From Baekduia alba (GTDB lineage: Bacteria > Actinomycetota > Thermoleophilia > Solirubrobacterales > Solirubrobacteraceae): 64,000 nt of DNA. Under the pieces are notes generated by a model. The model ran no database searches. It was not told the DNA's origin and worked only from the letters and a program-made list of their open reading frames with translations. Of this stretch, positions 1-64,000 are shown one piece after another. The stretch covers positions 4,588,001 through 4,652,000 of the forward strand of contig NZ_CP114013.1 of assembly GCF_028416635.1 (NCBI RefSeq). Reading direction: 5' to 3'. The position numbers and the translations under genes are program-made. Numbering within the stretch: the first letter of the stretch is position 1; every line of letters begins with the position of its first letter.

Positions 1-896
1 AAGGCGTAGTACGGGCTGACGCTCTTGCGCACTCGCATCACCAGGCACACGATGCCCAGATAGCGGTTGCGGTCCGGGCCGAGCACGTCGCGCAGCTCCT
101 CGGAGAGCATCCCGTCCAGCGCCGGGCGCAGCTGCGTGGTGAGCACGAGGTCGTGCGCGTGCAGCTGGCCGTCGACGACGACGCCCAGGGCGCGGCCGTC
201 CTGCGACGGGATCGCCGAGACGGTCGTCGACGTCCGGATCCGGCCGCCGCGCCGCTGCACCTCGCGGCCGAGGCGGTCGACCAGCTCCTGGTAGCCGCCG
301 TGGATCCAGCCCATGACCTCCTGGCCGGAGCGGTCGCGCGTGCCGGCGGTGCGGCGCATGCGCGACCACAGGTAGGTCGCCGGGAGGTCGTGGTAGCGGC
401 CGTCGAACTTGGACTCCAGCAGCGGGCGCCACAGGCGATCCCACAGCCGGTCGCCGGCCATCTTGCGCATCCACGGCTCCAGCGGGATGTCCTCGAGCGC
501 CGCGTTGTCCTTCAGCAGCTGGCAGCGGGCGACGAACACGATGAGCGCCAGCCGGTCGCGCATCGCCAGGCCCGGGAACGTCAGCAGCTCCTTGGGCGTC
601 GACATCGACGCGAGCTCGCCGTCGTGGAAGAAGCCGACGCCGAGGCGCCGCATGCGGATCTCGTCGTCGCCGATCCCCATCTCCTTGGCGAGCGCCAGGA
701 CGCGGTCGTCGGTCGGCAGGACCGCGTGGTAGTAGCGATCGACGTCGTAGCCGCCGAGGTCGGTCGTGCCGGCCAGGCCGCCGAGCCGCGCGTCGCGCTC
801 GTACAGCGTGACGCTCTCGCCCTGGCACGCCAGCCTGTAGGCGACGCCGACGCCGAGCAGGCCGCCGCCGACGATGCCGATGTCCCGTCCGCTCAC
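1..896 (-). CDS. NAD(P)/FAD-dependent oxidoreductase (amine-oxidase / protoporphyrinogen-oxidase-like), 3' end missing
   Basis: The coding frame runs off the left edge, so the C-terminus is missing. The GTG start gives VSGRDIGIVGGGLLG, a Rossmann dinucleotide-binding motif, followed by YERDARLGGLAGT, the second FAD contact typical of flavin amine oxidases and UDP-galactopyranose-mutase-like proteins. The start overlaps the stop of the upstream glycosyltransferase gene (GTGA at 893-896), so translation is probably coupled. Proteins of this type often sit in bacterial polysaccharide clusters beside family 2 glycosyltransferases and may oxidise or isomerise a sugar or lipid carrier intermediate. 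The FAD fold is clear; the substrate is unknown. Confidence 0.85.
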   Translation of the reverse strand, partial: MSGRDIGIVGGGLLGVGVAYRLACQGESVTLYERDARLGGLAGTTDLGGYDVDRYYHAVLPTDDRVLALAKEMGIGDDEIRMRRLGVGFFHDGELASMSTPKELLTFPGLAMRDRLALIVFVARCQLLKDNAALEDIPLEPWMRKMAGDRLWDRLWRPLLESKFDGRYHDLPATYLWSRMRRTAGTRDRSGQEVMGWIHGGYQELVDRLGREVQRRGGRIRTSTTVSAIPSQDGRALGVVVDGQLHAHDLVLTTQLRPALDGMLSEELRDVLGPDRNRYLGIVCLVMRVRKSVSPYYA

Positions 897-1645
897 ACGC
901 GCTCCCGGGTCTCGACAGGCTCCCGCGTGGTGATCTGGCGGGCCATCATCCGGGCGTAGCCGCCGATGGTCGGCAGCACCCGCATCTTGGACTCGCCGTC
1001 GCGACGCGACCAGTCCAGGGAGACCGGGACCTCCCGCACCGACGCGCCGCCGCGCACCATCTTGACCAGGATCTCCGCCTTGCAGGCGAAGCCCGCCTCG
1101 CGGATGAAGCGGTCCCCGTGCCGCGCATAGGCGTCGCGCAGGGCCGCTGCGCGGTAGACGCGGAAGAACGAGGAGACGGTCTTCGCGTCCAGCCCCGCGC
1201 CGCGGCGGATCGCCGTGGCGGCCGCCCGCGAGAGCAGGCGGCGGTGGGCCGAGACGTTGACCAGCTGGCCTTCGCCGTGGTGGGAGGCGAGCACGATGTC
1301 CGTGCCCTCCTGGGCGACCGCGAGCATCGTCGCGACCGCGTCGAGGTCGCTGGTCGTGTCGGACTCCATCGTGATGACGTAGTCGTCGTCGCCGCAGAGC
1401 TCGAGCGCGATGCGGAAGCCCTTGTCGAAGGCGCGGCCCGCGCCCTGGTTGCGGACCTGGCGGTGCAGGATCATCGGGACCGGGCCGTCGTAGGCCGCGG
1501 CGACGTCGGCCGTCGCGTCGGACGAGCCGTCGTCGACGATGATCACGTGGCCGCCCATCCACAGCCCTGGGCGCTCCTCGAGGTCGAGCAGCAGGCGCGG
1601 GAGGTTCGTCTCCTCGTTGTACGCCGGGATCACGAACACGTTCAT
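893..1645 (-). CDS. Family 2 glycosyltransferase (dolichyl-phosphate-mannose-synthase-like)
   Basis: The protein is 250 residues. It opens with MNVFVIPAYNEETNLPRLL, the classic GT-A start, followed by VIIVDDGSSDATAD near residue 40 for nucleotide binding and the acidic stretch ESDTTSDLD near residue 95. No transmembrane tail is evident, so it resembles the soluble catalytic part of polyprenyl-phosphate sugar synthases. The ATG at 1645-1643 shares one base with the TGA of the upstream sugar transferase, and its own stop overlaps the next start, so the three genes are translated as one unit. It probably adds a sugar to a lipid carrier or growing glycan. A longer upstream reading frame exists but lies inside the sugar transferase gene. 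Confidence 0.9.
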   Translation of the reverse strand: MNVFVIPAYNEETNLPRLLLDLEERPGLWMGGHVIIVDDGSSDATADVAAAYDGPVPMILHRQVRNQGAGRAFDKGFRIALELCGDDDYVITMESDTTSDLDAVATMLAVAQEGTDIVLASHHGEGQLVNVSAHRRLLSRAAATAIRRGAGLDAKTVSSFFRVYRAAALRDAYARHGDRFIREAGFACKAEILVKMVRGGASVREVPVSLDWSRRDGESKMRVLPTIGGYARMMARQITTREPVETRERV

Positions 1646-3174
1646 CAGTAGGCCCCCCGCTTGGCCAGGACGACCGGGATCGTCTGGCACAGGATCTTGA
1701 TGTCCCACCACAGGGACCAGTTGGTGACGTAGACGTAGTCGAGCTTGACCATCTCCTCGAAGGGGATGTCGTTGCGCCCGAGGACCTGCCAAAGGCCCGT
1801 GATGCCCGGGGTGGTGTCCAGGCGCTTGCCGGCCCAGCCCGTGATCCGCTCCGACTCGTGCACGACGAACGGGCGCGGGCCGACGAGGCTCATCTCGCCC
1901 TTCACGACGTTCCACAGCTGCGGCAGCTCGTCGATGCTGAGCTTGCGCAGCGTGGCGCCGATCCGCGTGATGCGCGGGTCGTCCTTGATCTTGAAGAGCG
2001 GCCCGCCGCCCTCCAGCTCGTTGAGGTGCGCGAGGTCCATGCGCTGGGCCTCGGCGTCCGCGCACATGGTGCGGAACTTGACGATGTTGAAGGCCTTGCC
2101 CCCACGCCCGTGCCGGGCCTGGCGGAAGAACACCGGGCCGCGGCTGTCGAGCTTGATCGCGATCGCCACCGCGATGAGCAGCGGCGACAGCACCAGGAGC
2201 CCGAGGCCCGCGGCGACGACGTCGAACGCGCGCTTCATCAGCAGCACGCTGCGCGAGAAGCGCAGCGGCGGCAGGCTGACCAGCGGCACGCCCTCGATGT
2301 CCTCGATCTCCGCGTTGGACGCGAACAGCTCGAAGTAGTCCGGGACGATCGACAGGTGGACGTCCGGGCGGCGCACCGCGCGGACGCGCTCCAGCGTGTC
2401 CTCGTAGGAGTCGCCCGTCGAGGTCAGGATCACCCAGTCGACGTCGAGCGCGTCGACCTGCGCGGTCAGCGCCGAGGTGCGGCCGACGACGTCGTCGCCG
2501 ACGCGCGGGTCGTCCTCGATGAAGCCGACGAACTCCAGGCCGTACTCGGGATGGCTGGCGAGCTTGCGCCGCATCAGCTGCCCGACCTCGCCGGCGCCGA
2601 CGATCAGCGTCCGGCGCGGGCGCATGACGCTCGGCAGGATCCAGGTGCGCACGACGCCGCGCAGCACCGGGACGCAGACCAGCGCGATGACCAGGAAGAA
2701 CATCGCCTCCAGCGGCGAGTAGATCGACCAGTCGGCCAGCCGCTTGGCGCCCTGGCCGATGACCAGGAGGACGAGCGAGCCGGCGAGCAGGGCGTGGAAC
2801 AGCGGCCCGACCTCGTCGAAGCTCGCGGGCGCCACGCGCCGGTCGTCGGTCTCGTAGAGCCGGTAGGCGGCGAAGACCGCCACCCAGACCACGGCGGCGA
2901 CGACGATCAGGCCGAGCTCGACGCCCGTGGGCGCGATGACGGCCGGCGGGCCGATCAGCTCGGCGAGCAGGTAGGTCCCCGCCAGCGCGATCGCGATCGA
3001 CAGCAGGTCGGCGAGCAGCAGCGCGCGGATGCGGCCACGGCTCAGCCCACCGCGACGGGCCTGCGCCGCCGTGCCCGTTTCGGGCACGACGTGCAGCGGG
3101 CCGCGCGCGGTGGCGCCTGCGATCTGCGATGACGACGACGGCTGGGACCCCGGCTCAGGAGGCGAGCTGCGCAT
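1645..3174 (-). CDS. Exopolysaccharide polyprenyl glycosylphosphotransferase (initiating sugar-1-phosphate transferase)
   Basis: The 509-residue protein has the layout of WbaP/CpsE-type enzymes. A cytoplasmic tail is followed by four membrane segments (about residues 50-72, 84-104, 126-144 and 152-172), a CoA-binding-like Rossmann domain beginning TLIVGAGEVGQ near 190, and a C-terminal sugar transferase domain from about 313 (KRAFDVVAAGLGLLVLSPLL, then GPVFFRQARHG and FNIVKFRTM). Such enzymes start polysaccharide repeat units by moving a sugar-1-phosphate from a UDP-sugar to undecaprenyl phosphate at the inner face of the membrane. The first 20 bases overlap the end of the upstream LuxR regulator gene, linking the two in one transcript. 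Confidence 0.92.
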   Translation of the reverse strand: MRSSPPEPGSQPSSSSQIAGATARGPLHVVPETGTAAQARRGGLSRGRIRALLLADLLSIAIALAGTYLLAELIGPPAVIAPTGVELGLIVVAAVVWVAVFAAYRLYETDDRRVAPASFDEVGPLFHALLAGSLVLLVIGQGAKRLADWSIYSPLEAMFFLVIALVCVPVLRGVVRTWILPSVMRPRRTLIVGAGEVGQLMRRKLASHPEYGLEFVGFIEDDPRVGDDVVGRTSALTAQVDALDVDWVILTSTGDSYEDTLERVRAVRRPDVHLSIVPDYFELFASNAEIEDIEGVPLVSLPPLRFSRSVLLMKRAFDVVAAGLGLLVLSPLLIAVAIAIKLDSRGPVFFRQARHGRGGKAFNIVKFRTMCADAEAQRMDLAHLNELEGGGPLFKIKDDPRITRIGATLRKLSIDELPQLWNVVKGEMSLVGPRPFVVHESERITGWAGKRLDTTPGITGLWQVLGRNDIPFEEMVKLDYVYVTNWSLWWDIKILCQTIPVVLAKRGAY

Positions 3175-3784
3175 GCGGGACCACGAGGTCGTTCATGTGC
3201 GCGTAGCGGGAGGCCTCTGTCCGGTTGGCCACACCCAGCTTGCGGTACGTGTTCGACAGGTGGAACTTGACGGTCTGCTCGGTCACCCACAGCTCGCGGG
3301 CGATCCGGCCGTTGGTCAGGCCCTGGGACGCGAGGCTCAGGATCTCCAGCTCACGCGACGTCAGCGGGCAGTCCGCCGCCTCGACGGGCGACTTGGCCCG
3401 GCGCGGACGGTGGATGACGCGGCCGTGCACGATCTCGCGCAGCAGCGTGCCCAGCGCGACCGGGTGCACCGACTTGGAGATCGCGGCCTCGGCGCCGGCG
3501 TCGAACGCCTCACCCAGCCAGTCGTCCTCGGTGCGGGTGGTCAACAGCATGGCCTTGGCGTCCGGGCAGTTCTCCGCGACCTCGCGGAGGCGCTCGAGCG
3601 GGTGCTCGGGGTTCTGCATGTCGTCCACGAGGACGACGTCCGGGCGGGCCTCGGCCAGCGCGGAGCGGATCTCCTGGCGGCCGTCGACGAACCCGACGAC
3701 CTGGAAGCCCGCCGTCTGGCGGAGGGCGAGGCGGATGGCCTGCACGACCAGCGTGTGGTCGGCGACGATGAGAAGACGCTTCAT
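3155..3784 (-). CDS. NarL/LuxR-family response regulator next to the polysaccharide genes
   Basis: The protein has 209 residues. An N-terminal receiver domain has the phospho-acceptor Asp54 in VVLVDD and a conserved Lys near 105 (AISKSV). A C-terminal LuxR helix-turn-helix runs from LTSRELEILSLASQGLTNGRIA to about residue 195. The acidic pair near the N-terminus is reduced to ADH instead of the usual DD or DDH, so metal binding could be weaker. No cognate kinase is adjacent. It overlaps the sugar transferase by 20 bases and lies 15 bases downstream of the UDP-sugar dehydrogenase gene, so it probably controls this glycan locus, possibly by autoregulation. Confidence 0.9.
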   Translation of the reverse strand: MKRLLIVADHTLVVQAIRLALRQTAGFQVVGFVDGRQEIRSALAEARPDVVLVDDMQNPEHPLERLREVAENCPDAKAMLLTTRTEDDWLGEAFDAGAEAAISKSVHPVALGTLLREIVHGRVIHRPRRAKSPVEAADCPLTSRELEILSLASQGLTNGRIARELWVTEQTVKFHLSNTYRKLGVANRTEASRYAHMNDLVVPHAQLAS

Positions 3785-3799
3785 GATCGATCAGGCTCC

Positions 3800-5074
3800 C
3801 TAAGCGGCCTTGACGGAGGCGAGCGTGACGCGCGACGCGGGCCGGGCGGTGGCGCGGCTGCGGCGGGTGACCCCGCGGAGGTCGACGACCTGGTGCTGCT
3901 CGCAGAGGCCGGCGTGGTCGATGCCCGGGTGGGCGGTGACGATGACCAGGACGTCGGCGAACTCCTTGAGGTCGTCGAGCGACGCGCTGCTGAGCTCGAA
4001 CTGCGAGAGCTCGGGCACGTAGGCGTCGTGGTAGGCGAGCTCGGCGCCGAGGGCGCCGAGGCGGCTGATGATCTTCAGCGCCGGGCTCTCGCGGATGTCG
4101 CCGACGCCGCCCTTGTAGGAGACGCCCAGGATGCCGATGCGCGTGCCCTTGACCGGCATGCCCATCTCGTTGAGGCGACGCTCGACCTTCTCGACCGCCA
4201 GGTACGGCGCGTGCTGGTTGACCTTGCCGGCGAGCTCGATGAACTCGGTGGAGAACTCGTACTCGCGCGCCTTCCAGGCCAGGTAGAACGGGTCGACCGG
4301 GAGGCAGTGGCCGCCCATGCCGGGGCCCGGCTCGAAGCGCATGAAGCCGTAGGGCTTGGTCGAGGCCGCGTCGATGACCTCCCAGATGTCGATGCCCATC
4401 CGGTCGGCGAGCTCGGCCATCTCGTTGATCAACGCGATGTTGACCGAGCGGAAGATGTTCTCGAGCAGCTTGGCCATCTCGGCGCTCTCGAGCTCCGAGG
4501 TGCGGACGAGCTGGTCGCAGACCAGGCCGTACAGGGCCTCGGCCGCGTTGCCGCAGGTCTCGGTGAGGCCGGCGACGATCTTCGGCGTCGTCTTCAGGGT
4601 CCAGTCGGTCCGGCCCGGGTCAACACGCTCGGGCGAGAAGGCCAGGTGGAAGTCGACGCCGGCGCGCAGGCCGGACTCCTCCAGGATCGGCAGCGCCCGC
4701 TCGCGGGTCGTGCCGGGGTAGGTCGTGGACTCCAGGACCACCAGCTGGCCGGCCTGCAGCACGGTCGCGATGGACTGGCACGCGTCCACGAGCGGCGTCA
4801 GATCCGGCTCGCGGTTCGGCGTCAGCGGCGTCGGGACGCACACGATGATCGCGTCCACCTTCGCCAGCGCGGCGATCCGGGTGGTCGCCTCGATGCGGTC
4901 GGAGACCGCCTGCAACTGCTCGGACGGGACGTCCTCGATGTACGACTCGCCGCAGCGCAGCTGTGCCACGCGACGTGCGTTCACCTCGATGCCGACGACG
5001 TGCTCACCGGCTTCGGCGAAGCTGACGGCCAGTGGGAGCCCCACATAGCCGAGTCCAACGATCCCAACGCTCAT
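3800..5074 (-). CDS. UDP-glucose/GDP-mannose-family nucleotide sugar dehydrogenase (UDP-ManNAc/GlcNAc 6-dehydrogenase-like)
   Basis: At 424 residues the length fits the family. The N-terminal NAD-binding motif is VGIVGLGYVGLPLA. The central domain carries TTYPGTTRE, and the catalytic cysteine sits in GPGMGGHCLPVDPFYL. The C-terminal UDP-sugar domain contains ILGVSYKGGVGDIRESP. These enzymes make a nucleotide-activated uronic acid by a four-electron oxidation. The GHC.PVDP signature leans to the WecC/WbpA group (N-acetylhexosamine substrates) over plain UDP-glucose dehydrogenase, but this is an inference. It is the first gene of the glycan operon; GGGGTGAG just upstream of its ATG serves as ribosome binding site. 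Confidence 0.92.
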   Translation of the reverse strand: MSVGIVGLGYVGLPLAVSFAEAGEHVVGIEVNARRVAQLRCGESYIEDVPSEQLQAVSDRIEATTRIAALAKVDAIIVCVPTPLTPNREPDLTPLVDACQSIATVLQAGQLVVLESTTYPGTTRERALPILEESGLRAGVDFHLAFSPERVDPGRTDWTLKTTPKIVAGLTETCGNAAEALYGLVCDQLVRTSELESAEMAKLLENIFRSVNIALINEMAELADRMGIDIWEVIDAASTKPYGFMRFEPGPGMGGHCLPVDPFYLAWKAREYEFSTEFIELAGKVNQHAPYLAVEKVERRLNEMGMPVKGTRIGILGVSYKGGVGDIRESPALKIISRLGALGAELAYHDAYVPELSQFELSSASLDDLKEFADVLVIVTAHPGIDHAGLCEQHQVVDLRGVTRRSRATARPASRVTLASVKAA

Positions 5075-5408
5075 TTGATCTCACCCCACGTTGCTCTCGG
5101 GCCACGCTCGCCGCCGTCCCGCTTCCTGCGCTCCAGCGACGCTCGCCCAACGACCAGGATCTTGCGCGCCGGGCCTGGTCGGTGGCAGGGGATATCTGGG
5201 GTACGCCGACGGGGAAGTTCCCCCGATCGAGGGGGGTAGGGCCGCCACCCTCATGGGTGAGAACACTCCCCCATGCCCCCTGGCCGATGCGCTAGGGCGG
5301 CTCTCAGTGGCGCAATGGCGCCTAGTGGTCTAGACCTTCACCGATCAGTGGTCTAGACGTCGCGGACGTGGGACGCCCGACGTCCAGCTGTCACACGTCC
5401 CCGCCATC
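5075..5408. promoter_or_regulatory. Gene-free leader upstream of the glycan operon with several palindromes
   Basis: No gene is seen here. The stretch holds symmetric sites: GGGGAAGTTCCCC at 5211-5223, CACCCTCATGGGTG near 5247, and two copies of the 12-mer AGTGGTCTAGAC (5324-5335 and 5347-5358), each ending in the palindrome GTCTAGAC, 23 bases apart. Spacing near two helical turns suits cooperative binding of a dimeric regulator. It lies 130-290 bases upstream of the dehydrogenase start, so it is the natural promoter and operator region of the glycan operon. No clear -35/-10 pair could be fixed. Confidence 0.45.
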
Positions 5409-5726
5409 GGCGGCAGAACGCGACGCTCGCCTCAGACGTCTTCGGGAGCGTCGACGCCGTTGGCGGCAGAACGCGACGCTCGCCTCAGACGTCTTCGGGA
5501 GCGTCGACGCCGTTGGCGGCAGAACGCGACGCTCGCCTCAGACGTCTTCGGGAGCGTCGACGCCGTTGGCGGCAGAACGCGACGCTCGCCTCAGACGTCT
5601 TCGGGAGCGTCGACGCCGTTGGCGGCAGAACGCGACGCTCGCCTCAGACGTCTTCGGGAGCGTCGACGCCGTTGGCGGCAGAACGCGACGCTCGCCTCAG
5701 ACGTCTTCGGGAGCGTCGACGCCGTT
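5409..5726. repeat. Six exact tandem copies of a 53-bp unit overlapping a response-regulator 3' end
   Basis: Units start at 5409, 5462, 5515, 5568, 5621 and 5674, and the match breaks at 5727. Each unit contains the palindrome AGACGTCT inside a loop bounded by CGACGCTC and GAGCGTCG, an 8-base inverted repeat. The last unit includes the final codons and TGA of the response regulator gene ending at 5697, so the array looks like an expansion of that gene's 3' end, each copy repeating the same tail and stop. Since 53 is not a multiple of three, the copies fall in different frames and are unlikely to be coding. There are no spacers, so it is not CRISPR. Confidence 0.95.
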
Positions 5727-6404
5727 GGCGGCGAACGTGGCCCGGATGCCGTTGGCGATCGAGATCGCCTCGGCCTGCGAGTGCGCGCCGAGCTTGCGCA
5801 GCAGGCGCTTGACGTGGGTCCGGACCGTGTCACGCGCGAGCACCAGCTCGTCGGAGATCTGGTCCACGGTGCGCCCGGCGCACAGGAGGTCCAGGACCTC
5901 CCACTCGCGCGGGGTGAGCTTGCTGCGCACCGGTCGCACGCCCTGGCCGCCGACGGGCAGGGCGCGCAGGCTGTCGATCAGCCGCCACGTCAGCTCCGGG
6001 CCGATCACCGGCTCCCCCGCCGCCATCCGCTGCACGCACGCGACGATCTCGGACACCGGCACGCCCTTGACCTGGTGCCCGGCGGCGCCGGCGCGCAGGC
6101 CGACCATCCCGAGGTCGACGTCGTCGGAGGCGGTCAGCAGCAGGATCTTCACCGACGGCGCCCGCTCGACGATCGCGCGCGTCGCCGACAGGCCGTCGAT
6201 GTTGGCCATGACGATGTCCATGATCATCACGTCGGGCCGGAAGTGCGCGGCGAGGTCGATCGCGTCGCGGCCGTTGTCGGCCTCGGCGATGACGGTCAGG
6301 CCCGCGTCCTGCAGCGCGGCGCGCAGGCGACCGCGCAGCTCCATGTCGTCGTCGACGACGACGACGCGTGCGGGCTGGGTTCCGTCCTGTCCGCCGCGCG
6401 CCAC
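5697..6404 (-). CDS. NarL/LuxR-family response regulator
   Basis: The protein has 235 residues and a GTG start. The receiver domain has the acidic pair in VVVVDDD (about 17-20), acceptor Asp63 in VMIMDIVMANIDG and Lys in HQVKGVP. The LuxR DNA-binding domain starts at KLTPREWEVLDLLCAGRTVD and ends near residue 220. It is a paralogue of the regulator at 7529-8227, sharing LTxREWEVLDLLC and similar linkers. It closes a four-gene signalling operon and its last codons lie in the first unit of the 53-bp array, so its transcript probably runs into that array. Confidence 0.92.
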   Translation of the reverse strand: MARGGQDGTQPARVVVVDDDMELRGRLRAALQDAGLTVIAEADNGRDAIDLAAHFRPDVMIMDIVMANIDGLSATRAIVERAPSVKILLLTASDDVDLGMVGLRAGAAGHQVKGVPVSEIVACVQRMAAGEPVIGPELTWRLIDSLRALPVGGQGVRPVRSKLTPREWEVLDLLCAGRTVDQISDELVLARDTVRTHVKRLLRKLGAHSQAEAISIANGIRATFAANGVDAPEDV

Positions 6405-6438
6405 GATGGGCGCAGTATGCCGGCCGCGGCCGGCGCTG

Positions 6439-6849
6439 TCATGCGCCTTCGGTGCCGCGCGCCACGTCGACGATCGCCGCGCGCACCAGCGCGAGGTCGG
6501 TCGTCTTGGGGATGTGCAACGCGACGAGGCGGGCCTCGGCGGGCGCGACGAGGTCCGGCTCGAAGCCGCTGAAGGTCACGATCGGCACGCCGGGCGCGGT
6601 CGTCGTCATGCGCTGCAGCAGCTCGCCGGGCGGCGGCCCGGGCATCTGGAGGTCGAGGACGATGACGTCGGGCGAGAGGTCGACGGCGAGCACGAGCGCG
6701 TCGCGCCCGTCGGCTGCCTCGCCCACGACGAGCACCGGCGGCTGCTCCCCCTCGCGCATCAGCGCCCAGCGCAGCAGCGCGCGCATCTCGGAGGCGTCGT
6801 CGGCCAGGAGGACGCGGACGGTGGTGGCGGGATGGTCGGGGTCGGTCAT
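6439..6849 (-). CDS. Stand-alone receiver-domain protein (CheY-like)
   Basis: The 136-residue protein is a receiver domain only, with no output domain. The key residues are present: acidic pair in LLADDAS, acceptor Asp66 in VIVLDLQMPG, Ser in TFSG and Lys in HIPKTTD. The ATG shares one base with the TGA of the histidine kinase gene upstream, so kinase and receiver are made together. Lone receivers of this type act as phosphate sinks, relays or protein-protein switches. Here it may set the balance between the kinase and the two LuxR regulators on either side. The longer open frame upstream is a shadow of the kinase gene. Confidence 0.88.
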   Translation of the reverse strand: MTDPDHPATTVRVLLADDASEMRALLRWALMREGEQPPVLVVGEAADGRDALVLAVDLSPDVIVLDLQMPGPPPGELLQRMTTTAPGVPIVTFSGFEPDLVAPAEARLVALHIPKTTDLALVRAAIVDVARGTEGA

Positions 6850-7532
6850 CAGCGGGAGGCGGGCAGCTCGACGGTGATGATCGTCGCACCGTCGGACCGC
6901 ACCTCCATCCCGATGCGTCCGCCGAGGCGTTCGACGAGGCGCCGGCACACCGGCAGGCTCACGCCGGCGCCCACCAGCGGGCCGCGGCCGCGCGGCCGCC
7001 CGAACGGCTCGAAGGGCTGCGTGCCCTCGCGGGCGGGCGTGCCGTTGTCGAAGAGCTCGACGACCACCTCGTCGCCCTCGACCCGCCCGGTGATCCCCAG
7101 CCGCGTGGCGCCGGCGGCCAGCGCCGTGCGCACCAGGTGCCCGAACACGCGGCGCGCGTCGCCGGCCTCGATCGCCGCGCGCGGCAGCGGCTCGCGCTGC
7201 ACGTGGACCGGCGCGCGATGCAGGTAGGTCTCGAGGTCGGCGAGCGCCACGTCCAGCGCCGGGTCGAGGTCGGTCGCGGCGTGCTCGATGGGCTCGGCGG
7301 AGGCCCTGACCACGTCGAGCAGGTCGTCGACGTAGCGCTGCGCGCGGTCGCCGCCGGCGCTGAGCGCGCGGAGCGCGTCCTGCCCGCCCGGGCCCAACGA
7401 CCCGCCCTGGCTGTCGAGCACGGAGGCGGCGCCGCGCATGAGCGCGATCGCCTCTCCGAGCTGATGGGCCGCCAGGGCGGCGAACGCCTCGAGGCCGTCC
7501 TGCGCGGCGAGCGCAGGCTCCTCGGGGTTCAT
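6849..7532 (-). CDS. Small cytoplasmic histidine-kinase-like protein with atypical N-box
   Basis: The protein is 227 residues without membrane segments or a sensor domain. A phospho-acceptor helix contains His23 (AAHQLGEAIALM), and an ATPase-like domain follows with VVELFDNGTP near 158-166 and a G2-like GAGVSLPVCRRLVERLGG. The usual N-box Asn is replaced by Thr136 (GHLVRTALAAG), and the second G-box lacks the normal GTGLGL, so ATP binding or turnover may be weak. The start overlaps the stop of the upstream regulator (ATGA at 7529-7532) and its own stop overlaps the lone receiver start. It may be a phosphatase or scaffold partner of the adjacent regulators. Confidence 0.8.
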   Translation of the reverse strand: MNPEEPALAAQDGLEAFAALAAHQLGEAIALMRGAASVLDSQGGSLGPGGQDALRALSAGGDRAQRYVDDLLDVVRASAEPIEHAATDLDPALDVALADLETYLHRAPVHVQREPLPRAAIEAGDARRVFGHLVRTALAAGATRLGITGRVEGDEVVVELFDNGTPAREGTQPFEPFGRPRGRGPLVGAGVSLPVCRRLVERLGGRIGMEVRSDGATIITVELPASR

Positions 7533-8227
7533 TCCTCGGCGGGGAGCCCGTCCTCCAGCATGCCCGCACGCAGGCGGGACGCGACGGCCACGGCCTCGCG
7601 CCGCGAGCGCACCTCGAGCTTGCGCAGGACGTTCTTGACGTGCGAGCGGACGGTCTCGACCGACACCACGAGGCGGTCGGCGATCTCGTCGGTCGACAGG
7701 TCCTGGCAGAGGAGGTCGAGGACCTCCCACTCACGTGAGGTCAGCGCGCTGCGGATCGGGCGCAGGCCGGCGCTGTCGGTCCGGACCATGCGCAGGTCCT
7801 CGATGAGCCGCATCGTCAGCCGGCGCGTGATGACGGCCTCGCCGTTGCGGGCGCAGTGGAGCGCGCGCGGCAGGGCGTCGATGCCGACGTTCTTGCACAG
7901 GAACCCGGAGGCGCCCGCGCGCAGCGTCATCAGCCCGACCTCGTCGTCGTCGCTGGACGTCAGGATCACCACGCGCACGTCCGGCGCGGTGCGCCGGATC
8001 TCGCTCATGGCGGCCAGGCCGTCCATGCCCGGCATGATCAGGTCCATGACGACCACGTCCGGGTTGTAGTACGTGGTCAGCTCGACCGCCTCGCGGCCGC
8101 TGCCGGCCTCGGCGATGACGGTGATGCCCGCGAGCTGGAGCACGTCGCGCAGCATGCGTCGCGCCAGCGGATCGTCGTCCGCGACGATCACGCGCAGCGG
8201 CGTGTCCCCTTCAACCTTGAATTCCAT
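7529..8227 (-). CDS. NarL/LuxR-family response regulator
   Basis: The protein has 232 residues from the ATG at 8227 (MEFKVEGDTPLRVIVADDD). The receiver domain has the DDD cluster, acceptor Asp62 in VVVMDLIMPGMDG and Lys in FLCKNVG. The LuxR helix-turn-helix starts at ALTSREWEVLDLLCQDLSTD. An open frame extends about 109 codons further upstream, but that part has no domain character and crosses the strong inverted repeats of the promoter region, so the shorter start is preferred. It is the first gene of the operon of regulator, kinase, lone receiver and second regulator. Confidence 0.92.
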   Translation of the reverse strand: MEFKVEGDTPLRVIVADDDPLARRMLRDVLQLAGITVIAEAGSGREAVELTTYYNPDVVVMDLIMPGMDGLAAMSEIRRTAPDVRVVILTSSDDDEVGLMTLRAGASGFLCKNVGIDALPRALHCARNGEAVITRRLTMRLIEDLRMVRTDSAGLRPIRSALTSREWEVLDLLCQDLSTDEIADRLVVSVETVRSHVKNVLRKLEVRSRREAVAVASRLRAGMLEDGLPAEE

Positions 8228-8671
8228 CCCCAATAGCCCTTCCCGGTCTCGTCCCCAACCGGAGCCATACCGAAGTGAAGAGCTAAGAAAAGACGATGTG
8301 GGGCTCACGCGGGGGGTATTTTCGTACCCCCACGCAGGAATCCGGGGTCTTGTGGCGGACGGGCCTGCATTGCGACCGCGCAGGCGGTTCCCTGGGGATT
8401 GAAGGGAACCGCCACGCGGCCACGCGCCGCCGAGCACGGACCGTCCGGTGCGTTCCCAGCCCACGCGGCGTTGCACAGTCGAGGGCTCTCCTGCCGGCGG
8501 ACCGTGCGTGTGGAAACGTACGACGCCGTCAAGCGGCACGCGGGTGACTTGCATCCGCCACGGCGAGGGAGGTCATCATCGGTCTGTGGGGCAGGAACTT
8601 CCCCCAACCCACGCTGCTGACTGCCGATTCAATTGGCGAGCAGGTTTCCGGAGGACACGACGTCGTACGGA
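8228..8671. promoter_or_regulatory. Divergent promoter region between two signalling units, with two strong inverted repeats
   Basis: No gene is supported in this 444-base gap between a minus-strand regulator operon and a plus-strand histidine kinase. It holds GGGGGTA-TTTTCG-TACCCCC at 8312-8331 and a perfect 11-base inverted repeat, GGCGGTTCCCT and AGGGAACCGCC, at 8383-8413 with a 9-base loop. Both are suitable as operators for dimeric regulators or as stem-loops in a leader RNA. A GGAGGA at 8650 may be part of the ribosome binding site of the kinase gene, though its spacing to the ATG at 8672 is long. Confidence 0.5.
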
Positions 8672-9601
8672 ATGGGGATTGATCGAGTGGGAATCCAAGC
8701 TGACGTGGATCCGGACGGCCACGAAGCGCAGGACGACGACCGTCGCAGGCGGTCCGCGCCGCGCTGGTGGCGGAGCCGTGCCCAGGAGGCGGGGCAGTCC
8801 CGCACGCCCGCGTCCGGCGGCCCCGCCGAGGATCGCCGTCAGCAGCTGGCCGACGTCGGCCACGAGCTGAAGTCGCCGCTGTCGATCATGCTCGCGCTCT
8901 GCACGCGGCTCGAGGAGTCCGGCCGCTTAGGCGCCGAGGACGCCGACGACGTCGCGCGCATCCGCGCCAACGCCTACACGATGCTGCGCCGCGTCCAGGA
9001 CATGATGCTCGTCGCGCGGCTCGAGGGCGCCGACCTCCAGCTCGAGGCGGCGGTGGTCGACGTCGCCGGCGTCGTGCGCACGTGCGTCGAGGGCTTCGGC
9101 TCGGTCGCCGCCCAGCGCGACCTCGACCTGCGCATCGGCGTGCCCGACCGGCTGCCCGCGGTCGTCGACGAGGAGAAGGTCGTCTCGCTGGTCAGCAACC
9201 TCATGGCCAACGCGATCCGCCACGCGCCGAGCAGCGGCGTGGTCCGCTGCTCCCTGGGCACCGCGCCCGGCCGGCTGATCCTCCAGGTCGCCGACGACGG
9301 CCCCGGCGTCGCGCCCGACCAGCGCGAGACGATCTTCGAGCGCTACCGTCGCGGCAACCGCCCGGCCGGCACCGGCTCCGGGCTGGGCCTGGCCATCGTC
9401 GGCGAGATCGTCGGCCTGCACGGCGGCACCGTCGCGGTCGGCGACGCGCCCGAGGGCGGCGCGCTGTTCACCGTCGAGCTGCCGCTGCGCACCCAGCGCG
9501 CCACCCAGCGCACCGCCCCTCAGCGCTCGCTCGCGCTCGCCGACCGCCAGAAGGCGATCGTCGAGGAGCTGCGTGCCGAGCTGGGCACCGCCTCAGGCTG
9601 A
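8672..9601 (+). CDS. Soluble sensor histidine kinase (HisKA/HATPase_c)
   Basis: The protein has 309 residues from the ATG at 8672; a TTG at 8633 would add 13. A charged N-terminal tail leads into the H-box DVGHELKSPLSIML with His64. It has an intact ATPase domain: N-box NLMANAIRHAPSSG, G1 VADDGPGVA, F-box IFERYRRG and G2 GSGLGLAIVGEIVGLHGG. No membrane segment or recognised sensor domain precedes the H-box, so input is probably a cytoplasmic partner. It is divergent from the two-regulator operon, whose own kinase is atypical, so this enzyme is a good candidate for the true phosphate donor to those regulators. That pairing is inferred from position. Confidence 0.9.
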   Translation: MGIDRVGIQADVDPDGHEAQDDDRRRRSAPRWWRSRAQEAGQSRTPASGGPAEDRRQQLADVGHELKSPLSIMLALCTRLEESGRLGAEDADDVARIRANAYTMLRRVQDMMLVARLEGADLQLEAAVVDVAGVVRTCVEGFGSVAAQRDLDLRIGVPDRLPAVVDEEKVVSLVSNLMANAIRHAPSSGVVRCSLGTAPGRLILQVADDGPGVAPDQRETIFERYRRGNRPAGTGSGLGLAIVGEIVGLHGGTVAVGDAPEGGALFTVELPLRTQRATQRTAPQRSLALADRQKAIVEELRAELGTASG

Positions 9602-9612
9602 CCGCGGCGCGC

Positions 9613-9644
9613 GTGCGAGTTTCGCCCCCTGGGCGAACACCCGC
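9613..9644. repeat. Dispersed palindromic element, copy 1, in a convergent gap
   Basis: The sequence from GTGCGAG at 9613 to CCCGC at 9644 folds as TCGCCC-CCT-GGGCGA with a partly paired outer arm. It lies between the convergent ends of the histidine kinase and the antiporter genes, where it can act as a two-way terminator. A near-identical copy is at 18871-18903 and a shortened one at 53005-53030. Confidence 0.6.
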
Positions 9645-9676
9645 GACCGAACCCGGCCCGCTGGGCCGGCGTGCGG

Positions 9677-11266
9677 CTAGATCTCGAGCCTCGCGTCCTC
9701 GAGGTCGAGGTCGCGCTCGATGCGGCGCATGATGTCGTCGGTGATGTCGCCGCGGTTGCGGGCGCGGACGATCTCGGCGCGCTCGGCCTCCAGGACCTTG
9801 CGGCGCAGCCGCTGGTAGGCCTGCGAGCCGAGCTCGATGTCGCCGTCGTCGTCCTCGTCGAGCTGGGACTCGAAGCGCCGGATCCGGTACTCGTACTGGC
9901 GGTTCATGCGCTCCCACGTCTCGGCGCGCACCCAATCCTCGCCCTCCAGCTCGACGAGCCGGTCGATCGCCGCCTGCGACGCGCCGATCCGGGCGCGGGC
10001 CTCCTGCTCGGCGACGGTCTGGTCGTCGTCGTAGACGCCGGCCCACTCGATCAGCCGGCCGAGCGTCAGCCCCTGCCCGACGACCGTGACGAGGATCACC
10101 GAGTAGGCGAGGAAGATGATGAGGTCGCGGCCCGGGAACGGGGCGCCGGCGTCGGTCTGCAGCGGGATCGCCAGCGCGACGGCCAGCGACACCGCGCCGC
10201 GCATGCCCGACCAGCCCAGCAGCGCGGTGACCCGGAAGTCCGGCGGCGCGGGCCCGGAGGCCCGCCGCGGGAAGCGCCGCACGAGCAGGCGGGAGATGAT
10301 GTTGAAGGGGAACAGCCACGCCATCCGGGTGGCGAGCACCGTCGCGCTGACCAGCGCCCCGTAGCCGATCAGCTCGCCGGTCGAGTAGCTGTCGAGGCCT
10401 TCGCTGATCGTCCGCAGCTGCAGGCCGATGAGCACGAACAGCGCGGCGTTCAGGCCGAAGGTCAGCAGCTCCCAGAAGCCGGTGACCTGGATGCGCGTGC
10501 TCGGCGTGACCAGCTCCGGCGAGCGCCAGCCGAGGTAGAGGCCGGCCGAGACCGCGCTGAGGACCGCCGAGACGCCGAGCGCCTCGGCCGGCAGGTAGGC
10601 CATGTACGGCGTGAGCAGCGAGATCGCGGTCTCGGTCGGCGCGTCGTCCAGCCGCTTGCGCACCGCGGCGACCACGACCCCGATCCCCACGCCCAGCGCG
10701 ACGCCGACGACCGCGCTGAGCACGAAGTCCCCGAACGCGTCGAACAGCGAGAACGTCCCGGTCACCACCGCGGCGACGGCGAACTTGTAGGCGATGAGGC
10801 CCGTCGAGTCGTTGATGAGCGACTCGCCTTCGACGATCGTGACCAGCCGGCGCGGCGCGTGCGAGCGGACGGCGATCTCGGTCGCCGCGACCGGATCGGT
10901 CGGCGAGACGACGGCGCCGAGGACGAACGCGGCCGCCCACGGCAGGTCGATCACGTAGTGCGCGACGACCGCGACCGTGATCGTCGTCGCCGTGACGAGC
11001 CCGACCGCGAGCAGCCCGATCGGCTTGTAGTTGGCGCGCAGGTCCTGGATCGACGTGAAGAACGCGGCGCCGTACAGCAGCGGCGGCAGGAAGGCCACCA
11101 GGATGATGTCCGGGTCCAGGACGAAGTCGCTGACGCCCGGCACGAACGCCATCGCCGTCCCACCCGCGACGAGCAGGATCGGGTACGGGATCTGGGTCCT
11201 GTCGGCCAGCAGCAGGAAGGCGCCGACGCCGACGAGGACGGCGAGCACCACCAGGTCGCCGTGCAT
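9677..11266 (-). CDS. CPA1-family Na+/H+ antiporter
   Basis: The 529-residue membrane protein has about twelve hydrophobic segments in the first 400 residues and a charged cytoplasmic tail of about 125 residues. Family features include SPTDPVAATEIA and the acidic centre VEGESLINDSTGLIAY, holding the Asn-Asp pair used for cation exchange, and GWSGMRGAVSLAVALAIPL. It exchanges cytoplasmic Na+ for protons, helping pH and salt balance. The tail is rich in charged residues (LDEDDDGDIELGS) and may be regulatory. It stands alone, ends against the palindromic element at 9613 and has a 74-base gap to the next gene. The exact ion preference cannot be read from sequence. Confidence 0.9.
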   Translation of the reverse strand: MHGDLVVLAVLVGVGAFLLLADRTQIPYPILLVAGGTAMAFVPGVSDFVLDPDIILVAFLPPLLYGAAFFTSIQDLRANYKPIGLLAVGLVTATTITVAVVAHYVIDLPWAAAFVLGAVVSPTDPVAATEIAVRSHAPRRLVTIVEGESLINDSTGLIAYKFAVAAVVTGTFSLFDAFGDFVLSAVVGVALGVGIGVVVAAVRKRLDDAPTETAISLLTPYMAYLPAEALGVSAVLSAVSAGLYLGWRSPELVTPSTRIQVTGFWELLTFGLNAALFVLIGLQLRTISEGLDSYSTGELIGYGALVSATVLATRMAWLFPFNIISRLLVRRFPRRASGPAPPDFRVTALLGWSGMRGAVSLAVALAIPLQTDAGAPFPGRDLIIFLAYSVILVTVVGQGLTLGRLIEWAGVYDDDQTVAEQEARARIGASQAAIDRLVELEGEDWVRAETWERMNRQYEYRIRRFESQLDEDDDGDIELGSQAYQRLRRKVLEAERAEIVRARNRGDITDDIMRRIERDLDLEDARLEI

Positions 11267-11340
11267 CTGCTCTGGAGCCTAGATGGTCGAGTCGGGATCG
11301 ACCGTGGTCGAGCACGGCCGCGGGAATCCCGGCTCGGCCA

Positions 11341-11862
11341 TCAGGTGTCGGCGGTCAGCGTCGCCACCGCGAGTGCGGCGACGCCCTCGCCGCGGCCGAC
11401 GAAGCCGAGGCCTTCGCCGGTCGAGGCCTTCACGTTGACCTGACCCTGGTCGACGCCCAGCGCCTCGGCGAGGCGTGCGCGGATCGCGCCGCGCTGCGGG
11501 CTCAGCTTCGGGCGCTCCATCACGACGGTCGTGTCGACGTTGTTGATGGTGAAGCCCGCGCCGCGCACGCGGTCGACGACGTCGACGAGCAGCGCGATCG
11601 AGTCCGCGTCCTTGTAGGCCGCGTCGGTGTCGGGGAACAGCGCGCCGATGTCGTCCAGGCCCGCGGCGCCGAGCAGCGCGTCGATGACCGCGTGGGTCAG
11701 GACGTCGGCGTCGGAGTGGCCGAGGAGGCCGTGGGTGTGCTCGAGCGTGACGCCGCCGAGGATCAGCGGGCGGGCGGGGTCGGAGACCAGCTTGTGCGAG
11801 TCCCAGCCGATGCCGGTGCGGACGGTCGCGCCGCTCCCCGCACGTATGGAGTGCGGGTTCAC
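11341..11862 (-). CDS. ispF: 2-C-methyl-D-erythritol 2,4-cyclodiphosphate synthase
   Basis: The 173-residue enzyme of the non-mevalonate isoprenoid pathway forms a cyclic diphosphate from CDP-methylerythritol phosphate with loss of CMP. The metal site Asp and His appear in GWDSHKL, the second His in LLGHSDADVLTHAVIDALLG, and FPDTDAAYKDADS and VKASTGEGLGFVGRGEG are family signatures. The GTG start at 11862 overlaps the stop of the PHP gene (GTGA) and adds about 15 residues to the usual N-terminus; no later start codon precedes the core. It is translationally coupled to the PHP phosphatase and is two genes downstream of ispD. Confidence 0.95.
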   Translation of the reverse strand: MNPHSIRAGSGATVRTGIGWDSHKLVSDPARPLILGGVTLEHTHGLLGHSDADVLTHAVIDALLGAAGLDDIGALFPDTDAAYKDADSIALLVDVVDRVRGAGFTINNVDTTVVMERPKLSPQRGAIRARLAEALGVDQGQVNVKASTGEGLGFVGRGEGVAALAVATLTADT

Positions 11863-12692
11863 GTCGGGCCGATCGGCTCGAGGGTGACGGCGCGACGGTC
11901 GAACGTCGCGATCTCGGTCACGCCGACGTCGCTGAGCAGCGCCATGGCCTGCTCGTACTCGAAGCCGATCTGCTCGGGCGTGTGGGCGTCGGAGCTCAGG
12001 GCGATCGGGTTGCCCGCGTCGACGACCATCTCCAGGAACGCGCGGTCGGGGTAGATCTCGCCGACCGGCTTGCGCAGCCCGGCGGTCGACAGCTCGATGG
12101 CGATGCCCGACTCGGCGATCTGCTCCATCGCGATGTCGTAGTAGAAGCGCAGGTCCTTGTCCGGCCAGGGGCGCTCCTTGCCCCAGTGCTTGACGAGGTC
12201 CGGGTGGGCCAGGATGTCGAACATGCCGCTGGCGGCCAGCTCGCCCAGCCACGTGAAGTACGTCGTCCACACGTGGTCGGCGGAGCGCGCGTGGTTCCAC
12301 ACGTCGAAGCGCGCGTAGTCCAGCGCGCCCTCGGCGAGGAAGTGGATCGAGCCGACGACGTAGTCCCAGTCGCGCTGCTCGAGCAGGTTGCGCATCTGCT
12401 CCTCGCGGCCGGGGATGAAGTCGGCCTCGATGCCGAGCTTGAGGTCGGTGCGGTCGCGGACGAACTCGCAGTAGCGGTCGAGGTCGTCCTGGGCGTTCTC
12501 GATCCACAGCGGGTGCTGCCACACGTCCAGGGCGGCCGTGAAGCGGTAGATGTGCTCGGCGACGCCGAGCTCGGCGATGCCGCGGTCGGCGGCCACCTCG
12601 CGGTAGCGCTCGGCGTTGGCCTCGGTGAAGTACTCGGCGGCCGGGGTGTTCTCGGCGTCGGGCCGGAGGTGGACGTGGTAATCGGTCAGCAA
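11859..12692 (-). CDS. PHP-domain phosphatase, histidinol-phosphatase-like
   Basis: The 277-residue protein starts MLTDYHVHLRPDAENTPAA; the DYHVH motif provides metal ligands of the PHP fold. Further ligands are seen in GVAEHIYRF, KLGIEADFIPG, GSIHFLAEG, DILAHPDLVKHWG and LSSDAHTPEQIG near the C-terminus. The overall length and motif order match HisK-type histidinol phosphate phosphatases, which remove phosphate in histidine synthesis. No other his genes are present. It sits between ispD and ispF with a 15-base gap and a 4-base overlap, so it is co-expressed with isoprenoid synthesis, and its true substrate may differ from histidinol phosphate. Confidence 0.85.
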   Translation of the reverse strand: MLTDYHVHLRPDAENTPAAEYFTEANAERYREVAADRGIAELGVAEHIYRFTAALDVWQHPLWIENAQDDLDRYCEFVRDRTDLKLGIEADFIPGREEQMRNLLEQRDWDYVVGSIHFLAEGALDYARFDVWNHARSADHVWTTYFTWLGELAASGMFDILAHPDLVKHWGKERPWPDKDLRFYYDIAMEQIAESGIAIELSTAGLRKPVGEIYPDRAFLEMVVDAGNPIALSSDAHTPEQIGFEYEQAMALLSDVGVTEIATFDRRAVTLEPIGPT

Positions 12693-12707
12693 GATGATGG
12701 GGTCGGT

Positions 12708-13373
12708 CTAGCGGGCGGCGGCGCGGGCGCGCAGGAGGAGGTCGGCGAGCTTCAGGTCGTCGGGCGTCGTGACCTTGAAGTTCTCGCGAGAGGACTCTAC
12801 GAGACGCACGACCCCGCCCATGTTCTCGACCAGTGACGCATCGTCAGTGGCCGCGGCCAGCGCCTCGTGCGGCTGGGCCAGCGCGCGCTCCAGCACGGCG
12901 CGGCGGAAGACCTGCGGCGTCTGGATCGCCCACAGCGCGGAGCGGTCCAGGGTCCGCTCCACCGTCCGGCCGTCGCCGGCCGACTTCTTGATGGTGTCGG
13001 TCACCGGGGCGGCGGCGATCGCCGCGTCGGCCTCGGCGTCGAGGCCGGCGAGCGTCGCCCGGATGATCGCGGGCGTCACCAGCGGCCGGGCCGCGTCGTG
13101 GACCAGGACGGGGTCGCCGGCGAGCGTGTGGTGCAGCGCGGCGCGCACCGAGTGCGAGCGCTCGTCGCCGCCGAAGACGCCCGTCGTGCCCGCCGGCGCC
13201 TCGATGCCGGGCGGCGTGGCGACGACGATGTGCCCGATCTCGGGCACCGCCTTCAGCGCGTCGATGCTCCACTCCAGCAGCGAGCGGCCCCCACACATGA
13301 CGAACGCCTTGGGTCCACCGGTCCCAAGGCGTTCGCCACGTCCGGCGGCCACGACGAGCGCGACCGCGGTCAT
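12708..13373 (-). CDS. ispD: 2-C-methyl-D-erythritol 4-phosphate cytidylyltransferase
   Basis: The 221-residue enzyme couples CTP to methylerythritol 4-phosphate in the MEP pathway. It starts MTAVALVVAAGRGERLGTGGPKAF, the CTP-binding loop with its conserved Arg and Lys. VLVHDAARPLVTPAII and the late ESSRENFKVTTPDDL (with the Lys and Asp of the substrate site) are diagnostic, and QTPQVFRRAVL is also typical. It lies 10 bases downstream of carD, a linkage common in Actinobacteria. Confidence 0.95.
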   Translation of the reverse strand: MTAVALVVAAGRGERLGTGGPKAFVMCGGRSLLEWSIDALKAVPEIGHIVVATPPGIEAPAGTTGVFGGDERSHSVRAALHHTLAGDPVLVHDAARPLVTPAIIRATLAGLDAEADAAIAAAPVTDTIKKSAGDGRTVERTLDRSALWAIQTPQVFRRAVLERALAQPHEALAAATDDASLVENMGGVVRLVESSRENFKVTTPDDLKLADLLLRARAAAR

Positions 13374-13383
13374 CGATGCTGCG

Positions 13384-13932
13384 CTACTTCGCGGCGGCGG
13401 CCAGGCGCTCGGCCGACGACTTCAGCAGGTCGTCCAGGTACGCCTCGGCGTCGTCCTCGCTCTTCTCCAGCGCGTACATCAGCTCGGAGGCGAGGATCTT
13501 CTTGGCGCGCGTGAACATCTGCTTCTCGCCGGTCGAGAGGCCCTTGTCGTGCTCGCGGATCGCCAGGTTGCGCACGACCTCGGCCAGCTCGTAGATGTCG
13601 CCGGTCTTGATCTTGTCGCGGTTGTGCTTGAACCGGCGGTTCCAGTTCTTGGGCATCTCGGACAGCTCGTCCTGCAGCACGGCGAGGACCTTCTGCACGG
13701 TCTCCTCGTCGATGACGCGCCGGAGGCCCGCGATGCCCGCGTTCTCGCAGGGGACCATGACCGTCATGTCGTTGTGCAGGATCTTGATCGTGAGGTACTC
13801 GCGCTCCTCGCCGAACATCTTCTTCAGTTCCTTCTTGAGGACCTGGCCCGCCCCGTGATGCGGGTAGACGACGTTGTCGCCGATCTCGAAATCGATGTTG
13901 ACGATCTCGACTTCGATCTCGAGGTCTTCCAT
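13384..13932 (-). CDS. carD: CarD-family transcription factor
   Basis: The 182-residue protein has an N-terminal RNA-polymerase-interacting domain (FEIGDNVVYPHHGAGQVL, a Tudor-like fold) and a helical C-terminal DNA-contact region (MPKNWNRRFKHNRDKIKTGD, then STGEKQMFTRAKKILASEL). CarD binds the RNA polymerase beta subunit and stabilises open promoter complexes; it is essential in mycobacteria and strongly influences rRNA promoters. An acidic N-terminal extension of about 14 residues (MEDLEIEVEIVNIDFE) precedes the core. It leads the carD-ispD-PHP-ispF unit. Confidence 0.95.
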   Translation of the reverse strand: MEDLEIEVEIVNIDFEIGDNVVYPHHGAGQVLKKELKKMFGEEREYLTIKILHNDMTVMVPCENAGIAGLRRVIDEETVQKVLAVLQDELSEMPKNWNRRFKHNRDKIKTGDIYELAEVVRNLAIREHDKGLSTGEKQMFTRAKKILASELMYALEKSEDDAEAYLDDLLKSSAERLAAAAK

Positions 13933-14037
13933 GATCTGCTCTTCAGTGCTACCGGGAATGATGGTCCTCCTTGGTTGGGTCGCCCACCGGGGAGATGGGG
14001 AACCGCGTTTCCAGCCGGGCCCTTGGTACGGGCACGA

Positions 14038-15153
14038 TCAGGTCTGCAGGTACCGATCTACGAGATTGATCTCCTGCAACCGGCGAAGGCCCTCGCGGAT
14101 GTCCTTCGCACGAATCTCTCCGACGCCCTCGACGGTCTCCAGCTCCGCATCGGTGGCGGCGAGCAGCTCGTCGAGCCCCCCGAACTCCTTCACGATCTGC
14201 GCGACGACGAGCTTGGGAAGCCTGGGGACGCGCCCCAGGATCCGGAAGCCGCGCGGCGAGACCGGGTAGTCGAGGGTGTTCAGCTTGCGGTCGTAGCCCA
14301 TCAGCTCGGCCAGGCGGCCGAAGTCGAGCAGGTCCTGATGGGGCATGCGCCCGAGCTGGTCCAGCGCCGCGGCGAAGCTCTCGTCGGAGTCCGCCGCCAA
14401 GTAGTCGTGGATGAGGGCGGCCTTGTCGGCGGCGACGCCGACCATGACCTCCTCGAGCTGCATCTCGATGAGCCGGCCCTCGGTGCCGAGCTCGACGATG
14501 TAGCGCTCGATCTCGACGGCCATGCGCGTCACGAGCTCGGAGCGCTGGAGGACCGTCAGGACGTCGTGCAGGGTCGCGCCGCCCTCGAACTCCAGGGCGG
14601 TGAGGCGCGTGGAGACCTGGTCGAGGCGCGTGCGGTACTTGTCGAGGGTCGCCAGGGCCTGGTTGGCCTTGGCGAGGACCACCGGGATGTCCTCGAGGAT
14701 GTACTTGGCGCCGTCGACGTAGAGGCTGACGACCTCGCGCCGCTGGGAGATCGCGATGACGACCGCGTCGGTCTGCTTGGACACGCGCTCGGCGGTGCGG
14801 TGGCGGGTGCCGGTCTCCAGCGTCAGGACCGTCGGGTCCGGCGTCAGCTGGACGTTGGCCATCGCGATCTTGGTCGCGTTGGCGTTCAGGACGATGCCGC
14901 CGTCCATCTTCGCCACCTGGTAAAGCAGCGCCGGCGTGTAGTCGACGTCGAGCTTGATGCCCCCGGAGAACAGGAAGCTGAGCTCGTCATGGTCGCCGAT
15001 GACCAGGAGGCCGCCCGTGTGGGCGTGGAGGATGTTGTCCAGGCCCTCGCGGAGCGCGGTGCCGGGCGCGACCATCTCCAGCGCCTTGACGAGCCGGGGC
15101 TCCTGACGGCTCTCGAGCTCGTTGAGCTCATCCCCGGATCGCTGCGCCATCAC
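14038..15153 (-). CDS. disA: DNA-integrity-scanning diadenylate cyclase DisA
   Basis: The 371-residue protein makes c-di-AMP from two ATP and slows synthesis when it meets branched DNA. The DAC domain occupies about residues 15-150, with RHR at 117-119 (ETGTRHRTAERVSKQT). The usual DGA motif reads DGG here (KMDGGIVLN, 84-86). A helical spine follows and the C-terminus holds a RuvA-like helix-hairpin-helix unit (VEGVGEIRAKDIREGLRRL). It sits just downstream of radA, a conserved pairing in Actinobacteria and Firmicutes. No c-di-AMP phosphodiesterase is in the window. Confidence 0.95.
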   Translation of the reverse strand: MMAQRSGDELNELESRQEPRLVKALEMVAPGTALREGLDNILHAHTGGLLVIGDHDELSFLFSGGIKLDVDYTPALLYQVAKMDGGIVLNANATKIAMANVQLTPDPTVLTLETGTRHRTAERVSKQTDAVVIAISQRREVVSLYVDGAKYILEDIPVVLAKANQALATLDKYRTRLDQVSTRLTALEFEGGATLHDVLTVLQRSELVTRMAVEIERYIVELGTEGRLIEMQLEEVMVGVAADKAALIHDYLAADSDESFAAALDQLGRMPHQDLLDFGRLAELMGYDRKLNTLDYPVSPRGFRILGRVPRLPKLVVAQIVKEFGGLDELLAATDAELETVEGVGEIRAKDIREGLRRLQEINLVDRYLQT

Positions 15154-15212
15154 GACGATTCTACCAGGGGTTCTTTAGATCGGCCTTACCGGGGCGAGGG
15201 TGTTTGCAGAAG

Positions 15213-15228
15213 CTGGACGGTCGTCCAG
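15213..15228. terminator. Inverted repeat between radA and disA
   Basis: CTGGACGGTCGTCCAG is a 7-base perfect inverted repeat with a 2-base centre, placed 13 bases past the radA stop and 60 bases before the disA start. It could weakly terminate radA transcripts or act as an operator for disA. There is no T-run. Confidence 0.35.
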
Positions 15229-15240
15229 GAGCCTTGCAAT

Positions 15241-16623
15241 TCAGGCCGCGACCGGCGCTGCCGCCTGGAAGGCCGCCTTGAGCGCGTGGCGGAGGGTCCG
15301 CGCGGTCCCAGGATGCACCGGATCGCCGAGCCCGAACTTCTCCGACTCTTCGACGCGGCGGTCCGGATGGCCGACCGTGCGCAGCTCGCCGGTGAGGCCC
15401 AGCTCGCCGAAGCAGGCCAGCGGCCGGGTGGGTGGGCCCGACTTCCCGAGCGCGATCCCGCGCTGCGCGGAGGCCACGGCGAGGGCCACCGCGAGGTCTG
15501 CGCCGGGCTCGTCGACGCGCACGCCGCCGACGACGTTGACGAACACGTCGGCGCTGCCGGTGTTGACGCCGGCGTGGCGGCCCAGGACGGCCAGGACGAG
15601 CGCCAGGCGGTTGCGGTCGATGCCGGTGACGACGCGGCGCGGCGGCACGATCTCCGACGGGGAGACGAGCGCCTGCACCTCGACGAGCAGCGGCCGGCTG
15701 CCCTCCATCGCGGCCAGGACGACCGAGCCGGGCTTGCCGGTCGCCTCCCCCACGAAGCGCGCCGACGGGTCCAGGACCTCGACCAGGCCGCCCTGCTTCA
15801 TCTCGAACACGCCGGTCTCCGACGTCGAGCCGAAGCGGTTCTTCAGCGCGCGCAGCGTCCGGTAGGTCCGCTCGCGCTCGCCCTCGAACTGCAGCACGCA
15901 GTCGACGAGGTGCTCGAGGACGCGCGGGCCGGCGATCGAGCCCTCCTTGGTCACGTGGCCGACGAGGATGACCGTGGTGCCGGCGGCCTTCGCCGTGCGC
16001 ATCAGGCGCGCGGCGACCTCGCGGACCTGGCCGACCGATCCGGGCGCGCCGGTGAGGTCGGGCGCGTGGAGGGTCTGGACCGAGTCGATGACGCAGACCT
16101 CGGGGCGGTGGTGCTCGATGGTCGCGACGACGGCGTCGAGGTCGGTCTCGGCGATGACGGGGACGTCGAGCGCGCGGCACGGGGCCGTCTCAAGCCGCTC
16201 GTGGCGCAGGCGGATCTGCGCGGCGGACTCCTCGCCGGAGACGTAGAGCGTGCGACGTCCCGCGCCGACGAGGTTGCCGGTCGCCATGCCGGTCAGCGTG
16301 GACTTGCCGATGCCGGGCGAGCCGCCGAGCAGGACCAGCGAGCCCGGGACGAGGCCGCCGCCCAGGACGCGGTCCAGCTCCCCGATCCCGGTCGACAGGC
16401 GCGCGACCGCCGCGGTCGTGACGTCGCGCAGCGCGACCGGCGTCGCCGCCGGGCCGGCGGCGGTGCGGCGGGCGGCGGCGCCGGAGCTCGATCGGCCCGG
16501 CGTGGAGGGCGCCCGCTCCTCCACCAGCGTGTTCCACTCCCCGCAGCCCGGGCACTGGCCGTGCCAGCGCGCCTCGGCATGGCCGCAGGAGGAGCAGACG
16601 TGGATCGTGGAGGGGCGCGCCAT
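15241..16623 (-). CDS. radA: DNA repair protein RadA (Sms)
   Basis: The 460-residue protein has an N-terminal zinc finger (CSSCGHAEARWHGQCPGCGEW), a RecA-like ATPase with Walker A GGSPGIGKSTL near 97, the RadA-specific KNRFG motif (ALKNRFGSTSETGVFEM) and a C-terminal Lon-protease-like domain (SADVFVNVVGGVRVDEPGADLAVALA). RadA drives branch migration and processing of recombination intermediates. In Bacillus it interacts with DisA, and here disA is directly downstream. Confidence 0.95.
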   Translation of the reverse strand: MARPSTIHVCSSCGHAEARWHGQCPGCGEWNTLVEERAPSTPGRSSSGAAARRTAAGPAATPVALRDVTTAAVARLSTGIGELDRVLGGGLVPGSLVLLGGSPGIGKSTLTGMATGNLVGAGRRTLYVSGEESAAQIRLRHERLETAPCRALDVPVIAETDLDAVVATIEHHRPEVCVIDSVQTLHAPDLTGAPGSVGQVREVAARLMRTAKAAGTTVILVGHVTKEGSIAGPRVLEHLVDCVLQFEGERERTYRTLRALKNRFGSTSETGVFEMKQGGLVEVLDPSARFVGEATGKPGSVVLAAMEGSRPLLVEVQALVSPSEIVPPRRVVTGIDRNRLALVLAVLGRHAGVNTGSADVFVNVVGGVRVDEPGADLAVALAVASAQRGIALGKSGPPTRPLACFGELGLTGELRTVGHPDRRVEESEKFGLGDPVHPGTARTLRHALKAAFQAAAPVAA

Positions 16624-16629
16624 GAGGGG

Positions 16630-16758
16630 TCACGGAGAGTAGGTGCGAGACCCGATGGATTCGCCCCCGGCGATCGCCGGCTCTGTCAGCACGGCGACCA
16701 GGGCCGCGCCGACGACGAACGCCGGCGCGAGGATCAGCTCGGGGGCGAGGACTCCCAC
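16630..16758 (-). CDS. Possible 42-residue membrane peptide upstream of radA
   Basis: A short frame with a GTG start reads VGVLAPELILAPAFVVGAAL and ends just before radA, with 6 bases between its stop and the radA ATG. It would form a single hydrophobic segment. No ribosome binding site or homologue is recognised, and GC-rich DNA often gives such frames by chance. It is listed because it fills the gap between radA and the VOC gene. Confidence 0.2.
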   Translation of the reverse strand: MGVLAPELILAPAFVVGAALVAVLTEPAIAGGESIGSRTYSP

Positions 16759-16787
16759 GGCCGGCGAAGCAGGCCGGCCGGCCGGCG

Positions 16788-17564
16788 TCAGTCGTCGTAC
16801 TCGTGGCTCTCGACGAGGCACAGGATCGCGTTCTGCGGGTCCATCGTCACCGCGAAGCGGCCGGCGGGGACCGCCATCGGCTCGACGAGCGTCTGACCGC
16901 CGGCCGCGCCGATGCGCTCGAGCGTCGCGTCGAGCTCGGCGACGCCGATGTAGACGGTCCAGTAGGGGTGCGCGACGCCCGCCGGCGCGCGCATGATCCC
17001 GCCGATGTTCCGGCCCTCGTGGCCGATCGTCCGGTACACGCCGTCGGCGCCTGGGATCGCCGCCGTCGTCCAGCCGAACAGCGCCTCGTAGAACGGCGAC
17101 GCGACCTCCGGGTCCGGCGTCTGCAGGTCGTTCCACGACCACAGGCCGGGGCCGTTGACGACCTCGGCGCCGGCGAACGGCGCCGGCTGCCAGAGCAGCA
17201 CGACCGCGCCCTGCGGGTCGGCGACGGCCGCCAGCGCGCCGGTCTCCTCGATCGCCTCGGGGCCGAAGACGACCGTGCCGCCGAGCTCGCGCGCCCGGTC
17301 CGCCGTCGCCGCGACGTCGTCGACCGACACGTACATCGACCACGACGGCGGCATCCCCCGGGCGATCTGCGTCTCGTTGAGCTCGGCCAGCCCCGCGACG
17401 ATCGCGCCGTCGTCGTCGACGAAGTACGAGTAGAAGCCCGGCATCACCTCGCGCGTCGACCAGCCGAACACCGCGCCGTAGAACGCCTGCGCGCCCGCCA
17501 GGTCCGACGTCGTGAGATCGACCCAGTTCGGGGTCCCGGCGGTGTAGCTCGTTCGGCGTGCCAT
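16788..17564 (-). CDS. Two-domain VOC-family protein (glyoxalase/bleomycin-resistance fold)
   Basis: The 258-residue protein has two tandem vicinal-oxygen-chelate domains (about 10-125 and 138-252). The first begins TPNWVDLTTSDLAGAQAFYG and the second SWNDLQTPDPEVASPFYEAL, each followed by an FGW motif as in the mycobacterial Cfp30B-type group. Metal ligands are not obvious: the first strand has no His or Glu at the usual place. Members of this group are often annotated as hydroxylases or as small-molecule binding proteins, without firm function. It is the last gene of an operon with a PLP enzyme and a CDGSH protein; the gap to the former is 9 bases. Confidence 0.85.
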   Translation of the reverse strand: MARRTSYTAGTPNWVDLTTSDLAGAQAFYGAVFGWSTREVMPGFYSYFVDDDGAIVAGLAELNETQIARGMPPSWSMYVSVDDVAATADRARELGGTVVFGPEAIEETGALAAVADPQGAVVLLWQPAPFAGAEVVNGPGLWSWNDLQTPDPEVASPFYEALFGWTTAAIPGADGVYRTIGHEGRNIGGIMRAPAGVAHPYWTVYIGVAELDATLERIGAAGGQTLVEPMAVPAGRFAVTMDPQNAILCLVESHEYDD

Positions 17565-17573
17565 GCGGGGACG

Positions 17574-18638
17574 CTACCCGGAGGCGTCCGACGCGTCGAG
17601 CGCGCGGAGGACGTCGGCGACCAGGTCGGCCGTGTCCTCGATCCCGGCGCTGAAGCGGATCAGGCCGTCGGGCACGTCGTCGGTGCCCCAGCGGCCGCGG
17701 CGCTCGGCCGAGGAGTGGACGCCGCCGAAGGAGGTGGCCTCGGTCACGAGCTCCGCGGCGGCGAGGAAGCGTTGTGCGACAGCTTGGTCGGCGAGCGTGA
17801 AGGTCAGGACCGAGCCGAAGCCGGGCCAGCGGACGTCGGTCACCGCGGCGTGCTCGCCGAGGGCGTCGACGAGCGCCGCCGCGTTGGCCTCCGCGCGCTC
17901 CAGGCGGAGCGCGAGCGTCGGCAGCGAGCGGTGCGCGAGCCAGACCTCGAACGGCCCCGGGATCGCGCCGGCGAGGCTGCGCCAGCCGCGGATGCCGTCG
18001 ACCAGCGCGGCGTCGCGCGCGGCCGCGTAGCCGAGGACGAGGTCGGAGTGGCCGGTGAGGTGCTTGGAGGCGCTGGCCATCGCGACGTCGGCGCCGAGGT
18101 CCAGCGCGCGCTGACGCAGCGGGGTCGCGAGCGTGCCGTCGACGACCAGCAGGGCGCCGGCCGCGTGCGCGGCCTCGGCGAGGCCCGCGACGTCCAGCAG
18201 CTCCAGCCCCGGGTTGGAGGGCGTCTCGATCCACACGACGGTCGCGCCGTCGGTCGCCGCGCGGAACGCCGCGTCGCTGGACGCCACGAGCCGGACCTCG
18301 ACCCCGCGCGGGCGCAGGTGCTCGGTCGCGATCGTGCGGACGCCGGGATAGGCGTCGTGCGGCGCGACGAGCACGTCGCCCGGCTTCAGGAGCGGCAGGA
18401 GCACCGCCGCGACCGCCGCCATGCCCGAGGACAGCACGACCGCCTCGGCGCCCTCCAGCGCGCCCAGGGCGGCCTCGTAGGCCGCCCACGTGGGGTTGCC
18501 GGTGCGGCCGTAGCCTTCCGGCCCGGCGGCGCCGATCCAGTGGTTGGCGGCCTGCAGCGTCGGGCCCGGCAGGAACGGCTCGCCCTGGCGCGCGGGTGGG
18601 AGGCCGGCATGGGCGGCGCGCGTCGAGTCGCCGGTCAT
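17574..18638 (-). CDS. Cys/Met-metabolism PLP-dependent enzyme (cystathionine gamma-synthase/lyase family)
   Basis: From the ATG at 18638 the protein has 354 residues, slightly short for the family (about 380-400). The PLP lysine is in MASASKHLTGHSD, the cofactor phosphate-binding region is YGRTGNPTWAAYE with SSGMAAVAAV, and the conserved WIETPSNPGLELLDVAGLA follows. These enzymes make or break the C-gamma-S bond of cystathionine, methionine or homocysteine precursors; which reaction cannot be told. The start overlaps the stop of the CDGSH gene (ATGA at 18635-18638), so the iron-sulfur protein and this enzyme are co-made. The longer frame upstream lies inside the CDGSH gene and is discarded. 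Confidence 0.88.
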   Translation of the reverse strand: MTGDSTRAAHAGLPPARQGEPFLPGPTLQAANHWIGAAGPEGYGRTGNPTWAAYEAALGALEGAEAVVLSSGMAAVAAVLLPLLKPGDVLVAPHDAYPGVRTIATEHLRPRGVEVRLVASSDAAFRAATDGATVVWIETPSNPGLELLDVAGLAEAAHAAGALLVVDGTLATPLRQRALDLGADVAMASASKHLTGHSDLVLGYAAARDAALVDGIRGWRSLAGAIPGPFEVWLAHRSLPTLALRLERAEANAAALVDALGEHAAVTDVRWPGFGSVLTFTLADQAVAQRFLAAAELVTEATSFGGVHSSAERRGRWGTDDVPDGLIRFSAGIEDTADLVADVLRALDASDASG

Positions 18639-18853
18639 GCGCGCGGGCACGAGTCGAACCCCGCGCGCTTGTGCGCCGCGTCGCAGAACGGCTTGTCGGC
18701 CGACCGCCCGCAGCGGCACAGCACGATCGATCCCTCGGCCGGGACCTCGAAGACCCCGCCCTCGGCGTCGATCAGCCGCACGGGCCCGGTCACCTTGTAG
18801 GGCCCGTCGTCGCGGACCTTGATCTCGACCACCGCCGGCTGAGGCTCTGCCAT
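18635..18853 (-). CDS. CDGSH-type iron-sulfur protein (mitoNEET-like)
   Basis: The 72-residue protein holds a single zinc-finger-CDGSH motif: CRCGRSADKPFCDAAHK, giving three Cys and one His for a 2Fe-2S cluster. Such proteins are redox-active cluster carriers. It overlaps the downstream PLP enzyme gene by four bases, suggesting the two act together, perhaps in sulfur handling. The N-terminal part (VVEIKVRDDGPYKVTG) matches bacterial members. No membrane anchor is seen, unlike mammalian mitoNEET. Confidence 0.92.
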   Translation of the reverse strand: MAEPQPAVVEIKVRDDGPYKVTGPVRLIDAEGGVFEVPAEGSIVLCRCGRSADKPFCDAAHKRAGFDSCPRA

Positions 18854-18870
18854 GCGCCCCAGCCTACGAG

Positions 18871-18903
18871 GTGCGAGTTTTCGCCCCCTGGGCGAGCACT
18901 CGC
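18871..18903. repeat. Dispersed palindromic element, copy 2
   Basis: GCGAG, TCGCCC, CCT, GGGCGA and CTCGC line up as a two-part hairpin from 18873 to 18903, matching 9613-9644 at nearly every base. It lies between the CDGSH operon promoter side and the end of the cyclic-nucleotide-binding gene. Outer-arm changes keep pairing (CTCGC here pairs fully with GCGAG), which suggests selection for RNA or DNA structure. Confidence 0.6.
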
Positions 18904-18932
18904 GGCCCGATCGCGGCGCTCTGCGCCGTGTA

Positions 18933-19325
18933 TCAGGCGTGCTCTTTGCGCTGCTCCACCACGCCGCGTAGGTGGTCGACCACGGCCGGCGTCGACTTGC
19001 GCAGCTTGCGGATGTCCCAGCTCGTCAGCGTCACCAGCAGCATCGACGACGTCGCGACGACCGTCGCATTGCGCTGCGAGCGCTCGAGCACGCCCATCTC
19101 GCCGATGACGTCGCCGGGGCCCAGGTCGGCGATCTTCTCCCCGCCGCGCGTGACCTCGGCGGTGCCCTCCTCGATCGCGAGCACGTCGTAGGAGTAGTCG
19201 CCCTCGCGGACGAGCTCCTTGCCCTCCGGCACCGAGACCTCGGCGGCCAGGGCCGCGATGTGGCTCAGGGCGTCGTCGTCCAGGTCCGTGAAGACCGGGA
19301 TCTGCTTCAGGCGTGCGCTGTCCAA
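18933..19325 (-). CDS. Cyclic-nucleotide-binding (Crp-like) domain protein without DNA-binding domain
   Basis: The 130-residue protein is a lone cNMP-binding beta-roll (IPVFTDLDDDALSHIAA, then EGKELVREGDYSYDVLAIEEGTAEV, GDVIGEMGVLERSQRNATVVA). The phosphate-binding cassette GEMGVLERSQRNATV resembles the cNMP consensus G-E-x-A/G-L-x(2)-x-x-R-A/N-A-T/S. There is no helix-turn-helix, so it would act as a sensor or partner protein. A class III cyclase gene is present elsewhere in this window (38692-39912). It is followed by the clpC gene on the same strand, separated by a terminator. Confidence 0.88.
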   Translation of the reverse strand: MDSARLKQIPVFTDLDDDALSHIAALAAEVSVPEGKELVREGDYSYDVLAIEEGTAEVTRGGEKIADLGPGDVIGEMGVLERSQRNATVVATSSMLLVTLTSWDIRKLRKSTPAVVDHLRGVVEQRKEHA

Positions 19326-19409
19326 GGGGGCTCTCCTCCGCTCAGGCTCTCAACTCGGGACGTCAGCCAGCCATCCTTCCCGAAACGCGAGGGTTATGCC
19401 ACACCCAAG

Positions 19410-19441
19410 CGCGAAGGGCGGCCCATGGGCCGCCCTTCGCG
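19410..19441 (-). terminator. Long perfect palindrome downstream of clpC
   Basis: GCGAAGGGCGGCCC, AT, then GGGCCGCCCTTCGC form a 14-base stem, extended by one more pair at 19410/19441. It sits 23 bases past the clpC stop on the minus strand and upstream of the cNMP-binding gene, so it is the likely clpC terminator, though without a T-run. Confidence 0.75.
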
Positions 19442-19463
19442 TACAACCAGATCTCGCTGAGGA

Positions 19464-22088
<2,625 letters not shown>

Positions 22089-22284
22089 CTTGGGGAACGT
22101 CCTTCCTACTGCGCGGGGGGAGATTCGCTAGCGGTCGGTCGAAGAGGTGGTCCGGATGGGAAATTCGTCGACGGGGTGAAACGGTGCTGGAGGTCACCGA
22201 GTTACCCGATCTGCCCCTCTATTCGACCGTTGCGGCCGAGAAGATGAGCGAATCGGGTCCGTTCGGCGGGCATGGGGCAGTTTA
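22089..22284. promoter_or_regulatory. clpC upstream region
   Basis: This gene-free stretch of 196 bases precedes clpC on the minus strand and should hold its promoter and any heat-stress operator. I searched by eye for the ClgR box (GTTCGCT-5N-GCG) and found only a weak partial match, so no operator is claimed. The end of the preceding lysS terminator lies at 22285. Confidence 0.3.
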
Positions 22285-22310
22285 CCGCAGGGTCCGCCGG
22301 AGCCCTGCGG
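22285..22310 (-). terminator. lysS terminator hairpin
   Basis: CCGCAGGG, ten bases and CCCTGCGG form an 8-base stem with a further TCCG/CGGA pairing inside. It is 54 bases after the lysS stop on the minus strand and is followed by TAAACTG. This gives a strong stem without a long T-run, usual in this genome. Confidence 0.65.
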
Positions 22311-22364
22311 TCCGCGAACATCCTGCAGACGCCCGCAAATCCCGGAGCGCCTGCCGGATCGGCA

Positions 22365-23885
22365 CTAGTCCCGCATCGCCGGGAACAGCACGATCTCGCG
22401 GATCGAGTGGTGGCCGGTCATCAGCAGGACCAGGCGGTCGATGCCGATGCCGATGCCGCCCGTGGGCGGCATGCCGTGCTCCAGCGCCTCGACGAAGACC
22501 TCGTCGTAGGGCGTGGTCTCCTCGTCGCCGGCCTCGGCCAGCCGGACCTGCGCCTCGAAGCGCGCGCGCTGCTCGTCGGGGTCGTTGAGCTCCGTGAACG
22601 CGTTGCCGACCTCCATGCCGTTGGCGAAGACCTCGAAGCGCTCCACGAGGCCCGGCTTGGAGCGGTGGTCCTTGGCGAACGGGCTGAGCGCCTTGGGGTA
22701 GTCGATGACGAACGTCGGCTGGACCAGCTTGGGCTCGACGCGCTTGGAGAAGAGGTCGTCGACCAGGCCCGGCCACTCGAGGCCGTCGGTCGGGATGTCC
22801 TCGAGGTCCGGCGCGTCCTTGATCGCCTGGGCGAGCTGCTCGGCCGTGTCGTGGACCGCGATGTCGATCCCGGTCTCCTGCGCGATGGCGTCGGCCAGGG
22901 ACACGCGGCGGTAGGGCGTGGCGCCGAACTCGATCTCGCCGTCGTAGCCGGCGGCCTCGGCGACGCGCGGGAGGAGCTCCTCGACCTCGCGCATGATGTC
23001 CTCGTAGTCCGCGTAGGCCTCGTACCACTCGACCATCGTGAACTCGGGGTTGTGCTTGTAGGAGACGCCCTCGTTGCGGAAGTCCTTGCCCAGCTCGTAG
23101 ACGCGCTCCAGGCCGCCGACGATCAGGCGCTTGAGGTACAGCTCGGTCGCGATCCGCAGGTAGAAGTCGCGGTCCAGCGCGTTGTGATGCGTCGTGAACG
23201 GGCGCGCGGCGGCGCCGCCGTAGAGCGGCTGCAGGACCGGCGTCTCGACCTCGACGAAGCCGCGGTCGTCGAGGTAGCGACGGACGGCCGCCACGATCTT
23301 TGCGCGCGTGACGAACAGCGCGCGGGTCTCGGCGCTGGCCATCAGGTCGAGCTCGCGCTGGCGGAAGCGGGTCTCGACGTCCTTGAGGCCGTAGTGCGCG
23401 TCGGGCGGCGGGCGCAGGGCCTTGGCCAGGACCGCGTAGTCGTCGATCAGGAGCGAGAGCTCCCCGCGGCGGGTGACGAACGCGGTGCCGTCGATGCCGA
23501 GGATGTCGCCGAGGTCGACGGCGTCGAGCAGGCGCGCCATCTTCTCGGGGCCGAGGACGTCGATGCGCGCCTGGAGCTGGATGCGGCCCGAGCGGTCGAC
23601 GAGGTCCAGGAACGCCATCTTGCCCTGGCCGCGGCGCTGGGTCAGGCGACCGGCGACGCGGTAGGTGTTGGTGGTCTCCGCGCCGGCGTCGAGGCCGGGG
23701 TTCTCGTCGTGGACCGCCTGGGTCGGCACGACGCCCGGGAACGACGGCGGGAACGGGTCGATGCCCGCTGCGCGCAGGGCGTCGAGCTTGGCGCGTCGGA
23801 CGCGCAGCAGCTCGTTGTGCTCGTCCTCGGTCGGTGCGGCGGGCGCGGCGGGATCGCCCGCCGGATCCTCGGGCTGATCCGTCAT
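22365..23885 (-). CDS. lysS: Lysyl-tRNA synthetase (class II)
   Basis: The 506-residue class II enzyme charges tRNA-Lys. It has the OB-fold anticodon domain (YRVAGRLTQRRGQGKMAFLDL), motif 2 in FRNEGVSYKHNPEFTMVEWYEAYADY and motif 3 in GGIGIGIDRLVLLMTG at the C-terminus. An N-terminal Pro/Ala-rich tail (about 20 residues) is typical of actinobacterial forms. It is 12 bases downstream of greA, with which it is probably co-transcribed. Confidence 0.97.
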   Translation of the reverse strand: MTDQPEDPAGDPAAPAAPTEDEHNELLRVRRAKLDALRAAGIDPFPPSFPGVVPTQAVHDENPGLDAGAETTNTYRVAGRLTQRRGQGKMAFLDLVDRSGRIQLQARIDVLGPEKMARLLDAVDLGDILGIDGTAFVTRRGELSLLIDDYAVLAKALRPPPDAHYGLKDVETRFRQRELDLMASAETRALFVTRAKIVAAVRRYLDDRGFVEVETPVLQPLYGGAAARPFTTHHNALDRDFYLRIATELYLKRLIVGGLERVYELGKDFRNEGVSYKHNPEFTMVEWYEAYADYEDIMREVEELLPRVAEAAGYDGEIEFGATPYRRVSLADAIAQETGIDIAVHDTAEQLAQAIKDAPDLEDIPTDGLEWPGLVDDLFSKRVEPKLVQPTFVIDYPKALSPFAKDHRSKPGLVERFEVFANGMEVGNAFTELNDPDEQRARFEAQVRLAEAGDEETTPYDEVFVEALEHGMPPTGGIGIGIDRLVLLMTGHHSIREIVLFPAMRD

Positions 23886-23897
23886 GGCCGCCCGAGC

Positions 23898-24380
23898 CTA
23901 GAGCTCGACGTCGATCTTCGTGATCTTGAGCTTCCGCGCGGGGCCCTTGGGCACCGCGACGGAGACCGTGTCGTTGCGCTTGTGGCCAAGCACGGCGCGA
24001 CCGATCGGCGACTCGTTGGAGATCTTCGAGTCGGCGGGGTTGACCTCGGCCGATCCGACGATCGTGAACTTCTGCGACTTGCCGGTCTTCTCGTCCTTGA
24101 CGTGGACCGTCGAGCCGACGCCGACGATGTCGGACGAGATCTCGTCCGGGTTGACGACGGTCGCGGCGCGGACGCGCTCTTCGAGCTGGGCGATCTTCGC
24201 CTCGAGCATCGCCTGCGCGTTCTTCGCGTCGTCGTACTCCGAGTTCTCGGAGATGTCGCCGAACTCGCGCGCTTCCTTGATCCGCTCGGCGACCTCACGG
24301 CGGCCGTCGTTCTGGAGATGGTCAAGCTCTTCCTTGAGCTTGGTGAGACCTTCGGGGGTGAGGATGACGTCTCGAGGCAT
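23898..24380 (-). CDS. greA: Transcription elongation factor GreA
   Basis: The 160-residue protein rescues backtracked RNA polymerase by stimulating transcript cleavage. The coiled-coil arm (TPEGLTKLKEELDHLQND, then REFGDISENSEYDDAKNAQ) holds the acidic tip residues Asp and Glu (DISENSEYD). The globular C-terminus begins VVNPDEISSDIVGVGSTVHV and has ESPIGRAVLGHKRNDTV. It forms an operon with lysS. Confidence 0.95.
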   Translation of the reverse strand: MPRDVILTPEGLTKLKEELDHLQNDGRREVAERIKEAREFGDISENSEYDDAKNAQAMLEAKIAQLEERVRAATVVNPDEISSDIVGVGSTVHVKDEKTGKSQKFTIVGSAEVNPADSKISNESPIGRAVLGHKRNDTVSVAVPKGPARKLKITKIDVEL

Positions 24381-24488
24381 ACGGTGAGGGAGTTAGCGCG
24401 GTCCGGGTCCCGGAACGGCCAACAGCGCATCCCCGGGCCCAGCGAGCGCGGCAGTATAGCGACGCTCGAGGTCCCTGCCCGGCCGCCT

Positions 24489-24522
24489 TGGACACGCCGT
24501 GTTGGGACCTCCGGCGTGTCCA
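24489..24522 (-). terminator. Terminator of the dihydrouridine synthase gene
   Basis: A perfect 11-base inverted repeat (TGGACACGCCG and CGGCGTGTCCA) with a 12-base loop lies 50 bases past the stop of the Dus gene on the minus strand, before greA. Confidence 0.75.
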
Positions 24523-24571
24523 GAAGCGGACGACCGGCTCAGGGCGAGCGGTGGATGCCCATAGGCCAGCC

Positions 24572-25573
24572 TCAGGCGGTGAGGAGGCTTGATGCGTAGG
24601 CGTCGATCGCCGTGCGGGCCTCGGTGACGGTGGAGGTCTGCTGCATGCGTGCGTGCAGCTCCTTGCCGGCGTCGAGGCGGTCGACGTACCAGGGGTGGAA
24701 CTTGCGGAGGTAGCGGCCGGCGCGCTCGGGGCCGAGGTGCTCCTCGGCGCGGTCGAGGACCCAGCGCCACTCGGCGAGGATCTCGTCGGTCTCCGGCGCG
24801 TCGGCGCGCAGGCCCAGGAGCTGCTCGAAGAGCCACGGGTTGCCGAGCGAGCCGCGCGCGAGCATGACCGCGGCCGCGCCCGTGCGCTCGTAGGCCGCCT
24901 CGACCTCCTCGACCGTGTGCAGCCCGCCGGTGAGGATCACCGGCGCCGGCAGCGACGCCACCAGCTGCGCGGCCAGGTCGTAGTCCGGCACGCCCTTGTG
25001 ATGGACCTTGGCCGAGCGCGGGTGGAAGGTGATCGCCGCAACGCCGGCCTCCTCGACCAGGCGGTGCGCGAGGTCGACCCCGCTGGTGTCGCCCGGGACC
25101 GAGCCCGACCGCAGCTTGACCGTGACCGGCTTGCCGCTGCCCTCGCCCGCGGCGCGCGCGACCGCGACCGCCGTGTCGGGGTCCTTGAGCAGCGCCGCGC
25201 CCGCGCCGGTCTTGCAGACCTTGGGCACGGGGCAGCCCATGTTGAGGTCGATGACGTCGACCTGCGGGACGTGCTCGGCGACGTAGGCCGCCGCGCTGCG
25301 CATGATCTCCGGGTCCTGCCCGAAGAGCTGCAGCGCCGTCGGCCCCTCGTCGGGATGCACGCGCAGCAGCTCGGTCAGCGTCTTCTCGTTGCCGTAGTGG
25401 ATGGCGAACGAGGACACCATCTCGCTGTAGGCCATCCCGGCGCCGTGCCGCGACGCCTGCAGCCGCACGAACCAGTTGCCGATCCCGGCCAGCGGCGCGA
25501 GCAGCACGCGGTTGGGCACGCGCAGGCCGGCGAGCTCCCAGGGGTCGGTCAGTGCGGGGCGAGCGGTCGTCAC
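24572..25573 (-). CDS. dus: tRNA-dihydrouridine synthase (DusB-like)
   Basis: The 333-residue flavoenzyme reduces uridine in tRNA. FMN-barrel features are LLAPLAGIGNWFVRL, LQLFGQDPEIM and IDLNMGCPVPKVCKTGAGAA; the Cys in GCP is the catalytic acid. VKLRSGSVPGD supplies the usual KxR, and ITFHPRSA and VILTGGLHTVEEVEAAYERT complete the barrel. The GTG start at 25573 overlaps the DUF192 stop (GTGA), so both genes form one unit. An upstream extension of the frame overlaps the DUF192 gene and is rejected. Confidence 0.93.
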   Translation of the reverse strand: MTTARPALTDPWELAGLRVPNRVLLAPLAGIGNWFVRLQASRHGAGMAYSEMVSSFAIHYGNEKTLTELLRVHPDEGPTALQLFGQDPEIMRSAAAYVAEHVPQVDVIDLNMGCPVPKVCKTGAGAALLKDPDTAVAVARAAGEGSGKPVTVKLRSGSVPGDTSGVDLAHRLVEEAGVAAITFHPRSAKVHHKGVPDYDLAAQLVASLPAPVILTGGLHTVEEVEAAYERTGAAAVMLARGSLGNPWLFEQLLGLRADAPETDEILAEWRWVLDRAEEHLGPERAGRYLRKFHPWYVDRLDAGKELHARMQQTSTVTEARTAIDAYASSLLTA

Positions 25574-25890
25574 GGACGCCCCAGGATAGACGCGCCGACC
25601 GGCACCTCCACGACCGCGCGGGCCTGCCGGCACACCCGCACCCGCCCCGGCGGCACACCTCGATCCACGCGCACCACCGCGCCGTCCGCGTCCAGCCAGA
25701 CGAGGTCGAGCGCGAACCGCATCCCGACCGTGTGCACGCAGCGACACCGCTCCAGCCGCAGCGCGAACGGCGGCGGCGCGCGGTGGCCGAGCAGGCCGCG
25801 CAGACGGGCGAGCGGCGTCGCCGCCGTCCGGATCGGCACGGCGGGCCGCGAGGCGACCGCGGCGTCGGCGACGATGAGCGACAGGTCCAT
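25570..25890 (-). CDS. DUF192-family protein
   Basis: The 106-residue protein shows the DUF192 pattern: LARLRGLLGHRAPPPFALRL, then CVHTVGMRFALDLVWLDADG, then a Pro-rich strand and AVVEVPVGAS. The family is common in bacteria and archaea, lacks a firm function, and is sometimes secreted; no signal peptide is seen here. It is translationally coupled to dus. Its start codon, ATG at 25890-25888, shares the tetramer CATG with the start of the plus-strand gene, so the two divergent reading frames touch. Confidence 0.8.
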   Translation of the reverse strand: MDLSLIVADAAVASRPAVPIRTAATPLARLRGLLGHRAPPPFALRLERCRCVHTVGMRFALDLVWLDADGAVVRVDRGVPPGRVRVCRQARAVVEVPVGASILGRP

Positions 25891-26248
25891 GCCCCTCTTA
25901 GGTCCCGAGCCGGCGAGATTCGCCCCCCTCCCCCAGGCGTTCTTCCGCGCGCTCGTCGCGCTGCTCGACGCGCTCGCCCCGCCGCTGCTCGACGAGGTCA
26001 TGACGAAGGCCAGCCCGCGCGACGACGGCATCGAGGTCGTGCTCGCCCACGCCACCGAGATCTCCTCGACCGTCTGGATCCAGGCCGAGCGCGACGCGAT
26101 CCTCGTCGGCTGCGCGGCCACCCACGAGACGCGCACCGACCCGACCGAGGCGCTCGCCCTCGTCGCTCAGCTCCTGTGCGGCGAGCGCGAGGTCCGCGGC
26201 TACGACGGCACCACGCTGCGGCCCGACTTCGGCGCGCGCAAGCCGTGA
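25889..26248 (+). CDS. Hypothetical protein, divergent from the DUF192 gene
   Basis: The 119-residue frame begins MPLLGPEPARFAPLPQAFF and ends PDFGARKP, four bases before the coaX stop on the other strand. The middle (VLAHATEISSTVWIQAERDA) looks like a folded beta-rich domain and the minus-strand alternative reads as a composition artefact. I do not recognise a family. The ATG lies inside the CATG shared with the DUF192 start, so its promoter would have to be within that gene; a later start is possible, since about 20 N-terminal residues look unstructured. Confidence 0.6.
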   Translation: MPLLGPEPARFAPLPQAFFRALVALLDALAPPLLDEVMTKASPRDDGIEVVLAHATEISSTVWIQAERDAILVGCAATHETRTDPTEALALVAQLLCGEREVRGYDGTTLRPDFGARKP

Positions 26249-26252
26249 GCGC

Positions 26253-27020
26253 TCACGAGCCGTTGCGCTCGTGCAGCAGCTTCAGGCCCTTCAACGTGAG
26301 CAGGTCGTCGACCGCGTCGATCGCCTCCGTGTAGGGCGTCACGACGCCCGCGAGGCCGCCGGTCGCGATCGTGGCCGCCTCCTCGCCCAGCTCGTCCTGG
26401 ATCCGCCCGATCAGCCCGTCGACCGCCGAGGCGAACCCGAACACGACGCCCGACCGGATCGCGTCCACCGTCCCCTTGCCGATCGCCCGGCGCGGCGCGA
26501 CCAGGTCGATGCGCGGCAGCTTCGCGCCCCGCGACGTCAGCGCGTCGAGCGAGATCTCCACGCCCGGCATCAGCACGCCGCCGATGTACTCGCCGGCGGC
26601 CGAGACCACGTCGAAGTTCACCGCGGTCCCGAAGTCCACCGAGATGCACGGCCCGCCGAGCCGCTCGAACGCCGAGACCGCGTTGACCAGCCGGTCGGCG
26701 CCCAGCTCGCGCGGGTTGTCGATCTTGATCGGCATCCCCGTCCGGATCCCCGGCCCGACCGCGAGCATGCGGTGGCCGAGGTAGTGGTTGGCCATCGCCA
26801 GCCACTCCGGCTCGAGCTGGGGGACCGTCGAGGACACGATCGAGGCCGTCAGGTCCGCCAGCCCGACGCCGCGCAGCTCCAGCAGGTTGCGCAGCGCGGC
26901 CCCGAGCTCGTCGGAGGTCGACGTCCGGACGGTGGCGAAGCGCCAGTGCTCGATCAGCTCGTCCCCGCGGAACGTCCCGAAGTGGGTCTGCGTGTTGCCG
27001 ACGTCGACGACGAGGAGCAT
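26253..27020 (-). CDS. coaX: Type III pantothenate kinase
   Basis: The 255-residue enzyme phosphorylates pantothenate, the first step of coenzyme A synthesis. The ATP-binding motif DVGNTQTHFG is at the N-terminus; ELGADRLVNAVSA and CISVDFGTAVNFDVV, then GGVLMPGVEISLDAL, are the usual family motifs. Type III enzymes are not inhibited by CoA. It is divergent from the GST gene with 43 bases between. Confidence 0.95.
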   Translation of the reverse strand: MLLVVDVGNTQTHFGTFRGDELIEHWRFATVRTSTSDELGAALRNLLELRGVGLADLTASIVSSTVPQLEPEWLAMANHYLGHRMLAVGPGIRTGMPIKIDNPRELGADRLVNAVSAFERLGGPCISVDFGTAVNFDVVSAAGEYIGGVLMPGVEISLDALTSRGAKLPRIDLVAPRRAIGKGTVDAIRSGVVFGFASAVDGLIGRIQDELGEEAATIATGGLAGVVTPYTEAIDAVDDLLTLKGLKLLHERNGS

Positions 27021-27063
27021 CGGCGCTGCATCATGCCAAGCCGGTGGCGGTTAGGGTCCGGGC

Positions 27064-27819
27064 ATGCCCGCCCGCCTGTTCATGATCCACGGGTCGCACC
27101 CGTGCGCGACCGTCGAGAAGGCCTTTGCGCTCAAGGGGCTGCCGTTCAAGCGGATCGAGGTCGTCGCCTCGACCCAGCCGCTGGTCATGAGGCTGCTGTT
27201 CGGCGGGCGCACCGTGCCGGGCGTGAAGTTCGCCGACGGCGCCAAGGTCCAGGGCTCGCGCGCGATCCTGCGCGCGCTCGAGGACCGCGTCCCGTCGCCG
27301 CCGCTGTACGCCGGCCCGGCCGGCGCGAGCGCCATCGCCGAGGCCGAGCGCTGGGGCGACGAGGTCTTCCAGCAGATCCCGCGCCGCCTGCTCTGGGCCG
27401 GGTTCACCAAGCACCCGGGCGCGATGCACGCCTTCCAGGAGGGCCAGCGCTCGCCCAAGCTGCCCAAGCCGGTCGTCCTGGCCGCGTCGCGGCTCGTCCT
27501 GCCGATCGAGCGCCGGATCAACGACGTCGACGACGCGGGCGTCCGCGCCGACCTCGCCGCGCTCCCGCTGCTGCTCGACCAGGTCGACCAGTACATCGCC
27601 GACGGCGTCCTCAATGGCGCGCAGCCCAACGCCGCCGACCTCCAGATCGCGCCGACGATCCGCCTGTTGTACGCCTTGGAGGACCTCCGGCCGTTGATCG
27701 ACGGCCGGCCCGCCGAGGCGTTCGCGTTCCGGTGGTTCGACCGCCCGGGCGCGACCGTCCCGACGGGCGCGCTGCCCGTCGAGGCCGCGGCTCAGGCCGC
27801 GACGCTGCCGGCCGGCTGA
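27064..27819 (+). CDS. Glutathione S-transferase-like protein
   Basis: The 251-residue protein has a thioredoxin-fold N-terminus (ARLFMIHGSHPCATVEKAFA, then FGGRTVPGVKFADGAKVQGS) and a helical C-terminal domain (residues 95-230). It has SHPCA where many GST-like proteins carry Ser or Tyr, so a Cys at residue 14 may be the active residue. Actinobacteria mainly use mycothiol, so its thiol partner is uncertain. The tail overlaps the convergent hydrolase gene by 28 bases. Confidence 0.82.
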   Translation: MPARLFMIHGSHPCATVEKAFALKGLPFKRIEVVASTQPLVMRLLFGGRTVPGVKFADGAKVQGSRAILRALEDRVPSPPLYAGPAGASAIAEAERWGDEVFQQIPRRLLWAGFTKHPGAMHAFQEGQRSPKLPKPVVLAASRLVLPIERRINDVDDAGVRADLAALPLLLDQVDQYIADGVLNGAQPNAADLQIAPTIRLLYALEDLRPLIDGRPAEAFAFRWFDRPGATVPTGALPVEAAAQAATLPAG

Positions 27820-28658
27820 GGCGGCGCCGGCGCGCCGGCCGCGAACGTCCCGACCAGCTCCGCGACCCGCTCGGGCTGGTCCCAGCTGACGAAGGCGTAG
27901 GCGTCGGTCAGCTCCTCCACGCGCGCGTCCGGGAAGATCTTGGCCAGGCGGTGGGCGTGCTCGACCTTGAAGAACTTGTCCTCGCGCGACCACACCAGCA
28001 GGACCGGCTTGTCGAAGGACGACAACTTGGGCGTGTTGTCCAACAACGCGTTCGGGTCGATCCCGGCCATCACCTTGCGCAGGTCGGCCATCACGCCGGC
28101 GTCGTCCAGCGCGGGCATGACCCAGCCGTCCATCACGTCGTCGGCGATCGGGCGCTTGGCCAGCCAGCCGTAGGCCAGCGGCGTGCGCCGCACGCGGCGG
28201 GCGCGCATCGGCTGCAGCATCGCCCGCAGCGCGCCCGGCACCTTCGCGGCCGCCACCAGCCCCTTGAACGCCTTCGGCGGGAAGTCGGAGAACGCGTCGC
28301 AGTCGGTCAGGACGAGCCGGCCGATCCGCTCGGGCGCCGCGACGACCGCGAACTGGCAGAGCGCGCCGCCGGTGTCGTTGCCGATCAGCGTGACGTCGCG
28401 CAGGTCCAGCCGCTCGGCGATCGCGGCGATCATCCCGGCGAGCGCGCGCGGCGAGAGGTCGGCGTCGGGCTTCATCGGGATCGTGTGGGAGCCGAGCGGC
28501 AGGTCGGGCACGACGCAGCGGAAGCGGTCGCGCAGCCGGTCGACGACCGGATCCCAGAGGCGGCCGTTGACGAGCGCCCCGTGGATGAACAGCACGGTCG
28601 GGCCGGAGCCCTCGTCGCGGTAGCGGATCGTCCCCTGGTCCAGCGTCAGCTCGGGCAT
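27792..28658 (-). CDS. Alpha/beta hydrolase with Asp nucleophile (haloalkane-dehalogenase-like fold)
   Basis: The 288-residue protein has the oxyanion region VLFIHGALVNGRLW and a nucleophile elbow GNDTGGALCQF, where Asp replaces the usual Ser. The acid may lie in WSREDKFF. Where the catalytic His should be, the text reads LTDAYAFVSWDQPERV, with Ala at the His position. Many actinobacterial relatives with GNDTGG seem to share a change at this site, so catalysis may be unusual rather than lost; substrate unknown. It is divergent from a TetR gene across a 58-base gap with palindromic sites, so it is the likely TetR target. Confidence 0.82.
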   Translation of the reverse strand: MPELTLDQGTIRYRDEGSGPTVLFIHGALVNGRLWDPVVDRLRDRFRCVVPDLPLGSHTIPMKPDADLSPRALAGMIAAIAERLDLRDVTLIGNDTGGALCQFAVVAAPERIGRLVLTDCDAFSDFPPKAFKGLVAAAKVPGALRAMLQPMRARRVRRTPLAYGWLAKRPIADDVMDGWVMPALDDAGVMADLRKVMAGIDPNALLDNTPKLSSFDKPVLLVWSREDKFFKVEHAHRLAKIFPDARVEELTDAYAFVSWDQPERVAELVGTFAAGAPAPPQPAGSVAA

Positions 28659-28684
28659 GCGTCAGGCCCTCCGGGTAGATTGCG

Positions 28685-28719
28685 TACAGGCTGCACGCAA
28701 GTTACATACAGACTGTATG
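28685..28719. promoter_or_regulatory. TetR operator overlapping the TetR start codon
   Basis: CATACAGACTGTATG at 28705-28719 is a perfect 7-base inverted repeat with a 1-base centre whose last three bases are the ATG of the TetR gene. A second partly symmetric site, TGCGT and ACGCA around 28681-28699, lies beside it. Both lie between the divergent hydrolase and TetR genes, so bound repressor would block both. Confidence 0.65.
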
Positions 28720-29322
28720 GAAATCAAGCCCACCAACAAGCAGGAGCAGCGCTCGGCCGCCACGCGCGCCAAGCTGCTGGCCGCGGCCCGCGCGCTGTTC
28801 GCCGCGCGCGGCTACGCCGCGGTCGGGACCGAGGAGATCGTCCGCGCCGCCGGCGTCACGCGCGGCGCGCTCTACCACCAGTTCCGCGACAAGGAGCAGC
28901 TGTTCGAGGCGGTCTTCGAGGAGGTCGAGGCCGAGACGACGCAGCGCATCGCCGAAGGCGCGCTGAACGACGGCGCCGCCGATCCGCTCGGCGCCCTGCG
29001 CGCCGGCGCCCGGGCGTTCCTGGCCGTCAGCGCCGAGCCGGCCATCGAGCGCATCGTCCTGCTCGACGCGCCCTCCGTCCTGGGCTGGGAGCGCTGGCGC
29101 GCGATCGGGCTGCGCTACGCGCTCGGCCTCGTCGCCGGGACGCTGCAGGCCGGGATGGACGCCGGCGCGATCGCGCCCCAGCCGGTGACGCCGCTCGCCC
29201 ACGTCGTGATCGGCGCCCTCGACGAGGGCGCGCTCTACGTCGCCCGCGCCGCCGACCGGGAGACCGCGCGCGCCGAGGTCGAGGCGATCATCGACCGCCT
29301 GGTCGACGGCCTGGCGCCGTGA
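28717..29322 (+). CDS. TetR-family transcriptional repressor
   Basis: The 201-residue protein has the TetR helix-turn-helix (TRAKLLAAARALFAARGYAA, then VGTEEIVRAAGVTRGALYHQF) and a ligand-binding C-terminal domain resembling the TetR_C group with long helices. The ATG at 28717 sits inside its own predicted operator, so it is probably autoregulated. It is divergent from the alpha/beta hydrolase gene and is probably induced by that enzyme's substrate. An upstream extension to 28657 lies across the promoter and is unlikely. Confidence 0.9.
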   Translation: MEIKPTNKQEQRSAATRAKLLAAARALFAARGYAAVGTEEIVRAAGVTRGALYHQFRDKEQLFEAVFEEVEAETTQRIAEGALNDGAADPLGALRAGARAFLAVSAEPAIERIVLLDAPSVLGWERWRAIGLRYALGLVAGTLQAGMDAGAIAPQPVTPLAHVVIGALDEGALYVARAADRETARAEVEAIIDRLVDGLAP

Positions 29323-29387
29323 GGGCGGGCGGCCGCGCACGGATCGACGGCGGCTCGATCGTGCGCGCAGCGTACCCTTGAGCCACA

Positions 29388-30359
29388 GTGGGTCACGGGC
29401 ACGATCACTCCCACGGCGGGCACGGCCACAGCCACGAGATCTCCGCCGACGCCGACCGCGGCCGGCTCGCGGTCGCGCTCGGGCTGATCCTCGGGTTCAT
29501 GGCCGTCGAGGTCGCCGCCGGCATCGCCGCTTCCTCGCTGGCGCTGCTCTCCGACGCCGCCCACATGCTCACCGACGCGGCGGCGATCGCGCTCGCGCTG
29601 TTGGCGATCAGCCTCGCCCAGCGCCCGGCTCGCGGCGCGTTCACGTTCGGCCTCAAGCGCGCCGAGATCCTGTCGGCGCAGTTCAACGGCGCGACGCTCC
29701 TGGTCCTCGGCGTGCTCGTCGTCATCGAGGGCGTGCGCCGGATCATCGACCCGCCCGACGTCGAGGGCGCCGCGGTCCTCGTCGTCGCGCTGATCGGCAT
29801 CGTCGTGAACCTCGCCGCCACGCGCGCGGTCGCCGGCGCCAACCGCAACTCGCTCAACGTCGAAGGCGCCTACCGGCACCTCCTGACCGACCTCGCCGCG
29901 TTCGTCGCCACGGCGATCGCCGGCGCGATCGTCCTGACCACGGGCTTCACGCAGGCCGACGGCATCGCGGCGCTGATCGTCGCCGTGATCATGTTGTACG
30001 CCTCCTACGGGCTCTTGGTCGAGTCCGGCCGCGTGTTCCTGGAGGCCGCGCCGCGCGGGATGGACGTGCCGGAGATCGGCAGGGCCATCGTGCACGAGCA
30101 GGGCGTCGTCGAGGTCCACGACCTCCACGTCTGGGAGGTCTCCAGCGACATGCCCGCGCTGGCCGCGCACGTGATCGTCGGAGGCGACTGCGACTGCCAT
30201 CAGGCCCGCCTGCGGCTCGTCGAGATGCTGCGCGACCGCTTCGGGATCGAGCACACCACCCTGCAGATGGACCACCAGGCCGGCGACCTCGTCCAGCTCG
30301 AGGTCGCCTGCGAGGAAGGCCTGCCGCCGCTGCGCGCGCCGGCGACCCACGACGTCTGA
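29388..30359 (+). CDS. Cation diffusion facilitator metal exporter (CzcD/ZitB-like)
   Basis: The 323-residue membrane protein has a His-rich N-terminus (MGHGHDHSHGGHGHSHE), six hydrophobic segments between 25 and 215, and the CDF metal sites SDAAHMLTDAAAI (HxxxD) and YRHLLTDLAAF. A cytoplasmic C-terminal metal-binding domain runs from about 225 to 300 (VHDLHVWEVSSDMPALAAHV, CDCHQAR). It exports Zn2+ or related ions in exchange for protons. The start is GTG at 29388. The Cys-Asp-Cys-His site in the tail is a possible regulatory zinc site. Confidence 0.92.
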   Translation: MGHGHDHSHGGHGHSHEISADADRGRLAVALGLILGFMAVEVAAGIAASSLALLSDAAHMLTDAAAIALALLAISLAQRPARGAFTFGLKRAEILSAQFNGATLLVLGVLVVIEGVRRIIDPPDVEGAAVLVVALIGIVVNLAATRAVAGANRNSLNVEGAYRHLLTDLAAFVATAIAGAIVLTTGFTQADGIAALIVAVIMLYASYGLLVESGRVFLEAAPRGMDVPEIGRAIVHEQGVVEVHDLHVWEVSSDMPALAAHVIVGGDCDCHQARLRLVEMLRDRFGIEHTTLQMDHQAGDLVQLEVACEEGLPPLRAPATHDV

Positions 30360-30361
30360 GC

Positions 30362-30883
30362 TCAGCCCACCGGCAGCGCCAGGGCGGGGCCGGCGCGGCG
30401 CACGCCCTCGGCGACCGGGAGCGCGGCGAGGGCGTCGGCCAGGCGGGTGCCGTCCGGCGTGGCGAGCGCGAAGTCGAGCTCGAGCAGCGGGATGAGGACG
30501 AACCGGCGCTCCAGGAGCGCGGGGTGCGGGACCGTCAGGCGCTCACCGGCGTGCGCGCGCGAGTCATACAACAACACATCGACGTCGATCGCCCGCGGGC
30601 CGTGGCGGACGTACTCCGGCCCGCTGGTCACGCGCCCCATCGCGCGCTCGACGTCCTTGGCGGCCGCGAGCAGCGCGTCGGGGTCCAGGTCGGTCGCGAC
30701 CGCGAGGCACGCGTTGAGGAACGCGGGCTGGTCGAGGACGTCGCCGACCGGATCGGTCTCGTAGGTGGACGACGACGCGACCGTCGCCACCCCCCGCTCC
30801 GCCAGCCCGTCGACCGCGGCCTGCAACTGGGCGCGACGGTCGCCGACGTTGGACCCGAGCCCGAGGTGGGCGACGACCGCCAT
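30362..30883 (-). CDS. folK: 2-amino-4-hydroxy-6-hydroxymethyldihydropteridine pyrophosphokinase
   Basis: The 173-residue enzyme transfers pyrophosphate from ATP to the pterin in folate synthesis. Family motifs are LGLGSNVGDRRAQLQ, DPVGDVLDQPAFLNACL, and RHGPRAIDVDVLLYD with the metal-binding Asp pair. It is the last gene of a folP-folB-thioesterase-folK string, with short gaps. Confidence 0.95.
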   Translation of the reverse strand: MAVVAHLGLGSNVGDRRAQLQAAVDGLAERGVATVASSSTYETDPVGDVLDQPAFLNACLAVATDLDPDALLAAAKDVERAMGRVTSGPEYVRHGPRAIDVDVLLYDSRAHAGERLTVPHPALLERRFVLIPLLELDFALATPDGTRLADALAALPVAEGVRRAGPALALPVG

Positions 30884-30890
30884 CGGCGCG

Positions 30891-31736
30891 TCAGGCTCCC
30901 GGGATCAGCAGCGCGAGCTGGCGGCTCTGGGCCAGCAGCGTGCCGTCCGGCGCCCAGATCGAGCCGTCCTCCTCGAAAAAGCCGCCGCGCGACGTGGTCG
31001 AGGAGAAACGCGCCAGGACGGGCGCGTCGGCGTCCATGCCGGGGTGCGGCAGGCGCGTGCGGAAGTGGATCGTGAGGTCGATCGTGGGCGCGGGCGCCGG
31101 CGCCTTGAGCAGCGCGAACGGCGCGGGCAGCCAGGCGTCGCAGTAGAAGGCGAGCGCGGCGGCGTCGGCGGCGCGCGGCTCGGCGAGGCGCAGCCAGCCG
31201 CCGACGAGCGCCTCGTCGCCGCCGGCCGCGAGCGAGACGCCGGTGTCGGCCATCGCGCCGAAGACGGGCTGCAGCGCGGTGCGCAGCGCGATCTCCGGGA
31301 CGCCGGGCGCCGGCGGGACGGTGTGCAGCTGCGCCGGCGGAGGGCCGACGTCCGGCGCCGGCGAGGCGTAGTCGGCGGCGGTCGGGAAGTCGGAGGCGAA
31401 CGCGGCGAGGACGACGACCATCGGGCGGCCGTCCTGGAGCAGACGGGCCGAGAGCGACGTGAGCGTCCGGCCGGCGCGCTCGACCGCGACGTGGATCTGC
31501 GCGGGCTCGCCGGGAACCGGCGGGCGCAGGTAGTGCAGCGTCAGCGAGCGCGGCGCGCGGTCGGGGTCGCCGACCTCGGCCTCCATCGCCCGCAGCATGA
31601 GGGCCGCGATGTAGCCGCCGTTGGGCCCGCGCGGAACGGCCCAGCGGTCGGAGATCGTCGCGTCGTAGACGCCGGGGGCGGCGGGAACGACGGTCGTGTC
31701 CGCGTCGAACGCGGTGGTCTGCGCCGGCGCGGCCAT
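30891..31736 (-). CDS. Acyl-CoA thioesterase-like hotdog protein
   Basis: The 281-residue protein has two hotdog-type halves. The first has PRGPNGGYIAALMLRAME and LHYLRPPVPGEPAQIHVAV; the second ends with FSSTTSRGGFFEEDGSIWAP. This matches the actinobacterial thioesterase-family (TesB-like) proteins that hydrolyse acyl-CoA. The catalytic residues cannot be named with confidence. It sits between folB and folK with gaps of 10 and 7 bases, so it is probably in the folate transcript, though no folate role is known for it. Confidence 0.8.
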   Translation of the reverse strand: MAAPAQTTAFDADTTVVPAAPGVYDATISDRWAVPRGPNGGYIAALMLRAMEAEVGDPDRAPRSLTLHYLRPPVPGEPAQIHVAVERAGRTLTSLSARLLQDGRPMVVVLAAFASDFPTAADYASPAPDVGPPPAQLHTVPPAPGVPEIALRTALQPVFGAMADTGVSLAAGGDEALVGGWLRLAEPRAADAAALAFYCDAWLPAPFALLKAPAPAPTIDLTIHFRTRLPHPGMDADAPVLARFSSTTSRGGFFEEDGSIWAPDGTLLAQSRQLALLIPGA

Positions 31737-31746
31737 GGGACCGCGC

Positions 31747-32211
31747 TCAGTCTTCTTCGTCGCCGCCGCGCTGGCGCCAGACCTCGACGCTGACCTCGTC
31801 GACGGGCAGCGGGATCGGCGGCTCGGGCTTGGCGGCCTTGACCCAGACCTCGTCGGCCGAGTACTCGTCGAGCAGCCGGTCGGCGACGGCGGAGCAGAGG
31901 CGCTCGAGCGTCTTGTAAGAGCGCTGCTGGGCGACGAGCGAGACCGTGTTGCAGACCTCGCCGTAGTCGACGGTGTCCTCGACCATGTCGGTCACGGTCG
32001 CGTCGCAGTCGCCGACCTCGAGCCGGATGTCGAGGACCAGCCGCTGGCCGACCTCCCGCTCCGCGGCGCTCACACCGTGGTGCGTGTACAGCGACAAGCC
32101 GCGGACCTCGATCGTGACCTCGGTCTGATCGCCGCCGTCCTCGTCGAAGTCGCCGTCGTCCTCGACGTCTTCAGGCTCGAGGTCGTCGTCCGGTTCCTGA
32201 TCAGGCGCCAT
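31747..32211 (-). CDS. folB: Dihydroneopterin aldolase
   Basis: The 154-residue protein has the FolB core from residue 32 (VTIEVRGLSLYTHHGVSAAERE), with the catalytic Lys near 124 in VWVKAAKPEPPIP and conserved DTVDYGEVCNTV. A 30-residue acidic N-terminal extension (DDDLEPEDVEDDGDFDEDGG) is unusual and poorly conserved by appearance. Function: aldol cleavage of dihydroneopterin in folate synthesis. The frame extends another 11 codons upstream, but the ATG at 32211 is the first with a convincing protein start. Confidence 0.92.
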   Translation of the reverse strand: MAPDQEPDDDLEPEDVEDDGDFDEDGGDQTEVTIEVRGLSLYTHHGVSAAEREVGQRLVLDIRLEVGDCDATVTDMVEDTVDYGEVCNTVSLVAQQRSYKTLERLCSAVADRLLDEYSADEVWVKAAKPEPPIPLPVDEVSVEVWRQRGGDEED

Positions 32212-32262
32212 GCCGCTGCAACGTAGCACTGCGCCGCCGCGCACCGATCTCGCGGCACGAGA

Positions 32263-33078
32263 TCAGCCCACCACGGCGCTCGCCACAGCGAGGGCCTGGT
32301 GTGCCTCGGCGACGTCGTGCACGCGGAAGACGCGGGCGCCGCGCTCGTAGGCCAGGACGTTCGCCGCGATCGTCCCGGGGATGCGGTGGTGGGGGTCCGG
32401 GGCGTCGGCCAGCTTGTGGATGAAGGACTTGCGGCTGACGCCGATGACGATGCGGAAGCCGAGGGCGACGAGCTCGTCGGTGCGCGCGAGGAGCTCCAGG
32501 TTGTGCTGGAGCGTCTTGCCGAAGCCGATGCCGGGGTCGAGGTCGATCTTGTCCTCCTTGACGCCCTCCCCGATCGCGAACTCGGCCCGCTCGAGCAGGA
32601 ACGCCTTGACCTCGTCGACGACGTCGGCGTAGCGCGGGTCCTCCTGCATCGTCCGGGGCTCGCCCAGCATGTGCATCAGGCAGCAGCGCGCGCCGTGGTC
32701 GGCGGTCAGGCCGGCCATGTCGGGCGCCGCGCGGAACGCGGTCACGTCGTTGACGTAGGTGGCGCCCGCCCGGAGCGCGGCCTCGGCGACCGCGAGCTTG
32801 GCCGTGTCGATCGAGACGGTGGCGTTCGCGGCCCGCGCGAGGGCGGACACGACCGGCGTCGCGCGGCGCAGCTCCTCCTCCTCGGGGACGGGCAGCGCGC
32901 GCGGCCGGGTGGACTCGCCGCCGATGTCGAGGATCGCCGCGCCCTCGCGCGCGAGCTGGAGGCCGTGGGTGACCGCGGCGTCGCGGTCGAACCACTCGCC
33001 GCCGTCGGAGAACGAGTCCGGCGTGACGTTGACGACGCCCATGATCTCGAAGGGCGCGGGCTGGCGCTCCTGCGGCAT
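32263..33078 (-). CDS. folP: Dihydropteroate synthase
   Basis: The 271-residue TIM-barrel enzyme joins the pterin to p-aminobenzoate and is the sulfonamide target. Signatures are GVVNVTPDSFSDGGEWF, DIGGESTRPRALP, VSIDTAKLAVAEAAL, ATYVNDVTAF and IVIGVSRKSFIHKLA. The ATG at 33078 is chosen because it gives the normal N-terminus (MPQERQPAPFEIMGVVNV). An ATG at 33144 would add 22 charged residues. It starts the folate operon and is divergent from the NERD-like gene. Confidence 0.95.
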   Translation of the reverse strand: MPQERQPAPFEIMGVVNVTPDSFSDGGEWFDRDAAVTHGLQLAREGAAILDIGGESTRPRALPVPEEEELRRATPVVSALARAANATVSIDTAKLAVAEAALRAGATYVNDVTAFRAAPDMAGLTADHGARCCLMHMLGEPRTMQEDPRYADVVDEVKAFLLERAEFAIGEGVKEDKIDLDPGIGFGKTLQHNLELLARTDELVALGFRIVIGVSRKSFIHKLADAPDPHHRIPGTIAANVLAYERGARVFRVHDVAEAHQALAVASAVVG

Positions 33079-33176
33079 GGCCGGGACGATAGTGCCGGCG
33101 TGTCGGCGTCGGCCGACCCGTCCACCCGCGGGCCGTTCGCTCATCCGTTCGGCCTACGGTGCCGAGAAGGGCGAAC

Positions 33177-33809
33177 ATGGACAGTTTTGCTCACCGTGCG
33201 GCAGGCTCTGCACCGGACGCCGGCGCGGATCTCAGCGCCGCCGCGCGAGCCGAGCTGCGGTGGGGGATCGAGCGGGTGCTGACGACGCACGGAGAGGGCG
33301 AGCGCCGGGACCTCGCACGGACGCTGCAGCGCGCGCTGCGCCACCTGCCCGTCGTGATGCTGCACGACCGGCGCCTGCCGGGCGGGCTGCTGGCCGAGCA
33401 CCTGGCCGTCGGGCCGGGCGGCGTGACGGTCGTCGCCGGCTGGAGCGCCGCCGAGCTCGTCGAGCCGCTGACCGTCGAGCGCCTGCACGGCGTCTTCGGC
33501 GCGCGGGCGGAACTGCTCCGCGACGGCCAGCGCGCCGACCGCACGGCCCTGGTGGCGCCGCTGCGTGAGCGGGCCGTGGCGATCCGGGCGGTCATCGACG
33601 AGATGGCGCCGGTCGAGGCCGCGCTGTGCCTGGACGGCTCGGAGGCCATCGCGCGGCTGCGGCCGCTGCTGGTGGAGGGCGTGGTCGTCGGCGGGCCGAA
33701 GGCGATCGCCGAGCTCGCCGCGCGCGACGGCGACCTGCACGACTACGAGCTCGCCGCGCTCGTGGACCTGCTCGACGCCGCGCTGCCGCCGGCGCTGCGC
33801 GCCGACTAG
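33177..33809 (+). CDS. NERD-like (nuclease-related) domain protein
   Basis: The 210-residue protein has a core (VVMLHDRRLPGGLLAEHLAV, then GPGGVTVVAGW) that resembles the NERD domain, whose members have a restriction-endonuclease-like fold. The usual catalytic Asp/Glu-x-Lys is not obvious: the second motif VVAGWS lacks it. GAGAAGG just upstream of ATG 33177 fixes the start. The second half is helical (RAVAIRAVIDEMAPVEAALC). Function is unknown. The stop overlaps the yaaA stop by four bases in convergent orientation. Confidence 0.7.
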   Translation: MDSFAHRAAGSAPDAGADLSAAARAELRWGIERVLTTHGEGERRDLARTLQRALRHLPVVMLHDRRLPGGLLAEHLAVGPGGVTVVAGWSAAELVEPLTVERLHGVFGARAELLRDGQRADRTALVAPLRERAVAIRAVIDEMAPVEAALCLDGSEAIARLRPLLVEGVVVGGPKAIAELAARDGDLHDYELAALVDLLDAALPPALRAD

Positions 33810-34579
33810 TTCGACGCGACCACGTTGACCACCCACGCGGCGCCCGGCCGGGCGGGCGGGTGCAGCTCGACGCGTCCCACGTCCGCGCCGCGCTCGGCCA
33901 CCGCCGCCACGTCCTCCGGCGTCGTCGCCGCGCGCCGCTCCATCAACAGCCCGCGCGTGACCGTCCCGCGCACCGCCTTGGCCATGTGGGAGATCGGCCT
34001 GCCGTTCGCGGTCGAGGCCTTGACCTCGATCAGCGTCGCGCGCCGGGGCCGCCAGGCGGCCGCGTAGCCGCCGGAGCGCATGTCGACGACGAGCTGGCCG
34101 GTGTCGTCCGGGAGCGTCGCGGCCAGCGCCGGCTTCCACCAGGCCGCGAGCCCGGACCGCGTCAACGCCGGGATCCGCGCGCCGATCGACAGGCGGTAGG
34201 CCGGGATCCGGTCGTCGAGCGCGACGACGCCCCAGAGGGCAGAGGCGACGAGCACCTGCTCGTGGGCGCGGGCGCGCGCGGCGGGCGTGAGGCTCGGGAG
34301 GTCCAGGTGTTGGAAGAGCACGCCGGTGTAGACCTCGCCGGCCGGCGCGGCGGGGGCGGTCGGCAGCGCGGCGTCGCGGTCGACCTCCGCCGCCTGCCCC
34401 GCGCTCAGCCCGAGGTTCTCGACCGCCCGCTTGCGCGACCCGTTCGCCAGCTTGACCAGCCCGCGCAGCGCCTTCTCGCGCCGCGGCGTGAGCGCGGGGA
34501 AGGTCAGCGTCGCGAGGTCGATCGGTGCGCCGGCGTCCGGCGCGCGCTTGCCCTCGGAGGGCGGCAGGAGGACGAGCAC
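33806..34579 (-). CDS. yaaA: Peroxide-stress protein YaaA (DUF328 family)
   Basis: The 257-residue protein has the YaaA start LVLLPPSEGKRAPDAGAPID, the middle PAGEVYTGVLFQHLDLPSL and VASALWGVVALDDRIPAYRL, and the C-terminal VVDMRSGGYAAAWRP and VEVKA-like stretch. In E. coli YaaA lowers free iron during peroxide stress and binds DNA. It is divergent from the small membrane protein at 34607. Confidence 0.92.
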   Translation of the reverse strand: MLVLLPPSEGKRAPDAGAPIDLATLTFPALTPRREKALRGLVKLANGSRKRAVENLGLSAGQAAEVDRDAALPTAPAAPAGEVYTGVLFQHLDLPSLTPAARARAHEQVLVASALWGVVALDDRIPAYRLSIGARIPALTRSGLAAWWKPALAATLPDDTGQLVVDMRSGGYAAAWRPRRATLIEVKASTANGRPISHMAKAVRGTVTRGLLMERRAATTPEDVAAVAERGADVGRVELHPPARPGAAWVVNVVASN

Positions 34580-34606
34580 GGCGGCGCAGGGTACAAGTCA
34601 GTGACC

Positions 34607-34861
34607 ATGGACGACGGCCCGCGCACCGGAGGCCTCGAGGCGCTCCTGCTCATCATCGGCATCACCGCCGCCTACGTCACCTTCGGCGCCGGCGCCTGGG
34701 CTGGGGCACCCGTCATGGTCGCCGCCTTCGCCGCCCTGATCTGGCTCGAGCGCTACGCACGCCGCCGGACACGCGACGAGGAGGAGGCCCGCAAGCGCCG
34801 CGCCGGCGCGCGCTCGATCTCGCACCTGGACTTCGACCACGATCCGTTCGACTCGCGCTGA
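34607..34861 (+). CDS. Small membrane protein with basic tail
   Basis: The 84-residue frame has two closely spaced hydrophobic segments (about 11-28 and 33-47, GGLEALLLIIGITAAYVTFG) and a strongly basic tail (RRRTRDEEEARKRRAG) ending in an acidic patch. It stands alone, divergent from yaaA. I do not recognise a family; the pattern fits a two-pass membrane protein with cytoplasmic ends. The gap after it to the ftsH terminator shows nothing else that I can support. Confidence 0.65.
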   Translation: MDDGPRTGGLEALLLIIGITAAYVTFGAGAWAGAPVMVAAFAALIWLERYARRRTRDEEEARKRRAGARSISHLDFDHDPFDSR

Positions 34862-35027
34862 GGGAGCTCGCGGAGCGCGGCGGCACCGGCGCAGCCGGGC
34901 GACCGACGCACCGGTGCGAAGCGGTCGGCGGCGAAGACGGCGCCGACTCTGCGGCCAGCCGCGACGGCGTCACCCGCGGGCGCATGAGCCGACAGCGCGA
35001 CGGCGGCCGGAAGCCGTCCCTCAAGCA

Positions 35028-35055
35028 CCGCCGCCGGCCCAAAGGCCGGCGGCGG
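35028..35055 (-). terminator. ftsH terminator hairpin
   Basis: CCGCCGCCGGCC and GGCCGGCGGCGG form a perfect 12-base stem with a CAAA loop, just past the ftsH stop on the minus strand. A GC-only stem without T-run fits other terminators in this genome. Confidence 0.8.
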
Positions 35056-35061
35056 ATGAAG

Positions 35062-37050
<1,989 letters not shown>

Positions 37051-37179
37051 GAGGGGTACGCGGACTGCTTTCGCATCGCTCGGGAAAGGCTTGAGGGTAC
37101 CAGGGGCGCTCGGGGGGCCCCGTAGGTCCTACGTGTCTCTTCGGCAGACGGATGCCCGCCCCGTAGCCCCGCCACGCCT

Positions 37180-37710
37180 CTACTCGTCCGTCAACGCGGC
37201 GACGTAGGGGAGGTTTCGGTAGCGCTCGGCCACGTCGAGGCCGTAGCCGATCGCGAACTTGTCCGGGATCTCGAAGCCCACGTAGCGGGTCGGGAGCTCG
37301 ACCTTGCGCCGGTCCGGCTTGGTCAGCAGCGCGCAGACCTCGAGCGATGCAGGTTCCCGTGCACCGAGGTTCCGCAGCAGGTACTGCAGCGTCAGGCCGG
37401 AGTCGACGATGTCCTCGACGATCAGGACGTCGCGCCCGGCGATCGGCCGGTCGAGGTCCTTGAGGATGCGCACGACGCCGCTGGAGTCCGTCTCGGATCC
37501 GTAGGAGGAGACGGCCATGAAGTCGACCTCGCACGGGATGTCGATGTGGCGCATGAGGTCGGCCAGGAAGAAGACCGCCCCCTTGAGGACGCACACGAGC
37601 AGCAGGTCGCGCTCCGCGTAGTCGGCCGAGATCTGCTGGCCGATCTCACGGACCTTCTGCTTGAGGTCGTCGGGCTGGACGAGGATCTCGCCGATCTGGG
37701 GGTCCCGCAT
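37180..37710 (-). CDS. hpt: Hypoxanthine phosphoribosyltransferase
   Basis: The 176-residue purine salvage enzyme has the PRPP motif VLIVEDIVDSGLTLQYLL, the N-terminal loop VCVLKGAVFFLADLMRH and SSYGS, and the C-terminal FEIPDKFAIGYGLDVAERYR. It converts hypoxanthine or guanine plus PRPP to the nucleotides. The tilS-hpt-ftsH gene order is common in Gram-positive bacteria and is kept here with a 12-base gap to tilS. Confidence 0.96.
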   Translation of the reverse strand: MRDPQIGEILVQPDDLKQKVREIGQQISADYAERDLLLVCVLKGAVFFLADLMRHIDIPCEVDFMAVSSYGSETDSSGVVRILKDLDRPIAGRDVLIVEDIVDSGLTLQYLLRNLGAREPASLEVCALLTKPDRRKVELPTRYVGFEIPDKFAIGYGLDVAERYRNLPYVAALTDE

Positions 37711-37722
37711 GTAGCCGGCAAG

Positions 37723-38682
37723 CTAACGCTTCGGCCCGCGCGCGGGCGTCCGCCCCACCCGGACCACCCCGGCGGCGACGATCGCGCGGGCCCCGTCGCC
37801 GAGGTCGAGCGCGCCGTCGGGGCCCAGCGCGAGCACGTCTCCCAGGCGCGCCGCCGCCCGCGGACACAGCCCGCCGGTGGCGTCCTCGGCCAGACGCCGG
37901 AGCACCAGCCGGCCCAGCGCGGCCGGCAACCCGGCGAGCGCGTCGCGCGCGATCGCCGCGCCGCGGCCGGCCCGCAGCGCCTCGGCGACGACCTCGTCGA
38001 GGACCGCCGCCTCCTCGCGCAGCAGCTGCGCGGTGCGCAGGACGTTGACCTCGGCGCGGTCGTCGACGGCGCGCAGCGCCGGCAGGAGGTCCTCGCGCAC
38101 CCGCGCGCGTGCGTACCTCCTGTCCAGGTTCGCGGCGTCCTCGCGCCACGCCAGCCGGCGGTCCAGGCAGTAGGCCGCGGTCTGCGCGCGCGTGATCTCG
38201 GCGGCGAGCAGCGGGCGGACGAGGCGCCCGCGCGCCGCCTCCATCCCCAGCAGCGCGCGCCGGCCGGGCGAGACGGCGAGCCGGTAGAGGATCGTCTCGA
38301 CCTGGTCGGAGAGCGTGTGGCCGGCGGCCAGGATCGCGTCGTCGCGCCACGCCGCGATCGTCCGCGCGCCGACCGCGTAGCGCAGGTCGCGCGCCCACGC
38401 CTGCGTGTTGCCCGAAGCTCCCGCGGGTCGCGCCGCGCGCTCGACCTGCAGCGACACCTCCAGCTCCTCGCACAGCTCGACGCAGTGCTCGCGGTCGGCG
38501 TCCGACGCCGCGCCGCGCAACCCGTAGTCGACGTGCAGCGCCCGGACGCGCTCGGTCCCCATCAGGCCGACCACGACGTGCAGCAGGCACGTCGAGTCCC
38601 GCCCGCCCGAGAGCAGGACCACGACGGGCGGACCCAGAAGCCCCGTCTCCCGCACCCGCTCGACGAGCTCGCCCGGCTCCAT
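37723..38682 (-). CDS. tilS: tRNA(Ile)-lysidine synthase
   Basis: The 319-residue enzyme attaches lysine to the wobble cytidine of tRNA-Ile CAU. The PP-loop ATPase signature is VVVLLSGGRDSTCLLH, followed by LHVDYGLRG and TLSDQVETILYRLAV, the ATP-binding pieces of the family. The C-terminal part is short relative to some TilS proteins (about 320 versus 430 residues), which is usual in actinobacteria. It lies upstream of hpt and is probably co-transcribed. Confidence 0.94.
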   Translation of the reverse strand: MEPGELVERVRETGLLGPPVVVLLSGGRDSTCLLHVVVGLMGTERVRALHVDYGLRGAASDADREHCVELCEELEVSLQVERAARPAGASGNTQAWARDLRYAVGARTIAAWRDDAILAAGHTLSDQVETILYRLAVSPGRRALLGMEAARGRLVRPLLAAEITRAQTAAYCLDRRLAWREDAANLDRRYARARVREDLLPALRAVDDRAEVNVLRTAQLLREEAAVLDEVVAEALRAGRGAAIARDALAGLPAALGRLVLRRLAEDATGGLCPRAAARLGDVLALGPDGALDLGDGARAIVAAGVVRVGRTPARGPKR

Positions 38683-38691
38683 CGCGCCGCC

Positions 38692-39912
38692 TCAGCCCCG
38701 CCGGCCCTTGCCGCGCCGGTCGCCGGATCGCGCGAGGAACAGCTCTGTCGCCTCGGTGAAGCCCTTTAGGCGCACCGCGCCGATGCGCTGGAGCTCGAGC
38801 CCCGGGCGCGCCTGGTCGATGACCGGCTGCGTCGCCAGGACCTCGCCCCCGCCCGCCCGGGCCGCGACGCGCGAGGCCTGGTTGACCTCGCGCCCGTAGT
38901 AGTCGCCGTCGCGGTAGAGCGTCTCGCCGTAGTGGATCCCGATTCGCGGCAGCGGCCACGCGGCGACGTCCTCCTGGAAGCGCACCGCCCAGTCCAGGAG
39001 CGCGCCCGCGTCGGACCCGACAACCATCACCTCGTCGCCGATCGTCTTGATGATGCGCGCGTCGTCGGGCAGCGACAGCTCGACCTGCTCGACGAACCGC
39101 TCGACGGCGCTCAGCGCCTCCTCGTCGCCGACCTCCTCGGTCAGCCGCGTGTAGCCGGCCAGGTCGGCGAACGCGATCGCCACGCGCAGGCGGCCGAGGA
39201 CCCAGTCCCGCCCGCCCCCGTCGCCGAGGTCGGCCTCCATGTGGCCGATGACGTCCTGCTCGACGTAGTGCTGCAGGAACCGGTTGTGGGCGTGGTCCAT
39301 GATCGGCGAGGCCAGCGGCAGGATCTCGCGCGCCAGCCCCTCCATCTCCTCCGCCATCTCCCAGCCCGGCACGCCCTCGCGCATCAGCGGCTCGTGCACG
39401 TAGAGGTGGAAGAGCCGGACCTCGGCGTCGGCGATCTGCGACATCGCCTGGCCGTAGACGCGGACGAGCTGGAGGAACGCGACCAGCGGCAGGCCCGCGG
39501 CCAGGACCGCGGCGGCGTAGCGCAGCAGCTGCACGTCGTCGTCGCTGAGGTGGTCCAGGCCCTGGGCGCCGAAGCCCATCGACGTGAAGATCCGCTCGAT
39601 CAGCGCCGGCTCGAGCCCGGTCTCGCCCGCGGCCTTCTCCAGCGTCCAGCGCGCCGGCGCGTCGGGCAGCAGGCCCTCGATGTAGGACGACGCGAGCTTG
39701 CCGGACTCCGTCGCCTCGCGGATCTCCCCGAGCGAGAAGCCGCGCTCGCGCAGGCGCGCCACGACGCGGGCGCTCGCCAGCGACGCCGCGGTGAGCTCGC
39801 CGTCCTCGGCGGCCGGGACGAGGCCGCTGGCGACCCAGCGCCGCAGCGTGGGCGGCGTGACGCCGGCGCGCCGCGCGATGTCGGCCAGCGTCGTGCGCGC
39901 ACCGTCGCTCAT
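38692..39912 (-). CDS. MerR-type HTH fused to class III adenylate/guanylate cyclase
   Basis: The 406-residue protein opens with a MerR-like helix-turn-helix (TTLADIARRAGVTPPTLRRW, residues 6-60). A linker of about 150 residues, mostly helical and possibly a sensor, follows. The C-terminal cyclase domain (from about 200) has IAFADLAGYTRLTEE with the metal Asp, KTIGDEVMVVG with the second Asp and the Lys used for adenine recognition, and VNQASRVAARA with the transition-state Asn and Arg. All key residues are visible, so it should be active. The start at 39912 follows an 18-base perfect palindrome by 11 bases. The order MerR-linker-cyclase suggests DNA-linked or ligand-controlled cAMP production. 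Confidence 0.88.
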   Translation of the reverse strand: MSDGARTTLADIARRAGVTPPTLRRWVASGLVPAAEDGELTAASLASARVVARLRERGFSLGEIREATESGKLASSYIEGLLPDAPARWTLEKAAGETGLEPALIERIFTSMGFGAQGLDHLSDDDVQLLRYAAAVLAAGLPLVAFLQLVRVYGQAMSQIADAEVRLFHLYVHEPLMREGVPGWEMAEEMEGLAREILPLASPIMDHAHNRFLQHYVEQDVIGHMEADLGDGGGRDWVLGRLRVAIAFADLAGYTRLTEEVGDEEALSAVERFVEQVELSLPDDARIIKTIGDEVMVVGSDAGALLDWAVRFQEDVAAWPLPRIGIHYGETLYRDGDYYGREVNQASRVAARAGGGEVLATQPVIDQARPGLELQRIGAVRLKGFTEATELFLARSGDRRGKGRRG

Positions 39913-39923
39913 GCGCGTCCGGG

Positions 39924-39941
39924 GCCGCTCACATGAGCGGC
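39924..39941. promoter_or_regulatory. Perfect palindrome just upstream of the MerR-cyclase gene
   Basis: GCCGCTCACATGAGCGGC is an 8+2+8 inverted repeat ending 11 bases before the cyclase ATG on the minus strand. MerR-type proteins bind such symmetric sites, so it is a candidate self-operator. It could equally act as a leader hairpin that covers the start region. The rest of the 190-base gap to the acyltransferase gene shows nothing further. Confidence 0.55.
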
Positions 39942-40102
39942 GGAACCCCGGTGGAGGTCCCGCCGCCCGCGGGCACGGCCCGCGACGAGGCCGACGGCGC
40001 TCGTCCACGACTGGGCGGCACCTCGCGGGTGAGATCGAGCCACCCACTCTCCGACCTGCTTCTGATGTCCATGGGTACTCCGCGGCGCCGGAGAAGTCAA
40101 CG

Positions 40103-40957
40103 TCATCTGAACGCTCCCTGACGCTCGATGAGGTTGTCGTACACCATGCCCTGAATGCGGTGGCGGACCTCCTCGGCGACTTCGAGCACGGTGGCGCGGT
40201 CGTCGGCGTCGTCGGGCCCGAGGCCGCCGAGGGCGATCGGCGCGCCGAACGCGATCCGCCAGCGCGACGGCAGCGGGATCGCGCCGAACGGCCCGAGCAG
40301 CGGGAACGTCGGCGTGATCGGCATGTACGGCGCGCCGAGCAGCTTCGCCACGCCGGGGATCTCGCCCAGCTTCGGGTAGATCTCCTCGCTGCCGACGACC
40401 GCGCAGGGGACGATCGGCGCGCCGGTGCGCAGCGCGATCTCGACGAACCCGCCGCGCCCGAAGCGCTGCAGCCGGTAGCGCTCCGACCACGGCTTGCCGA
40501 CGCCCTTGGCGCCCTCGGGGAAGACCATCACCAGGTGGTCCTGCTCCAGCAGGCGCAGCGCGTTGTACGGGCTGGCCGGGACGCCGCCGTTGCGGCGGAT
40601 CGCGACCGACGCCCACGGCAGGCCGAAGGCCCAGTCCAGGACGAGGAAGCGGACCCGCCCACCCCCGCCGTCGAGGCCGGCGCGGTGCAGCGCGGTCGCC
40701 ATCATCGCGGCGTCCCACGGCAGGACGCCGGCGTGGTTGGCCACCAACAACGCACGGCCCTCGCGCGGGACGTGCTCCGTGCCCGTGGCGGTCACGCGCC
40801 ACCAGCGCTCGTACAAGAACGACAACAACGGCTCGGCCGCGGCGGCGAAGGACGGGTCGAAGCCCCACTCGTCCTCGTCGTAGTCGCCGCGCAGGCGGCG
40901 ACCGACGACGTCGAGCGCGCGGCCGAGGTCGCCGATCAGGCGCAGCGGCCCGATCAT
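40103..40957 (-). CDS. 1-acyl-sn-glycerol-3-phosphate acyltransferase-like protein (PlsC family)
   Basis: The 284-residue protein has an acyltransferase block with ALLVANHAGVLPWDAAMMA; the spacing between His and Asp is six residues instead of the four of PlsC (H-x4-D), as seen in actinobacterial relatives, and FPEGAKGVGKPW supplies the second motif. VPCAVVGSEEIYPKLGEIPG follows. It probably acylates a lysophospholipid or a related lipid at the membrane. The start overlaps the epimerase stop by four bases, so the two are coupled. Confidence 0.85.
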   Translation of the reverse strand: MIGPLRLIGDLGRALDVVGRRLRGDYDEDEWGFDPSFAAAAEPLLSFLYERWWRVTATGTEHVPREGRALLVANHAGVLPWDAAMMATALHRAGLDGGGGRVRFLVLDWAFGLPWASVAIRRNGGVPASPYNALRLLEQDHLVMVFPEGAKGVGKPWSERYRLQRFGRGGFVEIALRTGAPIVPCAVVGSEEIYPKLGEIPGVAKLLGAPYMPITPTFPLLGPFGAIPLPSRWRIAFGAPIALGGLGPDDADDRATVLEVAEEVRHRIQGMVYDNLIERQGAFR

Positions 40958-41931
40958 GCGACCGCCGCCTCGCGGCGGATGCTCGCGGCCACGGCGTCGA
41001 TCGCCTGCGCGGTGGTGTGGGTCGGGACGAAGCGCAGGTCCCGGCGCATCCGGGTCGTGTCCACGCCGCGCCCGTTGCGCAGGTAGCGGATGACGTCCTC
41101 ATTGAGCGGCGGCACGACGCCCGCCCGGGCCAGCGTCGCGACCGTCAGCCCGTACAGCGGCGCCGCGATCGGCAGCGCGCGCTTGCCCAGCCGGCGCAGC
41201 GAGCGGGCGAGCGAGACGGTGCCGTCGCCCGCGACGTTGACCGCGCCGCGCACCGGCGTCGCGACCGCCGCGGCGACGGCGCCGATCGCGTCCTCGTCGA
41301 GCACGAACTGCAGGCGCGGGTCAAAGCCCAGGAACGTCGGGACGACGGGCGCGCGGAACAGGCGCATGATCGGCGTGTCGACGCTCGCGCCGATGACCGG
41401 CTGCAGGCGCAGCACCGTGCAGGTCACCGCCGGATGGCGGCGCGCGAACGCCTCGACCAGCCGCTCGAGCTCGCCGACGTCGCGCTGGAAGCGCGTGCGC
41501 AACGTGGCGGACCGCGCCAAGCCCTCGGTGAAGAACGCGGGCGCGTCGGGCGCCGAGCCGTAGATCGACGCGCTGCCGCGCACGACCAGCGCGCGCAGCC
41601 CCGGCAGGTCGCCGCAGGCCGCGAGCAGCTGGAGCGTCCCGATCACGTTGAGGTCGTGCAGCCCGCGCACCGAGCGCCCAGGCTCGGGGAACTGGACGAT
41701 GTCGTGATGGACGACGACGTGCGGCGAGGCGAGCTTGAGGATCTGCTGGAGGTCGTCGCGGCGCAGGTCGGCCTCGACGTAGGTGATGCGGTCGGCCAGC
41801 GGCGCCGGCGGGCGGCGCGAGTCCACGCCGATGACGTGCTCGACCGCGGGGTCGGCGGCCACGCGCGCGGCGACGCGCGCGCCGAGCGGTCCGGACACGC
41901 CCGTGATGAGGACCCGGCGCGTCGGCAGCAC
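40954..41931 (-). CDS. NAD-dependent epimerase/dehydratase (extended SDR)
   Basis: The 325-residue protein has the SDR start VLITGVSGPLGARVAARVA and DSRRPPAPLADRI, then VVHHDIVQFPEPG. The catalytic triad is less clear: the Ser lies in VRGSASIYGSAP with a Tyr at YGSAP but the usual YxxxK reads YGSAPDA, without Lys. That suggests a binding or sugar-modifying role different from standard UDP-glucose epimerases. It is coupled to the acyltransferase, so the two may modify a lipid or lipid-linked sugar. Confidence 0.78.
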   Translation of the reverse strand: MLPTRRVLITGVSGPLGARVAARVAADPAVEHVIGVDSRRPPAPLADRITYVEADLRRDDLQQILKLASPHVVVHHDIVQFPEPGRSVRGLHDLNVIGTLQLLAACGDLPGLRALVVRGSASIYGSAPDAPAFFTEGLARSATLRTRFQRDVGELERLVEAFARRHPAVTCTVLRLQPVIGASVDTPIMRLFRAPVVPTFLGFDPRLQFVLDEDAIGAVAAAVATPVRGAVNVAGDGTVSLARSLRRLGKRALPIAAPLYGLTVATLARAGVVPPLNEDVIRYLRNGRGVDTTRMRRDLRFVPTHTTAQAIDAVAASIRREAAVA

Positions 41932-41948
41932 CGAGGCGCTCCCGCCGC

Positions 41949-42488
41949 TCAGGATCCCTGGCCGGCGGGCGGCTTGCGCGCCGCCGTGCTCCGCGAGCGG
42001 GGCGCGGCCGGCTTCTTGGCGGCGGCGCCGGCGGGCTTCTTGGCGGCGCCGCCCGCGGGCTTGCGCGCCGGGGCCCGGCGCGCGGCGGGCGCCGGCGGCG
42101 TGGCGGCCGCCGCGGCCTCCAGCGTGGCGACGCGCGCCTCCAGCCGCTCGATCTGCCCGCGCAGGGCATCGAGCTGATCGGTGGACGGCGGCCGCAGCCC
42201 CTCCATCGCCTCGCGCACCTTGGCCGCGGCGGACGCGGCCTCCGCGCCACCCAGCGTCTCGCGCACCTTCGCCGCGGTCGCGGCCAGGTCGTCGTCGCCG
42301 ACCAGCGCGGCGCGCAGCCGCGTGGCCGCGCCGACGAGCTCGTCGGCCAGCTCCTGCGCACGCTTCTGCACTGGTGCGGCCCCCTGCGCAGTCGCCCCGA
42401 AGGCGCCTTCGACGGCGGCGCGCAGCTGCTCGGCGCGCGACGTGGCCGCGTCGTCGGCGGGCTTCTCCTTCTTGGACTTCTTCGCCAT
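41949..42488 (-). CDS. Phasin-like protein with Lys/Ala/Pro-rich histone-like tail
   Basis: The 179-residue protein has a helical N-terminal two-thirds (AEQLRAAVEGAFGATAQG, then KRAQELADELVGAATRLRAA, with coiled-coil around 105-130) and a tail of AKKPAG-type repeats (KPAGGAAKKPAGAAAKKPAA) like histone H1 or the Hc1-type proteins. The start MAKKSKKEKPADDAAT is also basic. It resembles polyhydroxyalkanoate granule phasins that also bind DNA, but no PHA synthase is in the window. A second gene of this style is at 43580. Confidence 0.7.
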   Translation of the reverse strand: MAKKSKKEKPADDAATSRAEQLRAAVEGAFGATAQGAAPVQKRAQELADELVGAATRLRAALVGDDDLAATAAKVRETLGGAEAASAAAKVREAMEGLRPPSTDQLDALRGQIERLEARVATLEAAAAATPPAPAARRAPARKPAGGAAKKPAGAAAKKPAAPRSRSTAARKPPAGQGS

Positions 42489-42538
42489 GCGTCGCAGTCT
42501 AAAGGCGCCCGCGCGGCCGCCCCATATCCTGCCCGCCC

Positions 42539-43246
42539 GTGCCGCCCGTGCCGCCCGCGCCGTTCCACCTCCGCCCCGTCGCCACCGTCGCCGATCGGGC
42601 GCTGCTGCCCGGCGACCCGGGCCGGGCGCTCGCGCTCGCGCAGGTCGTGCTGGGCGACGACCGCAGGATGCTCAACCACCACCGCGGCCTGTGGGGCTAC
42701 ACGGGCACGGCGTCCGACGGCGCGCCGCTGACGATCCAGAGCACGGGCATGGGCGGGCCGAGCGCGGCGATCGTCCTGGAGGAGCTGGCCGGCCTCGGGA
42801 TCCGGACGGCGATCCGGGTCGGGACCGCCCGCGCGGTCGCCCGCGACCTGCGCCTGGGCGACCTCGTCGCGGCCACCGCCGTGGACGCGCAGGACGGCAC
42901 GAGCGCCGCCCTCGGCGCCGCCGGCCGGCGCGACCTCGGCGGCCCGCTGGCGCTCGCCCTCGCCGACGCCGCCGGCCGCGGGGGGCTGATCGCCGCCCAC
43001 GACGTCCTCTACGCGCCCGACCCGGTGACGCAGACGCGCGCCTGGGCGGCGGACGGCGTCCTGGCCGCCGACCTCGAGACCGGCGCGCTGGCCGCGGTCG
43101 CGGCCCGCCACGGCATCGCGTTCGGCGCCGTCGTCGCGATCGCGGTCGACGCCGAGGGCGCCCGCCTGGACGACGAGGCCCAGGCCGCCGCGGGCGAGGC
43201 TGCCGGCCGCGCCGCGGCCCGGGCGCTCGGCCTGGCGTGTGGCTAA
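42539..43246 (+). CDS. Nucleoside phosphorylase (purine/uridine phosphorylase family)
   Basis: The 235-residue protein has the PNP-UDP phosphorylase fold: RALLPGDPGRALALAQVVL, STGMGGPSAAIVLEELAGLG, IRVGTARAVARDLRLGDLV and, near the end, VLAADLETGALAAVAARHGI with the active Met/Glu region replaced by Leu-Glu (ADLETGAL). The usual purine motif MEMEA appears as DLETG. It cleaves nucleosides with phosphate in salvage; the exact base is uncertain. Start is GTG at 42539, with a second GTG at 42548 possible. It is divergent from the phasin-like gene. Confidence 0.85.
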   Translation: MPPVPPAPFHLRPVATVADRALLPGDPGRALALAQVVLGDDRRMLNHHRGLWGYTGTASDGAPLTIQSTGMGGPSAAIVLEELAGLGIRTAIRVGTARAVARDLRLGDLVAATAVDAQDGTSAALGAAGRRDLGGPLALALADAAGRGGLIAAHDVLYAPDPVTQTRAWAADGVLAADLETGALAAVAARHGIAFGAVVAIAVDAEGARLDDEAQAAAGEAAGRAAARALGLACG

Positions 43247-43326
43247 CCGCACCGCACGACACCTGCTCGCCGAATGGCTCGGCGACCACACCTTCGCCAG
43301 TATTCGCTCAACGAACTGCACGCCAA
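43247..43326. other. Start of the gap after the phosphorylase gene
   Basis: CGCCGA-ATGGC-TCGGCG at 43268-43284 is a 6-base stem that may end the phosphorylase transcript. Otherwise this 80-base piece shows no gene. A promoter for the following structured element would lie here, but no convincing -10/-35 pair was found. Confidence 0.35.
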
Positions 43327-43512
43327 GCCGCCGCCGGGGAGCCTCCTCCTCCTAGTCACCCCGGCGGCGGCCAACCCTCCCCTCGTGACCACTGGCTGCA
43401 GCCGCGGTGCCCGCCGGCCGACCATCCCCACCCCCGGTCGGCGGGCACCGAAAAATCGACCCCTCCCCCACACGCCGAGGCCCGGTCTTCCCCAGACCGG
43501 GCTTTCGGCGTG
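43327..43512 (+). ncRNA. Candidate C-rich hairpin RNA (6C-like) between convergent genes
   Basis: Three strong hairpins follow one another in the gap. The first, 43327-43371, has a perfect 13-base stem (GCCGCCGCCGGGG/CCCCGGCGGCGGC) with a 19-base loop containing CCTCCTCCTCCT. The second, 43406-43449, has arms GGTGCCCGCC and GGCGGGCACC with a short bulge and a loop ATCCCCACCCCC. The third, 43471-43512, has GCCCGGTCT/AGACCGGGC with a TCCCC loop, an outer 8-base stem and a TTT run between, so it can terminate transcription on the plus strand. Exposed C-rich loops resemble the actinobacterial 6C RNA class, whose loops can pair with G-rich ribosome binding sites. The match is by pattern only. Confidence 0.45.
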
Positions 43513-43579
43513 GGCGACCGCTCGCGCAGGGCGCTCGGGTCGCTTGCGGCTGTCGGCCCAGGAGGCCCGAACCCGCGGC

Positions 43580-44023
43580 TCAGCTCTTCTTGGCGGCGGA
43601 CGCCTTGGCGGACGCGCGCCGCGGCGGTGTCGCGGGCAGCTTCTTGCGCAGGGCCTCGACCTCGTTGCCGAGCTTGTCCAGCGCGGTCTCGATCCCGGCC
43701 AGCCGCGCCTCGATGTTGGCCCCCGGCAGCGCGGCGAGCCGCTCGTCGAGCCGGTCGACGCCGTCCTCGATGCCCTCCAGCCGCTGCGACAGCGACCGCA
43801 CGCGCCGGGTCAGCCGCTCGAGGTCGGCGGCCGACGGCAGGTTGAGCGCGCCCATCGCGGCCTCCTGGGCCTGGACGGCCTTCTCGCGCGCGTCGAACGC
43901 CCCGGCCAGGGCCTTGTGCACCAGCGGGCTCTCCAGCAGCTGCTGGGCGAACCCGCCGAGCGCGTCCTCGCCCTGCTTCTGCAACCGCTCGCGCAGGCCG
44001 TCGTTCTCAGGCTGTTCGCTCAT
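43580..44023 (-). CDS. Second phasin-like coiled-coil protein
   Basis: The 147-residue protein (ATG at 44023) has helices with a run of heptads (LERLTRRVRSLSQRLEGIED, residues 68-115) and a basic, Ala/Lys-rich tail (ATPPRRASAKASAAKKS). The pattern and tail resemble the gene at 41949-42488, suggesting a related granule-associated or nucleoid-linked role. The start MSEQPENDG is chosen over an upstream extension with no clear protein character. It is followed at its 3' side by the C-rich hairpin element. Confidence 0.7.
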   Translation of the reverse strand: MSEQPENDGLRERLQKQGEDALGGFAQQLLESPLVHKALAGAFDAREKAVQAQEAAMGALNLPSAADLERLTRRVRSLSQRLEGIEDGVDRLDERLAALPGANIEARLAGIETALDKLGNEVEALRKKLPATPPRRASAKASAAKKS

Positions 44024-44355
44024 CGGCCGAACCGTACCCGCCGGGCCTACGATCACCCAAAGACTCACCCTCGACCAGAGCTTGACCCTACGATTCCGTG
44101 GCCGCCGTGACGCAACTTGGTGCCGAGCGCGGACGTCAGGTCTTCAAGTCCGCGCGGCCTGCGGTCGATCTCCCAGACAACGCCCCCTGGACGTGCCCGA
44201 TCCTGGGTACCAGGCGGCCATCCAGTTGTGGTTTGCACATCTAGAAACATGCAAGTAGCGTCCTGCACCCCCGATCGGTCCCCCTTGGTAGGGTCACGCC
44301 GCACCAGCGGCGCGGTCGGACCTGACCGGGTCGCAGGAGGAGAGCACCACTTTTC
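44024..44355 (+). promoter_or_regulatory. Leader and promoter of the large cell-wall hydrolase gene
   Basis: This 332-base gap holds no gene. On the plus strand TTGCAC (44233-44238), a 17-base spacer and TAGCGT (44256-44261) fit a sigma-70-type promoter, giving a leader of about 85 bases. TTGCA and TGCAA flank the spacer symmetrically. A GGAGGAG about 13 bases before the ATG at 44356 is the probable ribosome binding site. A stretch ACCTGACCGGGTCGCAGGAG looks like the 3' half of a TPP riboswitch, but the 5' half is missing, so no riboswitch is claimed. Confidence 0.55.
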
Positions 44356-46965
44356 ATGAGACGGCGCAAGCTGCTGATCGGACTCATGTCCGCCGGAGCA
44401 TTCACGGCGGGCTTTGGCGCTGCCGTTTTCCCGGCGTCGGCGCAGCTGCGCACCATCACGGTGACGCTGCTCGGCGGCCAGACCGTCACGGTCCAGGTCG
44501 ACGACACGACCGACACGACCGCGACCACGGGCACCGACACGAGCCCGGCCGTCTCCACGCCCGCCGCGTCGGTCACGACCGACACGCCGGCGCCGCCGCC
44601 CGCCGACACGGGCACGAGCTCCTCTCCCACGCCCGCACCCGCGCCCGCGGAGACGACGCAGACGTCCCCGGCGCCCGCCGATCCGGGCACCGCGACCAGC
44701 ACCGCTCCAGCTCCGGCGCCCGCCGCGCCGAGCACCGCGGCACCGGCCACGGAGTCGGTCCCGGGCTCGACCGACAGCGCCCCGTCGGCCTCGGCCGGCG
44801 GCCAGCAGGCCCAGAAGACGGTCGGCAAGGCGCTGCGCAAGGCGACCGGCCAGGACGCCCAGTCCAAGAACGACAAGGCCGACGGCCAGCCCGACGCCAG
44901 CGCGATCCGCGGCGGCGACGGCGTCCCGACCGCGGCCAACCCCACCTTCTCGCAGGCGCTTCCGGGCGCCGCGGCCATCGGCGTCCCGAACTTCTTCATC
45001 GACAAGTTCCGCATCCCGCCCTTCCTGCTGCCGATCTACCAGGCCGCCGGCATCGAATACGGCGTGCGCTGGGAGGTCCTGGCCGGCATCAACGAGATCG
45101 AGACCGACTACGGCCGCAACCTCAACGTCTCGACCGCCGGCGCCCTGGGCTGGATGCAGTTCATGCCCTCGACGTGGAAGCAGTACGGCGTCGACGCCAA
45201 CCACGACGGCAAGAAGGACCCCTTCAACCCCGTCGACGCGATCTTCGCCGCCGCGCGCTACCTCAAGGCCGCCGGCGCCGACACCGACGTACGCAAGGCG
45301 ATCTTCGCCTACAACCACGCCGACTGGTACGTCGACTCCGTCCTCATGCGCGCCCGCCTCATCGGCGGCCTGCCCGCCGACCTCGTCGGCTCACTCACCG
45401 GCCTGACCCAGGGCCACTTCCCGGTCAGCGCCAAGGCGACCTACGCCGACGACCTCTCCGAGCGCGAGATCAACCAGAAGATCGCCAAGGGCCACAACGC
45501 GGCCGTGCCGGTCGAGGCCAACACGAGCCGCCGCGGGATCAACATCTACGCGAAGGCCGGCTCGCCCGCGATCGCCACGCAGGACGGCAAGGTCGTCAAG
45601 GTCGGCAAGACCAAGCGCCTGGGCCGCTTCATCCAGCTGCAGGACGTCTACGGCAACACCTACACGTACGCGCACCTGAAGAAGGTCGCCACGGCGTACG
45701 CGGTGCCGAAGGCCGAGAAGGTCTCCAAGGCGCAGGTCGCCAAGGAGCTCGGGCTCCCCAAGAAGGACCCGAAGCCGACCGAGGCCGCCAGCGCCGGCAG
45801 CCAGCCGAAGGCCGAGACGGCGTCCGCCAAGACCAAGAAGGACACGACGGCCGCCGCGCGCACCAAGACCGCAGCCAACGTCTCGCAGGTCGCCACCGAC
45901 ACCGGCGCCGGCTCGGCGCAGGCCACGACCTCCAAGGAGCGCGCGTTCGCCAACCCGTCGCGCCCCGCGTCCTACAAGTCCGGCGGCGAGGAGCAGCTCC
46001 TCAACCGCGAGTTCCAGTCCGGCGGCACGAGCTACCAGGCGCAGTTCACCAAGGTCCTGGGCCTGGACAGCAAGGACGTCACGATCAAGAAGCTCAAGGT
46101 GGGCTCCAAGGTCGTCGCCGGCACGATCCTCGGCCGCGTGGGCAAGACGCAGAAGCACGTCGCGTCGCACCTCCTCTTCGAGATCCGCCCCGCGGGCAAG
46201 GGCGCGCCGCGGGTCGATCCCAAGCCGATCCTCGACGGCTGGAAGCTGCTCGAGTCCACCGCGATCTACCGCGCGGCGGGCAAGAACCCCTTCTTCGGCC
46301 CCGACGCCAAGAACCCGTCCATCGGCCAGGTCCTGCTGATGAGCAAGGAGTCGCTGCAGAAGCGCGTCCTCGACGATCCGCGGATCAGCGTCTATGACTG
46401 CGGGCGCCGCGACATCCAGGCCGGCAACATCGACCGCCGCGTGCTCGCCACGCTCGAGTTCCTCGCCTCCTCGGGCCTGAAGCCCACCATCTCGGCCCTC
46501 GAGTGCGGCCACTCGCTGATGACGACCTCGGGCAACGTCTCTGAGCACTCGTCGGGCAGCGCCGTCGACATCGCCGCCATCAACGGCATCCCGATCCTCG
46601 GCCACCAAGGCGAGGGCTCGATCACCGACATGACGATCCGCCGGCTCCTGACGCTCCAAGGCACGATGAAGCCCCACCAGATCATCAGCCTCATGACCTT
46701 CGACGGCGCCGACAACACGCTCGCGCTGCCCGACCACAACGACCACATCCACGTCGGGTTCCGCCCGCTGTACGGCTCGGACTCCAAGCTCGGCCGCCAG
46801 CTGAACTCGGCGCTGAAGCCCAAGCAGTGGATCAAGCTGATCGACCGCCTCGGCGACATCGACAACCCGAAGGTCCTCACGTCGCCGTCGAAGTACGCGA
46901 TCGACGACCCGAAGACCTCCACGTCGTCGGCCGAGCGGGCCAGCGACGCGCACGTCGGCGAGTAG
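44356..46965 (+). CDS. Secreted cell-wall hydrolase: transglycosylase, split LytM-like and M15-like modules
   Basis: The 869-residue protein has a signal peptide (MRRRKLLIGLMSAGAFTAGF, cut near residue 30) and a Thr/Pro/Ala-rich linker to about 200. A lytic transglycosylase (SLT) domain follows at 225-340, with Glu in INEIETDYG, then ALGWMQFMPSTWKQYG and NPVDAIFAAARYL. Next is an M23/LytM-like module split in two: 393-450 (RGINIYAKAGSPAIA, TYTYAHLKK) and 580-630 (GRVGKTQKHVASHLLFEIRP), separated by a Lys/Ala/Thr-rich stretch. The M23 zinc ligands are altered (GINI, SHLLFE instead of HLHFE). A C-terminal M15-like peptidase region at 690-810 has SEHSSGSAVDI and DHNDHIHVGF, with the zinc ligands intact. 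It probably remodels peptidoglycan. Confidence 0.88.
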   Translation: MRRRKLLIGLMSAGAFTAGFGAAVFPASAQLRTITVTLLGGQTVTVQVDDTTDTTATTGTDTSPAVSTPAASVTTDTPAPPPADTGTSSSPTPAPAPAETTQTSPAPADPGTATSTAPAPAPAAPSTAAPATESVPGSTDSAPSASAGGQQAQKTVGKALRKATGQDAQSKNDKADGQPDASAIRGGDGVPTAANPTFSQALPGAAAIGVPNFFIDKFRIPPFLLPIYQAAGIEYGVRWEVLAGINEIETDYGRNLNVSTAGALGWMQFMPSTWKQYGVDANHDGKKDPFNPVDAIFAAARYLKAAGADTDVRKAIFAYNHADWYVDSVLMRARLIGGLPADLVGSLTGLTQGHFPVSAKATYADDLSEREINQKIAKGHNAAVPVEANTSRRGINIYAKAGSPAIATQDGKVVKVGKTKRLGRFIQLQDVYGNTYTYAHLKKVATAYAVPKAEKVSKAQVAKELGLPKKDPKPTEAASAGSQPKAETASAKTKKDTTAAARTKTAANVSQVATDTGAGSAQATTSKERAFANPSRPASYKSGGEEQLLNREFQSGGTSYQAQFTKVLGLDSKDVTIKKLKVGSKVVAGTILGRVGKTQKHVASHLLFEIRPAGKGAPRVDPKPILDGWKLLESTAIYRAAGKNPFFGPDAKNPSIGQVLLMSKESLQKRVLDDPRISVYDCGRRDIQAGNIDRRVLATLEFLASSGLKPTISALECGHSLMTTSGNVSEHSSGSAVDIAAINGIPILGHQGEGSITDMTIRRLLTLQGTMKPHQIISLMTFDGADNTLALPDHNDHIHVGFRPLYGSDSKLGRQLNSALKPKQWIKLIDRLGDIDNPKVLTSPSKYAIDDPKTSTSSAERASDAHVGE

Positions 46966-47014
46966 TCCGCTGGACGCGCCGCCCGCCCCAGGGTCGCGGT
47001 TCCGATTCGTCCAA

Positions 47015-47848
47015 TTGGAGCTGCCCTGGGTGCTGGGACCGGCCGACGGCCGCTACGTCCTGCGCGGCCACGCGGGCGAGCCGGAGTTCGTGCTCGTGCT
47101 GGAGACCATCGGGGCGCCGCCGCGCCGCCGGCGCCGCAGCCGCTTCGGGCGCAGCGCCGGCCGGGCCGAGCCCTCCCCCGCGATCTCCTCGGTGCCGGTG
47201 ACGGTGGCGACGCTGGTCGGCGCCGCGCCGATCGGCGACCCGGACACGGCCGCGGCGTGGCTGGCGAGCACCGACCTCCAGGCCGAGGTCGCGCGGGCCG
47301 TCGACGTGCTCAACGGCGTCCTGCACGCCCAGCGCGTCGTGCGCGCCGACCCGTTCGTCCGCGAGGTCGCGGCCGAGCAGGCGCTGGCGATCCGCGTCGG
47401 GATCGGGCGCGGCGACGACGTCGCTCACGGCCATTGGGAGGACGCGCTGCTCGTGGACCCGCCGGCCCTGGCGGTGCAGCGCCGCGTCCATGCGCTGCGC
47501 CCGCAGGAGCGCTTCGCGGCGCTGCTGGCCGGCCGCGACGTCGCGCTGGCCGCCGAGGAGCTGACGCTGCGCGCGCGGCTCGACCTCGACCGCGGCCGCA
47601 CCCGCGAGGCGGCGCTGCAACTGCGCGTCGCGCTGGAGGCGGCGCTCAGCGAGCTCCAGGCGTGGTCGCATCACGCCGAGATGGCACGGCGCCTGGACGA
47701 GCTGCGCGACGAGCGCGGCGCCGTGGCCGGCGCCGCGAACCGCGCGCTCGAGGGCGGCCTGGAGCCGGCGCAGATCACCGACGTCGAGCGCGCCGTCGGC
47801 CGGCTCGAGGCGGCGCTGGCCGCGCGCGTGGCCGGCGGCCTGGAGTAA
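47015..47848 (+). CDS. Hypothetical protein, helical, upstream of fdhD
   Basis: The 277-residue frame starts at TTG 47015. No ATG or GTG is in frame further upstream before the previous gene ends, so the start is uncertain. The N-terminus (ELPWVLGPADGRYVLRGHAG, then EPEFVLVLETIG) looks like a small beta domain; an Arg-rich patch PRRRRRSRFGRS is followed by two strands and a helical second half with heptads (EAALQLRVALEAALSELQAW). I do not recognise a family. It lies 49 bases after the hydrolase and 13 before fdhD. Confidence 0.75.
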   Translation: MELPWVLGPADGRYVLRGHAGEPEFVLVLETIGAPPRRRRRSRFGRSAGRAEPSPAISSVPVTVATLVGAAPIGDPDTAAAWLASTDLQAEVARAVDVLNGVLHAQRVVRADPFVREVAAEQALAIRVGIGRGDDVAHGHWEDALLVDPPALAVQRRVHALRPQERFAALLAGRDVALAAEELTLRARLDLDRGRTREAALQLRVALEAALSELQAWSHHAEMARRLDELRDERGAVAGAANRALEGGLEPAQITDVERAVGRLEAALAARVAGGLE

Positions 47849-47861
47849 TACTGCGCGGCCT

Positions 47862-48677
47862 ATGGCCGGCGGCGAGGCGATCCGGATGCACGAGCCCGTG
47901 GTGCGCGATGGCGACGTGGAGGATCGCGTCGCCGTGGAGGAGCCGTTGGAGATCCGCGTGCGCGGGCGGGCGCTGGCGGTCACGATGCGCACGCCGGGCC
48001 ACGACGAGGAGCTGGCCGTCGGCTTCCTGCACGGCGAGGGCCTGCTCGCGGGAGCGGTCGCGGCGGTCGGCCCGACGCCCGACTTCGCCAACAACGTCGT
48101 GGACGTCGACGCGCCGCTGACCGACGGCGCGCGCGAGCGGCGCTTCTACACCACGTCGTCGTGCGGCGTGTGCGGCAAGGGCGCGCTGGAGGAGGTGGCG
48201 GTCCACGCCGATCCGCTGCCGCCCGGCGCGCCGGTGATCGCCCGCGCGCTGCTCGCCGCCCTCCCGGACCGCCTGCGCCAGCCGGGCTTCGACGTCACCG
48301 GCGGCCTGCACGCGACCGGCCTCTTCGACGCCGCCGGCACGCTGCTCTGCGTCCGCGAGGACGTCGGCCGGCACAACGCCATGGACAAGGTCGTCGGCCG
48401 CGCGCTGCTGGACGGCGCGCTGCCGCTCGGCGACCGCGTCCTCTGCGTCTCGGGCCGGCTGTCCTTCGAGCTGGTCCAGAAGGCCGCGGTCGCCGGCTGC
48501 CCCGTCCTGGTCGGCGTCGGGGCGCCCTCCTCGCTGGCCGTCTCGCTCGCCGCCGACCGCGGGATGACGCTGGCGGGCTTCGCCCGCGGCGACCGCGTCA
48601 ACGTCTACACGGACGCCGGCCGCGTCACGCCGCCCGCGGACACGCGATCTCGAACAGCAGGTCGCCCAGCGCGGTGA
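47862..48677 (+). CDS. fdhD: Formate dehydrogenase accessory sulfurtransferase FdhD
   Basis: The 271-residue protein hands sulfur to the molybdenum cofactor of formate dehydrogenase. It has the conserved cysteine loop TSSCGVCGKGALE, the second conserved region VREDVGRHNAMDKVVGRAL, and CVSGRLSFELVQKAA and VGAPSSLAVSLA, all family signatures. No formate dehydrogenase or molybdopterin gene is visible here, so its client is elsewhere. Its 3' end overlaps the convergent VOC gene by 53 bases. Confidence 0.95.
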   Translation: MAGGEAIRMHEPVVRDGDVEDRVAVEEPLEIRVRGRALAVTMRTPGHDEELAVGFLHGEGLLAGAVAAVGPTPDFANNVVDVDAPLTDGARERRFYTTSSCGVCGKGALEEVAVHADPLPPGAPVIARALLAALPDRLRQPGFDVTGGLHATGLFDAAGTLLCVREDVGRHNAMDKVVGRALLDGALPLGDRVLCVSGRLSFELVQKAAVAGCPVLVGVGAPSSLAVSLAADRGMTLAGFARGDRVNVYTDAGRVTPPADTRSRTAGRPAR

Positions 48678-49008
48678 AGTAGAAGCCGTAGGTCTGGCGC
48701 ATGGCCCGCGGCGGGCGGCCGGCGTCCACGCCGTCGACCGCGCTCAGCCGCGCGTGCAGCGCGTCGACCTCGGCGGCCTCCGCCACCAGGAACCCGAGGT
48801 GGAAGCCGTCCGGGTAGGCCGGCGGCGCGGCGCCGGCCCCGCGGAACCTGGTGTGGTCCGAGACGGCGAGGGTGAAGCCCTCGCCGTCGTCGAGGATCGC
48901 GATCGCGTCGGCCTTGCGGTCGACGAGCGCGAAGCCGAGCGACCCGGTGAACAGCGTCACGGCCTCGTCGAGGTCGCGGACGTGCAGGTCCAGGTGGTTG
49001 AGGCGCAT
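48625..49008 (-). CDS. Single-domain VOC-family protein
   Basis: The 127-residue protein begins MRLNHLDLHVRDLDEAVTLF, with the glyoxalase metal His in HLDLH, and contains FHLGFLV and LFEIACP with the second His and Glu ligands, so it is a plausible metal-binding VOC enzyme or resistance protein. The ATG shares one base with the MFS stop, so it is coupled to the exporter and may modify or bind the same compound. The longer frame upstream is a shadow of the MFS gene. Confidence 0.85.
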   Translation of the reverse strand: MRLNHLDLHVRDLDEAVTLFTGSLGFALVDRKADAIAILDDGEGFTLAVSDHTRFRGAGAAPPAYPDGFHLGFLVAEAAEVDALHARLSAVDGVDAGRPPRAMRQTYGFYFTALGDLLFEIACPRAA

Positions 49009-50450
49009 CAGTGGTCCTCCATCCGCGCCTCGCGCGGCAGCAGGAAGGACAGGGCGAAGGAGACGGCGAACAGCCCCGCCGCGATCAGGGTGGTGGTCTC
49101 CATCGCCGCCGGCGACGGGTGGCCGTGGTCGAGCAGCGAGAAGAAGATCGTCGCCAGCACCGCGACGCCGATCGAGTTGCCGAGCTGCTGGACCGCGTTG
49201 AGCGTGCCGGAGGCCGAGCCGACCTCGCGGTCGTCCACGCCGGCCAGGATCACGTTGAACAGCGGGCCGAAGACGAAGCCCAGCCCGATGCCGAACGGGA
49301 CCAGCGCGGGGACCATCGTCCAGGTCGTCGTGTCCAGGCCGTGCGCGCCCACGATCAGCGCGAGCGCGATCAAGGACCCCGTGATGATCACCACGCCGGC
49401 CTGCAGCACGCCGCGACCGAACTTCGCCATCAGCGGGAACGACGCACCGGCCGCGACCGCGGACGCCAGCGTCGTCGGCATGAACGTCAGGCCGGCGTGC
49501 GACGGCGTGAAGTGCAAGCCGGCCTGGAGGAAGACCGACAACACCAACAACAGCCCGGCGAAGCCACTGAAGAAGGCGAGGCCGACGAGCAGGCCGGACG
49601 TGAAGGCGCGGTTGCGCAGCAGGCTCGGCTCGATCAGCGGCGTCCCGTGGCCGCGGCGCTCGACGAACGCGAACAGGCCCAGCAGCGTGGCGCCGCCGGC
49701 GAGCATGACGAAGATCCAGGCCGGCCAGTCGAGCTCGCGGCCCTGCACCAGCGGGTAGATCAGGCAGAACGACGCGGCCGCGATCAGCACGACGCCGAGC
49801 GGGTCGAGCTTCAGCTTCTCCGGCGACTTGGACTCGGGGAAGACGCGCAGCGCGCCGATCAGGCCGACGAGGCCCAGCGGCAGGTTGATGAGGAAGATCA
49901 TGCGCCAGCCGGTGCCGAGCAGGTCGGCCGAGACGAGCCAGCCGGCGAGGAGCGGGCCGCCGACCGCGGCCAGGCCCATCACCGGGCCGAAGGCCGCGAA
50001 GGCGCCGCCCATCTCCGACGGCGGGAAGACGGTCTTGATCATGCCCAGCCCCTGCGGGATGAGCAGCGCGCCGAAGCCGCCCTGCAGGACGCGCATCGCG
50101 ATGAGGAAGTCCGGCGAGGGCGCCAGCGCGCATGCGGCCGACGCGGCGGTGAAGCCCGTGATGCCGATGACGAAGACGCGCTTGCGGCCGAAGACGTCGC
50201 CGAGGCGGCCGCCGATGATCATGAACACGCCGAAGGCCAGCGTGTAGCCGGCGGCCCACCACTGCATCGTGGTGGTGGACCCGCCCAGCTCGCCGCGCAC
50301 GGTCGGCGCCGCGATCGTGATCACGGTGCTGTCGAGCAGGTCCATGATCTCGGCGACCAGGACGATGGCGAGCACGACCCAGCGCAGGCGGAAGGGTTCG
50401 GGGGCGGCGGTCGCCGGGGGCGCGACCGCCGCGGGAGCGGAGGAGGACAT
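49008..50450 (-). CDS. DHA2-family MFS multidrug exporter (EmrB/QacA-like)
   Basis: From the ATG at 50450 the protein has 480 residues with about 14 hydrophobic segments. Motif A is GGRLGDVFGRKRVFVIG and the first helix carries the family motif LLDSTVITIAAPTV; motif C lies in PVMGLAAVGGPLLAGWL. It exports drugs against the proton gradient. It is divergent from a TetR gene whose operators overlap its promoter, the usual repressor-exporter arrangement. The frame continues to 50534, but that part crosses the operators and is unlikely to be translated. Confidence 0.93.
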   Translation of the reverse strand: MSSSAPAAVAPPATAAPEPFRLRWVVLAIVLVAEIMDLLDSTVITIAAPTVRGELGGSTTTMQWWAAGYTLAFGVFMIIGGRLGDVFGRKRVFVIGITGFTAASAACALAPSPDFLIAMRVLQGGFGALLIPQGLGMIKTVFPPSEMGGAFAAFGPVMGLAAVGGPLLAGWLVSADLLGTGWRMIFLINLPLGLVGLIGALRVFPESKSPEKLKLDPLGVVLIAAASFCLIYPLVQGRELDWPAWIFVMLAGGATLLGLFAFVERRGHGTPLIEPSLLRNRAFTSGLLVGLAFFSGFAGLLLVLSVFLQAGLHFTPSHAGLTFMPTTLASAVAAGASFPLMAKFGRGVLQAGVVIITGSLIALALIVGAHGLDTTTWTMVPALVPFGIGLGFVFGPLFNVILAGVDDREVGSASGTLNAVQQLGNSIGVAVLATIFFSLLDHGHPSPAAMETTTLIAAGLFAVSFALSFLLPREARMEDH

Positions 50451-50481
50451 GGGGATCCGTTCGGTAAGGAGAGGGGCAAGG

Positions 50482-50529
50482 AACGAACAGCGTTCGTTAC
50501 GAACACCGTACGTAACGAACCCTGTTCGT
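50482..50529. promoter_or_regulatory. Paired TetR operators between the MFS and TetR genes
   Basis: AACGAACAGCGTTCGTT (50482-50498) is a perfect 7-base inverted repeat with a 3-base centre. ACGAACCCTGTTCGT (50515-50529) repeats the same half-site. GTTACG and CGTAAC between them give a third symmetric pair. TATATT at 50537 fits a -10 box about 12 bases before GTG 50549, so the TetR message may be leaderless. Confidence 0.75.
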
Positions 50530-50548
50530 GTCAAGCTATATTCGTTCC

Positions 50549-51283
50549 GTGTCCGCCCCGAGCCCCCGCTCTCGCCGCGCCCGGCCCGCCAAGGCCGCGC
50601 TGAGCCGCGAGGCGATCGTCGACGCCGGCCTGGCGATCCTGCGCAAGGAGGGCATCGACGCGCTGAGCATGCGCCGCGTCGCGCAGGCGCTCGACACCGG
50701 TCCGGCGTCGTTGTACGTCTACGTCGCCAACCGCGACGAGCTGCACACGCTGCTCTTCGACGCGGCGATCGGCACGATCGCCGTCGAGCAGACCGACCCC
50801 AAGCGCTGGCGCGAGCAGCTGCACGGGCTCGTGACGCGGATGACGCAGATGATGTCCGAGGAGTACCCGGGCATCGCGATCCTCGGCATGGCGACGATCC
50901 CGACGGGCGACAACGCGCTGCGCGTGACCGAGTCCATGATGTCGCTCCTGCGCGCCGGCGGCGCCTCGGACCAGGCGATCGCCTACGCCGCCGACCTGTT
51001 GTCCATGTACGCGACCGCGATCGCCTATGAGCAGAGCCTGCACTCCACGCTGTTCGACGACCCCGACTTCGAGCAGTCCGAGATCGCGCGCGTGATGCAG
51101 CGCTTCAGCGCCGTCCCGGCCGACGCCTACCCCACGATGGCCTCCGTCGGCGCGCTCATGACCCGCGGCGACGGCCACGAGCGCTTCGCGCTCGGGCTCG
51201 ACATCATCATCAACGGCCTGCTCTCGACGCCGACCGAGGGCCGCCTCAGCGCGCAGGCCTGGGGCGAGACGCTGCGGCGCTAG
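50549..51283 (+). CDS. TetR-family regulator of the MFS exporter
   Basis: The 244-residue protein has the TetR helix-turn-helix (ALSREAIVDAGLAILRKEG, then LSMRRVAQALDTGPASLYVYV) and a C-terminal domain of the TetR_C type (EQLHGLVTRMTQMMSEEYPG). The GTG at 50549, just behind a -10-like TATATT, is preferred; the GTG at 50528 would lie inside the operator. It is divergent from the exporter and is very likely its repressor, released by the drug. Confidence 0.92.
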   Translation: MSAPSPRSRRARPAKAALSREAIVDAGLAILRKEGIDALSMRRVAQALDTGPASLYVYVANRDELHTLLFDAAIGTIAVEQTDPKRWREQLHGLVTRMTQMMSEEYPGIAILGMATIPTGDNALRVTESMMSLLRAGGASDQAIAYAADLLSMYATAIAYEQSLHSTLFDDPDFEQSEIARVMQRFSAVPADAYPTMASVGALMTRGDGHERFALGLDIIINGLLSTPTEGRLSAQAWGETLRR

Positions 51284-51286
51284 ACC

Positions 51287-51760
51287 CTAGCCCCGCGGCG
51301 GCCGCGGTCGCCGGGCGGCGACGGCCTCCGTGCCGCCCTCCCCGTCGATGAGCGCCAGCAGCGCGCGGCGCAGCGCGGGGACGGCGCGGACGCCGAGCGC
51401 CTCCGCCAGCTCGGTCTCGAGCTTGGCCGACGTCCGCAGCGCGCTGAGGCGGACCGCGTTGCCGCGGTCGCTGAGCGTCAGCCGGACGCGCCGGCGGTCG
51501 TCGGGGTCCGGCGCGCGCTCCAGGAAGCCGGCGCGGATCATGTCGTCGGCGAGCTTGCTGGCCGACTGCTTGGTGACGCCCAGCAGCTCGGCCAGCCGGT
51601 TGACGGTCGGCCGCTCGGCGTGCACGGCGCGGATGACGAAGCCGTAGCTCGGCCGCATGCCCTCGAGGGCGCGCGCGGCGTGCTCGCGGTCCAGGCGCTC
51701 GGTGATCGCCGTGTAGGCCCCCGCGACCAGGAGCACGAGATCGGGCTCTTGCGGCTCCAT
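51287..51760 (-). CDS. MarR-family transcriptional regulator
   Basis: The 157-residue protein has a winged helix (RPTVNRLAELLGVTKQSASK, then LADDMIRAGFLERAPDPDDRR) with the basic wing typical of MarR. It is divergent from a cupin gene with clear operators between. MarR proteins are usually de-repressed by small phenolic or oxidised ligands. The long frame upstream is a shadow of the sirtuin and cupin region. Confidence 0.92.
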   Translation of the reverse strand: MEPQEPDLVLLVAGAYTAITERLDREHAARALEGMRPSYGFVIRAVHAERPTVNRLAELLGVTKQSASKLADDMIRAGFLERAPDPDDRRRVRLTLSDRGNAVRLSALRTSAKLETELAEALGVRAVPALRRALLALIDGEGGTEAVAARRPRPPRG

Positions 51761-51762
51761 AG

Positions 51763-51798
51763 CCGTCAGTCTACACTGACCGTCAGTTTCAACTGACG
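51763..51798. promoter_or_regulatory. MarR operators between MarR and cupin genes
   Basis: CGTCAGTTTCAACTGACG at 51781-51798 is a perfect 8+2+8 inverted repeat, and ACTGACCGTCAGT (51775-51787) overlaps it with the same half-site. CCGTCAGT at 51763-51770 is a further half-site. All lie in the 57 bases between the divergent MarR and cupin starts. Confidence 0.75.
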
Positions 51799-51817
51799 AT
51801 CTCTCACGGAGGACACG

Positions 51818-52195
51818 ATGGCGACGCTCATCACCGCGGACACTGCCCCGCGGTTCGGACAGGACGGGTTCAGCATGGTCGGCCTCGCGGCGCCCAGCCG
51901 CGGCTGCGCGACCGTCAGCACCTGGCGGATCACCGCGCAGCCCGGCGCCCAGTCGCCCACCCACCGGCTCACCAGCGACGAGGTCTTCGTCCTGCTGGCC
52001 GGCGAGCTGACGGCGACCGTCGACGGCGCCGAGATGACCGTCCGCGCCGGCGACTCGCTCTCGGTCCCGCCCGGCGTCGACTTCTCGCTCGCCAACCGCG
52101 GCGCGGCGCCGTTCGAGGCCGTCGCCTGCATGGCCGCCGGCGGCATGGCGCTCGTCGGCGACGGCGCGCCCTTCCCGCCGCCCTGGGCCGTGTAG
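51818..52195 (+). CDS. Cupin-domain protein, MarR target
   Basis: The 125-residue protein is a single cupin barrel: QSPTHRLTSDEVFVLLAGEL (His and Glu of motif 1) and GDSLSVPPGVDFSLANRG (motif 2, without the usual second His). GGAGG before the ATG fixes the start. Function is open: small cupins of this sort are often enzymes or sugar or quinol sensors. It is divergent from the MarR gene. Confidence 0.85.
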   Translation: MATLITADTAPRFGQDGFSMVGLAAPSRGCATVSTWRITAQPGAQSPTHRLTSDEVFVLLAGELTATVDGAEMTVRAGDSLSVPPGVDFSLANRGAAPFEAVACMAAGGMALVGDGAPFPPPWAV

Positions 52196-52221
52196 ACCGC
52201 AGCCGCCGACCGGGCCGACGG

Positions 52222-52983
52222 CTACAACAACGCCACGAGCGCTTCGAGCTCGGCGACGACGTCGCCGTCGAGCTTGACCGCCGCCCGCGCGTCCCACGGC
52301 GTCGCGCCCTGGGTGATCACCGCGACCGCGCCGCCGGTCTGGCGCGTCACGCTCGGCAGCTGCGCGATCGGATGGACCTCCAGCGAGGACCCGATGCAGA
52401 GCAGGACGTCGGCGCCGGCGGCCAGCGCGTAGGCCTCCTCGAGCGCGCCCTGGGGCAGCCACTCGCCGAACAGGACGACGTCGGGCTTCAGCGGCTCGCC
52501 GCAGTCGCACGTGGGCACCGAGATGTCGGAGTCCTCCAGCCGCCGGCGCACCTCGCCGATCGGATACGTCGCGCCGCACGCCAGGCACGACGACGTGTCG
52601 ATCGAGCCGTGGACCTCGATCAGCCGCCGCGACCCGGCGCGCCGGTGCAGGCGGTCGATGTTCTGGGTGATGATCGCGTCCAGCTTGCCGCGCGCCTCCA
52701 GGGCGACGAGCGCGCGGTGCGCGCCGTTGGGCTCCTTGCCCTCCAGCGTCTGGAAGCGGTTGCCGTAGAAATGCCAGAAGCGCTCCGGGTCGGCGCGCCA
52801 CGCGTCGATGTGCGCGACCTCGATCGGGTTGACGTTCTCCCACAGCCCGGTCCCGGGCGAGCGGAAGTCGGGGATCCCGGACGGCACCGAGATCCCCGCG
52901 CCCGTGAGCGCGACGACCGACTGCGCCTCCCGCATCAGGGAGGCGAGCCGCTCGACGCGCTCGAAGTCGACGACCGATGACAT
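52222..52983 (-). CDS. cobB: Sirtuin-type NAD-dependent protein deacylase (CobB-like)
   Basis: The 253-residue protein has the NAD site GAGISVPSGIPDFRSPGTGLWE, the catalytic His in RRLIEVHGS, TQNIDRLHRRAGS, and zinc ligands CLACGATYP and CDCGEPLKPDV. It removes acetyl or longer acyl groups from lysine. The ATG at 52983 follows AGGGTGAAG; a GTG at 52992 is possible. Its position beside acyl-CoA genes suggests control of CoA-metabolism enzymes, as known for other bacteria, but this is an inference. Confidence 0.92.
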   Translation of the reverse strand: MSSVVDFERVERLASLMREAQSVVALTGAGISVPSGIPDFRSPGTGLWENVNPIEVAHIDAWRADPERFWHFYGNRFQTLEGKEPNGAHRALVALEARGKLDAIITQNIDRLHRRAGSRRLIEVHGSIDTSSCLACGATYPIGEVRRRLEDSDISVPTCDCGEPLKPDVVLFGEWLPQGALEEAYALAAGADVLLCIGSSLEVHPIAQLPSVTRQTGGAVAVITQGATPWDARAAVKLDGDVVAELEALVALL

Positions 52984-53004
52984 CGACTTCACCCTAGCCG
53001 CGGC

Positions 53005-53030
53005 GTGCGAGCCGCCGGGCGAGCACCCGC
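53005..53030. repeat. Degenerate third copy of the palindromic element
   Basis: GTGCGAG and GGGCGAGCACCCGC reproduce the ends of the elements at 9613 and 18871, with the middle shortened. It lies in the gap between the sirtuin start and the fused dehydrogenase end. Confidence 0.4.
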
Positions 53031-53061
53031 TGCGAAACGAGCCCGCAGGGCGAGCCTTCGC

Positions 53062-55071
53062 CTACTTGCCCTGCCAGTTCGGCTTGCGCTTGCCCAGGAA
53101 GGCGCTGATGCCCTCCTTGCCGTCCTCGCTCTGGAAGACGCGCGCGAACGCGGCCTTCTCCTTCTCGATGCCCTCGTCGAGGTCGCCGGCGGCGGAGACC
53201 GACTTGACCTCGGCCAGCGCCAGCGGCGCGGACTCGCCGAACTTGCGCGCCCAGGCCAGGGCCGTGTCGAGCAGCTCGTGGTCGACGACCGAGCGGTTGA
53301 CCAGCCCGAACTCGTAGGCCTCCTCCGCGCCGATCGGGTCGCCGATCGCGTTCATCTCCAACGCCTTGTTCTCGCCCACCAGGCGCGCGAGGCGCTGCGT
53401 GCCGCCGAAGCCGGGGATGATCCCCAGCTTGATCTCCGGCTGGCCGAAGATCGCCGACCGCGCCGCGATGCGCACGTCGCACGCCATCGCCAGCTCGCAG
53501 CCGCCGCCGAAGGCGAGGCCGTTGACCGCGGCGATCGTCGCGACGCCCTTGGTCTCCAGCTCGCGGAAGAGCGCGTGGGCCTCGTGGATGAGCTTGGCGC
53601 CGCCAGCCTCGTCGAGCGTCGTGAAGGCCTTGATGTCGGCGCCGGCGCTGAACAGGAACGGGTTGGACGAGGCGATGACGAGCGCGCGGACGCCGTCGGC
53701 CTGGACCTTCGCCCACACCTTGCCGAGGTCCTCGATGACCCGCGGCGCGATCGAGTTCATCTGGCCGTTGGCCAGCCAGGCGATCGCGGTCTCGCCGCGC
53801 GACTCGAGCTTGACGACGGCCTCCTCGCCGGCGGGCTGCTCGGCGTCGACCTGCGGGTAGGCGTAGAAGCCCTGACCGGTCTTCTGGCCGAGGCGGCCCT
53901 GGGCGACGAGCCGGCGCAGGATCGTCGGCGGCGTGAAGCGCTCGCCCCACGTCTCCTCGGCGGCCTCCAGGCGCTCCAGGATCGTGTCGAGGCCCTCGAT
54001 GTCGGCCTTCATGAACGGCGGCAGCAGGCCGCGGCGCGGGTCGAGGCCGGCGCCGGCCATCATCCCGAAGTCGATGTCGCGGTGGGTGGCGACGCCCTCC
54101 TCGAGGACCAGCGCGGCCTCGACGAACGTCTTGAGCACCAACTTCTCGACCAAGTCATCGATGTTGGGCTCGGCGTCGCCCTCGATGTTGGCGTTGCCCT
54201 CGGTGTCGTAGAAGCCGTCGCCGCCGGTCTTGGCCCCCAACTTGCCCTCGGCCACCAGCCGCTGCATGCCCTCGGGCGCGTAGAAGCGGTCGCCGTAGGC
54301 GTCGGCCAGGTGCTCGGCGACGTGCAGCACGGTGTCGAGGCCGAGCAGGCTGATCAGGAAGTACGGCCCCATCGGGACGACGTTCGCGGCGCCGACGCCC
54401 TCGTCGATCTTCTTGATCGACAGCCCCTGCTCCTCCTGGTCGCGCCAGATCTCGGAGATGCCCGAGTTGAGGATGCGGTTGACGACGAAGCCGGGGACCT
54501 CGGCACAGGTGATCGGCTGCTTCTTGATGGCCTGCGCGAACGTGGTCGCGGCGTTCAGCGTCTCCGACGCGGTCTCTTCGCCCTCGATGATCTCGATCAG
54601 CGGCATGACCGACGCCGGGAAGAAGTAGTGGAACCCGACGACCTTGTCGGGGCGCAGCGTCGCGTCGCCGATCTCGGTGATCGACAGCGACGAGGTGTTC
54701 GAGGCGAGGATCGCGTGACCGGGCGTGACCGCGTCGAGCTCGGCGAAGACGGCCTGCTTGATCTCCATCCGCTCGGGGACGGCCTCGATCACGAAGTCGA
54801 CGTCGCCGAAGTTGGTGTACTCGGTCGTCCCGTCGATCAGCCCGACGATGCGATCGACCTCGGCCGCGGCCTGCTCCTCGGTCAGCTTGCCCTTCTTGAC
54901 GAGGCGGCCGACCTGGCCGGCGGTGACGTTGCGGGCCTCGGTGAGGCCGGCGTCGACGAACTCCTGCTTGACGTCCTTGAGGACGACGGGGATGCCGGCG
55001 GCGGCGATCGTCTGCGCGATCTGCCCACCCATCGTCCCGGCGCCGACGACGGCGGCCTTGAACACGAACAT
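53062..55071 (-). CDS. Fused 3-hydroxyacyl-CoA dehydrogenase / enoyl-CoA hydratase
   Basis: The 669-residue protein combines fatty-acid beta-oxidation steps. The N-terminal NAD-binding dehydrogenase (AAVVGAGTMGGQIAQTIAAAG, then SNTSSLSITEIG and GFHYFFPASVMPLIEII) comes first, with two helical C-terminal halves (PGFVVNRILN, GFYDTEGN; later GQGFYAYPQ). The crotonase domain (from about 430; AFGGGCELAMACDVRIA, then EIKLGIIPGFGGTQRLARL with Glu) is last. This is the reverse of E. coli FadB, where the hydratase leads. No thiolase gene is next to it. Confidence 0.93.
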   Translation of the reverse strand: MFVFKAAVVGAGTMGGQIAQTIAAAGIPVVLKDVKQEFVDAGLTEARNVTAGQVGRLVKKGKLTEEQAAAEVDRIVGLIDGTTEYTNFGDVDFVIEAVPERMEIKQAVFAELDAVTPGHAILASNTSSLSITEIGDATLRPDKVVGFHYFFPASVMPLIEIIEGEETASETLNAATTFAQAIKKQPITCAEVPGFVVNRILNSGISEIWRDQEEQGLSIKKIDEGVGAANVVPMGPYFLISLLGLDTVLHVAEHLADAYGDRFYAPEGMQRLVAEGKLGAKTGGDGFYDTEGNANIEGDAEPNIDDLVEKLVLKTFVEAALVLEEGVATHRDIDFGMMAGAGLDPRRGLLPPFMKADIEGLDTILERLEAAEETWGERFTPPTILRRLVAQGRLGQKTGQGFYAYPQVDAEQPAGEEAVVKLESRGETAIAWLANGQMNSIAPRVIEDLGKVWAKVQADGVRALVIASSNPFLFSAGADIKAFTTLDEAGGAKLIHEAHALFRELETKGVATIAAVNGLAFGGGCELAMACDVRIAARSAIFGQPEIKLGIIPGFGGTQRLARLVGENKALEMNAIGDPIGAEEAYEFGLVNRSVVDHELLDTALAWARKFGESAPLALAEVKSVSAAGDLDEGIEKEKAAFARVFQSEDGKEGISAFLGKRKPNWQGK

Positions 55072-55299
55072 TGGTCTCGGGAACCCTTCTGGTTGGCGGC
55101 GTTGCGGGTGCTGCGGAACGCGGAAGACTAGCCAGATCGGGCTATCGGGGCGGCGCCGTTCAACCGTGTGAGCGCGGGGTGCTGTGAGTGGGGTCACAGC
55201 GTCCGCGGATGCTGTCACAAGCGTGTCACGATGTCGGTGTCGGGACGTACGGCGAAAGCCACCCGACGGCCCCTCTCCCCCAACCCCCAAAGGACCTCC
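55072..55299. promoter_or_regulatory. Divergent gap with repeated TCAC motifs
   Basis: This 228-base region separates the beta-oxidation gene from a small plus-strand ORF. Three direct repeats of GTCAC with 15-25 base spacing lie at about 55193-55230 and could be regulator half-sites. AAAGGACC at 55290 may serve the small ORF. Confidence 0.3.
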
Positions 55300-55455
55300 A
55301 TGACCCGCCGCTTCTTCACCGCGGTCGGCCGTGCCCTGAGCACGCGCCCCACCGGCACCACCGACACCGACCACCCGCACTTCCACCGCGGTGCCCAGGG
55401 CAACGTCGCCGCCTGCTTCGCGCACGGCTGCGACCGCCCGCGGATGCGCGTCTAG
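55300..55455 (+). CDS. Small hypothetical protein with His and Cys residues
   Basis: The 51-residue frame begins MTRRFFTAVGRALSTRPTGT and ends in NVAACFAHGCDRPRMRV. AAAGGACC precedes the ATG by about 9 bases. The basic start and the Cys-His-Cys cluster (CFAHGC) hint at a metal or redox site. Its TAG shares the four bases CTAG (55452-55455) with the TAG of the convergent SRPBCC gene, which suggests that both are real. No family is recognised. Confidence 0.5.
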   Translation: MTRRFFTAVGRALSTRPTGTTDTDHPHFHRGAQGNVAACFAHGCDRPRMRV

Positions 55456-55907
55456 CCGACGATCGACTCCGGCGCCACCTCCAGCTCGTGGCGGAAGCGC
55501 TTGAGCGTCCGCTTGAGCGAGTCGCGGAGGGGGCGGCGGGCGAAGAAGTCGATGACCTGGCGCTGCGGTGGGTCCAGCTTGAGGCGGTAGTCGAGGGTCA
55601 GGATGACCTTGCAGCCGTCGTCGGAGGGCTGGAACTCGATGCGCTGGGTGCCGGTGATCTTGTCGTCCTCGACGGACACGGTCTGGCCGACGCGGGCCTC
55701 GTGGGTGACCACGCGCTCGTCGACGCGGCCGCGGCCGTCGACCTTCGCGTCCCACAGGACGCGGCCGGCGCGCGGCCAGTCGCCCTCGACCTTCGCGATG
55801 TGCGCGAGCCCGTCGACGAACGTCGGCCAGCGGCTGGTGTCGTACCACAGCTCCTCGGCCGCGCTGGCCAGCGCGCTCACCTCGACCTCCGCGCGGATGC
55901 GTCCCAT
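55452..55907 (-). CDS. SRPBCC-family protein (polyketide-cyclase/Coq10-like)
   Basis: The 151-residue protein has the START/Bet v1-like pattern: EVEVSALASAAEELWYDTSR, RWPTFVDGLAHIAKVEGD, VDERVVTHEARVGQTVSV and TLDYRLKLDPPQRQV. It is a ligand-binding helix-grip fold, often for hydrophobic compounds. The ATG at 55907 gives the shortest sensible start. It is next to a PadR regulator. Confidence 0.85.
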   Translation of the reverse strand: MGRIRAEVEVSALASAAEELWYDTSRWPTFVDGLAHIAKVEGDWPRAGRVLWDAKVDGRGRVDERVVTHEARVGQTVSVEDDKITGTQRIEFQPSDDGCKVILTLDYRLKLDPPQRQVIDFFARRPLRDSLKRTLKRFRHELEVAPESIVG

Positions 55908-55918
55908 GGCGCGATGTT

Positions 55919-56341
55919 CTACACGCCGAGCGTGGTCTTGATGTCGGCGAGCGCGTCGGCGACGGCGTCCAGCCGCGGCCCGACGCTCTCCCCCAGCCGC
56001 GTGCGCTCGGCCTCGCCGGCGTCCGTCAGGCCGTAGAAGCGCCGCGAGCGGCGCTCCGGGTGCTCCCACTCGCCGGCGACGAGGCCGTCGGCCTCCAGCC
56101 GCCGCAGCAGCGGGTACATCGTGTTCGGGTTGACGCCGATCAGGCCGCGCGACAGCGTCTCGATGCGCTCCATCAGCGCGCCGCCGTAGGACGGGCCGTC
56201 GGCGAGGAAGTGCAGGACCAGCAACGGGAGGAGGCCGGCGCGGCGCAGCTCCCCGGCGAGCGGGTCGGCGGAGCCGGCGCCCCCGCCCGAGCGCAGCGGG
56301 ACCGCCTGGGCCACGGCCTCCTCGGTGCGACGGCTGGACAT
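55919..56341 (-). CDS. PadR-family transcriptional regulator
   Basis: The 140-residue protein has the PadR winged helix (LLPLLVLHFLADGPSYGGAL, then MERIETLSRGLIGVNPNTMY, then PLLRRLEADGLVAGEWEHPE) and a short helical C-terminus. PadR proteins typically repress exporters or detoxification genes. The SRPBCC gene lies 11 bases downstream and is a plausible operon partner. Confidence 0.9.
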   Translation of the reverse strand: MSSRRTEEAVAQAVPLRSGGGAGSADPLAGELRRAGLLPLLVLHFLADGPSYGGALMERIETLSRGLIGVNPNTMYPLLRRLEADGLVAGEWEHPERRSRRFYGLTDAGEAERTRLGESVGPRLDAVADALADIKTTLGV

Positions 56342-56397
56342 GCCCCCAGCTTGCCACGGTCGGAGGCGGCGCAGGCCCGCGACGGCCGCAACGACGA

Positions 56398-56421
56398 AGG
56401 GCTGCCCGCATGGACAGCCCT
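56398..56421 (-). terminator. Terminator of the acyl-CoA dehydrogenase gene
   Basis: AGGGCTG and CAGCCCT form a 7-base stem with a 10-base loop, about 50 bases past the dehydrogenase stop on the minus strand and just upstream of the PadR gene. Confidence 0.55.
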
Positions 56422-56470
56422 CCGTCGACCTACGACACAGGCGGCGGGGACGCCGCGAGAGCTCGGAGTC

Positions 56471-57643
<1,173 letters not shown>

Positions 57644-57705
57644 TTGAAGTTCTCCTTGAAGACAGGTGAGCGCGCACGATGGGGACCGGGCGCGCCGTCG
57701 GGGCG

Positions 57706-57723
57706 ATTGACTGGTCAGTCAAT
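57706..57723. promoter_or_regulatory. Palindromic operator upstream of the acyl-CoA dehydrogenase
   Basis: ATTGACTGGTCAGTCAAT is a perfect 8+2+8 inverted repeat, 63-80 bases upstream of the dehydrogenase ATG and 73 bases before the divergent small gene. Sites of the type TGACTGGTCAGTCA are typical of TetR-family repressors of acyl-CoA genes. No cognate TetR gene is adjacent. Confidence 0.7.
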
Positions 57724-57795
57724 GACTATCCGGGAAGCGTAGCGGAGGACCCCGCTGCGTCAAGCGGTTGCGGACGCACGTCACAATCGGGGCGC

Positions 57796-58233
57796 ATGCA
57801 GGACGCCTTCGTCATCGTGCTGGTGGTGGTCCTGATCGGGGCCGTGGTGGCCGCGATCTGGGCCGGCCTGGCCGCGCGCAACCCCTACGGCCAGATCGGC
57901 CGCGGCGGCCTGTCGCTGAACGAGGACGCCCATCTGCGCCGCCCCGCGCCGACCGCCGCGGTCCTGGCCGCCGAGCGCGAGGACGAGATCCGCCAGATGC
58001 TCGAGGCCCGCAACGTCCGCCGGGCCGGGCGCGGCCAGGAGCCGATCGACGTCGAGGCCGAGCTGGCCAGGCTGCTGGAGGCACGGGCCGTCGCCCACGA
58101 TCCGGGGCTCGTCGCCGAGGTCCGCGACCTCGTCGTCGCCCGCAACGCGCGGCGCGCGCGGGCCGGCAAGCCGCCGCTGGACGTCGAGGAGGAAGTCGCG
58201 AAATCGCTTCGCGAGCTGCAAGGGGAACCCTGA
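57796..58233 (+). CDS. Small membrane-anchored protein with repeated motif
   Basis: The 145-residue protein has one N-terminal membrane segment (FVIVLVVVLIGAVVAAIWAG) and a cytoplasmic part holding a repeated unit: EARNVRRAGRGQEPIDVEAE at about 70-90 and VARNARRARAGKPPLDVEEE at about 115-135. The 45-residue spacing suggests two copies of a small helical motif. No family is recognised; resembles SHOCT-type or short coiled regulators in appearance only. It is divergent from the acyl-CoA dehydrogenase. Confidence 0.7.
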   Translation: MQDAFVIVLVVVLIGAVVAAIWAGLAARNPYGQIGRGGLSLNEDAHLRRPAPTAAVLAAEREDEIRQMLEARNVRRAGRGQEPIDVEAELARLLEARAVAHDPGLVAEVRDLVVARNARRARAGKPPLDVEEEVAKSLRELQGEP

Positions 58234-58332
58234 TCGCGGCCGGAGGCAATTCCGGCGCTCCAGCTCCGCGAGCTGACCTCATCGGGCACCCGGCTTGCCG
58301 CTGATCCGCCACTTCCTATAGAACCTGTTGCC

Positions 58333-58659
58333 ATGGCCATGCGGCGCTTCGAGCTCGACGATCTCGTGAACCGTCCCGGGACGTACTTCAACCCCCAGAC
58401 CGAGGTCCTGGTGGTCGTCGACGACTCGCCCGACCTCGACAACGAGATCTTCGATCTCGAGGAGGCCGAGGGCGCCGACTGGGTCCTGATCTCCGACGAG
58501 GCGCCGGTCGACGAGCACCAGCGCGACGACCTGATCGAGCGCTTCCAGGCGCGGCACTCCGCGGTGGCCACGGGCGACCTGGCCGAGCCGGACGAGGTCG
58601 ACGACCCGGACGACCTGGACGGCTTCGAGGTCCAGGACCCCGACGAGGACGACCTCTAA
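58333..58659 (+). CDS. Hypothetical acidic protein
   Basis: The 108-residue frame begins MAMRRFELDDLVNRPGTYFN and becomes strongly acidic at the C-terminus (EPDEVDDPDDLDGFEVQDPD). The N-terminal 60 residues (PQTEVLVVVDDSPDLDNEIF) look folded. No family is recognised. It ends 5 bases from the convergent Ser/Thr-rich gene. Confidence 0.65.
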   Translation: MAMRRFELDDLVNRPGTYFNPQTEVLVVVDDSPDLDNEIFDLEEAEGADWVLISDEAPVDEHQRDDLIERFQARHSAVATGDLAEPDEVDDPDDLDGFEVQDPDEDDL

Positions 58660-58664
58660 GCCGC

Positions 58665-59198
58665 TTAGGAGGAGGTCTTCGCCGACGCTGACGTGTCGGT
58701 CGTCGGCGTGGCGTCGGTACCGGTCGTGCCGGTGCCGGAGGTGGCGTCGGTCGTCGTGGCCGACGTCCCGCCCGAGGCGCTGGTCGTGTCCGCGCCGGTC
58801 GTGCCGGTGCCCCTCGTGCCCGTCGCCGCCGAGGAGTCGGTCGACGACGACGTCGTGTCCGCGGCCTTGTGCCCGACCTCGACCACCTTGTGGTCGGCGC
58901 CCTTGCCGCCGTAGACGTGGAACTGCCGGCCGTCGCGCCAGATCAGGTCGAAGGCCTGGCCGGAGCGCGCGTTGCCCGACAGGTTGACGCACATGTCGTC
59001 GCGCGTGCCGCCCTTGATCCGGCCGAACTCGTGGCCGTCGACCTTCGAGAGCGTCTCGCCCTTCTTCAGGTCCTGCTTGGCCGCGGCGAACAGCGTGGCG
59101 AAGCTCTTGCCGTCATCGGTCTTGCTCGTGGCCTTCGACGACGAGGACGTCGACGAGCTCGTCGTCGAGGCGGCGGTTGCGGCGCTGACGCTGTCCAT
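58665..59198 (-). CDS. Hypothetical protein with Ser/Thr-rich ends and a compact core
   Basis: The 177-residue protein has a Ser/Thr/Ala-rich start, a core at 30-110 (KGETLSKVDGHEFGRIKGG, then DDMCVNLSGNARSGQAFDL, FHVYGGKGADHKVVEVG) and a Ser/Thr/Gly-rich, low-complexity tail of about 65 residues. No signal peptide is evident. The core resembles small hypothetical proteins found near surface or motility genes in some bacteria, but the function is unknown. The tail could be flexible or glycosylated. Confidence 0.6.
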   Translation of the reverse strand: MDSVSAATAASTTSSSTSSSSKATSKTDDGKSFATLFAAAKQDLKKGETLSKVDGHEFGRIKGGTRDDMCVNLSGNARSGQAFDLIWRDGRQFHVYGGKGADHKVVEVGHKAADTTSSSTDSSAATGTRGTGTTGADTTSASGGTSATTTDATSGTGTTGTDATPTTDTSASAKTSS

Positions 59199-59240
59199 TG
59201 TCCCTGTGGTCGGTCACCGCCCGCGGCGGCTTGAGCCACG

Positions 59241-60374
59241 CTAGGTGCCGGCGAACAGGAACGTCAGCCCGAGGACGACGTAGACCGCCAGCAGCTGCAG
59301 GCCCTCGAACCACGTCGACTCGCCCTCGTTGGTGACGTGGTTGGCGATCATCACCGCCAGCACCAGGGCGCCGACCTCGAAGCCGTTGAAGACCAGCGCC
59401 ATCGGGTGCGGCCCGATGAAGAACGAGCAGAGGACCAGGACCGGCGCCGCGAAGAGCGCGATCTGCGCGCTGGAGCCGATCGCGATGTTGACCGCGAGGT
59501 CCATCTTGTCCTTGCGCGCGACGAGCACCGCGACCCAGTGCTCGGCCGCGTTGCCGACGATCGCGACGACGATCGCGCCGATGAAGAACTCGCTGAGGCC
59601 GATGCCCTCGGCCGCCTCGGAGATCGAGCCGACCAGGATCTCGGACATCACGCCGACCGCCACGCCGGCGATCGCGAGCATGATGATGGACTTGCGGATC
59701 GTCCACGGCTCGCCGCCCTCGTCGTTGGTCCCGGGCTCGTCGCCGCCGTGGTCGGGGTTGAAGAGGTCGCGGTGGGTCTTGAGCGAGAAGACCAGGCCGG
59801 CCGCGTAGGTCAGCATCAGCACGATCGCGACCGCGAGCGAGAGGTGCTCGACGTCGGACGGGTAGTCGCGGATCTCGTCGCCGGGCAGCGGCAGCCCGTT
59901 GCCGGCGACCAGCTCGAAGATCGCCGGCATGACGAGCGCGACGGCCGCGAGCAGGAGCATCGCCGACTGCGAGCTGGCGGCGGTGCGGTCGAAGCGCTGG
60001 CGGTCGCGGCCGAGGCCGCCGACGAACATCGACGCGCCGAGGACGAGCAGGATGTTGCCGAGCATCGAGCCGATCAGCGACGCCTTGACGACCTCGTGCA
60101 GCCCCTTGTTCAGCGCGAACAGGGCGATGATGATCTCCGGCGCGTTGCCGAAGGTGACGTTCAGCAGCCCGCCGATGCCGGGCCCGGAGCGGTGCGCGAG
60201 CTCCTCGGTCGCGCGGCCCATCAGCGCCGCGGTCGGGATCACGCCGCCGGCCGAGACGAAGAAGATCGCGATCGGCGACGCCCCGAGGATGTCGAGGACG
60301 ATCGCCAGCGGGATCAGCGGGACCAGGAAGTACGGCCAGCCCTCGCCGCTGAAGAGGAAGGAGCGCAGCTGCAT
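59241..60374 (-). CDS. Calcium/proton exchanger of the CaCA family (Cax-like)
   Basis: The 377-residue membrane protein has two inverted halves, each with the alpha-repeat: FGNAPEIIIALFALNKGL near 87 and VGNAAEHWVAVLVARKDKM near 278, carrying the Glu residues that bind Ca2+. About eleven hydrophobic segments are visible, with an acidic loop (NPDHGGDEPGTNDEGGEPW) between halves, a regulatory-like region. It exchanges Ca2+ or related cations for protons. The ATG at 60374 is preferred to a frame extension upstream that crosses the lipoprotein terminator. Confidence 0.92.
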   Translation of the reverse strand: MQLRSFLFSGEGWPYFLVPLIPLAIVLDILGASPIAIFFVSAGGVIPTAALMGRATEELAHRSGPGIGGLLNVTFGNAPEIIIALFALNKGLHEVVKASLIGSMLGNILLVLGASMFVGGLGRDRQRFDRTAASSQSAMLLLAAVALVMPAIFELVAGNGLPLPGDEIRDYPSDVEHLSLAVAIVLMLTYAAGLVFSLKTHRDLFNPDHGGDEPGTNDEGGEPWTIRKSIIMLAIAGVAVGVMSEILVGSISEAAEGIGLSEFFIGAIVVAIVGNAAEHWVAVLVARKDKMDLAVNIAIGSSAQIALFAAPVLVLCSFFIGPHPMALVFNGFEVGALVLAVMIANHVTNEGESTWFEGLQLLAVYVVLGLTFLFAGT

Positions 60375-60396
60375 CCGGCCGGAGCCTAGAGCCTTA

Positions 60397-60414
60397 GGCG
60401 GCCCGAAGGCCGCC
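60397..60414 (-). terminator. UUCG-loop hairpin between lipoprotein and exchanger genes
   Basis: GGCGGCC-CGAA-GGCCGCC (minus strand: loop TTCG) is a 7-base stem closed by the very stable UUCG tetraloop. It is 11 bases after the lipoprotein stop and 22 bases before the exchanger ATG, so it ends the lipoprotein transcript and lies in the exchanger leader. Confidence 0.75.
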
Positions 60415-60425
60415 CGCACCGCGAG

Positions 60426-61511
60426 CTACTTGATGTACTTGGCGCACTCCTGCACCTTGGCGAGGTCGTCCCCCGCCGCGTCGATGCAGGAGGCGTAGTC
60501 GCTCTGGGTGCTGTTGGCCTGCGGCGTCGTGGCGGTCGTGCTCGGCGGCGTGGCCGTCGTGCCCGGAGTCGTCGACGACGCGCTCCCGCTGCCGAGCAGC
60601 CCGATCTGCTGCAGGACGCTGCGCAGCTCGCTCAGCGGCCGCGCGCCGGCCGGCTTCTTGATCGTCTGCTGCTGGTTGAGCTGGGCGAGCGTGACGTCGA
60701 AGATCACGTGCCCGCTGGTCAGCTGCACGTTGACCGCGACCTTGCGCAGCGTGTGGTCCTTGGCGCCGGTCCAGACGTCGACCTTGGCCGACTTGATGGA
60801 CTTGGCGATCTTGTCGCGCTGCGCGGCGCTCAACTGCGTCGGGACGGCGGCGCCGGCCGAGCCGGCCGACGACGCCACGCCCTTGGCCTTGCCCAGCAGC
60901 GTGCTGACGTCCTCGAGCAGCTTGGGGACGTCGACGCCCGAGGCGATGTGCACGGTCTGCGTGCCGGCGATGTCCTCGGTCCCCTGGTTCTTGGGGTCGG
61001 TCAGCCAGCGCAGCGGCGAGATGCCCAGCGCCGACAGCGTCGGCTGGTCGGAGCCCTTGCCCTTGGCGTCGGCCTTGGCCTTCTCGTAGCCCGTCTTGAA
61101 CGCCTTGTAGAGGTCGTCGCCGAGGTCGAAGGCCTGGCCCTCGATCGTCAGGTAGCCGCCGCCCTGGGCGAAGACCGCGCCGACCGTGACCGGCTTCTCG
61201 CTGCCCTGGAAGTCGACGCCGAGCGCGAAGTCCGGCAGCGTGCTGCCGCCGTTGGACTGGAACGGGCCGTTGAGGTGCAGGTCCAGCGGCTGGTTGCCGA
61301 GCTGGGAGATGCCCGCGACGTCGAGGTCGGCGTCGACGCGGCCGCTGCGGATCGGGTGGTCGGCGCCGAAGGTGTCACGCAGCAGCGTGGTGGCGTCGGC
61401 ATCGCCGCCGGAGGATTGGTCGTCGCTCGAGCCGCTGCCGCAGGCGACGGCGGCCAGGGCGAGCGCGACGAGGAGCGCGAGGACGGCGAGACGAGAGGTG
61501 ATGCGAGGCAT
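60426..61511 (-). CDS. Secreted lipoprotein (LppX/LprG-type by pattern)
   Basis: The 361-residue protein has a lipobox (LALAAVACGSGSSDD, lipidated Cys near residue 24) and a long beta-rich domain (DFALGVDFQGSEKPVTVGAVF, GGGYLTIEGQAFDLGDDLYK, KSIKSAKVDVWTGAKDHTLR). The layout, with repeated strands and internal helices, resembles the LppX/LprG family of lipid carriers, a guess by pattern. A Thr/Pro-rich linker near 310-340 precedes a short C-terminal segment with two Cys. It is divergent from the epimerase. Confidence 0.8.
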   Translation of the reverse strand: MPRITSRLAVLALLVALALAAVACGSGSSDDQSSGGDADATTLLRDTFGADHPIRSGRVDADLDVAGISQLGNQPLDLHLNGPFQSNGGSTLPDFALGVDFQGSEKPVTVGAVFAQGGGYLTIEGQAFDLGDDLYKAFKTGYEKAKADAKGKGSDQPTLSALGISPLRWLTDPKNQGTEDIAGTQTVHIASGVDVPKLLEDVSTLLGKAKGVASSAGSAGAAVPTQLSAAQRDKIAKSIKSAKVDVWTGAKDHTLRKVAVNVQLTSGHVIFDVTLAQLNQQQTIKKPAGARPLSELRSVLQQIGLLGSGSASSTTPGTTATPPSTTATTPQANSTQSDYASCIDAAGDDLAKVQECAKYIK

Positions 61512-61576
61512 GGCGTGGTCCGGCGCGGGCTGGGCGGAGCGTTGCGGCGCCGGAGAGGGGCAAAGCTAGCATCGCG

Positions 61577-61688
61577 CACGCAGTGACGACCCCGGTTGAA
61601 CTCCCGCGACGCGGGCGATGCTCGGCATCTGCCCACGCAGTGACGACCCCGGTTGAACTCCCGCGACGCGGGCGATGCTCGGCATCTG
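61577..61688. repeat. Two direct copies of a 55-base unit at an epimerase gene start
   Basis: Identical 55-base copies at 61577-61631 and 61634-61688 have a 57-base period. Each contains GTG ACG ACC (a candidate start codon) and the hairpin CCCGCGACGCGGG. The period equals 19 codons, so the gene can be read from either copy in the same frame. Confidence 0.9.
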
Positions 61689-63121
61689 GCGCACTGCGTC
61701 GCGCGCTGGTTGCCGTTGTGCTCCTGTTGACCTTGACCTGCGCCTCCTCGGCCCAGGCGAAGGGCCCGAGCGTCAAGGCGGAGCTGACCCGGCTGCAGGA
61801 CGCCGGCCAGCTCGACGCGCCCACCGCCGACGGCTACCGGACCGCCTACGACGACGCGCGCGAGACCCTCAGGCGGCTCTCCGGCTTCCGGCGCGTCCAA
61901 CTGCGCGCGGTGATCCGCAACGTCGACGCCGCCGCCTCCGGCCACCTCTTCATCCCGACGCGGCTCAAGGCGGAGTTCCTGACGCTCCAGCGCAACCGCG
62001 AATATTGGCCCGCCCACCCGTCGCCCCTCCCCCGCGCCGGTCAGCGCACGACCTTCGCCGGCTCGCAGATCGTGTGGCAGTTCTACCCCGGCCAGGGCTG
62101 GCAGATCCAGTGGCTCGGGACGTTCGGCAAGGCCAACGCCCTGTGGATGGTCAAGACGCGCGACGACGACCTGCGCCGCCTGCTCGACGAGGCGCTCGGC
62201 CTGGCGACCCAGCGCGCCGGCGGGATCGCCTTCGAGTACCTGTTCACCTTCGACGGCGGCCGGCCCCCGTGGGTCAGCGGCCTGGCGCAGGGCACCGCGC
62301 TGTCGGCGCTGTCGCGCGGCGCCGTGCGGCTGCGCGACAACCGGTACTTCGACGCCGCCCGCACCGCGCTGGGGATCTTCAAGACGCCGCCGCCCACCGG
62401 CGTGCTGCGCAGGACGAGCAACGGCTCGCACTACCTCCAGTACTCCTACGCGCCGCGGCTGCGGATCGTCAACGGCTTCACGCAGTCGCTCAACGGCCTG
62501 CACGACTTCGCGGCGCTCGCCAACGACGCCGAGGGCCGCGCGCTCTTCGCCGCCGGCGAGAAGGCGCTGCGCGCCGAGCTCCCGGGCTTCGACACCGGCG
62601 CGTGGTCGCTGTACTCGAAGCCGGGGGCGGAGTCCGACCTCGGCTACCACAAGGTCCTGCGTGACTTCCTGCGCGGGCTCTGCGACCGCCTCGGCGGATC
62701 GGGCGCGCAGGCCGCGCAGGTGCAGGCGCCGCCGGCCGGCGCCACGACGCCGGCGCCGGCCGCGACCGCCGACCCCAAGCTCTACTGCGACACCGCGCGG
62801 CGCTTCACCGCCGACCTCACGACCAAGCCCAAGCTGGAGATCACGGCGCCCGCGAAGGCGCTGCGCGCGAAGGTCGACGCCCACGTGCCGTTCACGCTCT
62901 CGAAGATCGCGACCGTGACCATCACCGCGACTCGCGCCGGCCAGGTCGTGCTCAGCCGCACGGCGCGCCTGGCCTACGGCAAGCACTACGTGTCGATCAA
63001 GCCGTCGCGGGCCGGGCCGCTGCTGCTGCGCGTCGCCGCGACCGACCTCGCGGGCAACGGCAACGCGGCCCAGGCCACGGTCCACGTGCGCGCGGCGGCG
63101 AAGAAGCATCGCGGCGTCTAG
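61640..63121 (+). CDS. Secreted D-glucuronyl C5-epimerase-like protein
   Basis: The 493-residue protein has a signal peptide (SGALRRALVAVVLLLTLTCA, cut near SSAQAKG). The core matches the D-glucuronyl C5-epimerase C-terminal domain: GTALSALSRGAVRLRDNRYF, SYAPRLRIVNGFTQSLNGLH, FDTGAWSLYSKPGAESDLGY. It may epimerise uronic acid in a surface polysaccharide, consistent with the UDP-uronic-acid genes at 3800-5074. The C-terminal 100 residues hold a beta-sandwich-like region (KLEITAPAKALRAKVDAHV). The GTG at 61640 gives the shorter signal peptide; GTG at 61583, one repeat upstream, is equally possible. Neither has a ribosome binding site. Confidence 0.82.
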   Translation: MTTPVELPRRGRCSASGALRRALVAVVLLLTLTCASSAQAKGPSVKAELTRLQDAGQLDAPTADGYRTAYDDARETLRRLSGFRRVQLRAVIRNVDAAASGHLFIPTRLKAEFLTLQRNREYWPAHPSPLPRAGQRTTFAGSQIVWQFYPGQGWQIQWLGTFGKANALWMVKTRDDDLRRLLDEALGLATQRAGGIAFEYLFTFDGGRPPWVSGLAQGTALSALSRGAVRLRDNRYFDAARTALGIFKTPPPTGVLRRTSNGSHYLQYSYAPRLRIVNGFTQSLNGLHDFAALANDAEGRALFAAGEKALRAELPGFDTGAWSLYSKPGAESDLGYHKVLRDFLRGLCDRLGGSGAQAAQVQAPPAGATTPAPAATADPKLYCDTARRFTADLTTKPKLEITAPAKALRAKVDAHVPFTLSKIATVTITATRAGQVVLSRTARLAYGKHYVSIKPSRAGPLLLRVAATDLAGNGNAAQATVHVRAAAKKHRGV

Positions 63122-63133
63122 GCTTTCGGCTCC

Positions 63134-64000
63134 TTGGGAGCCCCGCGCACGATCCTCTACACGGGCAAGGGCGGCGTCGGCAAGACGTCCGTCGCCGCGG
63201 CCACCGCGCGCCGCTGCGCGGCCGCCGGCCTGCGCACCGTGGTCCTGAGCACCGATCCGGCGCACAGCCTCTCGGACTCGCTGGAGACGAAGCTGGGCCC
63301 GGAGCCGGTCGCGGCGGGCGACCTGCTGTGGGGCCAGGAGGTCAGCGCGCAGGACGAGATGGAGCGCAACTGGGCCGGCGTCCAGGACTGGCTCGGCGAG
63401 CTGCTGATCGCGCGCGGCGTCGACCGGATCAGCGCCGAGGAGCTGACGGTCCCGCCCGGCATGGACGAGCTGTTCAGCCTGCTGGCGATCAAGGGCCACC
63501 ACGAGTCCGGCGCGTACGACGCGGTGATCGTCGACTGCGCGCCGACCGGCGAGACGCTGCGGCTGCTGTCGTTCCCCGACGTCGCGCGCTGGTGGCTGGA
63601 CAAGGTCTTCCCGCAGCAGGGCCGGATCCTCGACGCCGCGCGACCGTTCGCGCGCGCCGTGCTCGACGTGTCGCTGCCGGGCAACGAGGTCTTCGACGAC
63701 GTGCAGCGCCTGGTCCGCAACCTCATCGCGATGAACGAGATCCTGCGCGACAACGAGCACGTCTCGGTCCGGCTGGTGATGACCCCTGACCGGATGGTGG
63801 TCGACGAGGCGCGCCGGACGTTCACCTACCTCAACCTGTACGGGTACCTGACCGACGCCGTGGTCGTCAACCGCGTCTTCGGCGCCGAGGTCGGCGACTA
63901 CTTCGGCGCCTGGCGCGACCGCCAGCAGGCCCAGCTCGCCGCGGTGCGCGACGCGTTCGCGCCCGTGCCGGTGCTCCAGGCGCCGTACTTCGAGGAGGAG
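63134..64000 (+). CDS. ArsA/GET3-family ATPase, 3' end missing
   Basis: The frame runs off the right edge at 289 residues. It has the P-loop YTGKGGVGKTSVAAATARR, STDPAHSLSDSLE and VDCAPTGETLRLLSFPD, all diagnostic of ArsA-type ATPases, which in bacteria either energise arsenite efflux or act in membrane-protein targeting. Start is TTG 63134, the nearest start in frame; other starts are unlikely because the P-loop follows within ten residues. No ars genes are visible. It follows the epimerase stop by 12 bases. Confidence 0.9.
   Translation, partial: MGAPRTILYTGKGGVGKTSVAAATARRCAAAGLRTVVLSTDPAHSLSDSLETKLGPEPVAAGDLLWGQEVSAQDEMERNWAGVQDWLGELLIARGVDRISAEELTVPPGMDELFSLLAIKGHHESGAYDAVIVDCAPTGETLRLLSFPDVARWWLDKVFPQQGRILDAARPFARAVLDVSLPGNEVFDDVQRLVRNLIAMNEILRDNEHVSVRLVMTPDRMVVDEARRTFTYLNLYGYLTDAVVVNRVFGAEVGDYFGAWRDRQQAQLAAVRDAFAPVPVLQAPYFEEE

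What the first reader, a model, noticed from the sequence alone, without database searches (positions are those of the whole stretch)
5409..5726. Six perfect 53-bp tandem copies made from a response-regulator gene end
The unit is exact over 318 bases and includes the last codons and stop of the regulator gene ending at 5697. Each copy has a palindrome AGACGTCT inside an 8-base inverted repeat, giving a string of identical stem-loops. Perfect identity suggests recent expansion or ongoing copy-number change. Possible roles: a terminator array, a variable-number switch on read-through to the glycan operon, or a protein-binding array. The period is not a multiple of three, so it is not a coding repeat.
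Basis: seen in the sequence. Interest (0 to 1): 0.7.

Follow-up and report, generated by a model that had tools for sequence, protein, structure and literature searches.

The report
Recent minisatellite at a gene end
The tail end of a regulator gene has been copied six times in a row without changing the protein, one of several such recent DNA 'stutters' in this bacterium's genome, most likely a neutral copying by-product rather than a switch.

Summary
Six exact 53-bp copies span the stop codon of a LuxR/NarL-type response regulator (5697-6404, minus); period-53 identity is unbroken over 5409-5732. The first copy always supplies the last codons and stop, so copy number cannot change the protein. 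The unit occurs at one place in the genome. The nearest relative, G006, has two diverged tail copies about 55 bp apart; in G003 and G001 I see no repeat. So an older duplication was recently expanded here.

The array is not special in its genome. In a 1.664-Mb sample (28%), 14 arrays of >=90% match lie outside or at the ends of genes; samples of two congeners (0.8 Mb) show none. Nine of the 14 have 50-59-bp units. Another array is an in-frame insert in a maf gene that 4 of 4 relatives lack.

Functional roles gain no support: no T-run terminator, ordinary single-unit folding, palindrome and full stem not kept in G006, and a downstream leader block conserved without the array. Best reading: a near-neutral minisatellite grown by slippage or unequal recombination, of the same kind as mycobacterial ETR/VNTR loci.

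The parts
5409..5732 (-). exact tandem array, 53-bp unit, 6.1 copies (on the minus strand the first unit begins inside the regulator gene's 3' end)
5391..5414 (-). decayed outer copy of the regulator tail, reads AADGGDV-stop; overlaps the edge of the exact array (TRF edge 5402)
5733..5737 (-). upstream edge of the period inside the regulator gene (imperfect)
5697..6404 (-). NarL/LuxR-type response regulator (Response_reg + GerE); its last 11 codons and TGA lie in the first copy
5421..5453 (-). stem CGACGCTC/GAGCGTCG with 17-nt loop containing AGACGTCT, repeated every 53 bp (last-but-edge copy given as example)
   Evidence: sequence, folds
5347..5359 (+). dre-like GntR/DasR-type operator (12 of 13 to AGTGGTCTAGACC) beside the array
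   Evidence: consensus from PMC4398421
5324..5336 (+). dre-like operator (13 of 13)
5185..5220 (-). block of the downstream leader conserved in own, G006, G003 and G001 (GAAC.TC.CCG.C ... CCCCTGC)
3800..5074 (-). UDP-glucose/GDP-mannose dehydrogenase (UGD), first gene after the array; followed by LuxR regulator 3155-3784, sugar transferase 1645-3174, glycosyltransferase 893-1648

Best explanation
A locus-specific minisatellite. The 3' end of the regulator gene (last codons, stop and a short spacer) was duplicated once, probably in the ancestor shared with G006, leaving two imperfect direct repeats about 53-55 bp apart. In this lineage, replication slippage or unequal recombination between such repeats then multiplied the 53-bp unit to six identical copies, leaving a decayed copy at the outer edge. 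Because each added copy lies behind the first stop codon and ahead of the conserved leader of the next gene, the change leaves both proteins alone and is tolerated. It is one product of a genome-wide recent spate of short tandem duplications in this lineage. Shown: the array, its origin from the gene end, its recency relative to congeners, the decayed edge, the other arrays. Inferred: slippage or recombination as the mechanism, and near-neutrality.
For: Exact six-copy array with a diverged outer edge reading AADGGDV*. G006 carries a second, diverged tail copy ending in its own stop (ATSGDAPEPDEV*), spacing 55. In G003 and G001 I see no second tail copy. The full array query matches the own genome once; of 146 family genomes (own included) 37 have a hit at E <= 0.01, all but own short and weak, the best being G006's tail region. 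Own genome: 18 arrays of period >=30, >=90% match and >=1.9 copies in 1,664,000 bases; 16 of these 18 units were compared and none resemble each other. No relative site that I could read had an array: murG-murC (3 genomes), pstS-pstC (3), glmM-glmS (3), window 61569 (2), L137 (1) (TRF). The 4 arrays I class as inside genes all have periods divisible by 3, whereas 11 of the 14 others do not. A 36-bp x 5 in-frame insert in maf is absent from 4 of 4 relatives.
Against: Arrays contain a called stop codon somewhat more often than random intervals of array length (8 of 14 against 36%; unit-length random 17%), which could hint at more than chance placement, but the numbers are small. Two joined units fold better than all 200 shuffles (z -3.3). 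With a looser cut the own genome's excess is only about twofold (21.6 arrays per Mb against 9.5 and 13.2), and G006 has one older 56-bp array (84% match), so the process is not confined to this lineage. TRF does not see G006's diverged pair, so diverged copies elsewhere in relatives can be missed. Perfect identity is also what selection or gene conversion would keep. Neutrality was not measured. In M. tuberculosis a comparable array's length correlates with expression of the next gene (PMC2734929 passages).
Confidence: 0.7

Rival explanations
1. Functional variable-number element: the array's length tunes read-through or mRNA stability between the regulator and the glycan genes, as reported for the rnc-fpg1 array of M. 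tuberculosis.
For: It lies between two co-directional genes; two tandem units together fold better than 200 of 200 shuffles (z -3.3); published precedent for a length effect.
Against: A leader block between array and next gene is conserved in relatives without the array; a single 53-nt unit folds like ordinary gene ends (z -0.59; all 14 arrays mean z -0.35, sem 0.26); no T-run terminator (where shuffles give only 0.3, so the scan has little power); similar arrays sit in unrelated places (murG-murC, pstS-pstC, glmM-glmS).
Confidence: 0.16
2. Protein-binding array: the AGACGTCT palindromes are operators, for example of the response regulator itself.
For: Six regularly spaced palindromes (53 bp, about five helical turns) beside a regulator gene; in this window AGACGTCT is confined to the array.
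Against: The palindrome lies mostly within the coding end of the gene and is absent from both G006 tail copies; no such array seen in G003 or G001.
Confidence: 0.05
3. Assembly artefact: false expansion of a one- or two-copy repeat.
For: No reads available; the whole array is 336 bp, longer than a typical short read.
Against: Single-contig genome; the edge copy here and copies in several other arrays differ from each other, which is not expected of a copying error in assembly; G006 has its own diverged second copy.
Confidence: 0.05
4. Dispersed repeat family (MIRU- or REP-like element) that landed here.
For: Unit size within the published MIRU range of 46-101 bp (PMC3914561); next to a regulator gene.
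Against: One place in its genome and its sequence is the regulator's own tail; 16 array units compared are unrelated.
Confidence: 0.02

Closest known systems
M. tuberculosis exact tandem repeats (ETR) / VNTR loci, in particular rnc-fpg1 (ETR-F, VNTR3239)
   Same: Lineage-specific array with identical copies in the spacer between the stop of one gene and the next co-directional gene; other mycobacteria have short spacers (1 to 54 bp in the rows I saw); five identical 37-bp copies within 55- and 79-bp units; ETR units given as 53-79 bp (PMC2734929 and PMC3914561 passages).
   Different: There the array starts 40 bp after the stop, strain variation is documented and length correlates with expression; here the unit includes the gene's last codons and stop, and no strain or expression data exist.
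Mycobacterial interspersed repetitive units (MIRU)
   Same: 46-101-bp tandem units, mostly intergenic and thought to be co-transcribed in operons (PMC3635867 passage); first described in a two-component operon (title in that paper's reference list).
   Different: MIRUs are scattered at 41 loci and, as I recall, form one homologous family; this unit is unique to one place and home-grown from the adjacent gene.

Membership tests
Minisatellite / VNTR-type locus (ETR-like) | head-to-tail copies of a unit of tens of bp, near-identical | tested here: met
Minisatellite / VNTR-type locus (ETR-like) | lineage-restricted copy number (relatives with fewer copies) | tested here: met
   G006 two diverged copies; none seen in G003 and G001
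Minisatellite / VNTR-type locus (ETR-like) | copy number varies between strains | not testable with these tools
   no second strain of the species was found in the searches made
MIRU family | homologous units dispersed at many loci | tested here: not met
   one match in the own genome; 16 array units compared are dissimilar
Intrinsic terminator array | GC-rich hairpin followed by a T-run | tested here: not met
   0 sites found in 4900-5900; shuffles 0.3
Structured RNA element | match to an Rfam family | tested here: not met
   0 matches up to E = 1 in window 4000-7000
Structured RNA element | stem conserved between species | tested here: not met
   one arm (CGACGCTC) survives in G006's second copy, its partner does not; neither arm in the first copy

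The most novel reading that the evidence does not exclude
High-GC actinobacteria have a duplication process with a preferred step of about 50-59 bp, unusually active in this lineage. In the sample 9 of 14 non-genic recent arrays have periods of 50-59 and none of 60-83; the nearest relative's own tail duplication is spaced 55 and its sample holds an older 56-bp array; M. tuberculosis ETRs are reported as 53-79 bp. If so, the step size reflects the replication or repair machinery rather than the sequences themselves, and these arrays are its footprint.
Probability: 0.2. Interest if true: 0.6.

Novelty: new member of a known kind. Interest (0 to 1): 0.33.

Why it matters
It shows how a compact genome accumulates tandem repeats where they do least harm: behind a stop codon, in a spacer, or in frame inside a gene. 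A genome with an extrapolated 50 or so recent non-genic arrays (14 in 28% of it), beside two congeners with none that recent in 0.8 Mb, is a natural case for asking what turns minisatellite growth on in one lineage, and why the step is so often about 55 bp.

Tried and rejected
Plasmid collection: no match. Rfam: none. Loss of the NucS endonuclease as a cause of the arrays: not supported, own genome and all six congeners searched have NucS_C (18 of 25 genomes). Hairpin strength as a general cause: single-unit folding of the 14 arrays is ordinary (mean z -0.35, sem 0.26). Relation among units of different arrays: none among the 16 compared; L185 and L188, found later, were not compared. Promoter scan: 0 found, but 0 also in shuffles, so it says nothing. 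Literature: searches for MIRU with senX3-regX3 and stop codon, MIRU with 53 bp, intergenic tandem repeats with slipped-strand mispairing, and MIRU-VNTR with repeat unit length gave 0 papers; Conexibacter with tandem repeats gave one CRISPR paper, seen in the listing only. Searches gave listings; only passages were read of PMC2734929, PMC3635867, PMC3914561, PMC4333415 and PMC4398421. No search was made for prior reports of such arrays in this species by name, because its name is not known to me.

Rows dropped and limits: of 18 arrays, four were set aside by hand as lying inside genes, leaving 14. L073 and L131 lie within called genes; L068 and L119 were not in called genes and I judged them coding before checking, which bears out only in that long open frames cross them (1009 and 2747 codons); their periods, divisible by three, were known when I chose. 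L129 is kept although open frames cross it; L116:19847 is cut by the end of its stretch. The sample includes the window that held the finding (2 of the 14 arrays). The gene caller is home-made. At orthologous sites G003 was not readable for murG-murC, and at glmM-glmS an offset error of mine printed the wrong stretch; G003 and G005 were fetched but not printed for window 61569; G005 had no good pstS match. TRF over 22 relative sequences found only weak arrays (73-81% matches), in four of them, none at the sites in question by their coordinates; it does not detect G006's diverged tail pair.

Full report
What is there. The window lies in a single-contig 5,863,246-bp genome (G000:C1:4588001-4652000). 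An 87%-identical regulator comes from a MAG labelled Conexibacter sp. whose contig length equals that of G003, a congener, so this is a Conexibacter-like actinobacterium (inference). The regulator at 5697-6404 (minus) has receiver and LuxR-type domains. Its 3' end runs into six exact 53-bp copies: exact period over 5409-5732, TRF 5402-5737, 6.4 copies. Read on the minus strand, each copy contains AANGVDAPEDV-stop and a 17-nt spacer. 53 is not a multiple of three and the first stop comes in the first copy, so any copy number leaves the protein unchanged.

Origin. Orthologues in three congeners were read. In G006 (91% identical protein) the tail FAATSGDAPDEV-stop is followed by a second, diverged tail ending ATSGDAPEPDEV-stop, 55 bp on. 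In this genome the outermost copy is also decayed and reads AADGGDV-stop. Both continue into a GTCTAGACCAC sequence. In G003 and G001 I see no second tail; TRF at period >=25 finds nothing in those loci, but it also misses the diverged pair of G006, so the reading rests on the sequence. The simplest history is one old tail duplication before the split from G006, then recent expansion here. The imperfect direct repeats left by the old duplication are natural seeds for slippage.

Not special in this genome. A spaced sample of the own genome (window plus 80 stretches of 20 kb, 1,664,000 bases) has 18 arrays with period >=30, >=90% matches and >=1.9 copies. Four are inside genes by my judgement, all with periods divisible by three (and the limits told under tried and rejected); 14 are outside or at gene ends, 11 of them not divisible by three. 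Samples of G006 (420 kb) and G001 (380 kb) have 2 and 1 arrays by the same cut, all three in called genes with periods divisible by three. If the rate were equal, all 14 falling in the own sample would have probability about 0.004 (hand calculation from the sample sizes; the window, which was chosen for its array, is included). With a looser automatic cut the own sample has 36 arrays not inside called genes, 16 of them >=90% identical, against 4 and 5 in the relatives, none >=90%; per megabase the loose counts are 21.6, 9.5 and 13.2, so the excess lies mainly in recent arrays. G006 has one older 56-bp array there (84%). Relatives have no array at murG-murC, pstS-pstC, glmM-glmS, the window's 61569 site and L137 where I could read them. 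A maf gene carries a 36-bp x 5 in-frame insert that splits the protein match in 4 of 4 relatives. The 16 units compared are unrelated, so the common factor is a process and not an element. NucS is present, so its loss is not the cause.

Does it do anything? Tests for function came out flat. No T-run terminator was found in 4900-5900 (a scan with little power here) and no Rfam match in 4000-7000. Two joined units fold better than shuffles (z -3.3), which an inverted repeat in tandem favours by itself; single-unit energies are ordinary for gene ends of this genome. Arrays contain a called stop in 8 of 14 cases against 36% for random intervals of array length touching non-coding DNA, a weak excess. 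The AGACGTCT palindrome is in neither G006 copy, and of the stem only one arm survives, in the second copy. Beyond the array lies a leader with a block conserved in all four species, with or without the array; in own and G001 it precedes UDP-glucose dehydrogenase, in G006 and G003 that gene is missing at this place. Two dre-like operators lie between array and that block. In the window alone such matches are not beyond chance (4 found, 10 of 100 shuffles reach 4), but genome-wide the 13-base pattern gives 8 hits at 7 places against 0 for the reversed pattern. They match the published DasR consensus A(G/C)TGGTCTAGACCA(G/C)T in part (PMC4398421 passage), and the same motif lies directly before nagA and before a sugar-binding-protein/GntR-UTRA/SIS gene cluster elsewhere in the genome. 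So control of the next gene most likely sits in that region and not in the array (inference).

Comparison. The closest known things are the exact tandem repeats of M. tuberculosis, in particular the rnc-fpg1 locus, where other mycobacteria have short spacers, five identical 37-bp copies occur, and longer arrays go with higher fpg1 mRNA (PMC2734929 passages). ETR units are given as 53-79 bp and MIRUs as 46-101 bp (PMC3914561 passage). The present array fits the general kind (minisatellite) but not a dispersed family like MIRU. Strain variation, the V in VNTR, could not be tested.

Verdict. A real, recent, locus-specific minisatellite of ordinary kind, most likely near-neutral. The point worth keeping is the genome-wide excess of recent arrays and the cluster of unit lengths at 50-59 bp (9 of 14), which no test here explains.

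Noticed in passing
own genome sample: L066:17602-17790, L075:13003-13254, L116:7458-7659, L128:13521-13698, L130:11545-11720, L137:3280-3354, L185:1375-1540, L188:14866-15051 and others: Other recent tandem arrays (the 14 non-genic ones have units of 34-89 bp, 9 of them 50-59 bp), e.g. between pstS and pstC, murG and murC, glmM and glmS; absent in relatives where checked.
   Followed up: partly
L073:18062-18247: In-frame 36-bp unit repeated 5.2 times exactly inside a Maf-family gene, adding about 60 residues that 4 of 4 congeners lack.
   Followed up: partly
window 5324-5336 and 5347-5359; L063 near 13445 and 18574: DasR/NagR-type dre-like operators before the UDP-glucose dehydrogenase gene, before nagA and before a sugar-binding protein/GntR-UTRA/SIS cluster: a possible GlcNAc-responsive regulon that includes the glycan operon (8 hits at 7 places with up to 1 mismatch against 0 in the reversed-pattern control).
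   Followed up: partly
window 61569-61688: 57-bp unit, 2.1 copies, at the called start of a C5-epimerase-domain gene; G006 and G001 show no repeat there.
   Followed up: partly
L003 after 2193 (G006) and L004 (G003), against window 3800-5074: The UDP-glucose dehydrogenase gene is missing at this place in G006 and G003: the leader remains (in G006 with the first bases of the gene's start), followed by a LuxR-type regulator reading.
   Followed up: no
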